Position numbers and translations under genes: made by a program
Part shown: positions 1-64,000 of the stretch, piece by piece
How positions within the stretch are numbered: the stretch's first letter is position 1
Layout of the letters: each line of letters begins with the position of its first letter
Source of the DNA: Shinella curvata
Lineage (GTDB): Bacteria > Pseudomonadota > Alphaproteobacteria > Rhizobiales > Rhizobiaceae
Assembly: GCF_022899935.1 (NCBI RefSeq)
Contig: NZ_JALJCJ010000008.1
Location: forward strand, 186,001 to 250,000
DNA length: 64,000 nucleotides
Reading direction: 5' to 3'
Notes under the pieces: model-generated
What the model saw: the letters and a program-made list of their open reading frames with translations, nothing else
Told to the model about the DNA's origin: nothing
Databases searched by the model: none

Positions 1-914
<914 letters not shown>

Positions 915-946
915 GTTTCCATCTCCTTTCGATATCCGTGCCGGCG

Positions 947-1870
947 TTACCGCAGGAGGTCGAACATCAGCTTGAAGAAGCGGTCTGCGTCCACCTCATA
1001 GGCAATACGGGCATTGTCCGGCTCGCCGCGTTCCTTCCAGAAATCGGCAACGGTCGCACCGAACGTATAAGTACCGTTGAGATCGACGCCGATGTGGACG
1101 GGTCTGGTGCGCACGAGCGTCGGATCGATCACGAGCGCCAGGGCGAGCGGATCGTGCATGGCGCCGCCGACACCCATCGAGTTGCGATGCAGTTTCTCGT
1201 AGAAGCGCAGCCAATCCATCACCAGCTTGCCGAGCTGGGTGTCGATCCTGCCGAGTTCCTCATACTGATCGGCTTCGATCAGCACCTGCATGGTGACATC
1301 CAGGCCGACCATCGTAATCGGCACACCGCTGTCGAGTACGATCTTCAGCGATTCCGGATCGCAGAAAGCGTTAAATTCCGTCGGCGTGATGATCTCGCTC
1401 TTGCGATAAAACACGCCGCCCATCCAGATCAACTCCTTGATCTTGGACAGGACTTCGGGATGCTTCAACACGAGCAGGCCGATATTGGTGAGGGGACCGG
1501 TGGCGACGACGGTCATCGGCTCGGCCGCAGCGGCCAGTTTCTCAGCAAGGAAATCGACAGCATGCTGGGCGATCGGACCGCGTTTGGGCTCCGGCAGATA
1601 AGGCGAGCCGTCCATGCCGCTGGGACCATCGGCCGTGCCGAGCACCAGGGGACGGGCGAGCGGGCGTGCGCAACCGGCGGCAACCGGCACATCCGTGGCG
1701 CCGAGGAAATCGAGAACGCGGATCGCGTTCGCTGTGGTGCGTTCAAGCTCTGCATTGCCGCACGTCGTCGTGACGCCAAGAAGGTCGATCGCTGGCGAGC
1801 GGTGCGCCATGACAAGCGCAATGGCGTCGTCGTGACCGGGATCGCAGTCGTAGAGAATAGGGGTGGCCAT
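947..1870 (-). CDS. Nucleoside hydrolase (IunH/RihA family)
   Basis: Predicted cytosolic N-ribohydrolase that splits nucleosides into base and ribose. The 307-residue length is typical of the family. The N-terminal calcium/ribose motif DCDPGHDD is at residues 8-15 and the conserved MHDPLA histidine motif is near residue 237, so the catalytic set looks intact. It lies 12 bp downstream of a second, more divergent nucleoside hydrolase and belongs to the minus-strand operon headed by a BMP binding protein. Nucleosides brought in by that transporter would be its substrate. Purine versus pyrimidine preference cannot be read from the sequence. Confidence 0.92.
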
Positions 1871-1882
1871 GGATGTGATCCT

Positions 1883-2902
1883 TCAGGCTGCAGGGCGCCC
1901 GTAGCGCGCCATTGTCGTCTTGAACATGTCGAGGAAGCGTCGGCCGTCGAGGTCGGTGCCGATCCGGGTGGTTTTCGGGCCGTCGCCGCCGGGGAGGATC
2001 TGGTGCCCGCGATAGGCAACAGTCTGGCCACGCGCGATGCCCTTTTCGATGACGACATCGGCAAACAGCTTATCGGTGGTGGTGACGAGATCCGGAGCGA
2101 TGGCGAGCGCCACCGTGATGACGTCGTCCATCGGGAAGCCGACAAGGCCGAAGAATTCGCGCCAGATATCGATATAAATCGGGAACACCTCGCGGATCAT
2201 GTCAACGACGGTATTGTCCTTCGTGACGGCGGCCATGTCGGCGAGATCGTCGCGGGTCAGCATGCTATCGGCGACGCGGTTGTCCTCGCAGATGTCGAGT
2301 GGCACGAGAATCTTCGGGCAGTCGGCATTGAGCACGATGCGGGCCGCTTCCGGGTCTGCCCAGATATTGTATTCCGACAGCGGCGTCATGTTGCCGGGCG
2401 TGGAGAAATTGCCGCCCAGAACCAGCATGTTTTTAAGCAGGGATGGCAGCGCCGGCTCCTGGAGAATCGCCATGGCGGCATTGGTCGTCGGACCTGTCGT
2501 AACAAGGGTCAGTTCGCCCGGATGCGCCTTGGCGGTCTCGATGATGAAGTCGACGGCGTGGCCCGGCGTGGCCGTACGCTTCTGCGTGGGGGCGGGCGGA
2601 TTGAACGTCTTGAGGCGATCGCCGAAACGTGCGGTCAGCCGCTTTTCGAAATGGACGGGAGCCTCCATGTCGGCCTTGGAATTGCCGACGATGGGACGCC
2701 ACGCACCGGCATGGACGGGGATGTCGTCACGACCTGCCAGCGAAAGCGTGTTGAGCACGACATTGGTGACCTGCGTGATCGGGCCGGCGGCACCGGTGAC
2801 TGTCGTTACCCCCTCCAGCTTGATATCGGGGTGGGCGGCGGCGAAGAGAACGGCGAGAATATCATCGCCAGCGGAATCGACGTCGAGGATGATGCGTTGC
2901 AT
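1883..2902 (-). CDS. Divergent nucleoside hydrolase-like protein
   Basis: A 339-residue member of the nucleoside hydrolase superfamily. The N-terminal metal motif reads DVDSAGDD (residues 7-14), so all four aspartates are kept, but the usual glycine position is alanine. The late motif that is normally MHDP reads MDDV, so the conserved histidine (general acid in characterised family members) is aspartate. The gene lies between the ABC permease gene and an orthodox hydrolase, 12 bp from the latter. It probably acts on a different N-riboside or has altered chemistry. Family membership is strong; function is inferred. Confidence 0.85.
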   Translation of the reverse strand: MQRIILDVDSAGDDILAVLFAAAHPDIKLEGVTTVTGAAGPITQVTNVVLNTLSLAGRDDIPVHAGAWRPIVGNSKADMEAPVHFEKRLTARFGDRLKTFNPPAPTQKRTATPGHAVDFIIETAKAHPGELTLVTTGPTTNAAMAILQEPALPSLLKNMLVLGGNFSTPGNMTPLSEYNIWADPEAARIVLNADCPKILVPLDICEDNRVADSMLTRDDLADMAAVTKDNTVVDMIREVFPIYIDIWREFFGLVGFPMDDVITVALAIAPDLVTTTDKLFADVVIEKGIARGQTVAYRGHQILPGGDGPKTTRIGTDLDGRRFLDMFKTTMARYGRPAA

Positions 2903-2927
2903 GACAAGCCTTCGATTGATGTAGAGA

Positions 2928-3923
2928 TCAGGAACGGTTGGAGGAGGTGTCCGGCGTTTCGGATTTCGCCGGATGGACGGAGAGCGCGCGCTGCATCGTC
3001 TCTATCGTTTCACGGATGAGTTTCGGCCGGGCCTTCCAGGACAGCGCAAACAAAGCCGTGAGAGCCACGGTATAAGGCACCGCCAGCACCAGATAGGACG
3101 GGAAGCCGAAGGTCTGCAGGCGCAGCGACAGCGCGTCGGCAAAGCCGAACAGCAGGCAGCCCGCCAGCACGCGCCAGGGATCGCCACCTGAGAAGATCAG
3201 GATCGCGACAGCCATGAAGCCGCGGCCGGAAGACATATTCTCGGTGAACATCGTGATGTAGCCGAGCGACATATGCGCGCCCGCAAGTCCGGCGAGCAGG
3301 CCGCACAGCAGGGCGGCGGTATAGCGGACCTTGGCGATCGAAATACCGAGCGCTTCAGCCGCCTCAGGCTTTTCGCCGACCACGCGGATATAAAGGCCGA
3401 GGCGCGTGCGCCCGTAGATGAGGATGAGCACCGGCACAGCGATGAAAGCCACGTAGATCAGCGGCGTATACCCGGAGATCAGCTGGGTATAGGGGCCGAG
3501 GATATCGCGTGCTCCCGGAATTTGCACCTTCGGCAGGCCGACGATGCCACGGCCGACGATCGAGCCGCGCGTGCCGAAGATCGCCTTCATCAGCGAGATG
3601 GTCATGCCGCCGGCGAGAATGTTGAGCGCCAGACCGACCACCACCTCATTGGCGCGGAAGCTGATGACCAGAACGGCGAAGACCAGAGCAAAGACGAGCG
3701 CCGCTGCCACGCCGATCACCATTCCGCCGAGCGAGGAACCGGTCCAGATCGAGCCGAGTACGGCAAAGAATGCCGCGATCAGCATCTGGCCTTCCAGCCC
3801 GATATTGAAGATGCCGGCCTTTGTGGTGAAGGAGCCACCGAGGGCCACGAGCAGGATGGGCGCCGTGGTACGTATCGTCGCGACAATCAGCGCGACGTTG
3901 AAAATGGTGCTTAGAACTTCCAT
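2928..3923 (-). CDS. Nucleoside-type ABC transporter permease (YufQ/NupQ-like)
   Basis: Inner-membrane permease of 331 residues with about eight to ten hydrophobic segments and the branched-chain-type permease signature FNIGLEGQ near residue 38. It overlaps the upstream permease gene by 13 bp, which points to translational coupling. With the second permease, the double-NBD ATPase and the BMP lipoprotein-like receptor it makes a complete importer of the PnrA/NupNOPQ class, known for nucleosides. The two nucleoside hydrolases downstream support nucleoside import here. The C-terminal tail after the last membrane segment is hydrophilic. Confidence 0.9.
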   Translation of the reverse strand: MEVLSTIFNVALIVATIRTTAPILLVALGGSFTTKAGIFNIGLEGQMLIAAFFAVLGSIWTGSSLGGMVIGVAAALVFALVFAVLVISFRANEVVVGLALNILAGGMTISLMKAIFGTRGSIVGRGIVGLPKVQIPGARDILGPYTQLISGYTPLIYVAFIAVPVLILIYGRTRLGLYIRVVGEKPEAAEALGISIAKVRYTAALLCGLLAGLAGAHMSLGYITMFTENMSSGRGFMAVAILIFSGGDPWRVLAGCLLFGFADALSLRLQTFGFPSYLVLAVPYTVALTALFALSWKARPKLIRETIETMQRALSVHPAKSETPDTSSNRS

Positions 3924-4966
3924 CGACGCTCTCCCGTGCGATCGCCGCGTCGGCGCATCATGAGGTCTGCAGAGACCGCAAGGATGATCAGGGCCTGGAT
4001 GACGGTGATGATCTCGCGTGAGGCCGTCGTATCGACTTCAAGCAGCAGGGATCCGGCTCTGAGTGCCCCGAAGAACAGCGCAGTGAAAATCGTGCCGATC
4101 GGTGATCCATTGGCGAGAAGGGCCGCAATCAGGCCGTCGAAGCCGAAACCCGGAGCAAAGCCTTCCATGAAGCGGTGATGCACGCCGAGCGTCTCGATGC
4201 CGCCGGCAAGGCCGCCGACCGCGCCGGAGGCGAGGAGGACGCTGAAGCCGACCTTGCGGACATTGATGCCGCCATATTCCGCGAACTTTGGCGCCGAACC
4301 AACCATCGTCGCTGCATAGCCGGCCGAAGCCCACCGGAAGAAGGCGGCGGTGGCGATCGCCAGGAACAGGCCGATCAGCAGACCGATGTTCAGGCGCGAG
4401 AAGCTGAAAAGCTCGGGTAGATAGGCGGTCGGAAGGATCGGCGGCGTTTCGGACCAGCCGCCCGGGCGCTTGAAGAGGAAGATCGTGAAGTAGGATGTCA
4501 GCAGAACGGCGATGTAGTTGGCAAGGATGGTCGAGACCACCTCGTTGGTGCCGTATCGAACGCGGAAATACGCCGGAATTGCAACCCAGGCAGCGCCCGC
4601 CAGAATAGCGCAGGCTACGGCGACAATGATATGCACGAACGGCGGCAGTGCAAAGGCGAAGCCGACCCACGCGGCCGCGAAGCCGCCCAGGAAGAGCTGA
4701 CCCTCGATGCCGACATTGAACATGCCGCCGCGCAGCCCGATACAAGCTGCGATGCCGCAGATCAGGATCGGCGTCGTCTGCAGCAAGGTTCCCGCAATCT
4801 TCTCGGCGTCGCCGAAGGCGCCTCGCATCAGCGTCATGAAGACCGCGATGGGGCTCTCGTCGATCATGAGAATGATCACGGCGCCCAGCGACAGCGCAAC
4901 AACGAAGGCAAGGGCCTGGCCCGCCAGAGTGCGGATAAGGCCATCAGGCAGCAGGGCCGTTTTCAT
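3911..4966 (-). CDS. Nucleoside-type ABC transporter permease (YufP/NupP-like)
   Basis: A 351-residue integral membrane protein with the paired signature FNVGIEGQ (about residues 82-89) and many hydrophobic segments. It is the first permease of the nucleoside importer. It overlaps the ATPase gene by 4 bp and the second permease gene by 13 bp, a tight operon arrangement. It is clearly related to the permease at 42392-43495 in the second nucleoside operon. The substrate class follows from the BMP receptor and the nucleoside hydrolases, not from the permease itself. Confidence 0.9.
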   Translation of the reverse strand: MKTALLPDGLIRTLAGQALAFVVALSLGAVIILMIDESPIAVFMTLMRGAFGDAEKIAGTLLQTTPILICGIAACIGLRGGMFNVGIEGQLFLGGFAAAWVGFAFALPPFVHIIVAVACAILAGAAWVAIPAYFRVRYGTNEVVSTILANYIAVLLTSYFTIFLFKRPGGWSETPPILPTAYLPELFSFSRLNIGLLIGLFLAIATAAFFRWASAGYAATMVGSAPKFAEYGGINVRKVGFSVLLASGAVGGLAGGIETLGVHHRFMEGFAPGFGFDGLIAALLANGSPIGTIFTALFFGALRAGSLLLEVDTTASREIITVIQALIILAVSADLMMRRRGDRTGERRWKF

Positions 4967-6492
4967 TCGTCTTCCTTCACGTCTGATGGATCCACGCCTG
5001 CCATCATCAGGCCGATGGCGTCTTCATCCATGGTATTACCGTCGACTACACCCATGATGCGCCCCTCGAACATAACGATGATGCGATCGGCGAGCGCCTT
5101 GAGTTCATCGAGCTGGGTCGAGATCAGCAAGATCGCGCGGCCTTCCGCACGCTGCCGCATGATTTCGTCATGGATGGCTTCCTGCGCGCCGATATCGACG
5201 CCACGGCTCGGCTGGTCGATCAGCAACATGTCGCCGCCCGCGGTGAATTCACGGGCCAGCACGACCTTTTGAATATTGCCCCCGGACAGGCTCCTCGCCA
5301 CATCCCTGGGGCCTCTGGCGCGAATATCGAAGCGTTTGATCAGAGCCCGCATCTCATCTTGAACGACCGTCCAGTTGATGATGCCATTTTTCGCGAAGGG
5401 GGCTTTTTTCTGCCGGCCCATCAGGATGTTCGTCGACAGCGCTGCATTGCGATCGACCCCGCGGGCGAGACGATCACCTGGCACATGCGCGAGTCCCAGA
5501 TCCCGGATTTCGGCGGGCGTGCACCCGACAAGCTCCTTGCCATGAAGTTTCGCGCTTCCATGGCTGGCCTCACGCAGGCCGGAAAGCACTTCCGCAAGCT
5601 CTGTCTGACCGTTGCCGGCAACACCGGCAATGCCGACGATTTCGCCTGCACGAACGGAAAAGGTGGCGGATTTCAACGCAGCCAGACGACGATCGTCGCG
5701 CGCCCAGAGATCCTCGATTTCCAGCACGGACTCGCCCTGCACGATGTGGCGCGGACGGCGATCGAAGCTGACATCGCGGCCGACCATCAGCCGCACGAGC
5801 TCACGCTTGGTGAGTTCCTGCTTGGGGCGGGTCGCAACCACGCGCCCGTCGCGCAGCACGGTGATTGTGTCAGAAACGGCCATGACCTCTTCGAGGTGGT
5901 GGGAAATGAAGATCACGGTCATGCCGTCGTCGACGAAGCTGCGCAGCGTCTGGAAAAGGTCCCGGCTTTCCTGCGGCGTCAGCACAGCCGTCGGTTCGTC
6001 GAGAATGATGGTGCGCGCGTTGCGGGCGAGAACCTTGAGAATTTCGATGCGCTGTTCGATCCCGACCGAGAGGCCGGCGACGCGCTCCTGTGCGTCGACT
6101 TTCAGGCCGAATTTCTGGGAGAGGGCGCGCGTTCGCTCGACCTGCGCGGCGCGGTCGATCAATCCTCTCCGGCGAATTTCCATGCCAAGAAAAATGTTGT
6201 CAGCGACGGTCAGTGACGGCACCAGCTTGAAATGTTGGTGCACCATGCCGAGGCCTTCGTTGATCGCAACAGCCGGGCTGTCGATGGCCATAGGCTTGCC
6301 GTTGACGGAAATCGTGCCCTCATCCGGCTGGAGCAGGCCGAACAGCACATTCATCAACGTTGTCTTGCCCGCGCCATTTTCGCCGATGATGGCGTGAATT
6401 TCGCCCTGCCGGACAGCAAGGTCGATGCCGGAATTGGCGGTAAAGGCGCCGAAGCGTTTGGTGATGCCTTTGAGTTCGACAGCAAAAGTCAT
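4963..6492 (-). CDS. Nucleoside ABC transporter ATPase with two nucleotide-binding domains (NupO-like)
   Basis: A 509-residue cytoplasmic ATPase made of two fused NBDs. The first has Walker A GENGAGKTT near residue 38 and Walker B IILDEPTAV. The second has a degenerate P-loop (GVAGNGQTE, near residue 290) and a good signature, LSGGNIQK. This asymmetry is normal for the RbsA/NupO/YufO group. Its stop overlaps the permease start by 4 bp. It sits between the BMP receptor and the permeases, the standard order of nucleoside importers. Confidence 0.92.
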   Translation of the reverse strand: MTFAVELKGITKRFGAFTANSGIDLAVRQGEIHAIIGENGAGKTTLMNVLFGLLQPDEGTISVNGKPMAIDSPAVAINEGLGMVHQHFKLVPSLTVADNIFLGMEIRRRGLIDRAAQVERTRALSQKFGLKVDAQERVAGLSVGIEQRIEILKVLARNARTIILDEPTAVLTPQESRDLFQTLRSFVDDGMTVIFISHHLEEVMAVSDTITVLRDGRVVATRPKQELTKRELVRLMVGRDVSFDRRPRHIVQGESVLEIEDLWARDDRRLAALKSATFSVRAGEIVGIAGVAGNGQTELAEVLSGLREASHGSAKLHGKELVGCTPAEIRDLGLAHVPGDRLARGVDRNAALSTNILMGRQKKAPFAKNGIINWTVVQDEMRALIKRFDIRARGPRDVARSLSGGNIQKVVLAREFTAGGDMLLIDQPSRGVDIGAQEAIHDEIMRQRAEGRAILLISTQLDELKALADRIIVMFEGRIMGVVDGNTMDEDAIGLMMAGVDPSDVKEDE

Positions 6493-6580
6493 GTTTCAAG
6501 CGATCATATCAAGAATGGCAGCCGGACATGCGTCGACCGGCGGCCTTTCCAATGGACAGAATAGGGCCAGGCTTCAAAAT

Positions 6581-6614
6581 GGCAGACGGGTGAGATTCAC
6601 CTCGCCCGTCTGCC
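6581..6614 (-). terminator. Stem-loop between BMP receptor and ATPase genes
   Basis: Arms 6581-6594 and 6601-6614 pair at 13 of 14 positions around a 6-nt loop. It lies just after the binding-protein stop codon inside the operon and has no long T-run, so it more likely stabilises the upstream mRNA or attenuates transcription than terminates fully. Confidence 0.55.
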
Positions 6615-6624
6615 GGCTCAAGCG

Positions 6625-7626
6625 TTATTTTGCCTTGGTGATCGCGATTTTACCGTCGACGACTTCCTTGCGGATTTCTTCGAGCTTGGCCGGAATTTCT
6701 GCCGGCAGCTTGGCGGCAACGTCTTCGCAGAGCTTGACCTCGACACCGCCCGAAGCGAGGTCGAACGTGCGCACGCCCGGTTTTACGGCCTTGCCCTCAA
6801 CCTCGTCCTTGATGATCGAGTAGACTGCGATATCGCCGCGCTTCAACATGCTGGCGAGAACGTTGCCCGGCGCGCTGGAGCACATGTCGACATCGACGCC
6901 AAGCGAGTATTTGTCGGCGGCGGCGCTGGCCTGCATCACGCCTTCACCGGTCGGGCCGGCGACATTGTAGACGATGTCGGTGCCCTGGCCGTAGAGCGCC
7001 ATGGCTAGTTCGCTGCCCTTTGCCGGGTCGTCGAAGGTGCCCGCAAAGACGGAATTCACCTTCACATCGGGAACCGCATATTTCGCGCCCTGTTCGTAGC
7101 CGCCAAGGAAGTTGCGGATGACGGGGATGTCACGACCGCCGACGAAGCCGATGGCCTTGCCGTCACCGATCTTATCGAATTCGGGGCCGAGATTTTCCAC
7201 CAGTGCGGCAAGAGCGCCGGCAATGAACGATCCCTGTTCTTCGGCAAAGCTGGCGTAGATGATCTTGTCGCTATCGAGGACGCCGTCGATGAAAACGAAG
7301 CGCTGGTTCGGATAGGCGGCGCTGACTTTCTGCAGCGCATCGACCAGTTCCCAGCCCATCACGAAGATGAGGTCATATTCGCCCGTCTTGGCGAGGTTGC
7401 TGAACTGCTCTTCATAGTCGAGCGCGCGGTTGCCGGTGTCGACGAGCTTCAGATCGATGCCGAAATCGGCCTTTGCCTTGTTCAAGCCTTCGACGATCGA
7501 TACGCCGAAGCCCTGGGCAAAGTAGCCGGAGATGGCGGCGACGTTGACCTTTTCGGCAGCGAAGGATGGCATTGCGGATGCAGCGAGCACAACGCCGGCT
7601 GCCAAAATCTGCGTGAAATTCTTCAT
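6625..7626 (-). CDS. BMP-family nucleoside-binding protein (PnrA-like), periplasmic
   Basis: First gene of the minus-strand nucleoside operon: 333 residues with a Sec signal peptide (about 1-23, hydrophobic core then an Ala-rich cleavage site before AEKVNV). The mature part follows the BMP/PnrA fold, with features such as a GWELVDALQKV stretch, FAEEQGSFIAG and GFVGGRDIP. PnrA-type receptors bind purine nucleosides and deliver them to NupOPQ-like channels, and the nucleoside hydrolases downstream fit. A second BMP protein at 39796-40791 is a diverged paralogue. The exact ligand is unknown. Confidence 0.9.
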   Translation of the reverse strand: MKNFTQILAAGVVLAASAMPSFAAEKVNVAAISGYFAQGFGVSIVEGLNKAKADFGIDLKLVDTGNRALDYEEQFSNLAKTGEYDLIFVMGWELVDALQKVSAAYPNQRFVFIDGVLDSDKIIYASFAEEQGSFIAGALAALVENLGPEFDKIGDGKAIGFVGGRDIPVIRNFLGGYEQGAKYAVPDVKVNSVFAGTFDDPAKGSELAMALYGQGTDIVYNVAGPTGEGVMQASAAADKYSLGVDVDMCSSAPGNVLASMLKRGDIAVYSIIKDEVEGKAVKPGVRTFDLASGGVEVKLCEDVAAKLPAEIPAKLEEIRKEVVDGKIAITKAK

Positions 7627-7706
7627 GACGGTTCAATCCCTCTGATGGTCAATAGGCGATTCCATCGCATCGGTCTTCGTTGCCGATTTCATTGATGGTC
7701 GTACAA

Positions 7707-7735
7707 AGATTGCGCATCCTATTTTTTCTTGTCAA
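7707..7735 (-). promoter_or_regulatory. Candidate sigma-70 promoter of nucleoside operon 1
   Basis: On the minus strand TTGACA (7735-7730) is followed after 17 nt by CAATCT (7712-7707), about 80 bp before the BMP start codon. The -35 is perfect and the -10 is weak, so this is a candidate only. The rest of the 7627-7899 gap holds the divergent promoter for the DUF1185 genes, where TTGACA at 7841-7846 is the best -35 candidate. Confidence 0.4.
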
Positions 7736-7899
7736 TGGTTTTTTGAATGGGGCGTCGGCCAAAAATTTGTGATGAGGTGATGAGTAATGCCCAATAACTC
7801 GCGGTTTTTCTCAAGGTTGCGCGATTTTGCCGGCATCGGCTTGACATTTCCCGGAACGGATAGAATTGTTTCCACTCTAACAAGTTTTGGGAGCATGAT

Positions 7900-8484
7900 A
7901 TGGCGGACGTGAAAGTACGCAAGATTGTCGTTTCGGTCGATGAGATTTTCCACGAAGGAGGCCCGGCGGCGACAGTTCCGCTCAAGCGGGCAGCCGTTCT
8001 CGCGGTCATCGAAAATCCTTTCGCCGGAGGCTATGTCGAGGAGATCGCGCCTTTCATGGATGCACTGCGTCCTCTCGGGCTTGATATGGCCAAGCGGCTC
8101 ATCGATGCGCTCGGCGGTGATCCGGGCGTGGTCGAGGGATATGGCAAGGGGGCGATCGTCGGTGCGGCGGGCGAACTCGAACACGCCGCGCTCTGGCACA
8201 ATCCCGGCGGCTATGCGATGCGCGAGCTGCTTGGGGACGCGAAGGCGATCGTGCCCTCCACGAAGAAAGTCGGCGGACTGGGAACGCACCTGGATATCCC
8301 GATCACGCATGTCAACGCATCCTACGTTCGCAGCCACTTCGATGCGATTGAGGTTGGTATCAACGACGCGCCGCGTGCCAATGAAATGGTGGTCGTTCTG
8401 GCCATGACGACTGGCCCGCGCATTCATGCGCGTGTGGGTGGCCTGAAAGCCAGCGACATCAAGGGGGAGGATGGCCTGCGATGA
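7900..8484 (+). CDS. DUF1185 / 'amino acid synthesis' family protein (first copy)
   Basis: A 194-residue protein of PF06684 (DUF1185). Crystal structures of this family show a variant of the chorismate mutase/YjgF fold, but no reaction has been firmly assigned. Conserved stretches include VIENPFAGGYVEE (about 37-49), the EHAALWHNPGG segment near 92 and VPSTKKVGG near 117. It overlaps its paralogue by 4 bp, so the two are co-translated and may form a hetero-oligomer. It is divergent from the nucleoside operon and next to the enamidase/amidase genes. Biochemical role unknown. Confidence 0.85.
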   Translation: MADVKVRKIVVSVDEIFHEGGPAATVPLKRAAVLAVIENPFAGGYVEEIAPFMDALRPLGLDMAKRLIDALGGDPGVVEGYGKGAIVGAAGELEHAALWHNPGGYAMRELLGDAKAIVPSTKKVGGLGTHLDIPITHVNASYVRSHFDAIEVGINDAPRANEMVVVLAMTTGPRIHARVGGLKASDIKGEDGLR

Positions 8485-9077
8485 GCGACATCGGGACCTC
8501 GGGTATTCGCCGCGTCGTGACCGTTGTGGAAGAAACCTTTTCGGAGGGCGGCAAGGTGTTGGAGAAGCCGACCCGCCGCGCCGCCTCCGTGGCCATTATC
8601 GAAAACCCGTTCTCTGGACGGTATGTCGAGGACCTTGCACCGCTCATGGCGATTGGCCGCGCGCTGGGGCGTATTCTGCCGGAGCGGGCGGTTGCCGCTC
8701 TCGGCGTAGCCTCCGAAAAGGTTGAAAGCTTTGGCAAGGCGGCGTTGGTCGGCGAGGATGGCGAGCTTGAGCACGCCGCCGCCCTGCTGCACCCGGAGCT
8801 TGGCGCGCCGTTTCGGGATGTGCTGGGCGGTGGAGCGGCCCTCATTCCGTCATCGAAGAAGCGCGGTGCGCCCGGCGCGCCCTTCGATATTCCGCTCGGT
8901 CACAAGGATGCGGCGCGGGTCAGAACCCATTTCGACGGCATGGAGGTGCGTGTTTCCGATGCACCGCGGGCAAACGAGATCGCCGTCGCGATTGCTGTCA
9001 CCGACTCCGGTCGCCCGCATCCGAGAGTGGGTGGCCTGACGGTGGACAAGGTTGTCGGCAGGGACGGCCTGGTCTGA
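8481..9077 (+). CDS. DUF1185 / 'amino acid synthesis' family protein (second copy)
   Basis: A 198-residue paralogue of the preceding gene with the same landmarks: AIIENPFSGRYVED (about 37-50), EHAAALLHPELG near 95 and IPSSKKRGAPG near 120. Its ATG overlaps the upstream stop as ATGA. Side-by-side DUF1185 pairs imply that the two chains work together. A strong bidirectional terminator follows at once. Family is certain; function is not known. Confidence 0.85.
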   Translation: MSDIGTSGIRRVVTVVEETFSEGGKVLEKPTRRAASVAIIENPFSGRYVEDLAPLMAIGRALGRILPERAVAALGVASEKVESFGKAALVGEDGELEHAAALLHPELGAPFRDVLGGGAALIPSSKKRGAPGAPFDIPLGHKDAARVRTHFDGMEVRVSDAPRANEIAVAIAVTDSGRPHPRVGGLTVDKVVGRDGLV

Positions 9078-9100
9078 TCGTTCTTTCCGCTCGGATGAAA

Positions 9101-9135
9101 CGAAGAAGGCCCGCCAAAAAGGCGGGCCTTCTTCG
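9101..9135. terminator. Bidirectional intrinsic terminator
   Basis: A perfect 15-bp inverted repeat (9101-9115 with 9121-9135) around an AAAAA loop. The arms begin and end in purine/pyrimidine runs (GAAGAAG...CTTCTTC), giving a U-rich tail in both directions. It separates the convergent DUF1185 genes (plus) and the enamidase gene (minus). Confidence 0.85.
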
Positions 9136-9152
9136 TCTGGGAGGTTTGAGGA

Positions 9153-10343
9153 TCAGGCCGCGTGGGTTTCCGGCACAAGAATGGAGGGGGGCGTGTTGCG
9201 GCTGCGTGCCGTGCGCTGGACCCCATCGACGAGAATCATGCCGATGCCGGGCAGATTGCCGAGCGCCATGCTGTCGAGCACGCCATCGCCGCCACCGCCC
9301 ATTGCCTGATCGATAAAGACGAGATCCGCGGCCAGGCCGGGTGCGATACGCCCGCGGTCGTTCAGGCCGCGCAGCTTCGCCACATTGCCGGTCGCAAAGC
9401 AGACGGCGACTTCGGGGGAGACGCCGCCGAGCGAGGCAAGCATCGTCACGAGACGCAGCATTCCAAGTGGCTGAACGCCGGATCCGGCGGGGCCGTCCGT
9501 ACCCAGCACGAGCCGGTCAAGGGCGCCGACATCCTTGATAACGTCGAGCACGAAGAGCCCGGCCTTCATGTTGCCGTTGTGGATGATCTCGAGCCCACGC
9601 TTGCTTTCCCTGCAGATCAGTTCGAGTTCGGAGAAGGGAAGAGAGGTCGGTCCGCCATTCATATGGGCCGCGACATCGGCATCCACTTCCAGCACGACGT
9701 CAGCGCCGATCCGCGAGGATCCCGGAATCGAATGCCCGCCGGTATGGGTCATCGACGTCATGCCATACTGACGGGCCCAATCGATCATCTTGCGGCCCGT
9801 CGGTCCATCCTTCACCGTGCCGAGGCCCACTTCGCCGACGAGTGTCACGCCGGCATCGGCAAGTTCGCTAAAGTCCTTCTCCTCGAGGCCGTGCTCGAGG
9901 ATGAGGGCACCGGCCAGAACCTTCATGCCTGTCGGGGAGAAGTTTGCGAAAGCGCGTTGTGCTGTGATTGCCAGAGCCTTGACGCCGATCACATCCCGCG
10001 GGCGGCCCGGCAGGTGCACCTCGCCGGCGGAGACCAGTGTCGTCACGCCGCCATGCAGTGTTGAATCGATCCATCCCAGCTGGTTCTGGCGCGGCGTCCA
10101 GTCACCCATGACCGGGTGGGAATGGTTGTCGATCATGCCCGGCATGATCGAAGAGCCTTTCGCATCGATGACGCGCTTGATGCCCGCAGCGCCGATATCG
10201 GCTTCGCGGCCAACGGCAGCGATCTTTCCATTCTCGATGAGGATCGTATCCGCGTCCGCGAGGGGGGCGGCAAGCTCCCCGGTGAGCACCGCGCCCAGGT
10301 TTCGGATCAGGAGGCGGTCGGCTTTATCGGGAGCATTCGACAT
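9153..10343 (-). CDS. Enamidase-like amidohydrolase
   Basis: A 396-residue metal-dependent amidohydrolase. It matches the pattern I recall of Eubacterium barkeri enamidase (6-oxo-1,4,5,6-tetrahydronicotinate amidohydrolase): DNHSHP metal site near residue 72, TPRQ, LHGGVTTLVSAG near 98, GRPRDVIGVKALAIT, GEVGLGT near 172, HTGGHSIPGSS near 200, GTDGPAGSG near 288, AVCFATGN and the late SRNTPP. Enamidase opens a cyclic enamide to an aldehyde acid and ammonia. It lies downstream of a MarR regulator and an isochorismatase-fold hydrolase on the same strand. No nicotinate hydroxylase is in view, so the substrate may be another N-heterocycle. Confidence 0.85.
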   Translation of the reverse strand: MSNAPDKADRLLIRNLGAVLTGELAAPLADADTILIENGKIAAVGREADIGAAGIKRVIDAKGSSIMPGMIDNHSHPVMGDWTPRQNQLGWIDSTLHGGVTTLVSAGEVHLPGRPRDVIGVKALAITAQRAFANFSPTGMKVLAGALILEHGLEEKDFSELADAGVTLVGEVGLGTVKDGPTGRKMIDWARQYGMTSMTHTGGHSIPGSSRIGADVVLEVDADVAAHMNGGPTSLPFSELELICRESKRGLEIIHNGNMKAGLFVLDVIKDVGALDRLVLGTDGPAGSGVQPLGMLRLVTMLASLGGVSPEVAVCFATGNVAKLRGLNDRGRIAPGLAADLVFIDQAMGGGGDGVLDSMALGNLPGIGMILVDGVQRTARSRNTPPSILVPETHAA

Positions 10344-10415
10344 GGTTTGTCCTTACAATCTGTCGGTATGGTCAGAAACCGGGTGACAACCATGCGCATG
10401 GCAGGCTGCGTCGGG

Positions 10416-10940
10416 TTACTCGGTTGGATCCGGTCCGCTGACGCGGTTGAGAAGATCGAGAAGCGTAGCCTGCTCGGCAGGGGTCAGCGGTTCCAAAAGC
10501 TTACGCGCGACCTGCATGCTCTGGTCCAGCAGGGGCAGGGTGTAGTGCACGCCGCGGTTGGTCAGGGTGATCATCGTCATGCGCTGGTCGGTTTCAGAGC
10601 GCTTGCGAGCGATGAGGCCCCGTTTCAGGAGGGCTTTGACCACCAGGCTGATCGTCGACGGATCCATCTGGCTGATGCGCCCGAGATGGTTCTGCGAAAG
10701 CTCGCCGGCCTTCAGCAACGTCACCAGCGCGGCCAGTTGCGTTGGGGTGACGTCGTTGACCGGGATGATTTCCTGAAAGCATGCGGTTGCGCGCTGATGT
10801 GCTCGACGGATGATGTGTGCCGGATGGTGTTCCAGCGAGTAACCGGTGCGGGCGACATAGGCCAGGATTTCATCGCGCCCGAGTTCAGGCGGCTCCGATC
10901 CCTGCTCGATGTTCGTCTCGACGTGTGTTTCGTCTTCCAT
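10416..10940 (-). CDS. MarR-family transcriptional regulator (NicR/BpsR-like)
   Basis: A winged-helix regulator of about 174 residues from ATG at 10940. A TTG at 10985 would add 15 residues and overlap the upstream gene by 11 bp. The helix-turn-helix reads LSQNHLGRISQMDPSTISL, followed by the wing RSETDQRMTMITLT. The helical N-terminal section with AHQRATACF and VTPTQLAAL resembles the nicotinate-pathway repressors NicR and BpsR. It is encoded between the isochorismatase-fold enzyme and the enamidase, so it probably controls both in response to a heterocyclic acid. A palindrome upstream of the operon is a likely operator. Confidence 0.85.
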   Translation of the reverse strand: MEDETHVETNIEQGSEPPELGRDEILAYVARTGYSLEHHPAHIIRRAHQRATACFQEIIPVNDVTPTQLAALVTLLKAGELSQNHLGRISQMDPSTISLVVKALLKRGLIARKRSETDQRMTMITLTNRGVHYTLPLLDQSMQVARKLLEPLTPAEQATLLDLLNRVSGPDPTE

Positions 10941-10974
10941 CGTTTCGATAGTGCTCAAGTTCTGCCCCACCTGT

Positions 10975-11616
10975 TCACGCCGCAATCTGATTGGCGATGG
11001 TAGCGCCTCCGCTCAGGGCTGCAACAACAGCCTTGGAGTCCGAGACGACGCCGAAATGGGTGCCGATATCGTAGAGCGAGCTTTCCTGCTCCCTCTGGCC
11101 TGTTGCCGCGCAGGCATCTGCGGGCACGACGACTTCGTAGCCGTTGAAGAAGGCGTCGTGGACCGTGGAGCGGACGCAGATATTTGTCACGACGCCGAAC
11201 ACGACGAGTTGGTCGATCTTCATGTCTTTCAGCACGAGATCGAGGTCCGTCTGGAAGAAGGCCGAGTAACGACGCTTCGTCACATGAATCTCGTCCGGCC
11301 GCGCACCGAGATCCTCGATGATCTCGACGGCCCAGGTGTTTTCAAGGCAGTGCGGCGTGCGTTTTGCCCATTCCCGCTCGTGCCGCATGCCGGGGCGATG
11401 GGCGTCGTGAATCCAGATAACGGGTGTATTGCTCGCCCGGGCCGCCTCGATAATGGCGAGTTGCGGCCCGACAAGCGTTTCATAGCCGGGCAGAACCATC
11501 TTCCCGCCCGGTTTGCAGAACTCGTTGATCATGTCGACCACGATGACCGCTGTCCTTGTTGCGTCCAGGCGTACCTCTTGTTCGTTGCGGTGCGCGGAAA
11601 AGACATCAAGTGACAT
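10975..11616 (-). CDS. Isochorismatase-family cysteine amidohydrolase
   Basis: A 213-residue hydrolase with the catalytic Asp-Lys-Cys set: Asp in VVDMINEF near residue 28, Lys in VTKRRYSAFF near 113 and Cys in VVTNICVRST near 147. The RYSAFF and YDIGTHFG segments resemble maleamate and ureidoacrylate amidases (NicF, RutB) more than true isochorismatase. It is the first gene of a minus-strand unit with a MarR regulator and an enamidase. Its likely role is deamidation of a ring-opened intermediate, releasing ammonia. The substrate is inferred only. Confidence 0.85.
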   Translation of the reverse strand: MSLDVFSAHRNEQEVRLDATRTAVIVVDMINEFCKPGGKMVLPGYETLVGPQLAIIEAARASNTPVIWIHDAHRPGMRHEREWAKRTPHCLENTWAVEIIEDLGARPDEIHVTKRRYSAFFQTDLDLVLKDMKIDQLVVFGVVTNICVRSTVHDAFFNGYEVVVPADACAATGQREQESSLYDIGTHFGVVSDSKAVVAALSGGATIANQIAA

Positions 11617-11656
11617 CGATCAGGTTCCCTTTGTTGCTCGCTGAATGCGGCTTTTA

Positions 11657-11669
11657 TTTGATAATCAAA
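11657..11669. promoter_or_regulatory. Palindrome, candidate MarR operator
   Basis: TTTGATAATCAAA, a perfect palindrome with 6-bp arms about one central base, lies 41 bp upstream of the isochorismatase-family start codon. Its size and AT-rich form match MarR-family operators, and the only nearby MarR gene is in the operon it precedes. Confidence 0.55.
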
Positions 11670-11794
11670 CAATCAAGGCCTGCGATTTAAAGTCAAGGGC
11701 TTTCTGAGAAATTTTCCGCAGAATTGGCTGAAAAGTGCCGTTTGCCCGGATATATCAGCGTTTTATCGTTGGGTGAGTTGATGCATATAGCCGC

Positions 11795-11824
11795 TTGACA
11801 AGACGAAAAAGCTGATCCTTACTT
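11795..11824 (+). promoter_or_regulatory. Candidate promoter of the sugar ABC operon
   Basis: TTGACA at 11795-11800 is followed after 18 nt by TTACTT, about 65 bp before the binding-protein start. The -35 is perfect and the -10 is poor. I see no clear operator in 11670-11890. Confidence 0.35.
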
Positions 11825-11890
11825 GTATGACCATCAACGATATGGTCGACGGTGCACAAGCGCCGAGCGTAGCAATACAAGGGGTTCGCT

Positions 11891-13255
11891 ATGCCGTTTT
11901 CTCAGCCAGTTCATGCCCGTATTCCAAAAAATACCCGTGGCCGGTCGGCCGTGCGCGTGCTCGCGGTCGCTCTCAGCCTCTCGGCGGCTTTCATGCCGGT
12001 CTCGGCAAGCGCCGACGGCGTCACGCTGAAGGTGTTCGGCGGTTCGTCCCTCGACGTGCTCGCACCGCGTGAAACGCCGGAGGTGCAAACGAAGATCCGG
12101 GACGAAATCATTGCCGGTTTCCTGAAGGAGCATCCCGAGGTTTCTGCCGTTGAATGGGATGCACAGGGTCCCCAGTCGGGATCGCTCCAGCGCATGATGA
12201 CCGCTAAGCTTTCTGGCCAGGAGATGGATCTGATCGCCTGCTCGGCCTATTGGGTCAACGGTGCTTATGTGCGCCGCGGGCTCTTGCGGCCGATTACGGA
12301 TGAGATCCAGCCCTTCGCAGGAAATATCGATCCGGCCAGCCTCGGTGCCTTCGATGTGAACGGCAAGGTGTACGGCGTGCCGATCACGTCGCTGTCGACC
12401 TCGACGATCTTCTACAATGTCGACCTTTTCAAGAAACTCGGTATTCCCACGCCGCCGACCTATGCCGACCTCAAGTCCGCGGTGCCGAAGCTGCAGGAAG
12501 CGGGCGTCATCCCGCTGCTGCATCAGGGCTCGAACAGCGTCATGTGGCCGATGTGGTATTTCGAGACCTTCTCGCAGGCAAGCGGTGACCCTGTTGGGGT
12601 TACGCAGGCGCAGCTCGAAAGCAAGGAGGGGTTCGACAATGCTGCCAGCGTCGAAGCGTTCCGACTGATCAAACAGTGGGTCGACGACGGCATCCTTTCC
12701 AAGGATTCTCTCTCCGTCGATATGGAGGGCATGCGTGCCGCCTTCGCCAGCGGCAAGAGCGCCATGTATTACGGCGGTACCTGGGAGGTTCCGTCGCTGA
12801 AGGAAAACGTGAAAGGCTTCTCCTGGGGCGTCTTCCCGTTCCCCAAGATGGATGGGACGCCGGGTGACGCGAAACATGGCGGCGGCGCCGACAACGGCAT
12901 GTGCCTTTCGGCCTCCATTCCGGAGGAAAAGGTCAAGCCGGCGCTCGACTTCGTCGCCTATCTGACGAAGCCCGAGGTGGCGAAGATCTATCTCGATGCG
13001 GAGCAGCCGATCGCCACCTCCATCAAGGGTGTCGATGGCGTCGATGAACAATACGCCAAGGATCTGCGCGCCACCGCGTTCCCCAATACGATCAAGTTCC
13101 TCGACTGGATCTGGCCGAGCGAAGTGACGACGGCCGTGGCATCCGGCATCGCCGGGGTTGTTGGTGGCACCGCGACACCGGAAGAGGCCGCGCAGAGCGT
13201 GCAGGCGACGTTCAAGTCGCTTGTCGACGAAGGTAACTGGCCGCCGAAAGACTAA
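11891..13255 (+). CDS. Sugar ABC transporter substrate-binding protein (family 1)
   Basis: Periplasmic receptor of 454 residues. A Sec signal peptide with a long n-region spans about residues 1-42, ending in the A-rich SASADG site. The mature chain carries family 1 features: an early SGSLQRMMTAKLSGQEMD segment, YGVPITSLSTSTIFYN near 159, and a late FLDWIWPSEV region. It opens a plus-strand operon with two permeases and four sugar-modifying enzymes. It is followed by a strong GC-rich stem-loop, as is usual for receptor genes that need more mRNA than their permeases. The sugar is not identifiable. Confidence 0.9.
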   Translation: MPFSQPVHARIPKNTRGRSAVRVLAVALSLSAAFMPVSASADGVTLKVFGGSSLDVLAPRETPEVQTKIRDEIIAGFLKEHPEVSAVEWDAQGPQSGSLQRMMTAKLSGQEMDLIACSAYWVNGAYVRRGLLRPITDEIQPFAGNIDPASLGAFDVNGKVYGVPITSLSTSTIFYNVDLFKKLGIPTPPTYADLKSAVPKLQEAGVIPLLHQGSNSVMWPMWYFETFSQASGDPVGVTQAQLESKEGFDNAASVEAFRLIKQWVDDGILSKDSLSVDMEGMRAAFASGKSAMYYGGTWEVPSLKENVKGFSWGVFPFPKMDGTPGDAKHGGGADNGMCLSASIPEEKVKPALDFVAYLTKPEVAKIYLDAEQPIATSIKGVDGVDEQYAKDLRATAFPNTIKFLDWIWPSEVTTAVASGIAGVVGGTATPEEAAQSVQATFKSLVDEGNWPPKD

Positions 13256-13268
13256 GACGGCGCCGCTC

Positions 13269-13297
13269 GGCGGCGCGCCCTTCTCCAGCGCGCCGCC
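13269..13297 (+). terminator. GC-rich stem-loop after sugar-binding protein gene
   Basis: A perfect 10-bp stem (13269-13278 with 13288-13297) and 9-nt loop, without a T-run, 13 bp after the binding-protein stop and within the operon. It is likely an mRNA-stabilising or partial-termination hairpin. Confidence 0.6.
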
Positions 13298-13348
13298 GGA
13301 ATTCTCTCCCGACAACTGCCGTGCGCTCCGCAGAGCGCCGGATCACCT

Positions 13349-14293
13349 ATGCGTTCGAAAGACAAAGCCATGACCCGTTCTGCACGCCAACGCTTTTCCA
13401 TCGGCTATCACCTCAACAGCTGGGACCTGACCGGGCAGCCCTTGCGCCCCGCGCTCGATTTTCTCGCTGGAGAAGGTTTCGGCTGGTTTGAAATTCTCGC
13501 CTTCACCAGCCTGTCCGACCAGTTCGCTCGCAAGTACATGCAGCTCGGCGACCTGCCGCCGCCTGGTGTGACGACGGATACCGACATTCTGCGGCGCTAT
13601 GCGCTGCTTTCGGAAGCACAGAGCGATCTGGGCATCCGCCTGTCCTCACTCTATGTGAACGCGACCTTCGTCAATCCTGTGCTGTGGGAGCAGGAGCGTG
13701 CCTGCCTCATTTCCCTTGCGCGTATCCTGAAGGGTTTCGATGCGCCGGTTCTGGTGCTCGGCGGCGGTCCGTCGGAAGCCTCGGGCAACAAGCACCTCCC
13801 GGAGGACTACAAGGCCTTCTGCCGCGCGCTTGAGGATATCGGCCGTCGTACGGCCGATCTCGGTATCGCCACCGTATACCACCCGCATCTCGATACCTTC
13901 ATCGAGCGGCGCGAACAGCTCGACCGGATGATGGATGAGCTGGATACGCGCCATGCTGGGCTCTGCATCGATCCCGCCCATCTGGCGCAAACCCATTCGG
14001 ATCCGGTTGACGCACTCCGCACCTACATGTCCGCCGTGCGATACATGCATCTCAAGGATACGCGTGTGGACGACAGCCTCGTCGGCCCTGAGCGCTATGC
14101 CGCGTTCAGCGAACTCGGTGCGGGCGTGGTCGATATGCCCGGGCTCGTCGATGTTCTCCTGGACGCCGAGTATGACGGTCTTGCGATCGTGGAGCTCGAT
14201 GCCTCGCAGAAGACCGCAGAGCAGAGCGCAAGAGAAAGCGTTGCCTATCTCACTGAAACGCTTGGACTCGTGCTGAACCCCAACAAGCGCTGA
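13349..14293 (+). CDS. Sugar phosphate isomerase/epimerase-like TIM-barrel protein
   Basis: A 314-residue AP endonuclease 2/xylose isomerase-like barrel. Metal-ligand candidates are visible in order: TVYHPHLDTF near residue 173, the LCIDPAHLAQTHSDP segment near 210, YMHLKDTRV near 235 and IVELDAS near 280. Such enzymes isomerise or epimerise sugars, keto-inositols or sugar acids. ATG at 13349 is used; an in-frame ATG at 13370 is a possible alternative because neither has a strong ribosome-binding site. It sits between the receptor and the two permeases of the sugar operon, so it probably acts on the imported compound. Confidence 0.85.
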   Translation: MRSKDKAMTRSARQRFSIGYHLNSWDLTGQPLRPALDFLAGEGFGWFEILAFTSLSDQFARKYMQLGDLPPPGVTTDTDILRRYALLSEAQSDLGIRLSSLYVNATFVNPVLWEQERACLISLARILKGFDAPVLVLGGGPSEASGNKHLPEDYKAFCRALEDIGRRTADLGIATVYHPHLDTFIERREQLDRMMDELDTRHAGLCIDPAHLAQTHSDPVDALRTYMSAVRYMHLKDTRVDDSLVGPERYAAFSELGAGVVDMPGLVDVLLDAEYDGLAIVELDASQKTAEQSARESVAYLTETLGLVLNPNKR

Positions 14294-14304
14294 AGGGGTC
14301 TGGG

Positions 14305-15210
14305 ATGCTCACGCGGATAACGAGGATCATCCGGCGGGACGACGACGCGACGGTCGCGGCTCTCATGCTCGCGCCTGCCGCCATCCTGTTTTCGCTGTTC
14401 TTTCTGTGGCCGTTCCTGCGCGGGCTCTGGATCAGCCTGACGCGGTGGGACGGGTTTTCGGCGCCGGTTTTCATCGGTTTTGCCAACTACGCGAAGCTTC
14501 TGGGTGACAAGCTGTTTCTCGGCGCGCTCGAGAACAATCTGATTTTCGTTGTCCTCATCCTGCTTCTGAAGAACGTGCTGGGCCTTGGGCTGGCCATTCT
14601 GCTGGATCGGGCGATTTTCCTGCGCGGCCCGATCCGGGCGGCGGTTTTCATTCCGGTCACACTTTCCTTTGCGGCCACCGGTCTCCTGTGGTCATGGATC
14701 TACAATCCGGTGTTCGGCCTCCTCAACGCCGCGCTCGACGGGCTCGGTCTTTCAGCACTGAAGATGTCGTGGCTGGGCGATGCCGACATCGCGCTCTATT
14801 CGATTATCGTCGTCGATGTCTGGAAATGGCTGGGGTTTCACGCCGTCATTTATCTCGCCGGCCTGCAGACCATACCGGATGAACTTTACGAGGCCGCCCG
14901 TATCGATGGTGCCGGCGCGGTGAAACGTTTCAGGCACATAACCCTGCCACTCATGATGCCGGTCATTCTGATCAACATCATTCTGGGCCTTTCCGGTGCC
15001 TTCGTCCGCAACTTCGATATCGTGCAGGTGCTGACACAGGGCGGGCCGAACCATGCCACCGAAGTCGTGATGACCTACATGGTCAAGACTGCCTTCCAGG
15101 ACGGCAATATGGGCTATGCCAGCGCCATGGGTTACGCGCTGTTCCTCATCGTTGCGCTGTCCTGCGTCCTGCTCCTGGGCCTCATGCGGCGCAGCAAGGT
15201 GGAGATGTAA
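14305..15210 (+). CDS. Carbohydrate ABC transporter permease (MalF/UgpA type)
   Basis: A 301-residue inner-membrane protein with about six membrane helices. The EAA loop that docks with the ATPase is seen as ELYEAARIDGAGAVKRF near residue 193. It starts 11 bp after the isomerase gene behind an AAGGGG-type ribosome-binding site and overlaps the next permease by one base. Together the pair forms the channel of a CUT1 sugar importer. No ATPase gene lies in this operon; the MalK-type ATPase at the left edge of the window is a candidate partner. Confidence 0.92.
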   Translation: MLTRITRIIRRDDDATVAALMLAPAAILFSLFFLWPFLRGLWISLTRWDGFSAPVFIGFANYAKLLGDKLFLGALENNLIFVVLILLLKNVLGLGLAILLDRAIFLRGPIRAAVFIPVTLSFAATGLLWSWIYNPVFGLLNAALDGLGLSALKMSWLGDADIALYSIIVVDVWKWLGFHAVIYLAGLQTIPDELYEAARIDGAGAVKRFRHITLPLMMPVILINIILGLSGAFVRNFDIVQVLTQGGPNHATEVVMTYMVKTAFQDGNMGYASAMGYALFLIVALSCVLLLGLMRRSKVEM

Positions 15211-16118
15211 TGATGGAACACCACAGCTCCATTCGCCCCTCTCGTGCCCAGCCACCATTCGCAAGCCGCCTCTTCTGGAAGGGCCTGTTCGCAGGCCGTT
15301 CCGTCGGTGAGCTGGTTCTTGTCTACGGTCTGTTGGCGATCGTGCTCGTCGAAACGCTCTATCCGCTCTTCTGGGTGCTTTCGGGATCCCTGAAGACGAA
15401 GGAAGAGGTCATCGCCAATGTCTGGGGATTGCCGGCCGGCTTCGCCTGGCAGAATTACACCGAGGCATGGCGGGTTGCCGGCATCGGCGCGCGCATCCTC
15501 AACAGCGTCGTCGTGACGGCAACGGCCCTTGCGCTGCTGTTGCTGGTTGCAACCCCGGCCGCCTATGCCTTGTCGCGCCTCAGGTTTCGTGGTCGCAATG
15601 TCATCCTTGCGCTGGTCGTGGCGGCGATGCTGATCCCGCCGCAGGTCATGGCGATCCCGCTCTTCATGACGGTGCGTGATCTCGGTCTGGTCAACAGCCG
15701 TATCGGCATCGCCATCATCCATGCGGCTTCCAATCTTCCGCTGTCCATCTTCATTCTGCGCAGCTTCTTCCTGTCCTTGCCCGCAGAGCTGGAGGATGCC
15801 GCGCGGATCGACGGTGCCAGCCGGCTTCAGATCCTCGGCAAGGTCATGCTGCCGCTGATCCGGCCCGGGCTCGCTCTGGTGACGATCTTCGGCTTCATCG
15901 AAATCTGGAACGATTTCTTCCTGGCCTTCCTGTTGCTGCGCGATCCGGCCCTGCAGACGATACCGCTCGGCCTCGTCGCGTTCTTCCAGCAGTATGGATC
16001 GATGTGGAACCTCTATTTCGCTGCGCTGGCGATGACGACCCTGCCGGTCATCATCGTGTTCGTGCTCATGCAGAAACAATTTATCGCCGGATTGACCGCC
16101 GGCGCGGTCAAGTCATGA
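15210..16118 (+). CDS. Carbohydrate ABC transporter permease (MalG/UgpE type)
   Basis: A 302-residue permease, partner of the preceding gene, whose ATG shares one base with the upstream stop. About six membrane segments are evident after a roughly 35-residue hydrophilic start. The EAA motif reads ELEDAARIDGASRLQI near residue 192. It belongs to the CUT1 class by its paired order and motif. A good ribosome-binding site (AAGGAG) follows for the next enzyme gene, so transcription continues into the catabolic genes. Confidence 0.92.
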   Translation: MMEHHSSIRPSRAQPPFASRLFWKGLFAGRSVGELVLVYGLLAIVLVETLYPLFWVLSGSLKTKEEVIANVWGLPAGFAWQNYTEAWRVAGIGARILNSVVVTATALALLLLVATPAAYALSRLRFRGRNVILALVVAAMLIPPQVMAIPLFMTVRDLGLVNSRIGIAIIHAASNLPLSIFILRSFFLSLPAELEDAARIDGASRLQILGKVMLPLIRPGLALVTIFGFIEIWNDFFLAFLLLRDPALQTIPLGLVAFFQQYGSMWNLYFAALAMTTLPVIIVFVLMQKQFIAGLTAGAVKS

Positions 16119-16140
16119 CCGGAATGACAAGGAGTTCATA

Positions 16141-17241
16141 ATGACGGCTTCCAACCCCAAGACGCCGATCGGCGTTGGCGTGATCGGTTGCGGCGAGATC
16201 GCGCAGCTGATGCATCTTCCTGTTATTCACGAGCTTCCGGAGTTGCGGCTGGCAGCGCTTTGCGATCTGTCCCGCACGGTTCTGGATACACTAGGCGCGC
16301 AATATGGCGTCACCGCCTGCTATCAGGAGTACCAGGCGCTGCTTGACGATCCGGCCGTCGATGCCGTCGTCATCTGCACGTTTGATCATGGTCCGGTTGT
16401 CGAGGCTGCCATCAAGGCCGGCAAACATTTCATCGTCGAAAAGCCGCTGGCCTTCACCTCCGAGGAGGCGCGGCCGCTTGTGAAGGCGGCGAACGAGAGC
16501 GGGCTGGTCGGCATCGTCGGTTACATGAAGCTTTATGATCCCGGCTATCGTCTCGGACTTGAAAAGATCGGCCAGATCGGTCGGCCGAAAATGATCCAGG
16601 TGCATGATTTCGCAGGCCGTTTCGATCGATACCAGCAGCTTTACACGCAGGTCCGCGGCAAGGATGTCGATATGGAGCTTATCAAGGCGACCCAGGCCGA
16701 TGTTGCCGCGCGCGTGGCCACGGGGCTCGGACAGGCGCATGCTGGCTATGCCGACCTCTACATGACGCTCCTGATGCTCGGCAGCCACGATCTTGCGGTT
16801 CTGCGCGGTGCTTTCGGTGTCGCGGAGCGCGTCGACTATGCGCAGGCCGTAGGGCCGACACATATCATGGCCGTGCTCGGTTTCCCCGATCGTGTTCCGG
16901 CGCTGCTGGAAGTGGCGTTCGGTGCGCAGTATGAATGGTGGGACGAATGGATGACCGTTCACGGCGAGAAGGACGAAGTGCGCATCGATTTCCAGAATCC
17001 GTATGTGCGTAATGCCGCCGCGACGGTGCGTGTGCGGGAGGCTGCCGGCGAGGGGGCGAGCGAACGTATTTTGCCGGGCACGCCGGAAACCGCATTCCGC
17101 CGGCAGTGGCAGCATTTCATCGCCTGCGTCGAAGGAAAGGCCGCACCTCTGACGCCGCTTCAGGGAGGCCTGGATGATCTCGAGCTCGCCGAGCGCATCA
17201 TCAAGGCATTGCCGGTCAAGCCGGGGGGAGGGCAGGCATGA
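16141..17241 (+). CDS. Gfo/Idh/MocA-family oxidoreductase
   Basis: A 366-residue NAD(P)-dependent dehydrogenase. The N-terminal Rossmann motif GVGVIGCGEIAQLMHLP starts near residue 6 and the family EKPLA motif, with the catalytic-site Lys, is near residue 100. The C-terminal half is the alpha/beta sugar-binding domain. AAGGAG precedes the start. Known members oxidise inositols, glucosides or sugar acids, or catalyse related redox steps. Its position after sugar permeases and before an epimerase and an SDR marks it as an enzyme of the same sugar pathway. Confidence 0.88.
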   Translation: MTASNPKTPIGVGVIGCGEIAQLMHLPVIHELPELRLAALCDLSRTVLDTLGAQYGVTACYQEYQALLDDPAVDAVVICTFDHGPVVEAAIKAGKHFIVEKPLAFTSEEARPLVKAANESGLVGIVGYMKLYDPGYRLGLEKIGQIGRPKMIQVHDFAGRFDRYQQLYTQVRGKDVDMELIKATQADVAARVATGLGQAHAGYADLYMTLLMLGSHDLAVLRGAFGVAERVDYAQAVGPTHIMAVLGFPDRVPALLEVAFGAQYEWWDEWMTVHGEKDEVRIDFQNPYVRNAAATVRVREAAGEGASERILPGTPETAFRRQWQHFIACVEGKAAPLTPLQGGLDDLELAERIIKALPVKPGGGQA

Positions 17242-18098
17242 GGCATATCCTCGTTACCGGATCGAGTGGCTTGCTCGGCCGGCACGTTGCTGCGGCATTG
17301 CTGGATGCAGGACACGTTGTAACCGGCCTCGATATGATGGCCCCGCCGCCGGGTTCAGGCTGGACACATGTCACCGCGGACGCCGGTGATCTCGGCGTCC
17401 TTGCCGAAGTGGCGGTCGGCAAGGACGCGCTGGTGCATATCGCCGCGATCCCGAGACCGACGGGTCGCGCTGCCGCTGACGTCTTCCGTGTCAATATGAG
17501 TGCCATGTATGCGGCGACCGAGGCTGCGCGTATCGCGGGCATAACACGGTTTGTCTATGCCTCGTCCTTCAGCGTGCTGGGCTATCCTTTCTTCGAAAAA
17601 CCCGTCGTGCCGCCATATCTGCCAGTCGATGAGGGGCATCCCGTCGGAGCCCAGGATATTTATGCCATTTCGAAATGGCTTGGCGAAGAAATGGTGGATG
17701 CATCGGTCCGACGCGGGGTGTTTTCGGCCGTCAGCCTGCGGATGCCCTGGATCCAGACCCCGGAAAGCTTTCATGCGCAGATCGGTCCGCGGCGCGCGCA
17801 GGCCGAGGCAGCACGCGACCTCTGGGCGTATCTCGACGCGCGCGATGCCGCTTCCGCTTTCGTGTCTGCCCTTGAGCAACCGCTGGAGGGACACCTTCGT
17901 GCGTTCCTGAGCGCGGCGGACAGCTACATGGACCAGCCATCGGCCGGGCTGGCCGAGGCGGCTTATCCAGGTGTCGCCCATCATCGGCCGCTTGTCGGAT
18001 GCGCGTCGCTCATCGATACCGGCGTTGCGCGCGATGCCCTCGGATTTGTTCCACGCTATTCCTGGCGCGACTACCCGTTGGCGCCGGCAACGATTTGA
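17238..18098 (+). CDS. NAD-dependent epimerase/dehydratase family protein
   Basis: A 286-residue extended short-chain dehydrogenase. The nucleotide motif TGSSGLLGRH is near residue 7, a YASSFS segment near 109 and the catalytic Tyr-Lys pair in DIYAISKWLGEE near 137. The length fits uronate dehydrogenase-like and sugar epimerase-like members. It overlaps the Gfo/Idh/MocA gene by 4 bp and is followed closely by an SDR, so all three enzymes are co-expressed. Reaction and substrate are not determined. Confidence 0.85.
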   Translation: MRHILVTGSSGLLGRHVAAALLDAGHVVTGLDMMAPPPGSGWTHVTADAGDLGVLAEVAVGKDALVHIAAIPRPTGRAAADVFRVNMSAMYAATEAARIAGITRFVYASSFSVLGYPFFEKPVVPPYLPVDEGHPVGAQDIYAISKWLGEEMVDASVRRGVFSAVSLRMPWIQTPESFHAQIGPRRAQAEAARDLWAYLDARDAASAFVSALEQPLEGHLRAFLSAADSYMDQPSAGLAEAAYPGVAHHRPLVGCASLIDTGVARDALGFVPRYSWRDYPLAPATI

Positions 18099-18110
18099 GA
18101 AGGAATGACG

Positions 18111-18914
18111 ATGCGTTTCGAAAACAAGACCGTGCTGGTGACCGGTGCCGCCGGCGTTATCGGCTCTGCTGCCGTGCGCCGTTTCATTTCGGAAGGTGCC
18201 CGCGTCGCGATAGCCGATCTCAACGGCGCTAAGGCGGAAGAGGTTGCGGCTGAATTCGGCGATCGTGCCAAGGCATTTGCTGTTGATGTCGGCGATCCAG
18301 CCGCAGTCGACGCCATGATCAACGCCGTTACCTGTCATTTCGGCGGTATTGACGTCCTGTTCAACAACGCCGGTATCTCGGGGACGGTTGCGCCCGTGCA
18401 CGAGCTCTCGATTGAAGACTGGCAGCGGATCGTCGGCATCAATCTCAACGGTATCTTCTACGTTTTGCGCGCGACCCTCGCTGCCATGATCGCTGGCAAG
18501 AGACAGGGCGCCATCGTCAACATGGGCTCGTCGATGGCGGGCTGGGATGTCTTGTCCGGTGGGGTCGGTTACGCCGCAACCAAACACGGTGTCGTCGGTA
18601 TCACGCGTATCGCGGCGCTTGATGCAGCTCCCTATGGCATCCGCATCAATGCCATCTGCCCTGGTGTCATCGAAACCCGCTTGGGCGTTCCGGCAGAGGA
18701 CGAAGCGGCCTACTCCGCGGGCATCGAGCGCTTTGCCCACCGCATTCCATTGCGCCGGATCGGTCAGCCGGAGGATGTTGCCGCCGCAGTTGCCTTCCTT
18801 GCGTCCGACGACGCGAAGCATGTGACGGGCGTCGACTGGCTGATCGACGGTGGCCAGACGCTACAAAGCTGGGCGAATTCGCCCGACAGCGATCGTTTCC
18901 CGCGCTTTGTCTGA
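18111..18914 (+). CDS. Short-chain dehydrogenase/reductase
   Basis: Classical SDR of about 267 residues. The cofactor motif TGAAGVIGSAA is near residue 10, NNAG near 87, catalytic Ser in NMGSSMAG, and Tyr-Lys in YAATKHG near 155. ATG at 18111 is chosen over 18105 because it sits 6 nt after AAGGA. It is the last gene of the sugar operon begun at 11891. It probably oxidises or reduces a hydroxyl of the imported sugar. The 18915-19560 stretch after it has no gene. Confidence 0.88.
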   Translation: MRFENKTVLVTGAAGVIGSAAVRRFISEGARVAIADLNGAKAEEVAAEFGDRAKAFAVDVGDPAAVDAMINAVTCHFGGIDVLFNNAGISGTVAPVHELSIEDWQRIVGINLNGIFYVLRATLAAMIAGKRQGAIVNMGSSMAGWDVLSGGVGYAATKHGVVGITRIAALDAAPYGIRINAICPGVIETRLGVPAEDEAAYSAGIERFAHRIPLRRIGQPEDVAAAVAFLASDDAKHVTGVDWLIDGGQTLQSWANSPDSDRFPRFV

Positions 18915-19560
18915 GGATTTGCCGGACTTCTTGGGTGAATTAGCTATTGGCGAGCTTCTGGGCTGAGCACCAGTTGTCGCGTTCGTGCCGTCGATTCAGG
19001 TCACGGTTGCGCCCCGAAGGTTCGCGGAGAAGTTGCGTGTGGCCGAAATCTCGTTTGATTGAAGTGCCCCAGCAGAAAATCTATCCGAGACGTGGCAGCC
19101 GCATCGGAGAACGCCGTGCTGAGCGTCCGGGGTGTGTCATCGGGAGCACGCATTCTGCATCAGCTTTCGATGGAGGTTGACACGGCCTCTTCGTGAAATG
19201 CTCGGACGGTAATTTAGGATATTTTTCGGACTTCTACGCCCAAGGGTGTTCGGCCCATGAACATACCCAATGAGGTTGCGTAATTCGCCATGCTACGCAA
19301 TCTGCAAAAATCAGTAACTTCACGAAAAATACAGCGGGTCACAGGCTCAGACCCGGTCGACTGAAAAACGGTTGCTGTCTCCTGCGAGATGATGCTGAGA
19401 GTAGATAGTGTGTGCGGCTGGCGGGTCGGTTGATCCCGTTCGAGAGCTCAACGCCGCTCAGTCGCCCTCTTCGTGAGCTGAATTTGCTGACCTCTAAGCG
19501 AAAAAACCTCTTTGCTATCAAGATATATCATATATATTGCTGATTCAATTGAGGAGATAT
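18915..19560. other. Gene-free spacer with inverted repeat and possible gene remnant
   Basis: No intact gene. At 19116-19184 the plus strand reads like the start of a LivF/LivG-type ATPase (LSVRGVSSGARILHQLS) but stops soon after, so it may be a relic. At 19276-19300 TTGCGTA and TACGCAA form perfect 7-bp arms 11 nt apart, a possible regulator site. At 19523-19535 lies a copy of the AT-rich operator shared by the next cluster. Confidence 0.45.
19523..19535 (+). promoter_or_regulatory. Candidate GntR operator, site 1
   Basis: ATATATCATATAT, 26 bp upstream of the SSADH start codon. The same 13-mer (or ATATATCATGTAT) recurs at 26138-26150 (other strand), 28112-28124 and 32811-32830, each in a promoter region of the same cluster, which encodes one GntR regulator. 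Confidence 0.6.
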
Positions 19561-21015
19561 ATGATGCGTTTCGTAGACCCGAGCCTTTTGCGGCAGGCTG
19601 CGTTGGTTGGCACGCGCTGGATCGAAGCGGATGGTAGCGGCATCGCGGTGAAGAACCCGGCGACGGGCGAGTTGGTGGGCTACGTTCCGAAGCTCGGTGC
19701 TGCGGAGACGAAGGAGGCCATCGATGCCGCCGCCGTCGCCCAGAAGGGCTGGGCGGCGCGTACCGCCAAGGAACGCTCGGGCATCCTGCGCAAGTGGTTC
19801 GAGCTGATGATCGACAACAAGGACGATCTTGGCCGTATCCTGACCATGGAACAGGGCAAGCCGCTGGCGGAAGCCACCGGCGAGATCGTCTATGGCGCAA
19901 GCTTCGTCGAATGGTTCGCCGAGGAAGCCCGCCGTCTCTATGGCGATATCGTGCCCGGCCACCAGAAGGACAAGCGCATCCTCGTGATGAAGCAGCCGAT
20001 CGGTGTGGTCGCGGCGATCACGCCGTGGAACTTCCCGAACGCCATGATCACCCGCAAGGCCGGCCCTGCCTTCGCCGCCGGCTGCGCCATGGTGCTGAAG
20101 CCCGCCTCGCAGACGCCGTTCTCGGCCATTGCGATTGCCGTGCTGGCCGAACGCGCCGGTCTGCCCGCCGGCCTGTTCTCGGTCATCACCGGCTCTGCCC
20201 GCGAGATCGGCGCGGAGATGACGGCGAACCCCACCGTGCGCAAGCTGACCTTCACCGGTTCGACGGAGATCGGTGCGGAGCTCTACAAGCAGTGCGCGCC
20301 GACCATCAAGAAGCTCGGCCTGGAGCTTGGCGGCAATGCGCCCTTCATCGTGTTCGACGATGCCGATCTCGATGCGGCGGTGGAAGGTGCCTTGATCGCC
20401 AAGTTCCGCAACAACGGCCAGACCTGCGTCTGCGCCAACCGCCTCTATGTGCAGGAGGGTGTCTATGACGCCTTCTCGGCAAAGCTCGCGGCGGCCGTCG
20501 GCAAGCTGAAGACCGGCAACGGTTTCGACGAGGGTGTCATCCTCGGCCCGCTGATCGACAATGCCGCGCTTGAGAAGGTCGAGGAGCATGTGGCGGATGC
20601 GGTGAAGAGGGGCGGCCGTGTGGTGCAGGGCGGCAAGCGTCATGCGCTGGGTGGCACGTTCTACGAGGCAACCGTCATTGCCGATGTGACGCCGGACATG
20701 GCCGTCGCAAAGGAAGAGACCTTCGGCCCGGTCGCGCCGCTGTTCCGGTTCAAGGACGAGGACGATGTGATCGCGCAGGCGAACGACACGGAGTTCGGGC
20801 TTGCCTCGTATTTCTATGCCAAGGAACTGTCGCGGGTGTTCCGCGTGGCCGAGGCGCTGGAATACGGCATGGTGGGTGTCAACACGGGTCTGATCTCCAC
20901 GGCGGAAGCGCCATTCGGCGGTGTCAAGCTCTCCGGCCTCGGCCGCGAGGGCTCGCGCTACGGCATCGAGGAGTTCACCGAGATCAAATATGTCTGCCTC
21001 GGCGGTATTGCCTGA
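19561..21015 (+). CDS. gabD: NAD(P)-dependent succinate-semialdehyde dehydrogenase-type aldehyde dehydrogenase
   Basis: A 484-residue ALDH-fold enzyme closest in pattern to GabD. The catalytic Glu is in LELGGNAPFIVFDDADLD near residue 257, the Cys in NNGQTCVCANR near 290, and cofactor contacts in PWNFPNAM near 157. ATG at 19561 is used (ATG at 19564 equally likely) because GAGGAG lies just upstream; an upstream TTG overlaps the operator. It oxidises a semialdehyde to its acid. Here it heads an operon with a GMC oxidoreductase and the GntR regulator, so its real substrate may be an aldehyde made in this cluster rather than succinate semialdehyde. Confidence 0.88.
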   Translation: MMRFVDPSLLRQAALVGTRWIEADGSGIAVKNPATGELVGYVPKLGAAETKEAIDAAAVAQKGWAARTAKERSGILRKWFELMIDNKDDLGRILTMEQGKPLAEATGEIVYGASFVEWFAEEARRLYGDIVPGHQKDKRILVMKQPIGVVAAITPWNFPNAMITRKAGPAFAAGCAMVLKPASQTPFSAIAIAVLAERAGLPAGLFSVITGSAREIGAEMTANPTVRKLTFTGSTEIGAELYKQCAPTIKKLGLELGGNAPFIVFDDADLDAAVEGALIAKFRNNGQTCVCANRLYVQEGVYDAFSAKLAAAVGKLKTGNGFDEGVILGPLIDNAALEKVEEHVADAVKRGGRVVQGGKRHALGGTFYEATVIADVTPDMAVAKEETFGPVAPLFRFKDEDDVIAQANDTEFGLASYFYAKELSRVFRVAEALEYGMVGVNTGLISTAEAPFGGVKLSGLGREGSRYGIEEFTEIKYVCLGGIA

Positions 21016-21066
21016 GTTGGCAATAGCCATTTCAGACGGGGAAAGTAAATCTCAGGGAGGGATGTT

Positions 21067-22671
21067 TTGACGGATTTCTTGATTGTCGGTGGGGGATCGG
21101 CTGGTAGCGCTCTTGCGGGACGGCTGGCCATGTCGAATGCAGGAAAGGTGACAGTGCTTGAGGGAGGGCCGCGTGACCGCCATCCGCTGATCCACATTCC
21201 CGCAGGCTTCGTGAAGCTGCTCGATTCGAAGCTTCTGTTCCACTACAAGACGGAGCAGCAGGCTGGTCTTGGCGGGCGTGCGCCGATTATGCCGCAGGGT
21301 GCGGTGCTTGGTGGCGGCGGATCGGTCAATGCGACTATCTACATTCGCGGACAGCGCGGCGACTATGATGCCTGGTCGTCGCTTGGTGCCGACGGATGGT
21401 CCTACTCGGAGGTGCTACCCTATTTCCGGCGCGCCGAGGACAACGACCGCTTTTCCGATGCCTATCATGGTACGAATGGGCCGCTGGGTGTTTCCGATCT
21501 CCGGCAGGTCAACGAACTGACCCGGGCATTCGTGCGCAGCGCCCAGGAAGCGGGCATTCCCTTCACGCCTGATTTCAACGGTCGCCGCCAACGCGGCGTC
21601 GGCTATAACCAGACCACAACGCGCAACGCCCGGCGTTGCAGCGCCGCCGTCGCCTATTTGCGGCCGGCACTCGAAAGTGGAAATCTCGACATCCGGACCG
21701 GCTGCTTCGTCACCCGCATCCTCTTCGAAGGGGACCGCGCCATCGGCGTCGAATATCAGCAGGACGGTGCGCTTCGAACGATCCGGGCGGAGAAGGAGGT
21801 CATCCTGTCTGCCGGTGCGGTCCAGACGCCGAAACTGCTGATGCTCTCGGGCGTCGGGCCGGAGAGCGAATTGCAGCGCCACGGCATCGCTGTGCATCAT
21901 CGGCTCGAGGGTGTCGGCCAGAACCTGCAGGATCACCTCGAGTTTCCGGCGATCCGCTATTGTACCGGGCGCTACGGATATTTCGGCGAGGACACGTTCC
22001 TACGCTCGGTGCGCAACGGGGTCCAGTATCTGCTCTTCAAGTCGGGACCGGTCATGTCGAATGTCACGGAGGCCTGCGCCTTCGTCAATGTCGACGACAT
22101 GGAGGAGGAGCCGAACGTGCAGCTGCATTTCGTGCCGATCGTATTCCAGGATAGCGATCAGGAGCAGATCAAGCGGGCAGGGGCAACGATCAATCCATGC
22201 GTGCTACGACCGCTGAGCCGTGGCGAAATCCGGCTGCGCTCAACGAACCCGGCCGACCATCCGGTGATTGACCCGCGTTATCTAAGCCATCCCGAAGATA
22301 TGCGGCTGTCGGTGAAAGGCCTCAAGCTCGCGCGCGAAATCCTCGCGCAATCAGCCTTTGCCCCCTTCGTCGAGAAGACGGAAGCGTTTCCGGGTTCCGA
22401 TGTCGAGGATGAGGCGACCTTGCAGTCCTATATCCGCTCCAAGGGCAAGACGGTCTACCATCCGGTGGGGACCTGCCGTATGGGAACGGACGATATGGCG
22501 GTTGTCGACCCAAAATTGCGCGTTCGGGGCTTGAGAAATCTCAGAATTGTGGACAATTCCATCATGCCCACATTGATTTCGGGCAATACCAACGCGCCGG
22601 CGATTATGATCGGTGAAAAGGCGTCGGACTTGATCCGCGGCATCGACCCGCTGCCGCCAAGCAATGCCTGA
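21067..22671 (+). CDS. GMC-family FAD oxidoreductase (choline/alcohol dehydrogenase-like)
   Basis: A 534-residue flavoprotein. The FAD motif VGGGSAGSALAGRLA starts near residue 6, a GMC signature GGGGSVNATIYIRGQ near 80, a second GMC signature SAGAVQTPKLLMLSG near 246 and the C-terminal active-site region YHPVGTCRMG near 472. It starts with TTG, supported by GGGAGG 6 nt upstream, because the nearer ATG is out of frame. GMC enzymes oxidise primary alcohols, polyols or choline to aldehydes. The product could feed the aldehyde dehydrogenase encoded just upstream. Confidence 0.9.
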   Translation: MTDFLIVGGGSAGSALAGRLAMSNAGKVTVLEGGPRDRHPLIHIPAGFVKLLDSKLLFHYKTEQQAGLGGRAPIMPQGAVLGGGGSVNATIYIRGQRGDYDAWSSLGADGWSYSEVLPYFRRAEDNDRFSDAYHGTNGPLGVSDLRQVNELTRAFVRSAQEAGIPFTPDFNGRRQRGVGYNQTTTRNARRCSAAVAYLRPALESGNLDIRTGCFVTRILFEGDRAIGVEYQQDGALRTIRAEKEVILSAGAVQTPKLLMLSGVGPESELQRHGIAVHHRLEGVGQNLQDHLEFPAIRYCTGRYGYFGEDTFLRSVRNGVQYLLFKSGPVMSNVTEACAFVNVDDMEEEPNVQLHFVPIVFQDSDQEQIKRAGATINPCVLRPLSRGEIRLRSTNPADHPVIDPRYLSHPEDMRLSVKGLKLAREILAQSAFAPFVEKTEAFPGSDVEDEATLQSYIRSKGKTVYHPVGTCRMGTDDMAVVDPKLRVRGLRNLRIVDNSIMPTLISGNTNAPAIMIGEKASDLIRGIDPLPPSNA

Positions 22672-22697
22672 CACGGCGGCCCGAACGGAGGTGCCCT

Positions 22698-23369
22698 ATG
22701 ACGAGCTTGAACAAACTGGACCGCGGCAACCTCTCCGAACAGGTTTATACGGCGATCCGCGGAACTCTGATGGATGGCCGCTACGAGCCGGGCGAACGGC
22801 TTCGTATCAACAGTCTAGCCGAAGAACTCGGGGTTTCCATCACGCCGGTGCGCGAGGCGATCTTTCGCCTCGTCAGCGAGCATGCTCTGGAAATGAAGGC
22901 GGCGACCGCCATCCACGTGCGCAATCTGGCGCCGGATGAGCTGCGCGAAATCCAGTTCATTCGCTACCATCTCGAAAGCGAGGCGGCAGCACTTGCGGCC
23001 GAGCGCATCACGCCCAAGGAGCTCGCCAATCTGGAAAGCCTCCAGGAGGCTTTCCGCGTGGCAGCTGGGGAGGATCCGCAGGAGGCGTCGCTGATCAACC
23101 GGCAGTTCCACTTCGCCGTCGTCGCGGCCGCCGGCATGCCGCTCGTTTTCGCGACCGTCGAAAATATGTGGACGCTGATGGGGCCGCTTTTGCGGACGTT
23201 CCACATCACTGTCCCGGTGAGGGACCTGACAAGCGGCGCGCACAAGCACTACGACCTGCTGCGGGCGCTGAGCAAACGCGACGCTGCGGGTGCCAGAGCC
23301 GCGATGCAGGAGGATATCGTCTGGGGCAAGGTGCTCATCGAATGGCTGGAAAAGAAACGGGCGGTTTGA
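22698..23369 (+). CDS. GntR-family transcriptional regulator, FCD (FadR) type
   Basis: A 223-residue regulator. The winged helix-turn-helix spans about residues 10-75 (LSEQVYTAIRGTLMDGRYEPGE start; recognition region ELGVSITPVREAIFRL). An all-helical FCD ligand domain fills the rest, with metal-binding-type residues in RQFHFAVVAAAG and the late HKHYDLLRAL. It is the third gene of the SSADH operon, and no other regulator is encoded in the 19.5-35.7 kb cluster. It is therefore the natural candidate to bind the repeated ATATATCATRTAT elements at the promoters there. The effector is unknown. Confidence 0.88.
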   Translation: MTSLNKLDRGNLSEQVYTAIRGTLMDGRYEPGERLRINSLAEELGVSITPVREAIFRLVSEHALEMKAATAIHVRNLAPDELREIQFIRYHLESEAAALAAERITPKELANLESLQEAFRVAAGEDPQEASLINRQFHFAVVAAAGMPLVFATVENMWTLMGPLLRTFHITVPVRDLTSGAHKHYDLLRALSKRDAAGARAAMQEDIVWGKVLIEWLEKKRAV

Positions 23370-23377
23370 CCGCCCGT
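23357..23377. terminator. Convergent terminator hairpin
   Basis: A perfect 9-bp stem (23357-23365 with 23369-23377) and TTG loop overlapping the GntR stop codon, between convergent GntR (plus) and Fe-ADH (minus) genes. Confidence 0.65.
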
Positions 23378-23384
23378 CACCGTT

Positions 23385-24563
23385 TCAGAAGCTGGCAAGC
23401 ACGATCGAGCGCAGGTCGTCCCGGTCGGCAGGTCGTCGCGAGCAGGCGACGTCCTGGCCGTAGTTCGTCATCGCGATCTCGACCAGCGTGTCTGTTTGAT
23501 CTCGCTTTAGGCCCAGCGTGCCAAGTCCAGCGGAAAGGCCGACGGACGCGCAGAAGCCTCGGAGAGCTTCCGGGAGCGCTTTGGCCTGTTCGGTCTCCGG
23601 CAATCCGATGAGGTCTGGTTGGAAGATCGTAGCCACGCGCGCCAACCGGTCCCCGGCATGGGGAAGCGTCCATTGCACCGTCGACAGGAGGAAGGTGGCG
23701 CAGCTCTCGCCATGCGGCGTGTCCTTGAGCGCACCGAGCGCCTGGCCGAGGGCATGGGGTATGCCGACGCCGATATTGCCGAGCGTCACGCCGGCCATGT
23801 AGCACGCTTCGGCCATGCGGATGCGCGCCTCGATGTTCGACGGATCGGCGCAGGCGATCGGCAGGTGCGCGGCGACGAGTTCCATGGCGCGGATCGAGAA
23901 CACATCCGTCCAGCCGTTCGGCCGGGTGCCGATATAGCCCTCGAAGGCATGCAGGAAGGTGTCGATGCCCGTCGATGCGGTGAGCCGCGGCGGCTTGGTA
24001 AGATGCAGGCCGGGGTCGATCAGCGCCACGTCCGGGTGGCAAAAGGGGTGGATGATCGTCGCCTTCAACTTGAGATCGGGATTGGAGAGCACGGCGAAGG
24101 GTGTGATTTCGGCGCCTGTTCCGGCATTGGTCGGCACGGCGATCAGCGGCAGTCCGCGTTTTTCCGGCTGGCGGACGTCGGCGTTGGTGCGGGCGGTGAA
24201 GTCCCAGGAGGCGCCGCCATTCGTTACTGCGAGCGAAACGGCTTTGGCAGCATCGATCGTCGAGCCACCGCCGACCGCGATGATGACATCGGCCTGCCAA
24301 TCGCGTGCCTCCGCTGCGGCAACGTCACAGGTCGCCGCGCGTGGATTGGGCACGATGTCATGCCAGAGACGGGTTTCGATGCCGGCCGCGGCAAGTCCAT
24401 CGACGATCCTGCCTTCGAGAGGCGAGCCCTTCAGAAAGGGATCGACAAGGAGAAAGGCCCGGCGGCCAAGCTTCGCTGCTTCCTGCGGCAGGGCTTCGAT
24501 GGAGCCACGGCCGAAATGCACGCGCGTCGGCAGGGTGATCTGATAGGTGTCTTGAGTGTTCAT
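23385..24563 (-). CDS. Iron-containing alcohol dehydrogenase
   Basis: A 392-residue group III alcohol dehydrogenase. The NAD motif GGGSTIDAAKA is near residue 98. Metal ligands follow the usual order: Asp in ALIDP near 194, His in GIDTFLHAFEGY near 215, His in GIPHALGQALG near 268 and His in DTPHGES near 284. It lies 50 bp downstream of an aldehyde dehydrogenase on the same strand, with an intervening hairpin, so the pair likely interconverts an alcohol, its aldehyde and the acid. It belongs to the GntR cluster by position. The substrate is unknown. Confidence 0.88.
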   Translation of the reverse strand: MNTQDTYQITLPTRVHFGRGSIEALPQEAAKLGRRAFLLVDPFLKGSPLEGRIVDGLAAAGIETRLWHDIVPNPRAATCDVAAAEARDWQADVIIAVGGGSTIDAAKAVSLAVTNGGASWDFTARTNADVRQPEKRGLPLIAVPTNAGTGAEITPFAVLSNPDLKLKATIIHPFCHPDVALIDPGLHLTKPPRLTASTGIDTFLHAFEGYIGTRPNGWTDVFSIRAMELVAAHLPIACADPSNIEARIRMAEACYMAGVTLGNIGVGIPHALGQALGALKDTPHGESCATFLLSTVQWTLPHAGDRLARVATIFQPDLIGLPETEQAKALPEALRGFCASVGLSAGLGTLGLKRDQTDTLVEIAMTNYGQDVACSRRPADRDDLRSIVLASF

Positions 24564-24584
24564 AGGGTCCTGTCCGAAGAGGAG

Positions 24585-24604
24585 AAGGCGGCCGGGGCCG
24601 CCTT
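24585..24604 (-). other. Stem-loop between ALDH and Fe-ADH genes
   Basis: A GC-rich inverted repeat (about 8 bp per arm, AAGGCGGC with GCCGCCTT) just after the ALDH stop and before the Fe-ADH start. It is probably a partial terminator or mRNA stabiliser inside the operon. Confidence 0.45.
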
Positions 24605-24613
24605 CCTGATGGC

Positions 24614-26110
24614 TCAGAGCTCGATCCAGGTCGTCTTCAGCTCGGTATATTTGTCGAGCGCATGAAGCGACTTGTCACGCCCGTTACCGGATTGCTTGAA
24701 GCCGCCGAAGGGCACCGTGACATCGCCGTGGTCGTAGCAATTGACCCACACGCTGCCGGCCCGCAGCTTGCGCGAAATCCTGTGGGCGCGGGAGAGGTCA
24801 CGCGTCCAGACTGCGGCGGCAAGGCCGTAGCTGGTGTCGTTTGCGACCCGCACAGCCTCTTCATCATCCTTGACGGTAATAGTCGACAGCACTGGTCCGA
24901 AGATCTCTTCGCGAGCGATCGTCATCGAGTTCTTGACGTCGGCGAAAATGGTAGGATTGACGTAATAGCCGCCGAGATTGGTGTCCGGCCGGTCGCCGCC
25001 CAGCACGAGGCGGGCGCCTTCCTCCTGACCCTTGGCGATGTAGCTCTCGACCCGAGAACGATGCCCATCCTCGACGAGGGCACCGAGTTTTGTTTCCGGA
25101 TCGAGCGGATCGCCCGGCCGGATCGACCGGGCCGTGTCGACGACGATGTCAAGGAACTGGTCCTGGATACGTTCCGACAGGATGAGCCGCGACGGTGCGA
25201 CGCAGACTTCACCCTGGTTGAAGCAGATGGCTGTCGCGGCACGCTCGGCCGCGACACGCAGCTCCGGCACGTCGTCGAGAATGATGTTCGGCGACTTGCC
25301 GCCGCATTCCAGGAAGACACGCTTCATGTTCGACTGGCCGGCATATTGCAGGAACAGCTTGCCCACTTCGCCCGAGCCGGTGAAGGCGAGGCAATCGATG
25401 TCCATATGCAGGCCCATCGCCTTGCCGGCTGTCGGACCGAAGCCCGGCACGACGTTGAAGACGCCATCGGGAATGCCCGCCTCCGCCGCCAGTTCGGCCA
25501 TACGGATTGCCGTGAGCGGCGATTGTTCTGCCGGCTTGAGGATGACGGAATTGCCCATGGCGAGCGCTGGTGCGAGCTTCCATGACGCCATCAGCATCGG
25601 GAAATTCCACGGCACGACGGCTCCGACGACGCCGACAGGTTCACGGGTGATCGTTGCGAGCTGGTTGGGGCCGGTCGGCGCGATCTCGTCATAAAGCTTG
25701 TCGGGGCACTCGGCATACCACTGCAGCGTATCGAGCACGACGTTGACGTCGATGGTGCGGCTTTCGCTGATCGGCTTGCCCATGTCGAGCGTTTCCAGCA
25801 CCGCCAACTCGTCCATGTGCTTTTCGAACAGGGCTGCAAAGCGCTGGAGCACCTTCTTGCGCTCCTTCGGCGAGCGATCGCGCCAGGCGCCGGCTTCGAA
25901 GGCGCGCCGGGCCGCCGTAACCGCACGATCGACATCGGCGGTGTCGCAGGCCGCCACCTTCGCGATCACCTGTCCATCGCGCGGGGAAATGTTGTCGAAG
26001 GTTTCGCCGGAGGCCGCATCCACGAAGCGGCCGTCGATGAAGGCCTGGCCTTTGATGGCCAGGCGGCTGCGAATACCAAGAATATCGGATTTCGACAGTT
26101 GAAGGGTCAT
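24614..26110 (-). CDS. NAD-dependent aldehyde dehydrogenase (PuuC/AldA-like)
   Basis: A 498-residue ALDH. The start is ATG at 26110 with a GGAGGAG-type site just upstream; the reading frame stays open far beyond but that extension covers the divergent transketolase gene and is rejected. Active-site landmarks are PWNFPMLMA near residue 165, catalytic Glu in LECGGKSPNIILDD near 265 and Cys in FNQGEVCVAPSR near 299. It is divergent from the transketolase genes, with two overlapping candidate GntR sites in the 108-bp gap. It likely oxidises an aldehyde formed by the downstream Fe-ADH. Confidence 0.9.
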   Translation of the reverse strand: MTLQLSKSDILGIRSRLAIKGQAFIDGRFVDAASGETFDNISPRDGQVIAKVAACDTADVDRAVTAARRAFEAGAWRDRSPKERKKVLQRFAALFEKHMDELAVLETLDMGKPISESRTIDVNVVLDTLQWYAECPDKLYDEIAPTGPNQLATITREPVGVVGAVVPWNFPMLMASWKLAPALAMGNSVILKPAEQSPLTAIRMAELAAEAGIPDGVFNVVPGFGPTAGKAMGLHMDIDCLAFTGSGEVGKLFLQYAGQSNMKRVFLECGGKSPNIILDDVPELRVAAERAATAICFNQGEVCVAPSRLILSERIQDQFLDIVVDTARSIRPGDPLDPETKLGALVEDGHRSRVESYIAKGQEEGARLVLGGDRPDTNLGGYYVNPTIFADVKNSMTIAREEIFGPVLSTITVKDDEEAVRVANDTSYGLAAAVWTRDLSRAHRISRKLRAGSVWVNCYDHGDVTVPFGGFKQSGNGRDKSLHALDKYTELKTTWIEL

Positions 26111-26137
26111 GCTCTCCTCCCTAAATTTGTGCGTGAC

Positions 26138-26155
26138 ATATATGATATATGATGT
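26138..26155 (-). promoter_or_regulatory. Candidate GntR operator, site 2
   Basis: ATATATGATATAT at 26138-26150 is the exact reverse complement of site 1; a partly overlapping repeat unit (ATATGATGT) extends to 26155. It lies between the divergent ALDH and transketolase genes and could control both. Confidence 0.6.
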
Positions 26156-26218
26156 TAAATCGCATCCGGCAAGTGGATGTTGCTGCCCGTTTAGCGGCAA
26201 TGGCAGGGAGGATGCAGG

Positions 26219-27082
26219 TTGAATTCGGCACTGAGAAATGATTACCGCCCGGACGAGGCGACCATCGCGCGGCTTCGCGATCGGGCGCAGTTCGTGCGGC
26301 TGGAGACGATCCGTCTGATCGAGATCGCCAAGGTCGGCCACTATACGTCGGTCTTTTCGGCGGCCGAGATCTTCGCGGCGCTCTACTATGATGTGATGCG
26401 CCTTAGCGATGACCCGAAATGGGCCGACCGCGACCGCTTCCTGATGGGCAAGGGTCATGCCGCCGTCGGGCTTTTCCCGATCCTCGCCGATCTCGGCTAT
26501 CTCTCGGCCGACCTGCTCAATGGCTATACGCGTCTCGGCAACCCGCTTGGCGATCACCCCGACATGCGCAAGGTCGCCGGTGTCGATTTCTCCTCCGGCT
26601 CGATTGGTCATGCCTTGTCGAACGGTCTCGGCATGGCGCTTGCGGGCCGCATGCAGGGCCGTTCCTTCACGACCTTCGTCATGCTCGGCGATGGCGAGAT
26701 GCAGGAAGGGCAGGTTTGGGAAGCGGCGCTGGGGGCTGCCCATCACAAGCTGTCCCGTCTGGTCGCGATAATCGATCGCAATGGTTATCAGCTCGATGGC
26801 GCGGTGGACGATGTCATGGGCATCGAGCCTCTCGACGAGAAATGGCGCGCCTTTGGTTGGGACGTGCATGTCGTCGATGGCCACGACATCGGTGAGCTGA
26901 CGGCGGCACTGCGCCGCGCGAAGGCGGACGAGAGCCGCACGCGGCCATGCTGCATCATCGCCCGCACCGTCAAGGGCAAGGGGGTCGGCTACATGGAAAC
27001 CGAACCCGGCTGGCATCTCGGCTATCTCGATCCGAGCGACGCCGAAGCCGCCCGTGCTGAAATCCTCTCGAAGGTCATCTGA
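26219..27082 (+). CDS. Transketolase, N-terminal (TPP-binding) subunit
   Basis: A 287-residue alpha subunit of a split transketolase. The thiamine diphosphate motif starts at GDGEMQEGQVWEAA near residue 157 and continues to IIDRNGYQLDG; an early KGHAAVGLFP segment is near 79. It starts with TTG preceded by AGGGAGGA, since the nearby ATG is out of frame. Its stop and the next start are separated by 1 bp. Split transketolases often occur in dedicated sugar pathways and move a two-carbon ketol unit between sugars. Confidence 0.9.
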   Translation: MNSALRNDYRPDEATIARLRDRAQFVRLETIRLIEIAKVGHYTSVFSAAEIFAALYYDVMRLSDDPKWADRDRFLMGKGHAAVGLFPILADLGYLSADLLNGYTRLGNPLGDHPDMRKVAGVDFSSGSIGHALSNGLGMALAGRMQGRSFTTFVMLGDGEMQEGQVWEAALGAAHHKLSRLVAIIDRNGYQLDGAVDDVMGIEPLDEKWRAFGWDVHVVDGHDIGELTAALRRAKADESRTRPCCIIARTVKGKGVGYMETEPGWHLGYLDPSDAEAARAEILSKVI

Positions 27083-27083
27083 T

Positions 27084-28073
27084 ATGAGCCATGCGCTTCA
27101 ACGTCCCCAGTCGCCTAATTCCTGGCACTACCGCGAACTGAACCAGAAGAATCCGGGTCTCGATCATCTTTCGAACGGTCTCATCTCGCTGGTGGAAGCG
27201 GGGCATCCCATCATGGCGGGCTCGGCCGACCTGCAATATTCCAACGGTCTCAACCGTTTCGCCGCGCGTTATCCGGATCGTTATATCGGCTTCGGCATTT
27301 CAGAGCAGAACATGGTCTCGGCAGCGGCCGGCATCGCGACGACAGGCATGATGCCCTATGTCGCCACCTTCGCCTCGTTCCTCGGCCTGCTCACCTGCGA
27401 GCAGATCCGCATGGACGTCGCCTATTGCGCCTTGCCGGTTCGCCTCATCGGGCACCACACCGGCATTTCCATGGGCTTCTACGGCACCTCGCATCACGCG
27501 ACGGAAGATATCGGAACGATGCGCTCGATCGCCGACCTGACGATCGTTTCTCCGGCCGATGGCCCGCAGCTGGAAGCGGCGATCCGCGCCAGCGTTGATC
27601 ATGACCGGCCGATCTATTTCCGCACCGGCCGCGGGCGCGAGCCCGATCTGTATGATCCGAAAGCCGATTTCGTTTTCGGCAAGGCGATCGAACATGCGCG
27701 CGGCGAGGAGCTGACGATCATCGCCTGCGGCCTGCCGGTGCATCCCGCCGTCCAGGTCGCCAAGCGTCTCAATGCGGCCGGCCGCTCGGTCGGCGTCATC
27801 GACATGGCGACGGTCAAGCCGATCGACCGCGACGCGGTGCTGGAAGCGGCGTCCCGTTCCAAGCTGCTCATGACGATCGAGGAGCACAATATCCTCGGCG
27901 GACTGGGTGCCGCTGTTGCGGAGGTGCTGGCCGATGAAGGTGTCGGCAAGCGGCTCATCCGGCACGGCATCCGTGACGAATATGCGCTGATCGCGCCCCC
28001 GACCCATCTCTATGCCCACTACAAGCTCGACGAGAAGGGCATCGAGGAGCTGGTGCTGAAGGCGATCGGCTGA
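27084..28073 (+). CDS. Transketolase, C-terminal subunit
   Basis: A 329-residue beta subunit carrying the pyrimidine-binding and C-terminal domains. GFGISEQNMVSAAAG near residue 70 holds the Glu that activates thiamine diphosphate, HHTGISMGFYGTSHHATED lies near 128 and the C-terminal domain begins near 205. ATG at 27084 follows the alpha-subunit stop directly; an upstream in-frame codon was rejected. No sugar kinase is encoded nearby, so its donor and acceptor either come phosphorylated from elsewhere or are not phosphorylated. Confidence 0.9.
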   Translation: MSHALQRPQSPNSWHYRELNQKNPGLDHLSNGLISLVEAGHPIMAGSADLQYSNGLNRFAARYPDRYIGFGISEQNMVSAAAGIATTGMMPYVATFASFLGLLTCEQIRMDVAYCALPVRLIGHHTGISMGFYGTSHHATEDIGTMRSIADLTIVSPADGPQLEAAIRASVDHDRPIYFRTGRGREPDLYDPKADFVFGKAIEHARGEELTIIACGLPVHPAVQVAKRLNAAGRSVGVIDMATVKPIDRDAVLEAASRSKLLMTIEEHNILGGLGAAVAEVLADEGVGKRLIRHGIRDEYALIAPPTHLYAHYKLDEKGIEELVLKAIG

Positions 28074-28111
28074 CGGAGGAATGTGCAGGCATCATTTTGC
28101 TGACGCAAAAG

Positions 28112-28124
28112 ATATATCATGTAT
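28112..28124 (+). promoter_or_regulatory. Candidate GntR operator, site 3
   Basis: ATATATCATGTAT, 53 bp upstream of the binding-protein start, differing from site 1 at one position. It suggests a separate regulated promoter for the ABC importer genes. Confidence 0.55.
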
Positions 28125-28177
28125 TTCAAAGGAGGTTGCGAGGGAGTGTCGCAACCCATTCAGGAGGAGGAGTGCAT

Positions 28178-29416
28178 ATGAAGACCTACGGAAAATTCGT
28201 CGCCGCGGCGCTGTTGTTCACGGCGCTGTCCGGGCCGGTTCTGGCCGCAGACAAGCATGAGCTCTATTCGCACATGCCGAACACCGCGCTGTCGGGCGTG
28301 ATCGATCCGCAGATGGCGGATCGTGCCGACATCGCCAAGGCGCTGCCGAAGACGCCCAAGGACCCGAAGAACATCGTGATCGGCTGGACGGAGATCACGC
28401 TGGGCAATGCCTGGTTCGTTGAAGTGGTCGAGGCGGCCAAGCGCAAGGCGGCAGAATATGGCGGCTATACCATCGACATTCAGGTTGCGGATGGCGATCC
28501 GTCGAAGACCTCCGCGCATTTCGATTCCTTCATCACCAAGGGCGTCGACGTGATCGTGGTCGATCCGACCGACGTGGTGGGTGCGGCGACGGACGCCCAG
28601 CGTGCTGTCGATGCGGGCATTCCGGTTATTGCGCTGGGCACGGTGCCGGATGCGTCCGGCCCGTTCATCACGACTGTACTCGCCAACCCCTTCGGCAATG
28701 GTTTCGAGGCCGGCATCTATGCCGCCAAGAATGTCGGCAAGGATGTCTCCATCGTGTCGGGCGTGACCATCGGTACGCTCGGCAATTCCACGTCCGAAAG
28801 CCGTATCACCGGCTTGCTCTCCGGCATCGTCTTCGAACGTTCGAACCAGTTCAATCTTGGCCTCAGCCGCGAGGACGCGATGCTGAAGGGCTTTAACCTG
28901 TTTCAGGAACTGAAGACCGGCGGCTCGTTCAACTGGACGGAAGGCCAGTTCGAGGTCGTCGGTATCCAGCCGGGCGGCTGGACCGAGGAAGGTGGCCTGA
29001 AGGGCGCGGAAGACCTGCTCGCTGGCCATGGCAGCCGTATCAACTTGATGCTCGCCGAAAACGACTTCATGGGTATCGGTGCGCTGACGGCAATCGAGAA
29101 CATCGGCAAGAAGGGGCAGATCCCTGTCGCCTGCGCCGCCGACGGCTTCCGTGTCGCGCTCGACCTCGTCAAGAACGGCGATCTCCTCGTGACCGGCGCC
29201 AACAGCGGCCGCGCCACGGGCGAGGGCGTGATGGTGCTGATCAACGAGATCTTCCGCAACGGCTTCGACGCCAACGACCTGCCGCTCGGCTCCTATTTCC
29301 CGTCCGAGATCATCACCAAGGACAATGTCGAGGGCCTCATCGATCCCGACCAGGCGAACCCGTTCTTCAAGTACGAGGTCCCGCCCTTCCGTACGATCTC
29401 GCAGATCCGCGGCTGA
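28178..29416 (+). CDS. Ribose-type ABC transporter substrate-binding protein (periplasmic-binding protein I fold)
   Basis: A 412-residue receptor with a Sec signal peptide (about 1-24, ending VLAADK). The mature part has the LacI/RbsB-like layout: IGWTEITLGNAWFVEV near residue 70, VDVIVVDPTDVVGA near 124 and a late ACAADGFRVALDLVK segment. It is roughly 100 residues longer than RbsB, with an added N-terminal stretch and a middle insertion. ATG at 28178 follows AGGAGGAGG. It leads the CUT2-type importer of the GntR cluster. Ligand unknown, plausibly a polyol or sugar. Confidence 0.88.
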   Translation: MKTYGKFVAAALLFTALSGPVLAADKHELYSHMPNTALSGVIDPQMADRADIAKALPKTPKDPKNIVIGWTEITLGNAWFVEVVEAAKRKAAEYGGYTIDIQVADGDPSKTSAHFDSFITKGVDVIVVDPTDVVGAATDAQRAVDAGIPVIALGTVPDASGPFITTVLANPFGNGFEAGIYAAKNVGKDVSIVSGVTIGTLGNSTSESRITGLLSGIVFERSNQFNLGLSREDAMLKGFNLFQELKTGGSFNWTEGQFEVVGIQPGGWTEEGGLKGAEDLLAGHGSRINLMLAENDFMGIGALTAIENIGKKGQIPVACAADGFRVALDLVKNGDLLVTGANSGRATGEGVMVLINEIFRNGFDANDLPLGSYFPSEIITKDNVEGLIDPDQANPFFKYEVPPFRTISQIRG

Positions 29417-29424
29417 TGTGAATG

Positions 29425-29452
29425 AGGCATCGCCGGGCAACCGGCGGTGCCT
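29425..29452 (+). other. Stem-loop with GNRA-type loop after binding-protein gene
   Basis: Arms 29425-29436 and 29441-29452 pair at 11 of 12 positions around a GCAA tetraloop, between the receptor stop and the ATPase ribosome-binding site. It is likely a 3'-end stabiliser giving more receptor than ATPase mRNA. Confidence 0.6.
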
Positions 29453-29469
29453 TCCGGGAGGAGAAGCAG

Positions 29470-30957
29470 ATGCATCTTTCAATGTTGCAGATCGACAAGG
29501 CCTTCGGCGGCGTCGCGGCGCTGCAGGGCGCAAGCATCGAAGCGTTCGGCGGTGAGGTTCATGGCCTCATGGGAGAGAACGGGGCGGGAAAATCCACCCT
29601 GATGAAAGTGCTTGCCGGCGCCTATCGGCGGGATTCCGGTGAAATCCATCTCGACGGCAAGCCGGCCGACATCACTTCGCCGCATGATGCGATCGCCAAG
29701 GGCATATCGGTCATCTACCAGGAATTTTCCCTGGCCGGACACCTGTCCGTCGCCGAGAACGTGTTGATCGAGGAACTGGGAAAGCCGGGTGTCCGGGTCC
29801 AATGGGCCGACATGGTGCGTCGCACTCGCACGCTGCTCGCCGATATGGGCTTCGAGGACATCGACCCGATGCAGCCTGCCGGCGAACTGCCGGTCGCCTA
29901 CCAGCAGGTGGTGGAAATCTGCAAGGCGCTGTCGCGCGAAAGCACGATCCTCGTTTTCGACGAGCCGACCGCCGTGCTCACCCACCACGAGTCCGAAAAG
30001 CTTTTCCGCCTCATCCGCATGCTGCGCGAACGCGGGGTGTGCATTCTCTATATTTCGCACCGGCTGGAGGAAATCTTCACGCTGTGCGACCGTGTTACGG
30101 TTCTGAAGGACGGCCAGACGGTCGGCAGCTGGCCGATCGATGCGATCGACCAGAAAAGCCTCGTCCGCCACATGATCGGCCGGGAACTCTCCGACCTCTT
30201 TCCTCGCAGAGACGCCGTGATCGGCGACGCCTTGCTGGAGGTGGACGGGCTGAATGCCGGGCCGATGGTGCGCGATATCTCGTTTTCCGTTCGGGCCGGC
30301 GAAGTGCTTGGTGTCAGCGGTCTTGTCGGGGCCGGGCGCACGGAAACGATGCGCGCCATCTTCGGTGCCGATCCGGTTCAATTCGGCCGCATCCGGCTTG
30401 CGGGCCGAGAGATCGTCAACGGATCGCCGGGCCAGGCGGTCGCCAATGGCATCGGCATGTTGCCTGAAGATCGCAAGCATCAGGGTGTGCTGCTCGACCT
30501 GCCGATCCGCGTCAACGCCATGATGACGCCGGCCAATCCCTTTATCTCCGCCCTGGGCTTCATCCGCAATCGCGAGGAAATCGCCGCTGTCGAGGAGATC
30601 GCGAGAGGGCTCCGGCTGAAATCCGCCGGCATCGACATTTCCGCCGGAACGCTTTCGGGCGGCAACCAGCAGAAGGTGGCGATCATGAAGTGGATCGCCG
30701 CCAAGTGCCGCGTGCTCATTTTCGACGAGCCGACGCGCGGCGTCGACGTCGGTGCCAAGATCGAGATCTACCGCGTCATGAACGAACTCGCCGAGGCGGG
30801 CGCCGCAGTCATCATGGTTTCCTCGGACATGCTGGAGGTCATCGGCATGTCCGACCGGGTCATCGTCATGCGCCAGGGGCAGATCGCCGGCGAACTTCAG
30901 AAACATCAGATCAGCGAGGAGGCCATCATCGACCTCGCCATGGGAACGGAGGCGTGA
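29470..30957 (+). CDS. Sugar ABC transporter ATPase with two NBDs (RbsA-like)
   Basis: A 495-residue fused ATPase. Walker A GENGAGKST is near residue 34 and Walker B ILVFDEPTAV near 160. The second half has the usual degenerate loop (GLVGAGRTE near 285) and the signature LSGGNQQKVAIMKW near 395. ATG at 29470 has GGGAGGAG upstream; the longer frame start was rejected. It energises the CUT2 importer with the receptor upstream and the permease downstream, whose start overlaps this stop codon. Confidence 0.92.
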   Translation: MHLSMLQIDKAFGGVAALQGASIEAFGGEVHGLMGENGAGKSTLMKVLAGAYRRDSGEIHLDGKPADITSPHDAIAKGISVIYQEFSLAGHLSVAENVLIEELGKPGVRVQWADMVRRTRTLLADMGFEDIDPMQPAGELPVAYQQVVEICKALSRESTILVFDEPTAVLTHHESEKLFRLIRMLRERGVCILYISHRLEEIFTLCDRVTVLKDGQTVGSWPIDAIDQKSLVRHMIGRELSDLFPRRDAVIGDALLEVDGLNAGPMVRDISFSVRAGEVLGVSGLVGAGRTETMRAIFGADPVQFGRIRLAGREIVNGSPGQAVANGIGMLPEDRKHQGVLLDLPIRVNAMMTPANPFISALGFIRNREEIAAVEEIARGLRLKSAGIDISAGTLSGGNQQKVAIMKWIAAKCRVLIFDEPTRGVDVGAKIEIYRVMNELAEAGAAVIMVSSDMLEVIGMSDRVIVMRQGQIAGELQKHQISEEAIIDLAMGTEA

Positions 30958-30962
30958 CCCTC

Positions 30963-31949
30963 ATGCAGAAGAAAACCGGCGTCGCCACGTTTTTGATCCG
31001 CTACAATATCTTCCTCATGCTGGCGCTGCTCGTGGTTGCCTCCACGCTTCTGTCGGATGTCTTCCTGACGCCGCAGAACCTGTGGAACCTGCTGCGTCAG
31101 CTGGTGCCGCTGGCACTGGTTTCCATCGGCATGCTGCTCGTGATCCTGACAGGCGGCATCGACCTGTCGGTCGGCGCTCTCGCAGCGATCGGCGCCATGG
31201 TCATTGCCATGCTGCTGCCGTACCTGCCGGATCAGGCAGCGGTCGGTCTGCTGACCGGCATCGTCGCTGCGATTGCCGCCGGCGCCCTGCTGGGTGCGGT
31301 TACGGGCGTGCTCGTCTCCGTCTTCCGCATGGCGCCGTTCATCGCGTCGCTTGCCATGATGACGGTTGCACGCGGAATCGCTTTCATGATGTCGAACGGC
31401 CAGCCGGTACGCTTCCCGCGTGACACAGGGGCGGCGGATCTCATGCGTGCTTTTGGCAGCAGCGCGGTGCCCGGCATCGGCATGCCTTGGCCAGTTCTTG
31501 TCGCGCTGGTCTTCGTGGTGCTTTTCGTAACGCTGATGGCGCAGAGCAAGTTCGGTCGTCTCGCCATCGCCACGGGCTCGAACGAGGTTGCCGTGCGCCT
31601 CGCCGGCATTCCCGTCGCCCGCTACAAGTTCCTCGTCTACGTCATCGCTGGCGGACTGTCGGCGCTTGCCGGCGTGGTGGCGACGGCGCGCACGGCGGTC
31701 GGCACAGCCAATACCGGCTTCGGTCTGGAACTCGATGCGATTGCGGCCTGTGTCATCGGCGGAGCCTTGCTGTCGGGCGGCAAGGGCTCGGTGGTCAACA
31801 CGATGATCGGCGTGCTCATCCTCGGCCTCATCGGCAACATCATGAACCTTCTGTCGGTGCCGGCCTATCCGCAGCAGATCATCAAGGGCGTCATCATCGT
31901 CTTCGCGGTTCTGCTGCAGAACGTCAGCGGCGAAGCGAAACGAACCTGA
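30963..31949 (+). CDS. Sugar ABC transporter permease (RbsC-like)
   Basis: A 328-residue inner-membrane permease, about eight to ten helices, with the CUT2 signature LTGGIDLSVGALAAIGA near residue 62 and a C-terminal GGALLSGGKGSV segment near 260. ATG at 30963 is used; an in-frame GTG at 30954 overlaps the ATPase stop and is possible. A single permease gene implies a homodimeric channel. It ends at a bidirectional terminator shared with the convergent AroE-like gene. Confidence 0.9.
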   Translation: MQKKTGVATFLIRYNIFLMLALLVVASTLLSDVFLTPQNLWNLLRQLVPLALVSIGMLLVILTGGIDLSVGALAAIGAMVIAMLLPYLPDQAAVGLLTGIVAAIAAGALLGAVTGVLVSVFRMAPFIASLAMMTVARGIAFMMSNGQPVRFPRDTGAADLMRAFGSSAVPGIGMPWPVLVALVFVVLFVTLMAQSKFGRLAIATGSNEVAVRLAGIPVARYKFLVYVIAGGLSALAGVVATARTAVGTANTGFGLELDAIAACVIGGALLSGGKGSVVNTMIGVLILGLIGNIMNLLSVPAYPQQIIKGVIIVFAVLLQNVSGEAKRT

Positions 31950-31955
31950 AGCGTT

Positions 31956-31977
31956 GCCGGGCGCTCAGGCGCCCGGC
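31956..31977. terminator. Bidirectional terminator between convergent genes
   Basis: A perfect 9-bp GC stem (31956-31964 with 31969-31977) and TCAG loop. It overlaps the last codons of the minus-strand AroE-like gene and lies just after the permease stop. A CTCTTCC tract follows on the plus side. Confidence 0.65.
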
Positions 31978-32771
31978 TCTTCCAGCAGAAATCTTGCCAG
32001 CAACTCGATCTGACCGGTGATCATATGCACACCCTTATGGGCCACGCATCCCCGCTCCGCCGCCAGCCGCAACAGGGGCGTGACGTCGGGTTCCATCACG
32101 ACCTCGGCGACCAGCGCGCCGGCCTCCAGCGTTTCGGCAGGGACCGGCATGGCGTCGCCCGGCTTCATGCCGAGCGATGTGCCGTTGACGATGAGATCGA
32201 AACCGGTGGCATCGGCGGGCGCGGTAATGATGTCGCGACCGGCAAAGGCGCCGCGCAGTCGCATCGCGAGTTCTTCTGCTTTTTCAGCGGATCGGTTTGC
32301 GATGGCAAGGCGGGTGACGCCGCCGCGCACCAGCGCCTCGGCAATGCCGGTCGCCGCGCCGCCGGCACCGACCAGCAAGGCCTTGCGACCCTGAATGACG
32401 TGGCCTTCACGCATAAGGCCCTGAACGAACCCGGCACCGTCGAACATCTCGCCGTGGAAGCGGCCATCCGGCAATCGCCGCGCGACATTGGCGACGCCGA
32501 GAAAACCGGCCGTTTCGGAAAGGCTGTCGCAGAGGCCGGCGACGCTTGTCTTGTGCGGGATGGTGACGATGACGCCCGCAAGGCTTTCGATACGGCGCAA
32601 TCCGTCGAAGGCTGCGCTGAGGTTTTCCGGCGCGACCTGCCAGGGCACGAGAACCGCGTCGAGGCCGGTTTGCGCGCAATACGCATTGAAATGCTTCGGG
32701 GTGCGCAGGTGGTGGGACGGGTAGGCGAGGTGCACGATGACGCGGGTCGTGCCGGTAATACGTCGATCCAT
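31965..32771 (-). CDS. Shikimate dehydrogenase-like oxidoreductase with altered substrate site
   Basis: A 268-residue AroE/YdiB-fold NAD(P)-dependent dehydrogenase. Catalytic Lys in VTIPHKTS (near residue 71) and Asp in FDGAGF (near 106) are kept, and the cofactor loop LLVGAGGAATGIAEAL starts near 130. The shikimate-binding Ser-x-Ser-Pro element is replaced by LRTP (HHLRTPKHFN), and the NTD element reads MFD. It is therefore unlikely to reduce 3-dehydroshikimate in the aromatic pathway. ATG at 32771 has GGAGG upstream. It is divergent from the GldA-like gene across a candidate GntR operator. Confidence 0.82.
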   Translation of the reverse strand: MDRRITGTTRVIVHLAYPSHHLRTPKHFNAYCAQTGLDAVLVPWQVAPENLSAAFDGLRRIESLAGVIVTIPHKTSVAGLCDSLSETAGFLGVANVARRLPDGRFHGEMFDGAGFVQGLMREGHVIQGRKALLVGAGGAATGIAEALVRGGVTRLAIANRSAEKAEELAMRLRGAFAGRDIITAPADATGFDLIVNGTSLGMKPGDAMPVPAETLEAGALVAEVVMEPDVTPLLRLAAERGCVAHKGVHMITGQIELLARFLLEEPGA

Positions 32772-32810
32772 TGATGATCTCCTCCGAGTGAGTGCAGCAT
32801 CTGTCTTAAA

Positions 32811-32830
32811 ATATATCATATATCATGTAA
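32811..32830 (+). promoter_or_regulatory. Candidate GntR operator, site 4 (two overlapping units)
   Basis: ATATATCATATAT at 32811-32823 overlaps ATATATCATGTAA at 32818-32830. It sits in the 83-bp gap between divergent AroE-like and GldA-like genes and is a candidate switch for both. Confidence 0.6.
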
Positions 32831-32854
32831 ACTTGAATACGCGGAGGGAACCAA

Positions 32855-33985
32855 ATGCCGTTGCAACACAAACCCATCATGGAGATGTTCGATACGGGCG
32901 TCACCGTCTTCGGTGCACCGGGACGTTATATCCAGGGCCAGGGCGCCTGGCGATTGGTGGGGGATTGCGCCGCGACGCTCGGCGCGCGCGCCGTGCTCGT
33001 CATCGACGCGACGATCCGCGACATGTTGGCCGGGCAGCTGGAGGAAAGCTGTGCAGCCGCCGGTGTCGAGCTTCAAATCCTGTCCTTTGCCGGACATCTC
33101 GGCGCGGCCACCGGCGCGGAATTGCAGGCGCAGCTCGACGGCGCGGTCGCTGCGGTGCTCGCGGCCGGTGGTGGCCGGGCGATCGATGCTGGCAAGGCGC
33201 TGGCCGAACAACTCGGCTCCGGTCTCATTACCCTGCCGACAGTCGCTTCCAACGACGCGCCGACCTCGAAGAACTTTGTGCTCTACGAGGATGGGCACCG
33301 GATGCTCGAAGTGCGCCATCTCATGCGCAACCCGGATTTCGTCATCGTCGATACTGATATCCTTTCCAAGGCGCCCAAGGCACTGTTCCGCGCTGGAATG
33401 GGCGATGCGCTCGCCAAGAAATTCGAGGCGGAAGCGTGCTTCAACAGCGGTGGGGGAACGATGTTCCTGGCGCGTTCGACGCGCCTTGCCCATCAAATCG
33501 CAGACACCTGCTACGAGACGCTGATGCGCCACGGCGCCGGCGCCTGGGCGGTGGTCGGAACGGGAAACGTCACCGAGGATTTCGATGCAGCCGTGGAGGC
33601 AATGATCCTTATGGCCGGGCTTGGCTTCGAAAGTGGCGGCCTCTCGCTGCCCCATGCGCTGACGCGCGGCATTCCGCTTCTGCCCGGTGGCGGCGACGTG
33701 TTGCACGGCATCCAGGTGGCCTGGGCACTGATCGTGCATTTCGAGGCGCTGGGTTTCGAGCCGCCGCCAGAGCTGGTACGCCTCTACAACGTCGTCGGCC
33801 TGCCGCTGTCGTTGCAGGAAATGGGTGTCGCTGTGCCGTCGCGTGCGCAACTCGCGGCCGTCGCCGAGGCGACGCTCGCCGTACGGCACATCAAAAATCT
33901 GCCGTTAATCCTCGATGCCGAAGCACTGATCGACGCCATCCTCCGTGTGGAAGAGAAGGCCCCGGCGCGGAGTGCCTGCGCATGA
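32855..33985 (+). CDS. Glycerol dehydrogenase-like metal-dependent alcohol dehydrogenase
   Basis: A 376-residue GldA-family enzyme (same superfamily as iron ADHs and dehydroquinate synthase). NAD motif GGGRAIDAGKALAEQL lies near residue 106, PTVASNDAPTS near 128, and metal ligands are Asp in GMGDALAKKFEAEAC near 180, His in LSLPHALTRG near 264 and His in GDVLHGIQ near 282. It would oxidise a vicinal diol to a hydroxyketone. Its stop overlaps the SDR start (ATGA). It is the first gene of the third plus-strand unit in the cluster. Confidence 0.87.
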   Translation: MPLQHKPIMEMFDTGVTVFGAPGRYIQGQGAWRLVGDCAATLGARAVLVIDATIRDMLAGQLEESCAAAGVELQILSFAGHLGAATGAELQAQLDGAVAAVLAAGGGRAIDAGKALAEQLGSGLITLPTVASNDAPTSKNFVLYEDGHRMLEVRHLMRNPDFVIVDTDILSKAPKALFRAGMGDALAKKFEAEACFNSGGGTMFLARSTRLAHQIADTCYETLMRHGAGAWAVVGTGNVTEDFDAAVEAMILMAGLGFESGGLSLPHALTRGIPLLPGGGDVLHGIQVAWALIVHFEALGFEPPPELVRLYNVVGLPLSLQEMGVAVPSRAQLAAVAEATLAVRHIKNLPLILDAEALIDAILRVEEKAPARSACA

Positions 33986-34677
33986 CCGCCCCGCTTGCGC
34001 TCATCACCGGTGGTGGCACCGGTATCGGCCGCGCTACGGCCGAACGTCTCCTTTCGGAAGGTTGGAGGGTCATTGCCGTCGGTTTAGACTGCGACGACGA
34101 TCTGCCGCCGGCTATCCGCTTTCATCGGGCCGATGTCACCGATACGGCCGCCATCCTTCCCGCGCTGGCCGGTGAGACGGATTTGCACGGCTTTGTCCAT
34201 TGCGCGGGTATTCTGCGTCATGAGCGGGAATGGCAGACCGCCGATTTCGATGCGGTGATGCAGGTCAATGTCAGCGCCGGCTTTGCGCTCGCAAATGCCC
34301 TCCTGCCGCGGCTGGAAACAGTGGGTGGCGCGATCGTCATGCTCGCCTCGATGTGGGCGATATTCGGCTCCGCCGGTGCGCCGGCCTATACGGCGAGCAA
34401 AGGCGCGGTCGCCGCTCTTGCGCGCTCGATGGCCGTTGCCTGGGCACCGAAGGGGATCCGGGTGAATTCCGTGGCGCCGGGTTGGGTGGAGACTCGCATG
34501 TCGGCGCGGGCGCGATCGGACAGCGAGCGCGCCCAGCGCATCAACGGCCGCATCCCGATGGGTCGCTGGGCGCAGCCGTCCGAGGTCGCCTCGGTCATCC
34601 GCTTCTTGCTGTCGCCTGATGCAGCCTATGTCACGGGCACCATGCTGCCGATCGATGGCGGCTATTCTGTTTGCTGA
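33982..34677 (+). CDS. Short-chain dehydrogenase/reductase
   Basis: A 231-residue classical SDR. TGGGTGIGRATA is near residue 9, HCAG near 73, catalytic Ser in MLASMWAIFG near 120 and Tyr-Lys in YTASKGAVAAL near 136. It starts at ATG 33982 overlapping the GldA-like stop by 4 bp; the much longer open frame upstream is a shadow of that gene. It is translationally coupled to the polyol dehydrogenase, so it probably acts on the same carbon chain. Substrate unknown. Confidence 0.88.
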   Translation: MTAPLALITGGGTGIGRATAERLLSEGWRVIAVGLDCDDDLPPAIRFHRADVTDTAAILPALAGETDLHGFVHCAGILRHEREWQTADFDAVMQVNVSAGFALANALLPRLETVGGAIVMLASMWAIFGSAGAPAYTASKGAVAALARSMAVAWAPKGIRVNSVAPGWVETRMSARARSDSERAQRINGRIPMGRWAQPSEVASVIRFLLSPDAAYVTGTMLPIDGGYSVC

Positions 34678-34689
34678 AAGGAGAATGCA

Positions 34690-35664
34690 ATGAAAGCTTG
34701 GGTCCATCACGAAACCGGCGCGCCTGGCGTTCTGCGGCTGGAAGAGCGACCGCGGCCAAAGCCAGGCAAAGGAGAGGCGCTGGTGCGCAACCGCGCCATT
34801 GGCCTCAATCCTGTCGACTGGAAGTTCATCGAGTGGGGTCATCCGGCCTGGGAATGGCCGCACATTCCGGGCGTCGACGGCGCCGGTGAGGTGGAGGAGC
34901 TGGGCGAGGGAGTGCAGCATATCGCGTCCGGTGCTCGGGTCGCCTATCACAACGATCTCGTGCGGCCCGGTTCCTTTGCCGAATATACAGTCGTGCCGGC
35001 GCGAGCGTTGATTCCGCTGCCGGCAGCACTGCCCTTCGTCGCTGCGGCCACCATCCCGTGCCCGGCGCTAACGGCCTTCCAGGCGATCTCCAAGGTTCCG
35101 CTCGGCCCCGGCGCGCATGTCCTGGTGACCGGGGCCTCCGGTGCTGTCGGCGGCGCGCTGCTGCAGCTTGCCCGCGCTCGCGGCTGGATCGTCCATGCCG
35201 TCTCATCCGCAGCACAAGCTGAGAGAGTGCGGCGCCTCGGTGCCGCGACCGCGACGGATTATAACCGTTCGGCCTGGCGTGAGGAAATCCAGGAAAAGAC
35301 GCGTGTCCAGCCACTGCAGGCGGTCTTCGATATGGTGAGTGGCACTCACGCCACGTCGCTTGCGCCGCTGTTGACGGCAAATGGCCATCTCGTCTGCATC
35401 CAGGACCGGCAGGAACAGGCGCCACTACCGGCCTTCACGACGACGATCTCGCTGCACGAGGTCGGTCTCAACGCCATGCACAGCCATGCGGATGACCGGC
35501 AATGGGGCAATCTCGTCGCTGCCGGTGCTGCCATCGCCAAGGACATTGTCGATGGTCGATTCGATCCGCAGATCATCGAGGCCGCCGCCTTCCAGGCGTT
35601 GCCGGAAGCGCTCGACCGGCTGAAAACAGGGCCCAATCCCGGCAATCGGGTTGTCGTCGTATAG
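34690..35664 (+). CDS. Zinc-independent MDR-family alcohol dehydrogenase / quinone oxidoreductase-like
   Basis: A 324-residue medium-chain dehydrogenase/reductase. The N-terminal GroES-like domain has NPVDWKFIEWG near residue 40 and PGVDGAGEVEELG near 60, without the cysteine set of zinc alcohol dehydrogenases. The Rossmann motif VTGASGAVGGALLQLA is near 147. This fits NADPH quinone oxidoreductase or enoyl reductase-like members. It starts after AAAGGAG, 12 bp behind the SDR. It is the last gene of the GntR cluster; gene decay begins just beyond it. Confidence 0.85.
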   Translation: MKAWVHHETGAPGVLRLEERPRPKPGKGEALVRNRAIGLNPVDWKFIEWGHPAWEWPHIPGVDGAGEVEELGEGVQHIASGARVAYHNDLVRPGSFAEYTVVPARALIPLPAALPFVAAATIPCPALTAFQAISKVPLGPGAHVLVTGASGAVGGALLQLARARGWIVHAVSSAAQAERVRRLGAATATDYNRSAWREEIQEKTRVQPLQAVFDMVSGTHATSLAPLLTANGHLVCIQDRQEQAPLPAFTTTISLHEVGLNAMHSHADDRQWGNLVAAGAAIAKDIVDGRFDPQIIEAAAFQALPEALDRLKTGPNPGNRVVVV

Positions 35665-35844
35665 CGACGCGTGAGATTGCTACCCCTGCTATAAATCGGG
35701 ATCTATTGCAGGTCTATCAACGCGAGATTGGATCTATGCACCATCCAGGCGGAGGTATAGAAGAACACTGGAAAGGTGATGCTCCACATAAATTGATGAT
35801 GGGCGCCAACAATCCGATTCCCTTCAACAGATAATTTAGCTCGT

Positions 35845-35879
35845 TTATGAGCGCGCCTACCTAACAGGCGCGCTCATAA
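35845..35879. terminator. Terminator-like hairpin
   Basis: A perfect 14-bp inverted repeat (35845-35858 with 35866-35879) and a 7-nt loop. It could end transcription from either side; it lies just past the 3' end of the minus-strand pseudogene. Confidence 0.65.
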
Positions 35880-35885
35880 TCTTCA

Positions 35886-36095
35886 TCATTTCTGCGGACG
35901 GCTCGCGATCGCATCGAAGAGACGAGCCGAGTACCTCAATGCCGCTCCTTCGTTCAGCGCAACGGCGACACCCAGCGCCTCCGCGATCTCGCCTTCAGTC
36001 GCACCGAGTTCAACGGCCTTCTTTGCGTGGACGGCGATGCAGCCGTTGCAACGGTGGTGACCGCCACAGCCAGAGCGATGATCTCGTGGATGCTG
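35886..36095 (-). pseudogene. Carboxymuconolactone decarboxylase/AhpD-like fragment with frameshift
   Basis: On the minus strand the C-terminal part of a CMD/AhpD-family protein is clear: the redox motif HRCNGCIAVHAKKA, then ELGATEGEIAEALGVAVA and a normal stop at 35886-35888. The preceding segment (IHEIIALAVAVT) is in another frame; one missing base near 36056 explains the shift. The N-terminal half is absent, replaced by an MFS fragment on the opposite strand. The gene is truncated and frameshifted, so inactive. Confidence 0.7.
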
Positions 36096-36190
36096 CCGTC
36101 GGTCCGATGATCGGGGGCGTATTGCTCGAGCATTTCTGCTGGGGCTCGGTCTTCCTGATCAATGTGCCGGTGATGCTCGTTGTCGCTCCT
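36094..36190 (+). pseudogene. MFS (DHA2-type) transporter fragment
   Basis: About 32 codons on the plus strand read AVGPMIGGVLLEHFCWGSVF followed by LINVPVM, a conserved stretch of drug-efflux MFS proteins (QacA/SmvA type). No start or remaining helices are present. It abuts the CMD fragment on the other strand, so an old rearrangement joined two broken genes. Confidence 0.6.
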
Positions 36191-36245
36191 GCGCATTCGT
36201 ATCTGTTCAAGAGCCAAAGACTAGGCCCCGTGCTACATTCGAGTG

Positions 36246-37172
36246 TTATCGTTCCGAAAGATCCCAATAAGGCGGACTGCCGAAAGCAGTGCGCAGGTGA
36301 TCGGCCAGTGCCCGCAATTTGGCCGAAGGATTTCGGCCTTCGGGGTGTGCCATGTAGATGAACTCATCTTCGGGGTGCATGCCGATTTCGATGGGCAAAA
36401 GATTGCCATCCTTTATCGCCGGTCCGGCGATGAACATCGGCAGCAGGGCAATACCGAGACCGGCAATTGCCGCGTCGCGGATCATGTCGCCATTGTTGAG
36501 CCCTAGTCCCAACCGCCCATGCACAACGATGGCATCCGATCCTGGACTGCCTACGGCGGTTCGTGGAAAGCGCCAGTCGGCAACGCCGCGATTGGTATAG
36601 AAAATGCCCTTGTGGCCGGCAAGCTCATCGATCGAACGCGGCGCGCCATGCTCGGCAATGTAGTCGGGTGAGGCGCATAGAACGCGGCGACTGGGCGCCA
36701 GCTTCCAGGCCATCAGCCTCGAGTCGATGAGAGGGCCATTGCGGATGACGGCATCGAACCCGCCCGAGCTTGCATCCACCCGGCGGTCGTCAAGATCGAG
36801 TGTCAATTCGATATGCGGATGCGCGGCCAGAAACGGATAGAGTGCCGGTCCCAGATGCATCCGCCCGAAGGTTACCGGCGCGGAGATACGTAAGGGGCCA
36901 ACCATGGCGCCGCGCCGTTCGGCCATATCTGCTGCAGCACTCTCCACATCGCCGATAATTCGCCGGGCGCGCTCCAGAAACGCACCGCCATCTTCTGTGA
37001 GCGTCAGCCGTCGTGTCGTCCGGTGAACCAGCTTTGCGTCAAGCGCCCGCTCCAGCTCTGCCAGCCTTTCACTTACGACGGATTTTGACTGCCGCAGCCG
37101 CCGTGCGGCCTCGCTGATCGAGCCCGCTTCGCTGATGGCAACGAATGCGGCAATGCCTTCAAGTTTCATCAT
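36246..37172 (-). CDS. LysR-family transcriptional regulator
   Basis: A 308-residue LTTR. The winged helix-turn-helix covers about residues 1-60 (FVAISEAGSISEAARRLRQS, SVVSERLAELERAL), followed by the substrate-binding domain from about 90 (GPLRISAPVTFGRMHLGP). It resembles the group that controls a divergent neighbouring oxidoreductase, here the SDR at 37333. Start is ATG at 37172, with another ATG next codon. TTCCGGAA at 37183-37190 in the divergent gap is a weak operator candidate. Confidence 0.88.
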   Translation of the reverse strand: MMKLEGIAAFVAISEAGSISEAARRLRQSKSVVSERLAELERALDAKLVHRTTRRLTLTEDGGAFLERARRIIGDVESAAADMAERRGAMVGPLRISAPVTFGRMHLGPALYPFLAAHPHIELTLDLDDRRVDASSGGFDAVIRNGPLIDSRLMAWKLAPSRRVLCASPDYIAEHGAPRSIDELAGHKGIFYTNRGVADWRFPRTAVGSPGSDAIVVHGRLGLGLNNGDMIRDAAIAGLGIALLPMFIAGPAIKDGNLLPIEIGMHPEDEFIYMAHPEGRNPSAKLRALADHLRTAFGSPPYWDLSER

Positions 37173-37332
37173 CGTTCGGAAATTCCGGAAAATAAAACCG
37201 ATATCTGCAAGCTAATCAGAACGCGAGAAAAAAACCATGTTTCCTTCAAGCAAACGGCCTGACGAAGACAGAAGATACGCCGACCGGTCTTGCCCTACCA
37301 AATAACTCATTGATCTGAAAAGGATTACCGCC

Positions 37333-38082
37333 ATGATGCGTCTCGCAAACAAAACCGCCCTGATTACCGGTGGCACCAGCGGCATTGGCCTCGAAACCGC
37401 CAAACAGTTCCTGGCTGAAGGCGCCCGCGTTGCCATCACCGGCACCAACCCCAAAACCATCGAGGCCGCTCGCGCGGAACTGGGTAACGATGTCATGATC
37501 ATCCGTGCCGATGCCAGTGACGTGAACGCACAGAACACGGTCGCCGCCGAGATAGAAACGACCTTCGGCAAGCTTGATATCGTCTTCATCAACGCCGGTG
37601 TTGCCGATCTCCGGCCCATCGAAAACTGGGACGAAGCCGGTTTCGACCGCACCTTCGATATCAACGTCAAGGGGCCGTTCTTCCTCGTCCAGGCGCTGCT
37701 GCCGATCCTCAGTAACCCGGCCTCGATCGTGCTGAACACTTCAGTCAATGCCCATGTCGGCATGCCGACCTCGAGCGTCTATGGTGCCAGCAAGGCAGCA
37801 CTGCTCTCAATGGCACGCACACTCTCCGGCGAGTTGATCGGCCGTGGTATCCGCGTCAATGCCGTCAGCCCCGGCCCGATAGCCACGCCGCTTTACGGCA
37901 AGCTCGGCCTTTCGGAAGAAGGGCTCAATGCGATGGCTGCCGGTGTGTTGGCACAGGTCCCCGCCGCCCGTTTCGGTGCCCCCTCTGAAGTCGCCAAGGC
38001 AGTGGTTTTCCTAGCGTCCGATGAAGCAAGTTTCACCGTCGGCGCCGAGTTGCAGATCGACGGTGGTATGGGTACGCTTTGA
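37333..38082 (+). CDS. Short-chain dehydrogenase/reductase
   Basis: A 249-residue classical SDR. TGGTSGIGLETA is near residue 11, NAG near 87, catalytic Ser in VLNTSVNAHVG near 137 and Tyr-Lys in YGASKAALLSM near 151. It is divergent from a LysR gene and probably controlled by it, a frequent LysR/SDR arrangement in rhizobia and other proteobacteria. The substrate is not apparent and it does not look part of the neighbouring transport clusters. Confidence 0.88.
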   Translation: MMRLANKTALITGGTSGIGLETAKQFLAEGARVAITGTNPKTIEAARAELGNDVMIIRADASDVNAQNTVAAEIETTFGKLDIVFINAGVADLRPIENWDEAGFDRTFDINVKGPFFLVQALLPILSNPASIVLNTSVNAHVGMPTSSVYGASKAALLSMARTLSGELIGRGIRVNAVSPGPIATPLYGKLGLSEEGLNAMAAGVLAQVPAARFGAPSEVAKAVVFLASDEASFTVGAELQIDGGMGTL

Positions 38083-38457
38083 TTGGTTTGGCACGCGAAT
38101 CTGGAAGCCTGGTGAACGCCTTTCTGGGCTTCTCGCGCTCATCATCAAAGCTTTCCAGCTGTTCCATTCCGCTATACGCGGGCTCACATCCTATCAAGAG
38201 CTTAACAGCCTCTCAAGCCATAACCTCCGGTAGATGTCGTGACTTGTGAAGCGCGGATCACGTTGGTCGCCCTACATTACCCTCCTCGTGGCGAGAGGCG
38301 CGCGCCGGATTTGCAGCTGGCTGATGACCTGCCAATCCGCGCGCGGAGCACTACGCAAAGAGACTTGGTGGTCAATGTATGGACATTCTATCTGCTGGCG
38401 AGATAGACGAATCTCTGGATCGGCCGATATTTGGCTCGGTTTGCGGCGGTGGGAATA
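38083..38457. other. Gene-free spacer with a GC-rich inverted repeat
   Basis: No gene is evident. Arms at 38298-38311 and 38334-38346 pair almost fully (one unpaired base) around a loop of about 22 nt. With no T-run it is not a standard terminator; it may be a leader structure for the LacI gene. I see nothing else. Confidence 0.4.
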
Positions 38458-39453
38458 GTGGCGGTAACGATCAAAGACATTGCAAGGCTCGCCGGGGTCT
38501 CGACTGCGACAGTGTCGAAGGTGCTGAACCGGAAGGATTCGGTGATTGGGGAGGAGACGCGTCAGAAGGTCCTGTCGCTGGCCCGCGAGTTGAACTATAC
38601 GCCGAATTCGCTGGCCCGCTCGCTTGTGACGCGTAAGTCGCATGTCATCGGCATCATCGTTCCCGATATCCTCAATCCCTATTTCACCGAGCTGGTGCGG
38701 GCGTGCGACGATGCGGCGCGCCTGCGTGGCTATACGACGCTCGTCTGTAATTCCGAGGGCATAGCGGAGATCGAGACGGCGCATCTGGCCTCCTTCGGGG
38801 GACACCGCGTCGATGGCATCCTGCTCGCGGCCAGTGACGTCATACCCGATACGGAGCTTCTGGACGCCTTGTGTATACCCGTCGTCTGCATGGATCGGGA
38901 GATCGGGCCGGTGGCGCGGCTCGTTACGACGGTCGATACGGATTATCGCAGCGGCGCGTTTCAGGCGACCCGCCACCTGATCGAAAAGGGCCACACCCGC
39001 ATTGCCTTCCTTAGCGGTGCGCCGCACCGGTCGAATACGCAAATCCGCCTTTCGGGATATAAGGATGCACTCGCGCAAGCCGGCATTGCCTTCGATCCCG
39101 AGCTGATCCGTTGCAAGGAGTTCCAGCACCGGTTCGGTCATCAGGCGACGCTGGACCTGCTGAAGCGAACCGATTTCACGGCAATCTGCTGCATGAACGA
39201 CATGCTGGCGATCGGCGCGATGGTGGCCCTGCGCGAGCGTGGCCGGCGCGTGCCGGAAGACTGTGCCGTTATCGGCTTCGACAATATCTATCTTTCTCCG
39301 CTGCTGGAGCATCCGCTCTCGACCGTGGACCGGCGCATTGCTCATTCGGCCCGTGTCGCGACGACTGCCCTCATCGATTTCCTCGATGATCCGAACCGCA
39401 AGGTCGAAGCCATCACGATCATGCCCACGGTCGTCAGCCGCACCACGACTTAG
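38458..39453 (+). CDS. LacI-family transcriptional regulator
   Basis: About 331 residues. The helix-turn-helix TIKDIARLAGVSTATVSKVL begins at residue 3, with hinge LARSLVTRKSHVIGIIVPDI after it, then the periplasmic-binding-like effector domain. GTG at 38458 is chosen since a GGTGGGA site precedes it and the family usually starts just before this helix; TTG at 38431 and GTG at 38449 are in frame. It precedes the second nucleoside operon on the same strand, separated by 342 bp, and probably represses it in response to a nucleoside or ribose. Confidence 0.87.
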   Translation: MAVTIKDIARLAGVSTATVSKVLNRKDSVIGEETRQKVLSLARELNYTPNSLARSLVTRKSHVIGIIVPDILNPYFTELVRACDDAARLRGYTTLVCNSEGIAEIETAHLASFGGHRVDGILLAASDVIPDTELLDALCIPVVCMDREIGPVARLVTTVDTDYRSGAFQATRHLIEKGHTRIAFLSGAPHRSNTQIRLSGYKDALAQAGIAFDPELIRCKEFQHRFGHQATLDLLKRTDFTAICCMNDMLAIGAMVALRERGRRVPEDCAVIGFDNIYLSPLLEHPLSTVDRRIAHSARVATTALIDFLDDPNRKVEAITIMPTVVSRTTT

Positions 39454-39795
39454 GAGCGATCGATATTCAGGCCGTGCCGGCCTGCATATGGCACCTTCCT
39501 ATTCAGGTGCGTCGATCACTCCCGGCGGACGCTAGTTCTTGTGCTGGCTCAACTTATTTCGCTTCCGCTGAAATGGGCCGGATTCCTCATGACGTCGACG
39601 TTATTTTAGCTCACGCTACGAGAGACCTTGACGCCTTTGGTGTCGCCAAAGTACACGTTTACCTGCGTTTAGGTACACGTTTAACTGACCTCAAATCGGC
39701 GGGATTGCTCTTGACAGCGAACAGTCCAGCTGTAATTTGTATAGACATTAGGATCGGTCTCGCCGGGCGACACGCTTCGGCTTCCAGGGAGGGAA
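39454..39795. other. Promoter region of nucleoside operon 2
   Basis: No gene. Two direct copies of GTACACGTTTA at 39651-39661 and 39673-39683 start 22 bp apart, two helical turns, and could be regulator sites. A candidate promoter lies just downstream. Confidence 0.45.
39711..39738 (+). promoter_or_regulatory. Candidate promoter of nucleoside operon 2
   Basis: TTGACA at 39711-39716, then 16 nt, then TAATTT at 39733-39738, about 60 bp before the BMP start codon. The direct repeats lie immediately upstream. Confidence 0.45.
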
Positions 39796-40791
39796 ATGAC
39801 AATGCTGAAACATCTTATGGTGACGGTTGCCTTGGCGGCGATGACGGCGGGCGCGGCTGCTGCCGATTTCAACCCGGCAATCGTCTATGGAACGAGCGGT
39901 AAGTTCGACAAGTCGTTCAACGAGATGGCCTATACCGGCGCGGAAAAATTCAAGGCGGATACCGGTTCCAGCTACCGAGACTTCGAGGCGCAGGCCGATT
40001 CCCAGGCGGAACAAGGCATTCGCAACTTTGCAAGCCGAGGCTTCAGCCCGGTTATCGTCACGAATTTCGGTTACAAGGACCAGCTCGCCAAAGTTGCCAA
40101 GGAATTTCCCGATATCGACTTCGTGATGCTCGATGACGTGGTCGACCTTCCCAATGTCCGGTCGGTTACATTCAAGGAAGAACAGGGCTCCTACGTGGTT
40201 GGCCTGATCGCGGCCCTCTCCTCCAAGAGCAAGGCCGTTGGCTTCATCGGCGGCATGGATATCCCGATTATCCGCAAGTTCGGTTGCGGCTATGCGCAGG
40301 GCGCGTCGGCCGGCGGTGCAACCAATATCATCCGCAACATGACCGGTACGACGAACGCTGCCTTCAACGACCCGGTCAAGGGTGGTGAGATTGCTGCGTC
40401 CCAGATGGGGCAGGGCGCGGACGTCATCTTCGCCGCTGCCGGCGGTACGGGCATCGGCGTTCTCCAGAAGGTTGCCGATTCCGGTAAATTTGCGATCGGG
40501 GTCGATTCCAACCAGAACTATATGCACCCCGGCGTCATGCTGACCTCGATGGTCAAGCGCGTCGACGTTGCCGTCTACAATGCATTGAAGGATGCCAAGG
40601 AAGGCCAGTTCACCGGCGGCGTGCAATCGCTCGGTCTTGCTGAAAACGGCGTCGATTGGGCGTTGGACGAGCATAACCGCAGCCTGATCACGCCGGAAGT
40701 CGAGGCGGCCGCCAAGAAAGCGAAGGACGAGATCGCCGCCGGCACCCTCAAGGTCCACGACTACATGTCGGACGACAAGTGCCCTCTCTGA
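39796..40791 (+). CDS. BMP-family nucleoside-binding protein (PnrA-like)
   Basis: A 331-residue receptor with a Sec signal peptide (about 1-23, ending AAAADF). The BMP fold is shown by YGTSGKFDKSFNEMAYTGAE near residue 30, TFKEEQGSYVVG near 130, GFIGGMDIPIIRKF near 153 and GVDSNQNYMHPG near 235. It is closer to the classical PnrA pattern than the paralogue at 6625-7626. ATG at 39796 or 39802 could start translation. It leads an operon with its own ATPase, two permeases and a nucleoside hydrolase. Confidence 0.9.
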   Translation: MTMLKHLMVTVALAAMTAGAAAADFNPAIVYGTSGKFDKSFNEMAYTGAEKFKADTGSSYRDFEAQADSQAEQGIRNFASRGFSPVIVTNFGYKDQLAKVAKEFPDIDFVMLDDVVDLPNVRSVTFKEEQGSYVVGLIAALSSKSKAVGFIGGMDIPIIRKFGCGYAQGASAGGATNIIRNMTGTTNAAFNDPVKGGEIAASQMGQGADVIFAAAGGTGIGVLQKVADSGKFAIGVDSNQNYMHPGVMLTSMVKRVDVAVYNALKDAKEGQFTGGVQSLGLAENGVDWALDEHNRSLITPEVEAAAKKAKDEIAAGTLKVHDYMSDDKCPL

Positions 40792-40800
40792 GAAATGGTT

Positions 40801-40824
40801 GGGCAGGCGTTTCTGCGTCTGCCC
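40801..40824 (+). other. Stem-loop after BMP gene
   Basis: Arms 40801-40809 and 40816-40824 pair at 8 of 9 positions, between the receptor stop and the ATPase ribosome-binding site. This is the same position as the hairpin in nucleoside operon 1. Confidence 0.55.
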
Positions 40825-40850
40825 ATCCAAAGCATAGTCTGGAGGAGGCC

Positions 40851-42392
40851 ATGGAAGCAGAAATCGGTTCCGTGCGGCTAGTGCTGGAGCTTTCCGGCAT
40901 CAATAAGAGTTTTGGCCCCGTCGTCGCCAACAAGGATGTAAACCTCTCCGTAAAGGCCGGCAGCATCCACGGGATCGTGGGAGAGAACGGCGCCGGAAAA
41001 TCGACCCTGATGTCCATTCTCTATGGTTTCTATCAGGCCGATTCCGGCTCGATCCGCGTCGACGGCAAGGAGGTCGGCATTCCCGACAGCCGTGCTGCGA
41101 TCGCCCATGGCATCGGCATGGTTCATCAGCACTTCAAGCTGGTCGAAAACTTCACCGTTCTGGAAAACATCATCCTCGGCGCGGAAGAGGGCGCATTTCT
41201 CTCCTCCAGCCGGCGCAAGGCGCGGCTTGAGCTTCAGCGACTTGCGAAGGAGTACGAACTGCAGGTCGATTTGGAAGCGGTCACGGAAGACCTGCCGGTC
41301 GGCGTCCAGCAGCGCGTGGAAATCCTCAAGGCGCTCTATCGTCAGGCGCGCATCCTCATCCTCGATGAGCCAACGGGCGTGCTGACGCCGAGTGAGGCCG
41401 ATCACCTGTTCCGCATTCTCAGGCGCCTGCGCGACGAGGGCAAGAGCGTCATCCTCATCACACACAAGCTGCGTGAGATCATGGATGCGACGGACACGGT
41501 ATCGGTCATGCGGCGGGGCGAACTGATCGCCACCGCCCCGACGGCATCGATGACGAAGGAAAGCCTTGCCGAGCTGATGGTCGGCCGCCGGGTGCTGCTG
41601 CGTGTCGACAAGTCGCCGTCGACGCCAGGCGAGGTCGTCTTCGACGTAAAAGGGCTGAACGTGCGCGACCAGCGCGGCGTGCGCATGGTCAAGGACGTCT
41701 CGCTTTCTGTTCGCGCCGGCGAGATCGTCGGCATCGCCGGCGTGGCCGGCAATGGACAGACCGAGCTTCTCGAGGCGCTGGCCGGAAACCGTGTGCCGGA
41801 ATCCGGCACGGTTCTGCTCAACGGCGAGGAGATCGCCGCCGATCCGTTCAGGCGCCGGGCGGCGGGCGTTGCCCATGTGCCGGAGGACCGGCACGCAATC
41901 GGCCTCATCCTGTCGTTCCCACTGCGGGAAAACGCCAGCCTCGGCTATCACCGCCGACCGGAATTCGGCACGAGTCCTCTGCTGAAGCGCTCCCAGCTCC
42001 AGCACTATGCGCAGGACTATATTTCCGACTACGACATCCGTCCGCCCAATCCCGATCTGCGCACCTCGCTCTTTTCGGGCGGCAACCAGCAGAAGATCGT
42101 GCTGGCACGCGAGATCGAGCATGATCCTGAAATGCTGCTCGTTGGCCAGCCGACGCGTGGCGTCGATATCGGCGCCATCGAATTCATCCATCGACGCCTG
42201 ATCGAACTGCGCGACCAGAACAAGGCGATCCTCCTCGTTTCGGTGGAACTCGACGAAATTAGGGCGCTCTCCGATCGCATCCTCGTCATGTTTGACGGTG
42301 CGATCGTTGGCGAGGCGAGCCCGGATGCCTCGGAACGTGAGCTTGGTCTGCTCATGGCCGGTGTCACCCAAGAAGATCAAGGGAGAGGCTAG
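40851..42392 (+). CDS. Nucleoside ABC transporter ATPase with two NBDs (NupO-like)
   Basis: A 513-residue fused ATPase. Walker A GENGAGKST is near residue 43, Walker B ILILDEPTGV near 167, the second degenerate loop GVAGNGQTE near 298 and the signature LFSGGNQQKIVLARE near 408. ATG at 40851 follows GGAGGAGG; the earlier in-frame start is rejected. Paralogue of the ATPase at 4963-6492. Its stop overlaps the GTG start of the first permease. Confidence 0.92.
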   Translation: MEAEIGSVRLVLELSGINKSFGPVVANKDVNLSVKAGSIHGIVGENGAGKSTLMSILYGFYQADSGSIRVDGKEVGIPDSRAAIAHGIGMVHQHFKLVENFTVLENIILGAEEGAFLSSSRRKARLELQRLAKEYELQVDLEAVTEDLPVGVQQRVEILKALYRQARILILDEPTGVLTPSEADHLFRILRRLRDEGKSVILITHKLREIMDATDTVSVMRRGELIATAPTASMTKESLAELMVGRRVLLRVDKSPSTPGEVVFDVKGLNVRDQRGVRMVKDVSLSVRAGEIVGIAGVAGNGQTELLEALAGNRVPESGTVLLNGEEIAADPFRRRAAGVAHVPEDRHAIGLILSFPLRENASLGYHRRPEFGTSPLLKRSQLQHYAQDYISDYDIRPPNPDLRTSLFSGGNQQKIVLAREIEHDPEMLLVGQPTRGVDIGAIEFIHRRLIELRDQNKAILLVSVELDEIRALSDRILVMFDGAIVGEASPDASERELGLLMAGVTQEDQGRG

Positions 42393-43495
42393 TGCCCAGC
42401 TTTCTCAACATAAGGCAGATCGTCGATTTCGCGATCCTGCCGCTCATGAATGTCGCCGTCGCACTGCTTATTTCGGGGCTTGTGGTTCTCTTCGTCGGTC
42501 AGAACCCGCTGGAGGCAGTGGGCTATCTCGTCAGCGGGGCGCTGGGCTCGGGCGAGGGGATCGGCTTTACGCTCTACTTCGCCACCAGCTTCATGTTCAC
42601 AGGGCTGGCAGTCGCGGTAGCCTCCCATGCAGGCCTCTTCACGATCGGCGCGGAAGGGCAGGCCTATCTCGGCGGGCTCGGCATCGCGCTGGTATGCCTG
42701 GCACTCGACAAATTCGTTCCCTGGTACGTGACGCTCGTGCCTGCAGCGGCAGCCGGTATGCTGTTCGGCGCGGCCTGGGCCTTCATCCCGGCCTATCTGC
42801 AGGCAAGGCGCGGCAGCCATCTCGTCATCACGACGATCATGTTCAACTTCATCGCCTCGTCGGTCATGATCTATGTACTGGTCAACCTGATCAAGGAACC
42901 GGGCAGCATGGCGCCGCAGACGCGCCTTTTCGATGCCGGCGGCCTCGTGCCGAAGCTGGGTGAGATACTGCCCGTCAATATCGGCACCGCGCCGCTCAAT
43001 GTAAGCCTGTTCATCGCCATCATGGCCGCTATCTTCGTCTGGGTCCTCATCTGGAAGACCAAGCTCGGCTTCGAGATCCGCGCGACCGGCGCCAACCCGG
43101 CGGCGGCGCGCAATGCTGGCATCAGTTATGTCAAGATCACCATCGTCTGCATGTTGATCTCAGGCGCGCTAGCAGGCCTTGCCGGCGTGAACATACTGAT
43201 GGGAGACCTCGGCAAGTTGCAGCTCGATTTTCCCGCCGGCATCGGTCTGGTTGGCGTTGCGGTCGCTCTCATGGGGCGCGGCCATCCAGTCGGCATCGCC
43301 GTCGCCTCAGTCCTTTTCGGCGTCCTCTATCAGGGCGGCGCCGAAATCTCCTTCTGGATGCCCAACGTCACGCGGGAACTGATCATGCTGATCCAGGGGC
43401 TGGTCATTCTCTTTGCCGGTGCGTTGAGCCTGATGTTCCGAAGCTCGGTCTATTCACTGGTCGATCTCTTCCGCTTTTCGAAACGGGAGGCCTGA
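42392..43495 (+). CDS. Nucleoside-type ABC transporter permease (NupP-like)
   Basis: A 367-residue membrane protein starting with GTG that overlaps the ATPase stop. It has the FTIGAEGQAYLGG signature near residue 85 and multiple hydrophobic segments. With the following permease it forms the heteromeric channel of the second nucleoside importer. Tight spacing (3 bp to the next gene) indicates one transcript. Confidence 0.9.
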   Translation: MPSFLNIRQIVDFAILPLMNVAVALLISGLVVLFVGQNPLEAVGYLVSGALGSGEGIGFTLYFATSFMFTGLAVAVASHAGLFTIGAEGQAYLGGLGIALVCLALDKFVPWYVTLVPAAAAGMLFGAAWAFIPAYLQARRGSHLVITTIMFNFIASSVMIYVLVNLIKEPGSMAPQTRLFDAGGLVPKLGEILPVNIGTAPLNVSLFIAIMAAIFVWVLIWKTKLGFEIRATGANPAAARNAGISYVKITIVCMLISGALAGLAGVNILMGDLGKLQLDFPAGIGLVGVAVALMGRGHPVGIAVASVLFGVLYQGGAEISFWMPNVTRELIMLIQGLVILFAGALSLMFRSSVYSLVDLFRFSKREA

Positions 43496-43498
43496 GCG

Positions 43499-44473
43499 AT
43501 GCAGGAATTCCTCACCACCATTGTTCTTCTCCTGAGCTCGACGCTCCGCCTGTCGGTGCCCCTTGTCCTGTGCGGACTGGCTGGTCTCTTTTCCGAACGT
43601 TCGGGCGTTTGGGATATCGGGCTCGAGGGCAAGATGCTGTTTGCAGCCTTCGCTGCGGCGGCAGCCGCCTATCAGTTCGATTCCGCCTGGATCGGCCTAG
43701 TCTTTGCGATCCTCGTCGCCGTCCTTCTCAGCCTCGTCCATGGCTTCGCGTCGGTGACGCACCAGGGCAATCAGATCATCTCAGGTGTGGCAATCAACTT
43801 CATCTCGTCCGGCTTGACGGTTCTCCTTGCGGTAGGTTGGTTTGCGCTCGGCGGCAGGACGCCGCAACTCCAGCCGGCGGCGCGCTTTCCCACCGTGGTG
43901 CTGCCCTTTGCCGAGGAGATGCGCTCGGTCCCCGTCGTCGGCGCGATCTATGCCGACCTGATCTCAGGCTACAATATCCTCGTCTATGTCGCCTTCGCGG
44001 CCGTGCCGGTGACGTGGTGGGTGTTCCATCACACGCGGTTCGGCCTTCGCCTTCGCGCCGTCGGTGAAAACCCCGCCGCTGTCGATACGGCCGGCATTTC
44101 CGTGGACTGGCTGCGCTACCGTGCGCTGCTCTGCGGGGCGATCCTCTGCGGCATTGCCGGGGCCTATCTCTCGGTCGCCCAGTCGGCGGGCTTCGTGCGG
44201 GAAATGTCCGCTGGCAAGGGTTACATGGCCCTGGCGGCATTGATCTTCGCGAAGTGGCGGCCGGTTCCCGTTCTCTTCGCTTGCCTTCTCTTCGGCTTCC
44301 TGGAAGCCCTGTCGATCCGCTTCCAGGCCTTCGATTTCGGGTTGGGGCCGGCGCTTTCCACCCAGATCGTCCAGTCTCTCCCCTATGTCCTCACGGTGGT
44401 TTTGCTGGCCGGCTTCATGGGCCGCGCCATCCCTCCGAAGGCCGGCGGCATACCTTATACGAAAGAACGTTGA
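43499..44473 (+). CDS. Nucleoside-type ABC transporter permease (NupQ-like)
   Basis: A 324-residue permease with the short-type signature WDIGLEGKMLFAAF near residue 38 and GENPAAVDTAGISV near 190, a pattern typical of the second permease in BMP-dependent importers. Its stop abuts the ATG of the nucleoside hydrolase gene, so uptake and cleavage are produced together. Confidence 0.9.
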   Translation: MQEFLTTIVLLLSSTLRLSVPLVLCGLAGLFSERSGVWDIGLEGKMLFAAFAAAAAAYQFDSAWIGLVFAILVAVLLSLVHGFASVTHQGNQIISGVAINFISSGLTVLLAVGWFALGGRTPQLQPAARFPTVVLPFAEEMRSVPVVGAIYADLISGYNILVYVAFAAVPVTWWVFHHTRFGLRLRAVGENPAAVDTAGISVDWLRYRALLCGAILCGIAGAYLSVAQSAGFVREMSAGKGYMALAALIFAKWRPVPVLFACLLFGFLEALSIRFQAFDFGLGPALSTQIVQSLPYVLTVVLLAGFMGRAIPPKAGGIPYTKER

Positions 44474-45409
44474 ATGACCGAACGTATTATCATCGATTGT
44501 GACCCGGGCGTCGACGACGCCGCAGCCATTCTGCTTGCCTTTGGATCGAGCGAGGTCGAGATCCTCGGCATTACCGCAGTCGCTGGCAACATCCCGCTCG
44601 AAAAGACGGAGGCCAACGCCCGGCTGATCTGCGAGCTCGCCAACCGAACAGACATCCCGGTCTTCCAGGGCTGCGGCCGCCCGCTGCTTTATCCAGAACG
44701 CGCCGGCGTCACCGTGCATGGTGATGATGGGCTTGGGGATATCGGTCTGCCGAAGCCGGCCTCTGCACCCGCCGAACGCACGGCCGTCCAGTTCATCATT
44801 GATCAGGTGCGCGCCGCGCCCGGCGAGGTGACCCTTGCAGTGCTCGGCCCCATGACCAACATCGCGGTTGCCCTCTCGATCGATCCCGGAATCGCACCGC
44901 TGATCAGGCGCATCGTTTTCATGGGGGGAGCGGCTTTCTGCCCTGGAAACATCAAGGAGCGCGCGGAATTCAACTTCTACTTTGATCCCCATGCCGCCCA
45001 GGCCGTTATGGCTTCGGGCATCCCGATGATCATGTTCGGCCTCGATGTTACCCACAAGGCGATCATCACGCAGGAACGGACGGAGCGTTTAAAGAGCCTC
45101 GGCCGGATCGGCGGCATCATCGCCGACATGCTGAACGCATATGGCGCGGGAGACCCGTGCCTGCACGACCCATGCGTTATCGCTTATCTCATCGAGCCTG
45201 CAATCTTCTCCGGTGTTCAAGGTTTTGTCGAAGTGGACTGCGTTTCGCCGCTTGCCATCGGCCAGAGCGTTGTCAGTGTGACCAAACGGGAGCTCGCCGG
45301 TCGTGCGCCGAACTGCTTCGTCATGACGGACGTTGATGCCGACCGGCTGTTCGCGCTTCTTGAAGAGCGCTATGCGCACGTGGAGCGAGAGAGCTCAAAG
45401 GCACTCTGA
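44474..45409 (+). CDS. Nucleoside hydrolase (IunH/RihA family)
   Basis: A 311-residue hydrolase with the full DCDPGVDD motif at residues 8-15 and the late LHDPCVIAYLI histidine motif near 234, so it should be active. It is the last gene of nucleoside operon 2 and starts right after the permease stop. It would release base and ribose from imported nucleosides. A palindromic terminator follows about 50 bp later. Confidence 0.92.
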   Translation: MTERIIIDCDPGVDDAAAILLAFGSSEVEILGITAVAGNIPLEKTEANARLICELANRTDIPVFQGCGRPLLYPERAGVTVHGDDGLGDIGLPKPASAPAERTAVQFIIDQVRAAPGEVTLAVLGPMTNIAVALSIDPGIAPLIRRIVFMGGAAFCPGNIKERAEFNFYFDPHAAQAVMASGIPMIMFGLDVTHKAIITQERTERLKSLGRIGGIIADMLNAYGAGDPCLHDPCVIAYLIEPAIFSGVQGFVEVDCVSPLAIGQSVVSVTKRELAGRAPNCFVMTDVDADRLFALLEERYAHVERESSKAL

Positions 45410-45456
45410 ACGTATTGGCGGAGCCTCAGCTTCCTGCAGAGACGGATTATTTCTGG

Positions 45457-45480
45457 CGCCCGAGACGATCGTCTCGGGCG
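45457..45480. terminator. Palindromic terminator after nucleoside operon 2
   Basis: A perfect 24-bp palindrome (CGCCCGAGACGA and its complement) followed by TTTCACTG. It lies 48 bp after the nucleoside hydrolase stop. Confidence 0.7.
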
Positions 45481-45608
45481 TTTCACTGTGACTATGCCGC
45501 CGGCTTAAAGAATTCAAAGCCTTACCCGTTGTGGGAAGCAGGATTCGAACGTTGATATCCCATTAAGAGCTTTCTTACTTAAGCGCCCTTTTCCTTCCTG
45601 CGAGCAAG

Positions 45609-46448
45609 CTAATCGAAAATCGCCTTTGACTTCATGCTGCCTGGCAGATCAACACCCAGTCTAGACAGGATGGTCGGCGCGAGTTGGAGTTGGTCCAGGA
45701 GCGCATCTTCGGTCGGGCCCTCGCCACCGCCGAACCAATAGAAGGCGACGTCCTGCATCTCGTCGTCGCGGCCACCATGGTGGCCACGGTTCGACTGGCC
45801 GTGGTCGGCCGTCACGATCACCTCGTAACCTGCCTTGCGCCAGCGGGGCAGGAAGGCGGCGAGCTGGGCATCGATGGTGAAGCAGGCGACGTCCATCTGC
45901 CCGCAATCCTGGCCGTAGCGGTGGCCCATGCTGTCGAGCGTGCAGGTATGCAGTATGCCGTAATCGATGGCATGGCGCTCGGTCAGCATGGTGAGCGTCG
46001 CGAAGAGATCGAGGTCGCTCGGCGTCATCTGGTTCTGGTGGTTGTAGCCCGCCATCGTATGGAAACGGCCGTGATGGATCGGGCCATCGGAATTGTCGTA
46101 TTCGATGTCCTGCACCATGTCGAAGGGCGCACGCTGGAAGAAGGTCGACCAGAAGGAATGGGTCACCGCGCCGGTTTTGCCGCCGGCTTTGGTCACTTCG
46201 GAAAAGATATCCGGCTGATCGACACGGAAGAGCGTCTCGTTTGAGAGAACGCCATGGACCTGCGGCGGCACGCCGGTGTGGATCGAGGCGTAGCAGGATG
46301 CCGATGTGGACGGAAGCACGGAGCGCATCTTCCACACGCGTGCCTCGCCGGTCTGCACCCAGCCCTCCAGATTGCCCATCAGCCGTCGGGCGTTGCGCCA
46401 GGGCTGGCCGTCGAGGATGATGAGCAGGAGTTTGTTGCGAAGGGGCAT
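45609..46448 (-). CDS. Alkaline phosphatase-superfamily phosphodiesterase/nucleotide pyrophosphatase-like protein
   Basis: A 279-residue metal-dependent hydrolase. Metal-site residues are visible in LLIILDGQPW near residue 10, a Ser/Thr-rich STSASCYASIHTG nucleophile region near 46, DSMGHRYG near 176 and TADHGQSNRGHHGG near 215. ATG at 46448 is used since the upstream extension is not conserved-looking. The fold hydrolyses phosphate mono- or diesters. No signal peptide is seen, so it likely acts in the cytoplasm. It follows a family 5 binding protein gene on the same strand, so the imported ligand may be a phosphoester. Confidence 0.8.
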   Translation of the reverse strand: MPLRNKLLLIILDGQPWRNARRLMGNLEGWVQTGEARVWKMRSVLPSTSASCYASIHTGVPPQVHGVLSNETLFRVDQPDIFSEVTKAGGKTGAVTHSFWSTFFQRAPFDMVQDIEYDNSDGPIHHGRFHTMAGYNHQNQMTPSDLDLFATLTMLTERHAIDYGILHTCTLDSMGHRYGQDCGQMDVACFTIDAQLAAFLPRWRKAGYEVIVTADHGQSNRGHHGGRDDEMQDVAFYWFGGGEGPTEDALLDQLQLAPTILSRLGVDLPGSMKSKAIFD

Positions 46449-46525
46449 TGGCTGTCCATGAACGGTGCTGGCGGGATGCGCCGCCAGGCAAGGCGGCGGA
46501 TTGGGTCGGTGTCTTGCATGCTTGC

Positions 46526-48109
46526 TCAGGCGCTGAGCCAGCACCGCAGCGGTGCATCACCGTTCATCAGTTCGCCGGCGGGATTGTCCACCCAACCCTG
46601 GATACTCTCGCTGACGCCATCGATGAAGTCGTTGAACATCGGCACGATCAGGCCGCCTTCGTCGCGCATGATCACCGACATGTCGCGGTACATTGCGCGC
46701 CGCTTCGCCTCGTCCAGTTCGGCGCGCGCGGCGATCACCAGCTTGTCGAAGGCCTGGTTCTTGAAGCGCGTGTCGTTCCAGTCCGCCGTCGAAATATAGC
46801 CTGTGGAATACATCTGGTCCTGCGTCGGCCGGCCACCCCAGTAGGAGGTGGCGAAGGGCTGGACGTTCCAGACGTTCGACCAATATCCGTCACCGGGCTC
46901 GCGCTTGACCTCGATGTCGATGCCGGCCCTCTTGGCGCTTTCCTGATAGAGGACCGCGGCATCCACCGCGCCCGGAAAGGCGACCTCCGACGTGCGCAGC
47001 AGGATGCTGCCGTCATGGCCCGACTTCTTGAAATGGAAGGCGGCTTTTTCCGGATCGTAGGTCCGCTGCTCGATTTCTTCGTAGAGCGGATAGGCCCTAT
47101 TGATTGGCGTGTCGTTGCCGAGCGAGCCGTAGCCCTGCAGGATACGGTCGATCATGGTCTCGCGGTCCATCGCATATTTCAGGGCGAGGCGCAGGTCCGC
47201 ATTGTCGAAGGGCGCCGTGTCGCAGAACATGTTGAAGGGATAGAAGCCGCGGCCCGAAATGTTCTTGATCGTCACCTTCTTCATGTTCTTGAGCAGCGCG
47301 ACGGTTTTCGGCTCGATGCGGTTGATCATGTGCACCTGGCCGCTTTGCATGGCCGCGATACGCGCCGTCGCATCGTTGATGACGACGATCTCCACCTGTT
47401 CGGCAAAGCCCACCTTGTCGCCTTCCCAGTAACCGTCGAAACGGACGGCGTTGTAGCGCACGCCTGCTTCGCTGCCGACAATCCTGTAGGGGCCGGTGCC
47501 GATTGCGGCGGCCGGGTTGTCTTTCCCGCCGTTTGGCTGGATCACCAGATGATAGTCGATCATCAGGAAGGGCATGTCGGCATTGCCTTCCTTCAACGTG
47601 AAGACTACGGAATCGCCATCAGCCTTGACGGTCTCGATGCCCTTGAGGATGCCGAGCGCGCCTGATTTTGCGTTTTCGTCCGAATGCCGTTCGATCGTTG
47701 CGACCACGTCATCGGGCGTCAGCGTCTTGCCGTCGTGGAACTGCACGTCCTTGCGAATTTTGAATGTCCACGTCTTGGCGTCGGGCGAGGAACGCCATTC
47801 TTCGGCCAGGACTGGAATGGGCGAACCGTCCGGCGCCAGCCAGACGAGCGTTTCGCCCCACAGGTGGTTGACCATCGCGGTCACCTGATTGGTGGCGAGG
47901 CCGGGGTCGAGGCTGTCGCTCGACGCGCCGCCCTGCATGCCGACCTTGATCGTTCCGCCACGCACAGGGCCTTCTGCCCGCACGGCAGTCGACAGCAGGG
48001 AGCCCGCGGCGACTATGCTCAGGCCGAGGAAAGCACTGCGCCCGAGAAAATCCCGACGCGAGACCCGGCCCTTAGCAACGAGGCCGGAGAGGTAGGCAAG
48101 TTCATCCAT
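46526..48109 (-). CDS. ABC transporter substrate-binding protein, family 5 (Tat-exported), no linked permease
   Basis: A 527-residue DppA/OppA-type receptor. The N-terminus carries a twin-arginine signal (SRRDFLGRSAFLG near residue 17), suggesting export already folded. The family pattern includes LDPGLATNQVT near 67, WTFKIRKDVQFHDGKTLTPD near 125 and the late YRDMSVIMRDEGG segment. No permease or ATPase gene is adjacent. It is recognisably paralogous to the receptor at 57063-58655, whose Dpp-type channel might serve both. ATG at 48109 was chosen over longer frames because it directly precedes the Tat signal. Confidence 0.88.
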   Translation of the reverse strand: MDELAYLSGLVAKGRVSRRDFLGRSAFLGLSIVAAGSLLSTAVRAEGPVRGGTIKVGMQGGASSDSLDPGLATNQVTAMVNHLWGETLVWLAPDGSPIPVLAEEWRSSPDAKTWTFKIRKDVQFHDGKTLTPDDVVATIERHSDENAKSGALGILKGIETVKADGDSVVFTLKEGNADMPFLMIDYHLVIQPNGGKDNPAAAIGTGPYRIVGSEAGVRYNAVRFDGYWEGDKVGFAEQVEIVVINDATARIAAMQSGQVHMINRIEPKTVALLKNMKKVTIKNISGRGFYPFNMFCDTAPFDNADLRLALKYAMDRETMIDRILQGYGSLGNDTPINRAYPLYEEIEQRTYDPEKAAFHFKKSGHDGSILLRTSEVAFPGAVDAAVLYQESAKRAGIDIEVKREPGDGYWSNVWNVQPFATSYWGGRPTQDQMYSTGYISTADWNDTRFKNQAFDKLVIAARAELDEAKRRAMYRDMSVIMRDEGGLIVPMFNDFIDGVSESIQGWVDNPAGELMNGDAPLRCWLSA

Positions 48110-48252
48110 CGATAATCCCCCGATACGGCCAGGTGAGACGGGCTTGGCCCGTCCGGTGGCGCCTTTTTGAAATCCGGGATGGATATGAACCGGCAAGCGT
48201 GCTGTATACATGGCCAGAAATCGCAAATTCGACCAGTCCACTTGTAACGCCC

Positions 48253-49758
48253 GTGACATACGGGAGGCGCATCATCGCACGCACGATCGACGGGTCCAGC
48301 CTGGACGGATTGATCCTCGACGCCGACAGCGCGAGGCCATTGTACCTGCAACTCTATGACGGGTTGCGACAGATGATCCTGTCCGGCGCTATACCGGGCG
48401 GGACGCGCATACCCTCGTCCCGCGTGCTGTCGGAAAGCCTGGGGGTTTCCCGTTTCACCGTCGTGACGGCACTCGATCAGCTCGTGGCGGAGGGATACCT
48501 CAGTTCCACTCGCGGCAGCGGCACCTATGTGGAAACCGTGCCGAGGCGCGATGCCGGCAAGTCCAAGGTGCATCACGAAGGTGTTGTGGTCTCCGACCGG
48601 TTCGAGAAGCTGGTCTCGCATCGCGGCCAGGCGTTGACATGGCGCAATTCCCTGACGCTCAACGACGGGTCGCAACATCTTCACATGGCCTCGCCCGATC
48701 ACCGCCTGTTCCCGGTGCACATCTGGTCGCGGCTGACGAAGGAGGTCTTTGCCGAGGGCGACTTTCGCATCGTCAACTATCGCGAGATCCTCCGCCCGTC
48801 CCTCCTCGAAGAGCAGATCGCCAAACATATCGCCGTCAGCCGCGGCATCCGATGCGAGCCGGAGGAAGTGGTTACCACTCTCGGCGCCCATCATGCCGTC
48901 AACCTTCTTGCCGAGTTGCTGCTCAACCCGGGCGATACGGTCGCCTTCGAGGAACCAGGAATGGCGGCGATCCGATCGATCTTCCAGTCCTATGGCTGCA
49001 GGATTGAGCCGATGCATGTCGATGCATCCGGCCCGGATCCGCACACGGTCGCCAGTCGCGACGTCAAGCTGGCCTTCGTCACGGCCGCCAAGCAGCAGCC
49101 GATGACAATCGGCATGCCCATGAAACGCAAGTTGGAAATGCTCCATTGGGCGGCGGACCGCGACACGCTGATCATCGAGGACGACCTGGGCAGTGAGTTT
49201 CGTTACCAGGGCGGGCCCATTCCCCCGCTGAAGGCCCTGGATCAGGCTGGCCAGGTCATCTATGTCGGCGCGTTCAGCATGTCGCTGCTGCAATCCCTGC
49301 GCGTCGGCTACATGATCATGCCGCGGGCGCTCGCGGAAAAATGCCGCCGGCTGATCCAGGTGCGCTATCGCGCACTGCCGCAATTCACCGAACAGATCGT
49401 CGGGCGCCTCATTGAGGACGGTCACTACGCGCGCCACCTCCATCGGATGCGGCGTATCTACGCCCAGCGTCAGAACCAGCTCCTCGACATTCTTCGCTCC
49501 GATTTCGCCGATATCTTCGAACCGCCCGAGTTTGCATCGGGCTTCTACAATCTTTGCTACTACAGAGATCAGTCGATCGATGAGGACGCCGTTCTGATCC
49601 GCTGCCGGCGCAACAATCTCGGCGTTGAACAACTGTCTTACTACTACGCAAACCGAACATCGCCGCGAAAGGCGCTTCTCGTCGGCTTCGCTGCATCGAA
49701 CGAGGAAGAGATTGAATTTGCTACGAAACTGCTAAAACGATGTCTGAAACCGACGTAA
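48253..49758 (+). CDS. MocR/PdxR-type regulator (GntR helix-turn-helix fused to aminotransferase-like domain)
   Basis: About 501 residues from GTG at 48253. A GTG at 48133 would add 40 residues but leave only 23 bp to the divergent gene. The GntR winged helix covers about 20-95 (PLYLQLYDGLRQMILSGAIP, ESLGVSRFTVVTALDQL). A class I aminotransferase-like domain follows with the GDTVAFEEPGM segment, IIEDDLGSEF and the PLP-lysine region VGAFSMSLLQSLRVGY, where the usual SFSK lysine appears as Met-Ser. PLP binding by Lys is therefore doubtful. It probably regulates the divergent binding protein gene. Confidence 0.83.
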   Translation: MTYGRRIIARTIDGSSLDGLILDADSARPLYLQLYDGLRQMILSGAIPGGTRIPSSRVLSESLGVSRFTVVTALDQLVAEGYLSSTRGSGTYVETVPRRDAGKSKVHHEGVVVSDRFEKLVSHRGQALTWRNSLTLNDGSQHLHMASPDHRLFPVHIWSRLTKEVFAEGDFRIVNYREILRPSLLEEQIAKHIAVSRGIRCEPEEVVTTLGAHHAVNLLAELLLNPGDTVAFEEPGMAAIRSIFQSYGCRIEPMHVDASGPDPHTVASRDVKLAFVTAAKQQPMTIGMPMKRKLEMLHWAADRDTLIIEDDLGSEFRYQGGPIPPLKALDQAGQVIYVGAFSMSLLQSLRVGYMIMPRALAEKCRRLIQVRYRALPQFTEQIVGRLIEDGHYARHLHRMRRIYAQRQNQLLDILRSDFADIFEPPEFASGFYNLCYYRDQSIDEDAVLIRCRRNNLGVEQLSYYYANRTSPRKALLVGFAASNEEEIEFATKLLKRCLKPT

Positions 49759-49765
49759 AGATCTC

Positions 49766-49978
49766 GTGAGGCCTCGCATCGTCGAGATATACCCCATGCC
49801 CGAAGCCGGGGTGTGTCGTTCCGGTCGCACGATCGCCGACCTCGACATGCTCGTGCCCTTCGGCCGCGTTGGCAAGCCTGAGGACGTCGCGGCGCTCTTT
49901 GCGTTCCTCGCGTCCGACGAAGCTGCGTTCATGTGCGGGTCACTGGTGGAAATCACTGGTGCGCAAGCAGTTGCCTAA
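49766..49978 (+). pseudogene. Short-chain dehydrogenase C-terminal fragment
   Basis: Only the tail of an SDR is present: VPFGRVGKPEDVAALFAFLA, SDEAAFMCGSLVEITGAQ and a stop. The Rossmann motif and catalytic residues are absent, and the preceding 25 residues do not fit the family. It lies 7 bp after the MocR regulator stop. It is best read as a remnant of a deleted gene. Confidence 0.65.
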
Positions 49979-50290
49979 AAAGCTTGATCTTTGTTTTCCA
50001 AGTATTTGCGCAACTCGAAGCGCGGCATGATGAACGGGCCACGGTTCGAGTCCCATCAAGAGCAAAGCTCGCTGACCTTGGCGGTTTGCTCACCGGGGGG
50101 AGCAGCTGGAAACCTCGCACTCAGGCCGAGACCGCCTGCTCCGTCGTCACTCGCCTTCACAAACGGTTGCTTGCTCCCAAGAGCCTGAAAAACAAGGCTT
50201 GACGATTTGGTACATCTGTACGAAATGTATTGGTACGGATGTACTAATGAGGCTTCGTTGCTATACCCTAGGTGCTCGTTCGAACCAAAA
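49979..50290. other. Gene-free spacer carrying a TetR-type operator pair
   Basis: No gene is supported. The right part (50199-50244) carries a -35-like TTGACG and two 12-bp palindromes that copy the promoter region at 56958-57008. The left part shows nothing I can assign. Confidence 0.5.
50210..50244 (+). promoter_or_regulatory. Paired operator-like palindromes (copy A)
   Basis: GTACATCTGTAC at 50210-50221 and GTACGGATGTAC at 50233-50244, 23 bp start to start. TTGACG at 50199-50204 precedes them. The second unit is identical to, and the first is the reverse complement of, the units at 56973-57008 upstream of the family 5 receptor. The nearest downstream gene on the same strand is proV at 51395, beyond the opposing LysR gene. 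Confidence 0.7.
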
Positions 50291-51160
50291 TCAGCATTGT
50301 GGTGGAAGCGTGAGCTTTTCTGCCGCTTGCCTGAACCCCGCATGCACATCGTCAAACCAAGGCCAGGTCTGTGTTCGAGAGACGTTGCGCGCGAGATAGG
50401 CAGTGCGGCGAAAGCGCGGGGCATCCTTGACCTCAAAAACCTGACCGTCTTCCATTCGGTCCTTGACGACCCTATAGGGCAGGTAGGCCGATCCACCCCA
50501 TTTCAGGATGTGTTCCAAGGCGAACACACCGTTGGTGAACGTCACCACAGCTGTATCTTCGACCGGAAACGTCTCTGCATGCCAGCGGCGGAAATCCTCG
50601 CCGTGGTCGACATAGACGTACATCGGATCCCAGCGCATCAGGCCCCGTTCGACAGTCGCGACCTCGATGAAGAGATCTTCGAAAAGCGGACTGATGGAAA
50701 AGCCGGTTGCCGGCGGCGCCTCGTAGGCGATTGCCACGTCGACGATGGAGTTGACAATCCACGGGCGCACCTCCGCCTCGCTTCCGCTCTCGACGTTCAC
50801 GGCGACCGTCGGGCATCTGGAGCGGATGGTATTGAGCCACAACTCTCCCACCCCGCTCCACAATGCGTCGGTGCAGCCAAGATTGCAGACATCGTCAAAT
50901 CCACTCGGCAGCGAGGTGTCGTGGCGAGCCTGGTTCCAGACCTGGATCAGGATCTGGGCGTGCTTGACGAATTTGGAACCGTTGGCTGTCAGCTCGGCGC
51001 CGGATTTGACCCGCCGCAGCAACTTCTGGCCGAGCACGTCTTCGAGCGCATTGATGCGCGCTGTCACGGTCGATTGCGTGACGTTCAGTTTGGCGGCGGC
51101 CTTATTGAGATTACCCGTTTCCATCACCACAAGAAACGTATGCACGTGCGACAGATTCAT
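50291..51160 (-). CDS. LysR-family transcriptional regulator
   Basis: A 289-residue LTTR. The helix-turn-helix is in residues 1-60 (FLVVMETGNLNKAAAKLNVT, QSTVTARINALEDVLGQ) and the effector domain begins near 90. It is divergent from the proVWX-type operon, with two palindromes holding T-N11-A cores in between. It likely activates that importer and its linked monooxygenase in response to their substrate. A TetR-type operator pair lies 47 bp past its 3' end on the opposite strand. Confidence 0.87.
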   Translation of the reverse strand: MNLSHVHTFLVVMETGNLNKAAAKLNVTQSTVTARINALEDVLGQKLLRRVKSGAELTANGSKFVKHAQILIQVWNQARHDTSLPSGFDDVCNLGCTDALWSGVGELWLNTIRSRCPTVAVNVESGSEAEVRPWIVNSIVDVAIAYEAPPATGFSISPLFEDLFIEVATVERGLMRWDPMYVYVDHGEDFRRWHAETFPVEDTAVVTFTNGVFALEHILKWGGSAYLPYRVVKDRMEDGQVFEVKDAPRFRRTAYLARNVSRTQTWPWFDDVHAGFRQAAEKLTLPPQC

Positions 51161-51183
51161 GCCCGGATCCGCTTTCGAGTAAA

Positions 51184-51217
51184 TTCGATAAAGTCGAATA
51201 TTATTACCATAATAATT
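51184..51217. promoter_or_regulatory. Tandem LysR-type boxes
   Basis: Two adjoining perfect palindromes: ATTCGA-TAAAG-TCGAAT at 51184-51200 and ATTATTA-CCA-TAATAAT at 51201-51217. Each contains a T-N11-A core, the LysR consensus layout. They begin 24 bp upstream of the LysR start codon and lie in the gap to proV. Confidence 0.6.
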
Positions 51218-51394
51218 TGATTTACAGGATTATGGCTTTCTGTCAACTTTTCGTCATCCACCGGCCAAGCGGGGAAAGCTCTTGAGGGCGACCTTCGCCT
51301 CGGAATGGTGACTGTCGCCCCGGGCGAGGGGCCGATCGTGCTTTTCGTGGCCGAACACCCGGCTCATGCAGCTTCCATCCGTCGATGAGGTAAA

Positions 51395-52513
51395 ATGAAC
51401 GCTGTCCCCAAGATGCAGTTCGATACGTCGCATTTCGACAAAGCTCGAGCTCCGGTTGTTTCCTGCCGGAACGTCTGGAAGGTCTTCGGACACAAGTCTG
51501 TCGTTGACCGGATTCTAGGCGACCTTCTTGCCGAGAACATCGACGTGGAGCGCGCGCGCCGAGAGCATGGCTGTGTCGTGGCGGTGAAAGGCGTCAGCTT
51601 CGACGTCCGTCCGTCCGAGGTTTTCTGCATCATGGGGCTGTCGGGCTCGGGAAAATCGACCCTGATCCGTCATGTCAACCGTCTTATTGAGCCGACGGCC
51701 GGAGACATCCTCGTCGATGACTGCTCTATTTCCGCCCTTGATGCCAAGGCATTGCGAGAACTGCGCGCCCGCAAGATCGGGATGGTCTTCCAGAACGTGG
51801 CGCTCCTCCCGCACCGAACCGTTGAAGAAAATACGTATCTTCCGCTCGAATTGCGTGGCGAAACAGGTGCTGCCGCACATGCGGCGGTCCATCAGGCCCT
51901 GTCGATCGTCGGGCTTGCTGGTTGGGAAGATCGGTACCCGAGCGAACTTTCCGGCGGCATGCAGCAGCGTGTGGGATTAGCGCGGGCGCTTGCGGCGGAC
52001 GCCGACATTCTCCTGATGGATGAACCATTCAGCGCGCTGGATCCATTGATCCGTAAACAGTTGCAGACCGAGTTCCGGCGGCTTGCCAAAACGCTCGGCA
52101 AGACGGCCCTTTTCATTACCCACGACCTCGACGAAGCGATCCGTATTGGCGACCGGATTGCGATCATGCGCGATGGGCAGATCGTGCAGACAGGATCGCC
52201 CGCCGAGATCGTGCTGTCGCCTGTCAACGACTACGTCGCCCAATTCGTCGAGGGCATATCGCCGGTTCATTTTGTCGATGCCGAGCGCATCATGGTGCCT
52301 GCAACGCAGTATCCAGCGCACGCCGCTGCCCTTTTGGCCTCAGTCGTGCCGGAAGGATGGCCGGTCTGCGAACGAGGCACGCTGCTTGCCAAGCTCATTG
52401 TCCTGCAAACCGAAAGTGACCGCCCGATTGCCATCGTCGATGGCGGTCTCGTCATCGGCGTTGTCGGGCCTCGGGAAATTCTGATCGCCGTCGGCGGGCA
52501 CGAAAAAAGATAG
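51395..52513 (+). CDS. proV: Glycine betaine/proline-type ABC transporter ATPase (ProV-like)
   Basis: A 372-residue ATPase of the quaternary-amine importer class. Walker A GLSGSGKST lies near residue 82, the signature LSGGMQQRVGLARAL near 185 and Walker B ILLMDEPFSALD near 205, then the DLDEAIRIGDR switch. The long N-terminal lead before Walker A (VWKVFGHKSV) is typical of ProV/OpuAA. A C-terminal region of about 90 residues is in the place of CBS domains. It starts a three-gene importer followed by an LLM monooxygenase, so catabolic uptake rather than osmoprotection is plausible. Confidence 0.9.
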   Translation: MNAVPKMQFDTSHFDKARAPVVSCRNVWKVFGHKSVVDRILGDLLAENIDVERARREHGCVVAVKGVSFDVRPSEVFCIMGLSGSGKSTLIRHVNRLIEPTAGDILVDDCSISALDAKALRELRARKIGMVFQNVALLPHRTVEENTYLPLELRGETGAAAHAAVHQALSIVGLAGWEDRYPSELSGGMQQRVGLARALAADADILLMDEPFSALDPLIRKQLQTEFRRLAKTLGKTALFITHDLDEAIRIGDRIAIMRDGQIVQTGSPAEIVLSPVNDYVAQFVEGISPVHFVDAERIMVPATQYPAHAAALLASVVPEGWPVCERGTLLAKLIVLQTESDRPIAIVDGGLVIGVVGPREILIAVGGHEKR

Positions 52514-52527
52514 AAGGAGACGTGCCT

Positions 52528-53763
52528 ATGGCCTTTCAGCCTGCCGATACGGCGACGTTAAGCACAGCATTACCGGCACGTCGAAGCGCCGGGAAAGCGT
52601 CCGTCCTCCATTTTGCCGACCAGCTGGTCGGGCCTCTCCGTTTCTCGGCACAGCCAAGGCGCTTCCTGCTGCTGTATCTGCTTGCGGATGGGGCTGCGGT
52701 TTGGCTTGCGATGCAGGAGCTTTTCGTCGCTATGCTTGTTGTCTTCAGTCTATCGCGCTGTACGGTGGTCGCGCTGGTCCACCTTGCCGGGCCGGAGGCA
52801 AAACTCCGTCGTGAGGCCGTCGCGGCGCGACGGCCTTGGGTCGAGGTCTTGCTCTATATCTTCAGCTTGGCGACCATCGTTCTCGCCAACATGACAGGGC
52901 CGATCGCAGCGCAGCTTTCCACATTTCCGTCGTCGCAGTTTACGCGAGTTACGGCCGCGGCCTCTATCGACGCAACGGTTACTTATCTCACCGTGCATGG
53001 CGATGTCTTCTTTCGGATCGTGACACGCTGGCTTCTGGCGCTTCTGAAGGGACTGGAGAGCGTGCTGACATTGTCGCCATGGCCGGTCATTTTTGCCGTC
53101 GTCGGATTTGCCGCGTGGAAGCGGGGTGGGGCGGGGCTGCTCGTCCTGGTCTGGATGGCGCTCGGCTATCTGGGGCTGTTCGGATATTGGTCGGAGGCAC
53201 TGCAGACCTCCGCACTGGTGCTGGCATCGCTCTGCGTGTGTGTCGCCATCGGTATCCCGGCGGGGATTCTGCTTGCGAAAAGCCCGGCTAGCCGTGCAAT
53301 CGCGTCACCCGTTCTTGACCTTATGCAGACCATGCCAAGTTTTGTCTACCTGTTGCCGGCGGTCGCATTTTTTTCAATCGGCAAACCGCCAGCGCTGATC
53401 GCGACGGTGATTTTCGCATTGCCACCTCTCGTCCGGCTGACATGCCTCGGCATCGAGCAGGTTCCGTTGCATGTGCGTGAAGCGATGCAGGCGCATGGGG
53501 CCACGCCGCTGCAGATGCTGCTCAAGGCGGAACTCCCCCTGGCACTGCCCTCCATCCGCACAGGCATCAACCAGACGATCATGATGTGCCTGTCGATGGT
53601 CGTCGTCGCCGCGCTGATCGGGGGTGGCGGGCTCGGCTACAACGTTCTCTTCGCACTGCAGAATGTCCAGTACGGCGAAGGCATCCTGGCGGGCCTGGCA
53701 ATCGTTTTCTGTGCCGTGCTGTTCGATCGCCTAGCAGGCAGCGGCCGCAAGACGGACTTTTGA
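52528..53763 (+). CDS. proW: Glycine betaine/proline-type ABC transporter permease (ProW-like)
   Basis: A permease of about 411 residues with a hydrophobic N-terminal extension and the conserved permease core in the C-terminal half (ALVLASLCVCVAIGIPAGI near 230, MQTMPSFVYLLPAVAFF near 265, EAMQAHGATPLQML as EAA loop near 320). ATG at 52528 is preferred to GTG at 52522 because AAGGAG lies 8 nt before the ATG. It forms the channel for ProV and the receptor encoded next. Confidence 0.9.
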   Translation: MAFQPADTATLSTALPARRSAGKASVLHFADQLVGPLRFSAQPRRFLLLYLLADGAAVWLAMQELFVAMLVVFSLSRCTVVALVHLAGPEAKLRREAVAARRPWVEVLLYIFSLATIVLANMTGPIAAQLSTFPSSQFTRVTAAASIDATVTYLTVHGDVFFRIVTRWLLALLKGLESVLTLSPWPVIFAVVGFAAWKRGGAGLLVLVWMALGYLGLFGYWSEALQTSALVLASLCVCVAIGIPAGILLAKSPASRAIASPVLDLMQTMPSFVYLLPAVAFFSIGKPPALIATVIFALPPLVRLTCLGIEQVPLHVREAMQAHGATPLQMLLKAELPLALPSIRTGINQTIMMCLSMVVVAALIGGGGLGYNVLFALQNVQYGEGILAGLAIVFCAVLFDRLAGSGRKTDF

Positions 53764-53794
53764 TTCCATTCGATACAACAAGGGGAACAATGAA

Positions 53795-54817
53795 ATGCAG
53801 ATGAAAAAACGGATCCACGCGTTCGCACTTGCCGGCGTCCTTGCGCTCATTCAGCCTCTAGCCGCAGATGCCGGAGAAAAGATCGTGCTGGCCGACCTCA
53901 CTTGGGACGAGCCGAGAGCGGTGAACGCCGTTCTCGCCGAGATCCTCACCAACACCTACGGTGCCGAGGTCAGTCTTATTGCAGCCGACCAGACGGCGAT
54001 CTTCGCGGCGATGGGGAAAGGCGACGGTTCCGTCGATGTCCATCCTGCGGTCTGGTCCGGTGCACAGCAGAGCAATATCGACCGTTTCGTCACCAGCGAG
54101 GGCAAGGTGAGGCTGAATGCCAAACCCTATGATGCCACCGATGGATTCTATGTCCCGAAGTTCTTTGCCGAGCAGCATGGCATCAAGTCGATCGAGGACC
54201 TGAAGAAGCCGGAAATCGCTGCGCTCTTCGATATCAATGGTGATGGCCGTGGCGACTACTGGCCGGGTGCTCCGGGTTGGGGCGTGACCAATATCTACCG
54301 GGTCAAGGGTGTAAGCTACGGACTGGAGGAATTCTACGACCCGATCGTTGCCTCCGACGCTTTGATGAAGACGCAGCTTGCCAGCGTCGAGGCGAAGAAA
54401 ACGAACGGCCTGCTGTTCTATTACTGGAAGCCGGAAGCGCTACATCAGGCTTTTGAGCTGACGCAGCTCGAGGAGCCGGCATTCGATGGCTTTGCAATGG
54501 AAAGCAAGAAGGGCACGCCGGAGTACAAGGCCGATGGTTGCTACAACTATGTCGATCCGAAAGACTCGCCGGATTGGCTGAAACAGAGCCGCATCACCTG
54601 CGCGACGCCACCGCAGCCGATCTACATCGCCTATTCGTCCTCGCTTGAACAGCGTGCGCCGGAAATCGCTGCGTTCCTGAACAAGGTTGCGATCGAGCCG
54701 AGCGAAGTCGGGGCGTGGATCTATTCCATGACGATCGACAAGAAAGATCCTGCCACCGTGGCCAAGGAGTGGGTCTCCGCGAATCCGGAGCGCGTCAAAT
54801 CCTGGACCGGCAAGTAA
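53795..54817 (+). CDS. proX: Glycine betaine/choline-type ABC substrate-binding protein (ProX/OpuAC-like)
   Basis: A 340-residue receptor with a Sec signal peptide (about 1-26, ending ADAGEK). Family features include LADLTWDEPRAVNAVLAEIL, GDGSVDVHPAVW, GAPGWGVTNIYRV and YYWKPEAL, with aromatic residues of the kind that cage quaternary ammonium groups. It completes the importer. A GC hairpin follows at 54845-54867. The linked monooxygenase suggests that the ligand is a compound to be oxidised, perhaps an N-methylated amine; this is inference. Confidence 0.88.
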   Translation: MQMKKRIHAFALAGVLALIQPLAADAGEKIVLADLTWDEPRAVNAVLAEILTNTYGAEVSLIAADQTAIFAAMGKGDGSVDVHPAVWSGAQQSNIDRFVTSEGKVRLNAKPYDATDGFYVPKFFAEQHGIKSIEDLKKPEIAALFDINGDGRGDYWPGAPGWGVTNIYRVKGVSYGLEEFYDPIVASDALMKTQLASVEAKKTNGLLFYYWKPEALHQAFELTQLEEPAFDGFAMESKKGTPEYKADGCYNYVDPKDSPDWLKQSRITCATPPQPIYIAYSSSLEQRAPEIAAFLNKVAIEPSEVGAWIYSMTIDKKDPATVAKEWVSANPERVKSWTGK

Positions 54818-54844
54818 GCGTCATCTCGGTGGCCTATTCATGCG

Positions 54845-54867
54845 CCGCCCGGCTCGCAGCCGGGCGG
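54845..54867 (+). terminator. Terminator-like hairpin after proX
   Basis: A perfect 10-bp GC stem (54845-54854 with 54858-54867) with a CGC loop and a TGATTTCCTC tail, between proX and the LLM gene. It could partly separate their transcription. Confidence 0.6.
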
Positions 54868-54939
54868 TGATTTCCTCGGGCACGTCGAGCTCGTTCACAT
54901 CCGGCGTTCCAACAAACAACGGCAAGGGAGTGTTTCCCC

Positions 54940-55974
54940 GTGGATTTCAACTATTTCCTGACCAGCTATCTCCCGACGAAGGAGTTTGGCGGCGAGCGGC
55001 TCTATAGCGATATGATCGAGCAGGCGCTTCTTGCGGAGCGTCTCGGTTTTCGCTCCGTTTCAATCCCCGAACACCACCTAGTCAATGTGCTCCTGGTGCC
55101 TTCCCCGTTGCAAATGGCCGTGAAGATCGCCAGCCTGACGAGCCGTGTCGAGATCACGACGGCGATCGTCGTGTTGCCGGTCCGCGACATGCGCATCTTT
55201 GCGGGTGAGGTGGTGCAGGCGGACATCTTGTGCAATGGCCGCCTCGTGCTTGGCGTCGGTCGCGGTGCGTTTGCCTACGAGGTCGAGAGGCTGGGCACGC
55301 CAATCACCGAGACGCGGCAGAAATTCGACGAATCCTTTGATGTGCTCAGCGCCCTCCTGTCGCGGGAAGAGGTTTCCTGGGACGGCAAATATTATCGCTT
55401 CGAGCCGATTACGATCATGCCGCGGCCGGTGCGGCGGATCCCGATGATGGTCGCGGCCATGGCGCCGGAGGCAATCTACGCCGCAGCCAGCCGCGGCCTG
55501 AGCGTCCAGACGACGCCGCTGCAGGAATCGAATTCGGTTCTGCTGGAGCAGGTCGACGCGTTCAAGCGCGGCAAGGCGACGGCCGGGAAAAAAGGCAAGA
55601 ACAGCCGGCTCTCCTTGCAGCGTGTTGCTTATGCCGCGCGCGATGAAGCCGATGCAAAGCGCTGCATCGCGCTGATCCACGAATACTACAAACGGTTCGA
55701 CAATGTTTTCTCCGGCCCGGGCATCGTGAACAATGGGCTTATCGAGCCGCTTCCCCGCAAGCAGACGTTGGAGGAGCTGGAACGCAATGTTCTGGTGTGT
55801 CCACCGGCTGAAATGATCGACCGTTTGGGCGCCTATGAAGAAGCAGGCATCGACGAGGTCATCCTTAGCGGTGGGTTCGGACAGAGCCAGGCGGACATGC
55901 TTGAAATGATGCACCGCTTCGCATCGGAAGTCGCACCACACTTCGCCAAGAGCAACTTGAACGCCGTCGCGTGA
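54940..55974 (+). CDS. LLM-class flavin-dependent monooxygenase (first copy)
   Basis: A 344-residue luciferase-like TIM-barrel enzyme that uses reduced FMN and oxygen. Conserved parts: SIPEHHLVNVLLVPSPLQ near residue 41, DMRIFAGEVVQADILCNGR near 82 and LGVGRGAFAYEVERLGTP near 104, with REEVSWDGKYYRFEPITIMP near 141. It starts with GTG at 54940 after AAGGGA. It is close to the LLM at 59813-60847 (same length, no gaps, roughly 60% identity by eye). No reductase is adjacent; the flavin reductase at 58767 may supply both. Confidence 0.9.
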   Translation: MDFNYFLTSYLPTKEFGGERLYSDMIEQALLAERLGFRSVSIPEHHLVNVLLVPSPLQMAVKIASLTSRVEITTAIVVLPVRDMRIFAGEVVQADILCNGRLVLGVGRGAFAYEVERLGTPITETRQKFDESFDVLSALLSREEVSWDGKYYRFEPITIMPRPVRRIPMMVAAMAPEAIYAAASRGLSVQTTPLQESNSVLLEQVDAFKRGKATAGKKGKNSRLSLQRVAYAARDEADAKRCIALIHEYYKRFDNVFSGPGIVNNGLIEPLPRKQTLEELERNVLVCPPAEMIDRLGAYEEAGIDEVILSGGFGQSQADMLEMMHRFASEVAPHFAKSNLNAVA

Positions 55975-55986
55975 TCGGAGAGCGCC

Positions 55987-56166
55987 ATGAACGTGTCGAG
56001 CCCGAAACTTTCTTTGTGGCAACGGATATTGGCATGGCATCCGCTCGCAGCGGTGCTTGCAGGTCCTCGCCGTAGTCACTGGTCGCCGATTTTCGTGCCT
56101 TTGCAGACTGGAGAGCGTAAGACAGCCGGGCGCGGCTTGGAGAGGACGGCAACAGGGTGCAGGTAG
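55987..56166 (+). CDS. Short open frame of unknown status
   Basis: A 59-codon frame starting ATG 12 bp after the LLM stop, behind a GGAGAGCGCC sequence. The first half (LSLWQRILAWHPLAAVLAG) is hydrophobic and could be the start of a truncated membrane protein; the second half is arginine-rich and unlike a real protein. I do not recognise it. It may be the remnant of a transporter gene. Confidence 0.2.
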   Translation: MNVSSPKLSLWQRILAWHPLAAVLAGPRRSHWSPIFVPLQTGERKTAGRGLERTATGCR

Positions 56167-56188
56167 ATGCTGGACAGCACCATACCCT

Positions 56189-56836
56189 TCAATTCGTCGG
56201 CTGAATAACGGGGTGTTCCTTGGCGGGGAGGACTGCGTTGACCAATCTGATGCAGCCTTCAAGGCCATTGCGAATGGATGCGTCGTCGTGATGACGTTCC
56301 CAGTCGAGCCAGAGGCCGTCGAGCATTGCCATGATGCTGTCGGCGAGAAGGGCTACGTCGCCGTCGGTACCCTGCCTTTCTTCTCGCACCGTCTGAAGCA
56401 CGTCTACCAGATTCAGACGATAGCGGTCGTACAGTTCACGCTCGGTCTCCGCGATTTGCGCATGGGAAAGTGCCGCAGACCAGAGATCGACACGCACGCG
56501 CAGGTATTCGTGTTTGAGAAAGGCCGAACTGAAGCCCGTACCTAGAAAGGCCTTCAGCTGCTCGATCGGCGTTTTCGAAGAGCGGCTGACATCCTGAAAC
56601 GTCGCGTCCAGCAGGATGCGTGATGCGTATCGGTAGGTCTCCACCAGCACCTCATTCATGTCCTTGAAGTGGTAGGTGATATGGCCGAGCGAGATATTCG
56701 AGTGCTCAGCGATTTTCCGGGCGGTCAGCTTCGCATATCCGACATCCTGGATGCATTGGAAAGCCGCCTCGATGATTTCCGCCCGCCGATCCTCCGAGGA
56801 GCGAAAGGTGCGTTGCTTCTTCTTGGCTTCCGTCAC
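56189..56836 (-). CDS. TetR-family transcriptional regulator (BetI-like)
   Basis: A 215-residue regulator. The N-terminal helix-turn-helix is LTARKIAEHSNISLGHITYHF near residue 37, and a helical ligand domain follows with a C-terminal MLDGLWLDWERHHDD segment like BetI. It is divergent from the family 5 receptor operon; two GTAC...GTAC palindromes lie in the gap. It probably represses that operon and, through the copy at 50210-50244, perhaps a second promoter. The inducer is likely the imported compound or a product. Confidence 0.88.
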   Translation of the reverse strand: MTEAKKKQRTFRSSEDRRAEIIEAAFQCIQDVGYAKLTARKIAEHSNISLGHITYHFKDMNEVLVETYRYASRILLDATFQDVSRSSKTPIEQLKAFLGTGFSSAFLKHEYLRVRVDLWSAALSHAQIAETERELYDRYRLNLVDVLQTVREERQGTDGDVALLADSIMAMLDGLWLDWERHHDDASIRNGLEGCIRLVNAVLPAKEHPVIQPTN

Positions 56837-56957
56837 ACTGCATCCTTTTCATCTATTTGCGCGACATAATCTTCGCTGATCGTGCTTCAGGCAAGAGCAT
56901 GACCTGCCACATTTGCGCGCCATCCCAGTCTCGTTCTCCTAAGTCACACTTTCCGTG

Positions 56958-57008
56958 TTGACAAGGCAATTGGTACAGATGTACAAAACGAATATCGTAC
57001 GGATGTAC
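56958..57008 (+). promoter_or_regulatory. Promoter with paired TetR-type operators (copy B)
   Basis: TTGACA (56958-56963), 17 nt, then GTACAA. Palindromes GTACAGATGTAC at 56973-56984 and GTACGGATGTAC at 56997-57008 cover the spacer and the start region, 24 bp apart. They precede the family 5 receptor gene by 54 bp and lie opposite a TetR gene. Confidence 0.7.
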
Positions 57009-57062
57009 AAATATTCGACGTTGCGGCCTCGCGCTGAAGCGGGGCCATGGGGGGTTAAGGGA

Positions 57063-58655
57063 ATGAGCAATTTTGACTGGGATCGTCTCTCCAAAGGTAA
57101 CGTCTCCCGACGGGGGATGCTAAAGGGTGCAGCCGCTATTGGCGGCGCAGTAATGCTCGGTGGGCTCGCGTTGCCGCGGATGGCGCGGGCTGAGCCCACG
57201 CGCGGCGGCACGCTCACCATGGGCCTGGGCGGCGCCAATACGACCGACACTCTCGACCCAGCGCTTGCCTGGGACGATTTCATGATGGCTCTCAGTTACG
57301 GCGGCCTGCGCAACAATCTTGTCGAGCTCGATGCGGATGGCAATGCGGTTGGCGAGCTGGCGGAAAGCTGGGAATCGAGCACAGACGCCAAGACCTGGAT
57401 CTTCCGCCTGCGCAAGGGTGTCGAATTCCACAATGGCAAATCGCTGGACGTCAACGATGTGGTGGCGTCGATCAACCATCACCGGGGCGAGAAGACGACG
57501 TCGCTCGCCAAGAGCATATTTTCGCAAATCGCCGACGTGAAGATCGAAGATGCGGGAAGCGTCCGTATCGAACTTGCCGCCGGCAATGCAGACCTCGCCA
57601 TTCTCCTGTCCGACTATCATGTCGGCATCATGCCGGCCAATGCGGATGGCAGTGTCAACTGGCAATCGGGCATGGGCACCGGCGGCTACAAGCTAGAGAA
57701 CTTCGAACCGGGCGTGAGGGCCACGGCGACGCGCTTCGCCAACTACTGGAAGCAGGGGCGTGCCCATGCCGATGCGGTCGAACTCATTGCGATTAACGAT
57801 GTCACTGCGCGCCAGAGCGCGCTGGTCACCGGTCAGATCAACGTGATGAACCGCGTGGACCTTAAAACCATCGCCCTCCTGCAACGCGCCGGCAAGGTGC
57901 GTGTCGACGAGGTGCAAGGATACTGCCATGCCACCATGCCGATGTTGGTCGACGTTAAGCCGTACGACGACAAGAACGTAAGGATGGCCTTGAAATACGC
58001 GATCGACCGCGAGCAATGGGTTGCGACGCTTCTGCAGGGCCATGGCGTCGTGGGGAATGACCACCCGATACCCGCAAACCAGCGCTATTTCAATTCCGAG
58101 TTACCACAGCGGGCCTATGATCCCGATAAGGCGAAGCACTACTTGAAGCAGGCGGGCCTCGACAACCTGTCGGTGGAGCTCAGCGCATCGGACGCGGCCT
58201 TCGCGACCGCCGTCGATGCGGCTGTGGTGTTCAAAGAATCCGCTGCCGCTGCCGGTATCGATATCAACGTGAAACGCGAACCGAGCGACGGCTATTGGAG
58301 CAACGTGTGGGCGAAAAAACCGTTCTGCACGTGCTACTGGACCGGGCGGCCGACACCAGACGCCATTTTTTCGCTGATCTACGCGAAGGGTGCGTCCTTC
58401 GGCGATACCCGTTGGGACAACGAGCGTTTCAACGGCCTTCTCGTCGAGGCTCGCGCGGAACTCGACGAAACCAAGCGCAAGGACATGTATGGTGAGATGC
58501 AAACCATCCTGAGCGACGACGGCGGCACCATCGTCCCGATGTTCATGAACTACGTCAACGGTCTCGGCGAAGCCGTCCAGACCCCGGAACGCCAGAGCGC
58601 CGATTTGCCGCTCGATGGCATGAAGGCGATCGAGCGCTGGTGGGTCACAGCCTGA
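57063..58655 (+). CDS. ABC transporter substrate-binding protein, family 5 (Tat-exported)
   Basis: A 530-residue DppA/OppA-type receptor with a twin-arginine signal (NVSRRGMLKGAAAIGG near residue 13). Family pattern: LDPALAWDDFMM near 63, WIFRLRKGVEFHNGKSLDVND near 117 and a late RWDNERFNGLLVEARAELDE segment. Start at ATG 57063 follows TAAGGG; the upstream frame runs through the operators and is rejected. It opens the operon with flavin reductase, LLM, tautomerase, hydrolase and Dpp-type channel genes, so its ligand should be their substrate. Paralogue of the orphan receptor at 46526-48109. Confidence 0.9.
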   Translation: MSNFDWDRLSKGNVSRRGMLKGAAAIGGAVMLGGLALPRMARAEPTRGGTLTMGLGGANTTDTLDPALAWDDFMMALSYGGLRNNLVELDADGNAVGELAESWESSTDAKTWIFRLRKGVEFHNGKSLDVNDVVASINHHRGEKTTSLAKSIFSQIADVKIEDAGSVRIELAAGNADLAILLSDYHVGIMPANADGSVNWQSGMGTGGYKLENFEPGVRATATRFANYWKQGRAHADAVELIAINDVTARQSALVTGQINVMNRVDLKTIALLQRAGKVRVDEVQGYCHATMPMLVDVKPYDDKNVRMALKYAIDREQWVATLLQGHGVVGNDHPIPANQRYFNSELPQRAYDPDKAKHYLKQAGLDNLSVELSASDAAFATAVDAAVVFKESAAAAGIDINVKREPSDGYWSNVWAKKPFCTCYWTGRPTPDAIFSLIYAKGASFGDTRWDNERFNGLLVEARAELDETKRKDMYGEMQTILSDDGGTIVPMFMNYVNGLGEAVQTPERQSADLPLDGMKAIERWWVTA

Positions 58656-58766
58656 ACGGATCGGTCACGCCTCGCTCGCGATGCCAAATTACGGAGCGGG
58701 GCGGACGTCAGCTCTCGCTTTTGCGGCCAGGCCGGTCTTTGCGAAATGGGAAATTGAGGACTTGGG

Positions 58767-59786
58767 ATGACGCACATGTGGGTGGATGCGAACGACTGCG
58801 AACGCCGTCTCTTCCGGGACATGCTCGGCTCCTTCATGACCGGCGTCACGGTGGTGGCGACGCGTGGCGGCGATGGCGTGGTGCGAGCCTTTACCGCCAA
58901 CTCCTTCACCTCCGTATCGCTCGATCCGCCGCTGGTGCTGGCCTGCCTGGCAAAGACCTCCGGTAGTTACGATACGTTCTCCTCCGCCGAACACTTCAGC
59001 ATAAGCGTCCTTGGCGATTGGCAGCGCCAGATATCGAATGCCTTCGCCTCACGCGATCCGTTGGTGAAAGCGGATGCGCTCGCAAGGCTCGGCGGCGCCG
59101 ATGTGCCCTTCGTGGAACAAAGCCTCGCAACCATGATCTGCGCGCGCGACCGGATCATCGATGCCGGAGATCACGTCATCCTGCTCGGTGCCGTTGAACG
59201 GTTTCAGTCGAAGAACGGACAACCTCTCGGCTATTTCCGTGGCGGCTATGTCGGCTTCGGTCTTGCCGTGCGTGAACTGGAGCAGCTAGGCGCACCGCTC
59301 TTCGTTGGAGGCTTGCTCGAGCGCGAGGGAAGGGTGCTGCTCTGCCGGCGGCAGGGGAGCGATCGCTGGGAGGTGCCGGGTGCGGCGCTTTCAGCCGGCG
59401 AGCAGCATACCGGCGTGCTCCGCTCTCTGTTTGGCCGTTTCGGCATCCAGGCAGATGCCTCGCTTCTTTACTCGCTCTTCCAGGAGGAAGGAGAGCGCCG
59501 AACGACGATGATGTTCTCTGTCGAAACCAATGGTGAGGCTGAGGCTCAAAGCGCCAACGGCATCGAAGCGCGCCTGTTCGGCGTTGAGGACAGCCCCTGG
59601 GGCCTGATCGACGGCGAAATGAAGCGAGGCATGTTGCAGCGGTTCTTCCGCGAGCGGGAAGCTGGCTGTTTCGGCATCTACTACGACACCGCCGACGGGG
59701 GCCGCGTTGCGGCCCTCGACGGCAAGCCACTCCCATGGGCCGAATGGCGGCCCGGCCTGCCTGCAAAGCCGGCAGTCGCCCGCTAG
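58767..59786 (+). CDS. Flavin reductase fused to a degenerate Nudix-like domain
   Basis: A 339-residue two-domain protein. Residues about 10-165 are a flavin reductase (RutF/HpaC type: MLGSFMTGVTVVAT, FTANSFTSVSLDPPLVLACL, FSISVLGDWQ), which would make FMNH2 for an LLM monooxygenase. Residues about 180-325 look like a Nudix fold (GGLLEREGRVLLCRR, then WEVPGAALSAGEQ). In the Nudix box the glutamates of the REuxEE core are missing (LRSLFGRFGI), so pyrophosphohydrolase activity is unlikely and a ligand-sensing role is possible. The LLM gene starts 26 bp downstream. Confidence 0.82.
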   Translation: MTHMWVDANDCERRLFRDMLGSFMTGVTVVATRGGDGVVRAFTANSFTSVSLDPPLVLACLAKTSGSYDTFSSAEHFSISVLGDWQRQISNAFASRDPLVKADALARLGGADVPFVEQSLATMICARDRIIDAGDHVILLGAVERFQSKNGQPLGYFRGGYVGFGLAVRELEQLGAPLFVGGLLEREGRVLLCRRQGSDRWEVPGAALSAGEQHTGVLRSLFGRFGIQADASLLYSLFQEEGERRTTMMFSVETNGEAEAQSANGIEARLFGVEDSPWGLIDGEMKRGMLQRFFREREAGCFGIYYDTADGGRVAALDGKPLPWAEWRPGLPAKPAVAR

Positions 59787-59812
59787 GACAGCAGAAACGA
59801 GGACCTATCAAG

Positions 59813-60847
59813 ATGGATTTCAACCACTTCCTTTCCAGCTATCTGCCCGATCCGAGCTACGGGGGCACCCGGCTCTATCGCGACATGGTCGAGCAGGCAG
59901 TGCAGGCGGAAAAATGCGGCTACCGCGGCGTGTCGATCCCCGAGCATCACCTGATCAATATCCTGCTCGTGCCATCGCCGTTGCAACTTGCCGTCAAGAT
60001 TGCGTCGGTGACGTCGCGCATCGAACTGGTGACGTCGATCGCCGTGCTGCCGATCCGCGACATGCGGGTTTTTGCCGGCGAGGTGGTGCAGGCCGACATG
60101 CTCTGCGACGGGCGCCTGGTTCTCGGCGTGGGCCGAGGCGCCTTCGCCTATGAGGTCGGTCGTCTTGGCACGCCGATCGAGGAGACCAAGAAGAAGTTCG
60201 AGGAATCGCTTGCGGTGCTGGAAGCGTTGCTGACACGGGAGGAGGTTTCCTGGGACGGGGACTATTATACCTTCGATCCGATCACCGTTATGCCGCGCCC
60301 CGAACGCGCAATTCCGCTCATGCTGGCTGTGATGGTGCCGGAGGGTATCTACCACACCGCGCGCAAGGGCTATCATGTGCAGACTACACCACTGCAGGCT
60401 TCGCATACGATCTTGCTGGAACAGGTCAATGCTTTCCGCCGCGGCAAAATCGAAGCCGCAGCAACCGGCAAGAACAACCGCCTCGCGCTTCAGCGCGGCA
60501 TCTACCTCGCGCGCGACGCCGCCGATGCACGGGCCAAGCTCGAGCTTGCCTCCACCTACTACCAGCGCTTCGACAACGTCTACAGCGGCCCCGGCATCGT
60601 TGACCGCGGCACTATCCGTCCGCTGCCGCGTAAGCAGACGGTCGAGGAGCTTGGCCGTAGCCTGATCATCTGCGAGGCGAATGAGATGATCGATCGCCTC
60701 TCGGCCTATTCAGAGGCTGGTATCGATGAGGTGATCGTCACCTCGAATTTCGGCCAGGAGCAATCCGAAACGTTGGACATGATGGCCCGCTTTTCAGCAG
60801 AGGTCATGCCGCAGCTCTCCGGCATTCGCCAGAAATCCGTCGCTTGA
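59813..60847 (+). CDS. LLM-class flavin-dependent monooxygenase (second copy)
   Basis: A 344-residue luciferase-like enzyme, ATG at 59813 (aligned with the GTG of its paralogue; the 26-residue upstream extension overlaps the reductase gene). Conserved segments: SIPEHHLINILLVPSPLQ near residue 41, GEVVQADMLCDGRLVLGVGR near 90 and REEVSWDGDYYTFDPITVMP near 141. It forms a two-component monooxygenase with the adjacent flavin reductase. A tautomerase and a hydrolase follow, so it probably opens or hydroxylates the imported compound. Confidence 0.92.
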   Translation: MDFNHFLSSYLPDPSYGGTRLYRDMVEQAVQAEKCGYRGVSIPEHHLINILLVPSPLQLAVKIASVTSRIELVTSIAVLPIRDMRVFAGEVVQADMLCDGRLVLGVGRGAFAYEVGRLGTPIEETKKKFEESLAVLEALLTREEVSWDGDYYTFDPITVMPRPERAIPLMLAVMVPEGIYHTARKGYHVQTTPLQASHTILLEQVNAFRRGKIEAAATGKNNRLALQRGIYLARDAADARAKLELASTYYQRFDNVYSGPGIVDRGTIRPLPRKQTVEELGRSLIICEANEMIDRLSAYSEAGIDEVIVTSNFGQEQSETLDMMARFSAEVMPQLSGIRQKSVA

Positions 60848-60882
60848 ATGCGGCGCATCCCCCCTAAGATCAAGGAATGACC

Positions 60883-61098
60883 ATGCCTGTAATCAAGATC
60901 GAAATGTTTCCCGGCCGTACGCTCGAACAGAAGCGTGCCATTGCGAAGGCGGTAACCGACAGCTTCGTCGAATCCGCCAAGGCGACACCGCAGTCTGTGC
61001 ACATCATCTTCAGCGAGATCGCCCAGGACGATTGGGCCGTCGCCGGTGAACTTTGCTCCGATCGGGCAGCAGCCGCGGCGCAGGCCGAGAAGAAGTGA
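60883..61098 (+). CDS. 4-oxalocrotonate tautomerase-family protein
   Basis: A 71-residue tautomerase. ATG at 60883 is chosen over 60877 because it places Pro directly after Met (MPVIKIEMFPGR), and removal of Met exposes the catalytic Pro-1; AAGGA lies 7 nt upstream. EQKRAIAKAVTDSF is the conserved helix. The enzyme shifts enol/keto double bonds in unsaturated acids. It sits between the monooxygenase and an alpha/beta hydrolase gene, consistent with handling a ring-cleavage or oxidised intermediate. Confidence 0.87.
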   Translation: MPVIKIEMFPGRTLEQKRAIAKAVTDSFVESAKATPQSVHIIFSEIAQDDWAVAGELCSDRAAAAAQAEKK

Positions 61099-61109
61099 GG
61101 CTTTCCACG

Positions 61110-61886
61110 ATGAGCAAGGCAATTGATTGCGCCTACACGCTCGAGGGGCAGGGACCCGCTCTCTTCCTGGTCCACGGCATCGGTGCACGCAAGACCGGCT
61201 GGGCGAAGATCGTCGAACAGCTGAAGGATCAGTTCACCTGCATTTCCTATGACCTGCGCGGCCATGGGGACTCGCCACTTCCCGAGGGCCGCTTTGGGCT
61301 TAATGACCTGGTTGACGACCTGGAAGCGTTACGTGCCAGGCTCGGTATCGAGAAGGCGCATTTCGCCGGCCACTCGCTGGGCGGCATGATAGGCCCTGCC
61401 TATGCTCGTCGCTATCCCGAGCGCGTCCTTTCCCTCGGCCTGCTGTCGACGGCGGCTTTCCGCACCGAGGACGACAGTTCCAAGGTGAAAGCAGTGGTAA
61501 CGGCGATGCGCGACAAGGGGATCCCACAGATCCTCGACACGCTGACGGCGCGCTGGTTCACCGACGATTTCGCGGCCGCCCGGCCGGATGTCATCGAATG
61601 GCGCAAGAAGCAGGTCATCGATACCGACGGGGACGTGTTCCTCAACGTGTTCGACATCTATGCGGAGACCGAAATGAGCCCGTGGCTGCATGAGGTGACC
61701 GCACCATCGCTTGTGCTGACAGGCGAGCTGGATGGCGGTTGCAATCCGCGTCTCAACACGCAGATCGCCGAAGCGATGCCGAATTCCGAACTGGTCATCC
61801 TCGATGGTCTCAAGCACGCCATCCTGATCGAGGCGTCGGAGCGGGTCGGCCCGTCGATGAAGGCCTTTCTGCAGAAGCAGATCTGA
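61110..61886 (+). CDS. Alpha/beta-fold hydrolase
   Basis: A 258-residue hydrolase. The oxyanion motif VHGIG is near residue 21, the nucleophile elbow GHSLGG near 90, the acidic member near TGELDGGCNPR and the catalytic His in DGLKHAILIEASE near 240. It looks like enol-lactonase or RutD-type hydrolases. ATG at 61110 lies 11 bp after the tautomerase stop. It likely hydrolyses an ester, lactone, or carbamate-type product of the monooxygenase. Confidence 0.9.
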   Translation: MSKAIDCAYTLEGQGPALFLVHGIGARKTGWAKIVEQLKDQFTCISYDLRGHGDSPLPEGRFGLNDLVDDLEALRARLGIEKAHFAGHSLGGMIGPAYARRYPERVLSLGLLSTAAFRTEDDSSKVKAVVTAMRDKGIPQILDTLTARWFTDDFAAARPDVIEWRKKQVIDTDGDVFLNVFDIYAETEMSPWLHEVTAPSLVLTGELDGGCNPRLNTQIAEAMPNSELVILDGLKHAILIEASERVGPSMKAFLQKQI

Positions 61887-61956
61887 CGACGGCAAGCTGC
61901 GCATGCAGCGCCATGCGCAGCCTTTTGAAATGCGACAAGTGTGAACGGACCCGGTC

Positions 61957-62910
61957 ATGCGCAACATTCTCGTTCTCATCGCCAACCGGCTCGCGACCGG
62001 CATGCTCACGCTCTGGATCGTGTCACTTATCATCTTTCTCGGTGTGTCGGCATTACCCGGTGACATCGCAACGGAGGTGCTGGGCCAGAGCGCGTCACCC
62101 GAAACGATTGTGGCTTTCCGCACCCGGCTTGGCCTGGACCTCCCGTTGCACGAGCGCTATTTTGCCTGGGTCTCCGACATTCTTCATGGAGATTTCGGCA
62201 TATCGCTCGCCAATCACCGGCCGATCGGCGAGTTGGTCTTTGGCCGCCTGTCGAGTACGGTTGATCTTGCGGTTCTGGCGGCTATCATGGCCGTGCCTCT
62301 CGCGCTCGGTCTGGGCATTCTAGCCGCGCTCTACCGCAATGGCGCGTTCGATCGGGCGATCAACCTGCTGACGCTGACCTCGGTCTCCTTCCCCGAGTTC
62401 TTCGTTGCCTATGTGCTGATCCTCTTCCTTTCGGTGAAAGCGGGCCTGCTGCCGAGTCTCGCCGGATTTAGCGGCGGCACGGTTCTCGGCCGTATCGAAG
62501 GCATGGTCCTGCCCGCCTTGACGCTGACACTGGTCGTGGTGGCGCACATGATGCGCATGACGCGCGCGGCGCTCATCGGCGTGCTCGCGAGTCCCTACAT
62601 TGAGATGGCGAAGCTGAAAGGTGTTTCTCCGATCGGCATCGTCACACGCCATGCCCTGCCGAATGCGCTTGGGCCGATTATCAATGTAGTGGTGCTGAAC
62701 CTTGCCTACCTGGTCGTCGGCGTGGTCGTTGTGGAAGTCGTCTTCGTCTATCCCGGCCTCGGCCAGTTGATGGTCGACAGTGTTCAGAAGCGCGACATCC
62801 CCGTGGTGCAGGCGTGCAGCCTGATCTTCGCCGCGACTTACATTGTCCTCAATCTGACGGCCGACATTCTAGCTACGGTGACAAATCCACGTCTGTTGCA
62901 TCGCCGATGA
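61957..62910 (+). CDS. Dipeptide/oligopeptide-type ABC transporter permease (DppB-like)
   Basis: A 317-residue permease with about six helices. The first helix is at residues 10-30, a large periplasmic loop follows, and the EAA-type loop EMAKLKGVSPIGIVTRHALP lies near 208. It is the first channel subunit for the family 5 receptor encoded at the start of the operon, 70 bp after the hydrolase. Although the class is named for peptides, members also carry many small organic compounds. Confidence 0.92.
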   Translation: MRNILVLIANRLATGMLTLWIVSLIIFLGVSALPGDIATEVLGQSASPETIVAFRTRLGLDLPLHERYFAWVSDILHGDFGISLANHRPIGELVFGRLSSTVDLAVLAAIMAVPLALGLGILAALYRNGAFDRAINLLTLTSVSFPEFFVAYVLILFLSVKAGLLPSLAGFSGGTVLGRIEGMVLPALTLTLVVVAHMMRMTRAALIGVLASPYIEMAKLKGVSPIGIVTRHALPNALGPIINVVVLNLAYLVVGVVVVEVVFVYPGLGQLMVDSVQKRDIPVVQACSLIFAATYIVLNLTADILATVTNPRLLHRR

Positions 62911-62947
62911 AATGCCGGAAAACCATGCTTCTTCCAAGGAACCGTCC

Positions 62948-63835
62948 ATGACTCCACTTGCGCGCAGCGCCGCCGGACCGTCCGCCACAGGGTGGCGGCC
63001 TTCTTTCGCCTGGATGAAGGTACTCGCGGCAGCGCCGCTGAGCGCCAAACTCGGTCTCTTCATCGTCGCCTCCTATGTTGCGGTAGCCATCTCGGCCCCC
63101 TGGGTCAGCCCCTATGGCGAGGCGGAAATCGTCGGATCGCAATTCGAACCATGGAGCGCGAGGTTCTTGCTTGGGACGGACAATCTCGGTCGCGACATGC
63201 TGACCAGGCTGGTATACGGCGCGCGGAACACAGTCGGTATCGCGTTTGCATCGACATTGCTTGCCTTTGCGGTTGGCGGCGTGCTCGGCATCTTTTCCGC
63301 TGTGGCGGGTGGGTGGCCGGATCATCTGCTGTCGCGCGCGATCGACGTGCTCATGGCGATACCGCAGCTGATCTTCTCCATGTTCCTGCTGACGATCTTC
63401 GGTATGTCCGTGCCGGTCTTGATCGCCGTCATCGCACTGGTCGATTCCACGCGTGTCTTTCGTTTGGCGCGGGCGCTCGCCATGAATGTCGTGACGATGG
63501 ACTATATCGACGTGGCGCGACTGCGCGGCGAGAGCCGCCTCTGGATCATGCGCCGCGAGATCCTGCCGAACATTCTATCGCCGCTCGTTGCCGAGTTCGG
63601 CCTGCGTTTCTGCTTCGTGTTTCTGATGATCAGCGCGTTGAGCTTCCTTGGCCTCGGCATACAGCCGCCGACGGCGGACTGGGGCTCCATGGTGCGCGAC
63701 AACGCAACGCTCATCACATATGGCGACGTCACCCCCTTGCTGCCGGCCGGCGCAATCGCCGTGCTGACGATCGGCATCAATTATCTCATCGACTGGTTCC
63801 TCGACAAATCGAGCGGCCTGCGGGAAGGACAGTGA
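62948..63835 (+). CDS. Dipeptide/oligopeptide-type ABC transporter permease (DppC-like)
   Basis: About 295 residues from ATG at 62948, which has AAGGA 6 nt upstream; an in-frame ATG at 62912 is possible. It has the DppC-type N-terminal helix, the LGTDNLGRDMLTRLVYGAR motif near residue 75 and the EAA loop DVARLRGESRLWIMRREILP near 190. It pairs with the preceding permease. Confidence 0.92.
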   Translation: MTPLARSAAGPSATGWRPSFAWMKVLAAAPLSAKLGLFIVASYVAVAISAPWVSPYGEAEIVGSQFEPWSARFLLGTDNLGRDMLTRLVYGARNTVGIAFASTLLAFAVGGVLGIFSAVAGGWPDHLLSRAIDVLMAIPQLIFSMFLLTIFGMSVPVLIAVIALVDSTRVFRLARALAMNVVTMDYIDVARLRGESRLWIMRREILPNILSPLVAEFGLRFCFVFLMISALSFLGLGIQPPTADWGSMVRDNATLITYGDVTPLLPAGAIAVLTIGINYLIDWFLDKSSGLREGQ

Positions 63836-63842
63836 GGGTCAC

Positions 63843-64000
63843 ATGATGAAACCAGGCATTCTTCTCGATGTGAGCGGTCTGAGAATCGAAGGCGAAAGCG
63901 GCGGGCAGTGGCAGGAAATCGTCAAAGGCGTCTCCTTCCAGCTTGATCGTGGCGAAGTGCTCGGCCTCATCGGAGAATCCGGCGCCGGGAAATCGACCAT
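63843..64000 (+). CDS. ABC transporter ATPase, DppD/OppD type (5' end only)
   Basis: Only the first 52 codons are in the window. They include LLDVSGLRIEG, VKGVSFQLDRGEVLGLIGES and the Walker A start GESGAGKST near residue 45, which is cut by the right edge. It follows the DppC-like gene by 7 bp and would power the importer. A second ATPase domain or gene probably follows outside the window. Confidence 0.88.
   Translation, partial: MMKPGILLDVSGLRIEGESGGQWQEIVKGVSFQLDRGEVLGLIGESGAGKST

Follow-up and report, generated by a model that had tools for sequence, protein, structure and literature searches.

A flavin reductase fused to a Nudix-derived domain without catalytic glutamates, beside a luciferase-like monooxygenase gene of Shinella curvata

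Two-component flavin monooxygenases must avoid waste of NADH and leakage of peroxide, and few reductases with built-in control are, to our knowledge, known. The locus described here raises the question of what a second domain, apparently of Nudix descent and devoid of the Nudix catalytic residues, does on such a reductase. The gene lies in a 64,000-nucleotide stretch of the Shinella curvata genome (contig NZ_JALJCJ010000008.1), called the window below, and all positions are counted from its first letter. The parts of the protein are as follows:

58767..59786, + strand: flavin reductase–pseudo-Nudix fusion, an in-frame ORF of 339 aa
58827..59255, + strand: flavin reductase-like domain, residues 21-163 (PF01613, 4.5e-31; motifs TANSFTSVSLDPP and GDH)
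59292..59717, + strand: Nudix-derived domain without catalytic glutamates, about residues 176-317 (profile against PDB; hhalign)
59379..59447, + strand: degenerate Nudix box, residues 205-227, GAALSAGEQHTGVLRSLFGRFGI (87-domain alignment)
59640..59708, + strand: C-terminal tail, residues 292-314, with R292, E296, G303, Y305 and G312 (87-domain alignment)

The ORF starts with ATG, and GAGG is found a few bases 5' of it. The reductase half looks intact as far as sequence can tell, with its motifs present and a PF01613 (Flavin_Reduct) score of 108.5 bits that passes the curated cut-off of 27. The original prediction of a RutF-like flavin reductase holds for the superfamily; RutF ranks behind the nearest NCBIfam models for this half, which are HPA hydroxylase reductase, FerA and HsaB. 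The same prediction suggested that the protein could control electron supply to a monooxygenase, and a luciferase-like one is encoded directly 3' of the fusion gene, among the following neighbors:

54940..55974, + strand: second luciferase-like monooxygenase (PF00296, 4.5e-49), 65% identical to the product of 59813..60847
56189..56836, - strand: TetR/BetI-type regulator (domain match)
56955..58655, + strand: ABC transporter solute-binding protein (family 5) with a Tat-type signal (domain match)
59813..60847, + strand: luciferase-like monooxygenase, directly 3' of the fusion gene (PF00296, 2.7e-44)
60877..61098, + strand: 4-oxalocrotonate tautomerase family protein, 73 aa (PF01361, 4.8e-18)
61110..61886, + strand: alpha/beta hydrolase, PcaD-like (domain match)
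61957..63835, + strand: two apparent ABC transporter permease genes (ORF sequence and annotated Roseovarius gene order)

The monooxygenase at 59813..60847 is the probable acceptor of the reduced flavin. An aldehyde dehydrogenase gene lies further downstream, beyond the end of the window, and a Roseovarius plasmid has the identical gene order from the TetR gene onward. The two monooxygenase genes flank the TetR and transporter genes, and their products may be two subunits or act on two substrates.

The fusion architecture as such is common and already known from a structural genomics entry. PDB 3rh7, a hypothetical oxidoreductase from Sinorhizobium meliloti pSymA, is the closest solved protein, a full-length homolog over residues 11-318 (1.3e-43), has likewise lost the box, and is counted among proteins of unknown function (PMC13327496). 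No description of the Nudix half was found in the searchable literature. The points that are new here are the family-wide loss of the box, the common tail and the intact split counterpart.

The descent of the C-terminal half cannot be read from the single protein, which matches NUDIX at residues 183-276 with 18.2 bits, under the Pfam cut-off of 21.1, and AlphaFold on two sequences gave a model too poor for use (pLDDT 31). A family profile, made from an alignment of 21 C-terminal domains of fused homologs, matches in the PDB the C-domain of 3rh7 (4.6e-42), the zinc-ribbon NUDIX protein 3cng (3.4e-15), 3f13 (3e-7) and further Nudix chains, and hhalign of the fused C-domains with four intact zinc-ribbon Nudix proteins gives 97.8% (7e-13). 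By these matches the derivation from a Nudix domain is well supported at the level of sequence, as had been proposed. The zinc ribbon itself (PF14803) has no match in the Shinella protein in the Pfam search and is present in a relative, at the locus L103.

The state of the box was read from an alignment of 87 domains, of which 51 are fused, 14 are unfused and of the operon type described below, and 22 are unfused and housekeeping. The canonical pattern Gx5Ex7REUxEExGU is absent from the Shinella domain, where G211, S220, G223 and R224 stand at the four glutamate positions and A206 at the box glycine. The predicted loss of the catalytic glutamates is therefore complete (0 of 4). Conservation of these residues across homologs had been suggested as a check, and it bears the prediction out: no fused domain has an intact box and each holds at most one of the four glutamates (51/51), and all four are present in every stand-alone zinc-ribbon Nudix relative (36/36, operon-type and housekeeping). 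An intact box in homologs had been named as grounds for refutation, and only unfused relatives have one. A branch with SH-aLRT 94 separates the fused domains from all others in the Nudix-domain tree.

What the fused domains have kept is a C-terminal tail with the pattern R..E...G..GIY.G....G, which is common to them and to the operon-type intact domains, whereas the housekeeping ones lack it. Every one of the 51 fused and the 14 operon-type domains has R292 and E296; G303, Y305 and G312 are found in 47, 49 and 50 of the fused domains, respectively, and in all 14 of the operon type. The tail residues reach 0-32% in the 22 housekeeping relatives. Retention of the tail in both fused and operon-type domains suggests that a selected function other than hydrolysis persists, and selection, to judge from the alignment, seems to act on the tail and not on hydrolysis. 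The best-kept residues lie in this tail and not clearly in the pocket, so that docking and sensing are indistinguishable on this evidence.

The nearest intact relatives of the fused domains are stand-alone genes in an operon type that is common to many fused genes. Two families from the phylum of Shinella, f182 (perhaps Pseudomonas-like) and f189, have intact zinc-ribbon Nudix proteins with the fused-type tail, and the neighbors of these include DUF1185, a hydrolase, an aldehyde dehydrogenase, a single-domain flavin reductase, a CMD protein and a GntR regulator. The first three are present at 13/13 split loci, the single-domain reductase at 12/13, and a monooxygenase within the examined stretch at 6/13; these counts are not independent, since a single family supplies 10 of the 13 loci, selected for their closeness to one protein. 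Fisher values disregard relatedness and are not read as probabilities here. None of 12 housekeeping Nudix control loci has DUF1185, hydrolase, aldehyde dehydrogenase, reductase or monooxygenase neighbors. Matches of the split Nudix protein on Acinetobacter and Burkholderia plasmids proved to be housekeeping loci, and two of them served as controls. Because an intact, separate Nudix protein occurs in the same kind of operon, the Nudix and reductase pair probably shares a job, most likely the putative control of electron supply to the neighboring monooxygenase.

Fusion by the joining of adjacent genes of a split operon was considered, and the reductase tree does not support it. The split-operon flavin reductases are only distantly related to the fused ones and form a separate clade there, not next to them, from which it seems that Nudix and reductase were brought together more than once. 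The zinc-ribbon Nudix hydrolases (3cng; operon type L103:5962-6525) share the ancestral fold with the fused C-domain, and the operon-type one also shares the tail; they differ in that their REuxEE box is intact and a zinc ribbon occupies the place of the Shinella reductase. Tree and alignment support descent from a zinc-ribbon Nudix hydrolase, with replacement of the zinc ribbon by the reductase and a single loss of hydrolysis, at or after fusion.

Most of the Shinella protein was found in one place in 320 plasmid records, and one close relative in a scan of genome contigs; scanned viral contigs gave no relatives. The architecture is thus widespread and the gene is one member of a family, and hundreds of loci labeled merely flavin reductase gain a defined two-domain identity. 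In a census of 31 fused loci, covering a stretch of 13-17 kb at each for the monooxygenase, a luciferase-like monooxygenase is present at 29, an alpha/beta hydrolase at 28, an aldehyde dehydrogenase at 27 and DUF1185 at 24. The fused genes of L197 and L199 have none of the usual operon neighbors within 13 kb. Triple fusions of alpha/beta hydrolase, flavin reductase and dead Nudix domain, of about 600-650 aa, occur at L046, L047, L051, L081 and L108:6479-8302 (the same as L054). The reductase of L022 (G277:C38, about 36 kb) falls within the fused clade in the reductase tree and has no Nudix domain, which at least one lineage can therefore do without; the short stretch around that gene gave no monooxygenase match.

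The Shinella protein would serve as the reductase of a luciferase-type, FMN-dependent monooxygenase system of two components, and its N-terminal domain, going by family knowledge and gene order, would reduce flavin with NAD(P)H and feed the adjacent monooxygenase. We give about an even chance to the reading that the C-domain is a non-catalytic regulatory or docking module controlling the supply of reduced FMN to that enzyme. With its Nudix sheet and conserved tail it would most likely sense a pathway substrate or contact a partner, and would thereby gate the reduction or release of flavin. A wider proposal is made only tentatively. It holds that the Nudix module exists in two forms within monooxygenase pathways, as an active hydrolase encoded on its own, with a tail specific to the pathway, and as a dead domain fused to a distantly related reductase, where it may sense substrate or partner and so gate the supply of reduced flavin, and that the pairing arose more than once.

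Regulation by the C-domain is plausible in the light of two precedents. The C1 reductase of HPA hydroxylase (AbHpaC, PDB 5zc2), to which the reductase half matches with 8.7e-27, is also a flavin reductase with a C-terminal add-on; a MarR domain serves as the add-on in Acinetobacter AbHpaC, where it binds 4-HPA and lifts the self-inhibition of the enzyme (PMC10816480). The HPA reductase model NF045919 matches only residues 11-162 of the Shinella protein, and Pfam finds no MarR domain in it. The regulators NrtR and AraR have, like the Shinella protein, a Nudix domain without catalytic glutamates, reused in them for ligand binding, and that of BtAraR binds arabinose (PMC4666351). Their Nudix domain is joined to a winged-helix DNA-binding domain and not to a reductase; no winged helix was matched in the Shinella protein by Pfam. 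A dead Nudix domain on a reductase, together with intact stand-alone counterparts, makes the question of control testable by truncation and binding assays, and the structure of the full-length homolog 3rh7 is already solved.

Other readings of the domain must be weighed against regulation or docking. As a scaffold only, the dead Nudix fold and its tail would dimerise or stabilise the reductase and sense nothing. Clustering of the conserved residues in a helix and the tail offers a possible interface for this, and box and pocket are free to vary; retention of the tail in intact stand-alone Nudix enzymes that have no reductase attached speaks against it, as does the fact that many flavin reductases of the superfamily are single-domain proteins (e.g., L103:4013-4579), and we consider the scaffold unlikely. 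Binding of FMN, FAD, NAD(P)H or ADP-ribose in the former nucleotide pocket, by which flavin reduction would be tuned, is suggested by Nudix ancestry, by the weak similarity of an operon-type intact relative to NAD(+) diphosphatase (8e-12), and by the NrtR regulators, whose Nudix boxes are impaired and whose effector is ADP-ribose (PMC4666351). The pocket signatures N-P and R-x-I-x-P-R show little or no variation across the 36 intact relatives, but their residues are each kept in only 0-8 of the 51 fused domains, and the Shinella domain lacks them. Their loss argues against ordinary Nudix nucleotide binding, makes this reading improbable, and counts against the original suggestion that FMN, FAD or NAD(P)H is bound in the Nudix manner.

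Residual hydrolysis appears more improbable still. Some Nudix enzymes place their catalytic acids outside the box, and the intact split relatives in the same operon type suggest that the pathway may use hydrolysis; displaced acidic residues such as E212, one position off a box glutamate, might then still hydrolyse something. However, the box region of the 51 fused domains has no other glutamate that is conserved, about 40% of these domains have D or E at the E212 position, and the sole invariant acid is E296, in the tail. We give a non-canonical hydrolase very little credence.

The surroundings of the fusion gene bear on the substrate. The genome has a second reductase–pseudo-Nudix gene, 35% identical to the first (L071:5796-12912; G000:C15, about 166.8-173.9 kb). 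Its operon also encodes a monooxygenase, an aldehyde dehydrogenase, an alpha/beta hydrolase and DUF1185, and resembles a trigonelline-type cluster. The S. meliloti operon of 3rh7 has DUF1185, alpha/beta hydrolase, luciferase-like monooxygenase and aldehyde dehydrogenase, and we take both it and the paralog operon to resemble the tgn set for trigonelline. The trigonelline oxygenase system TgnA/TgnB has two components and opens an aromatic pyridinium ring (PMC8269262). The operon in the window differs from these. Its genes include those for a tautomerase, a PcaD-like hydrolase and a family-5 transporter, no DUF1185 was found near the fusion gene, and its monooxygenase is about 26% identical to that of the S. 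meliloti locus; it is thus not of the Tgn type. Just upstream in the window, 51395-54817 holds look-alikes of glycine betaine-type ABC transporter genes (ATPase, permease and OpuAC binding protein), adjoining a BetI-like regulator, which may hint at a betaine-like substrate.
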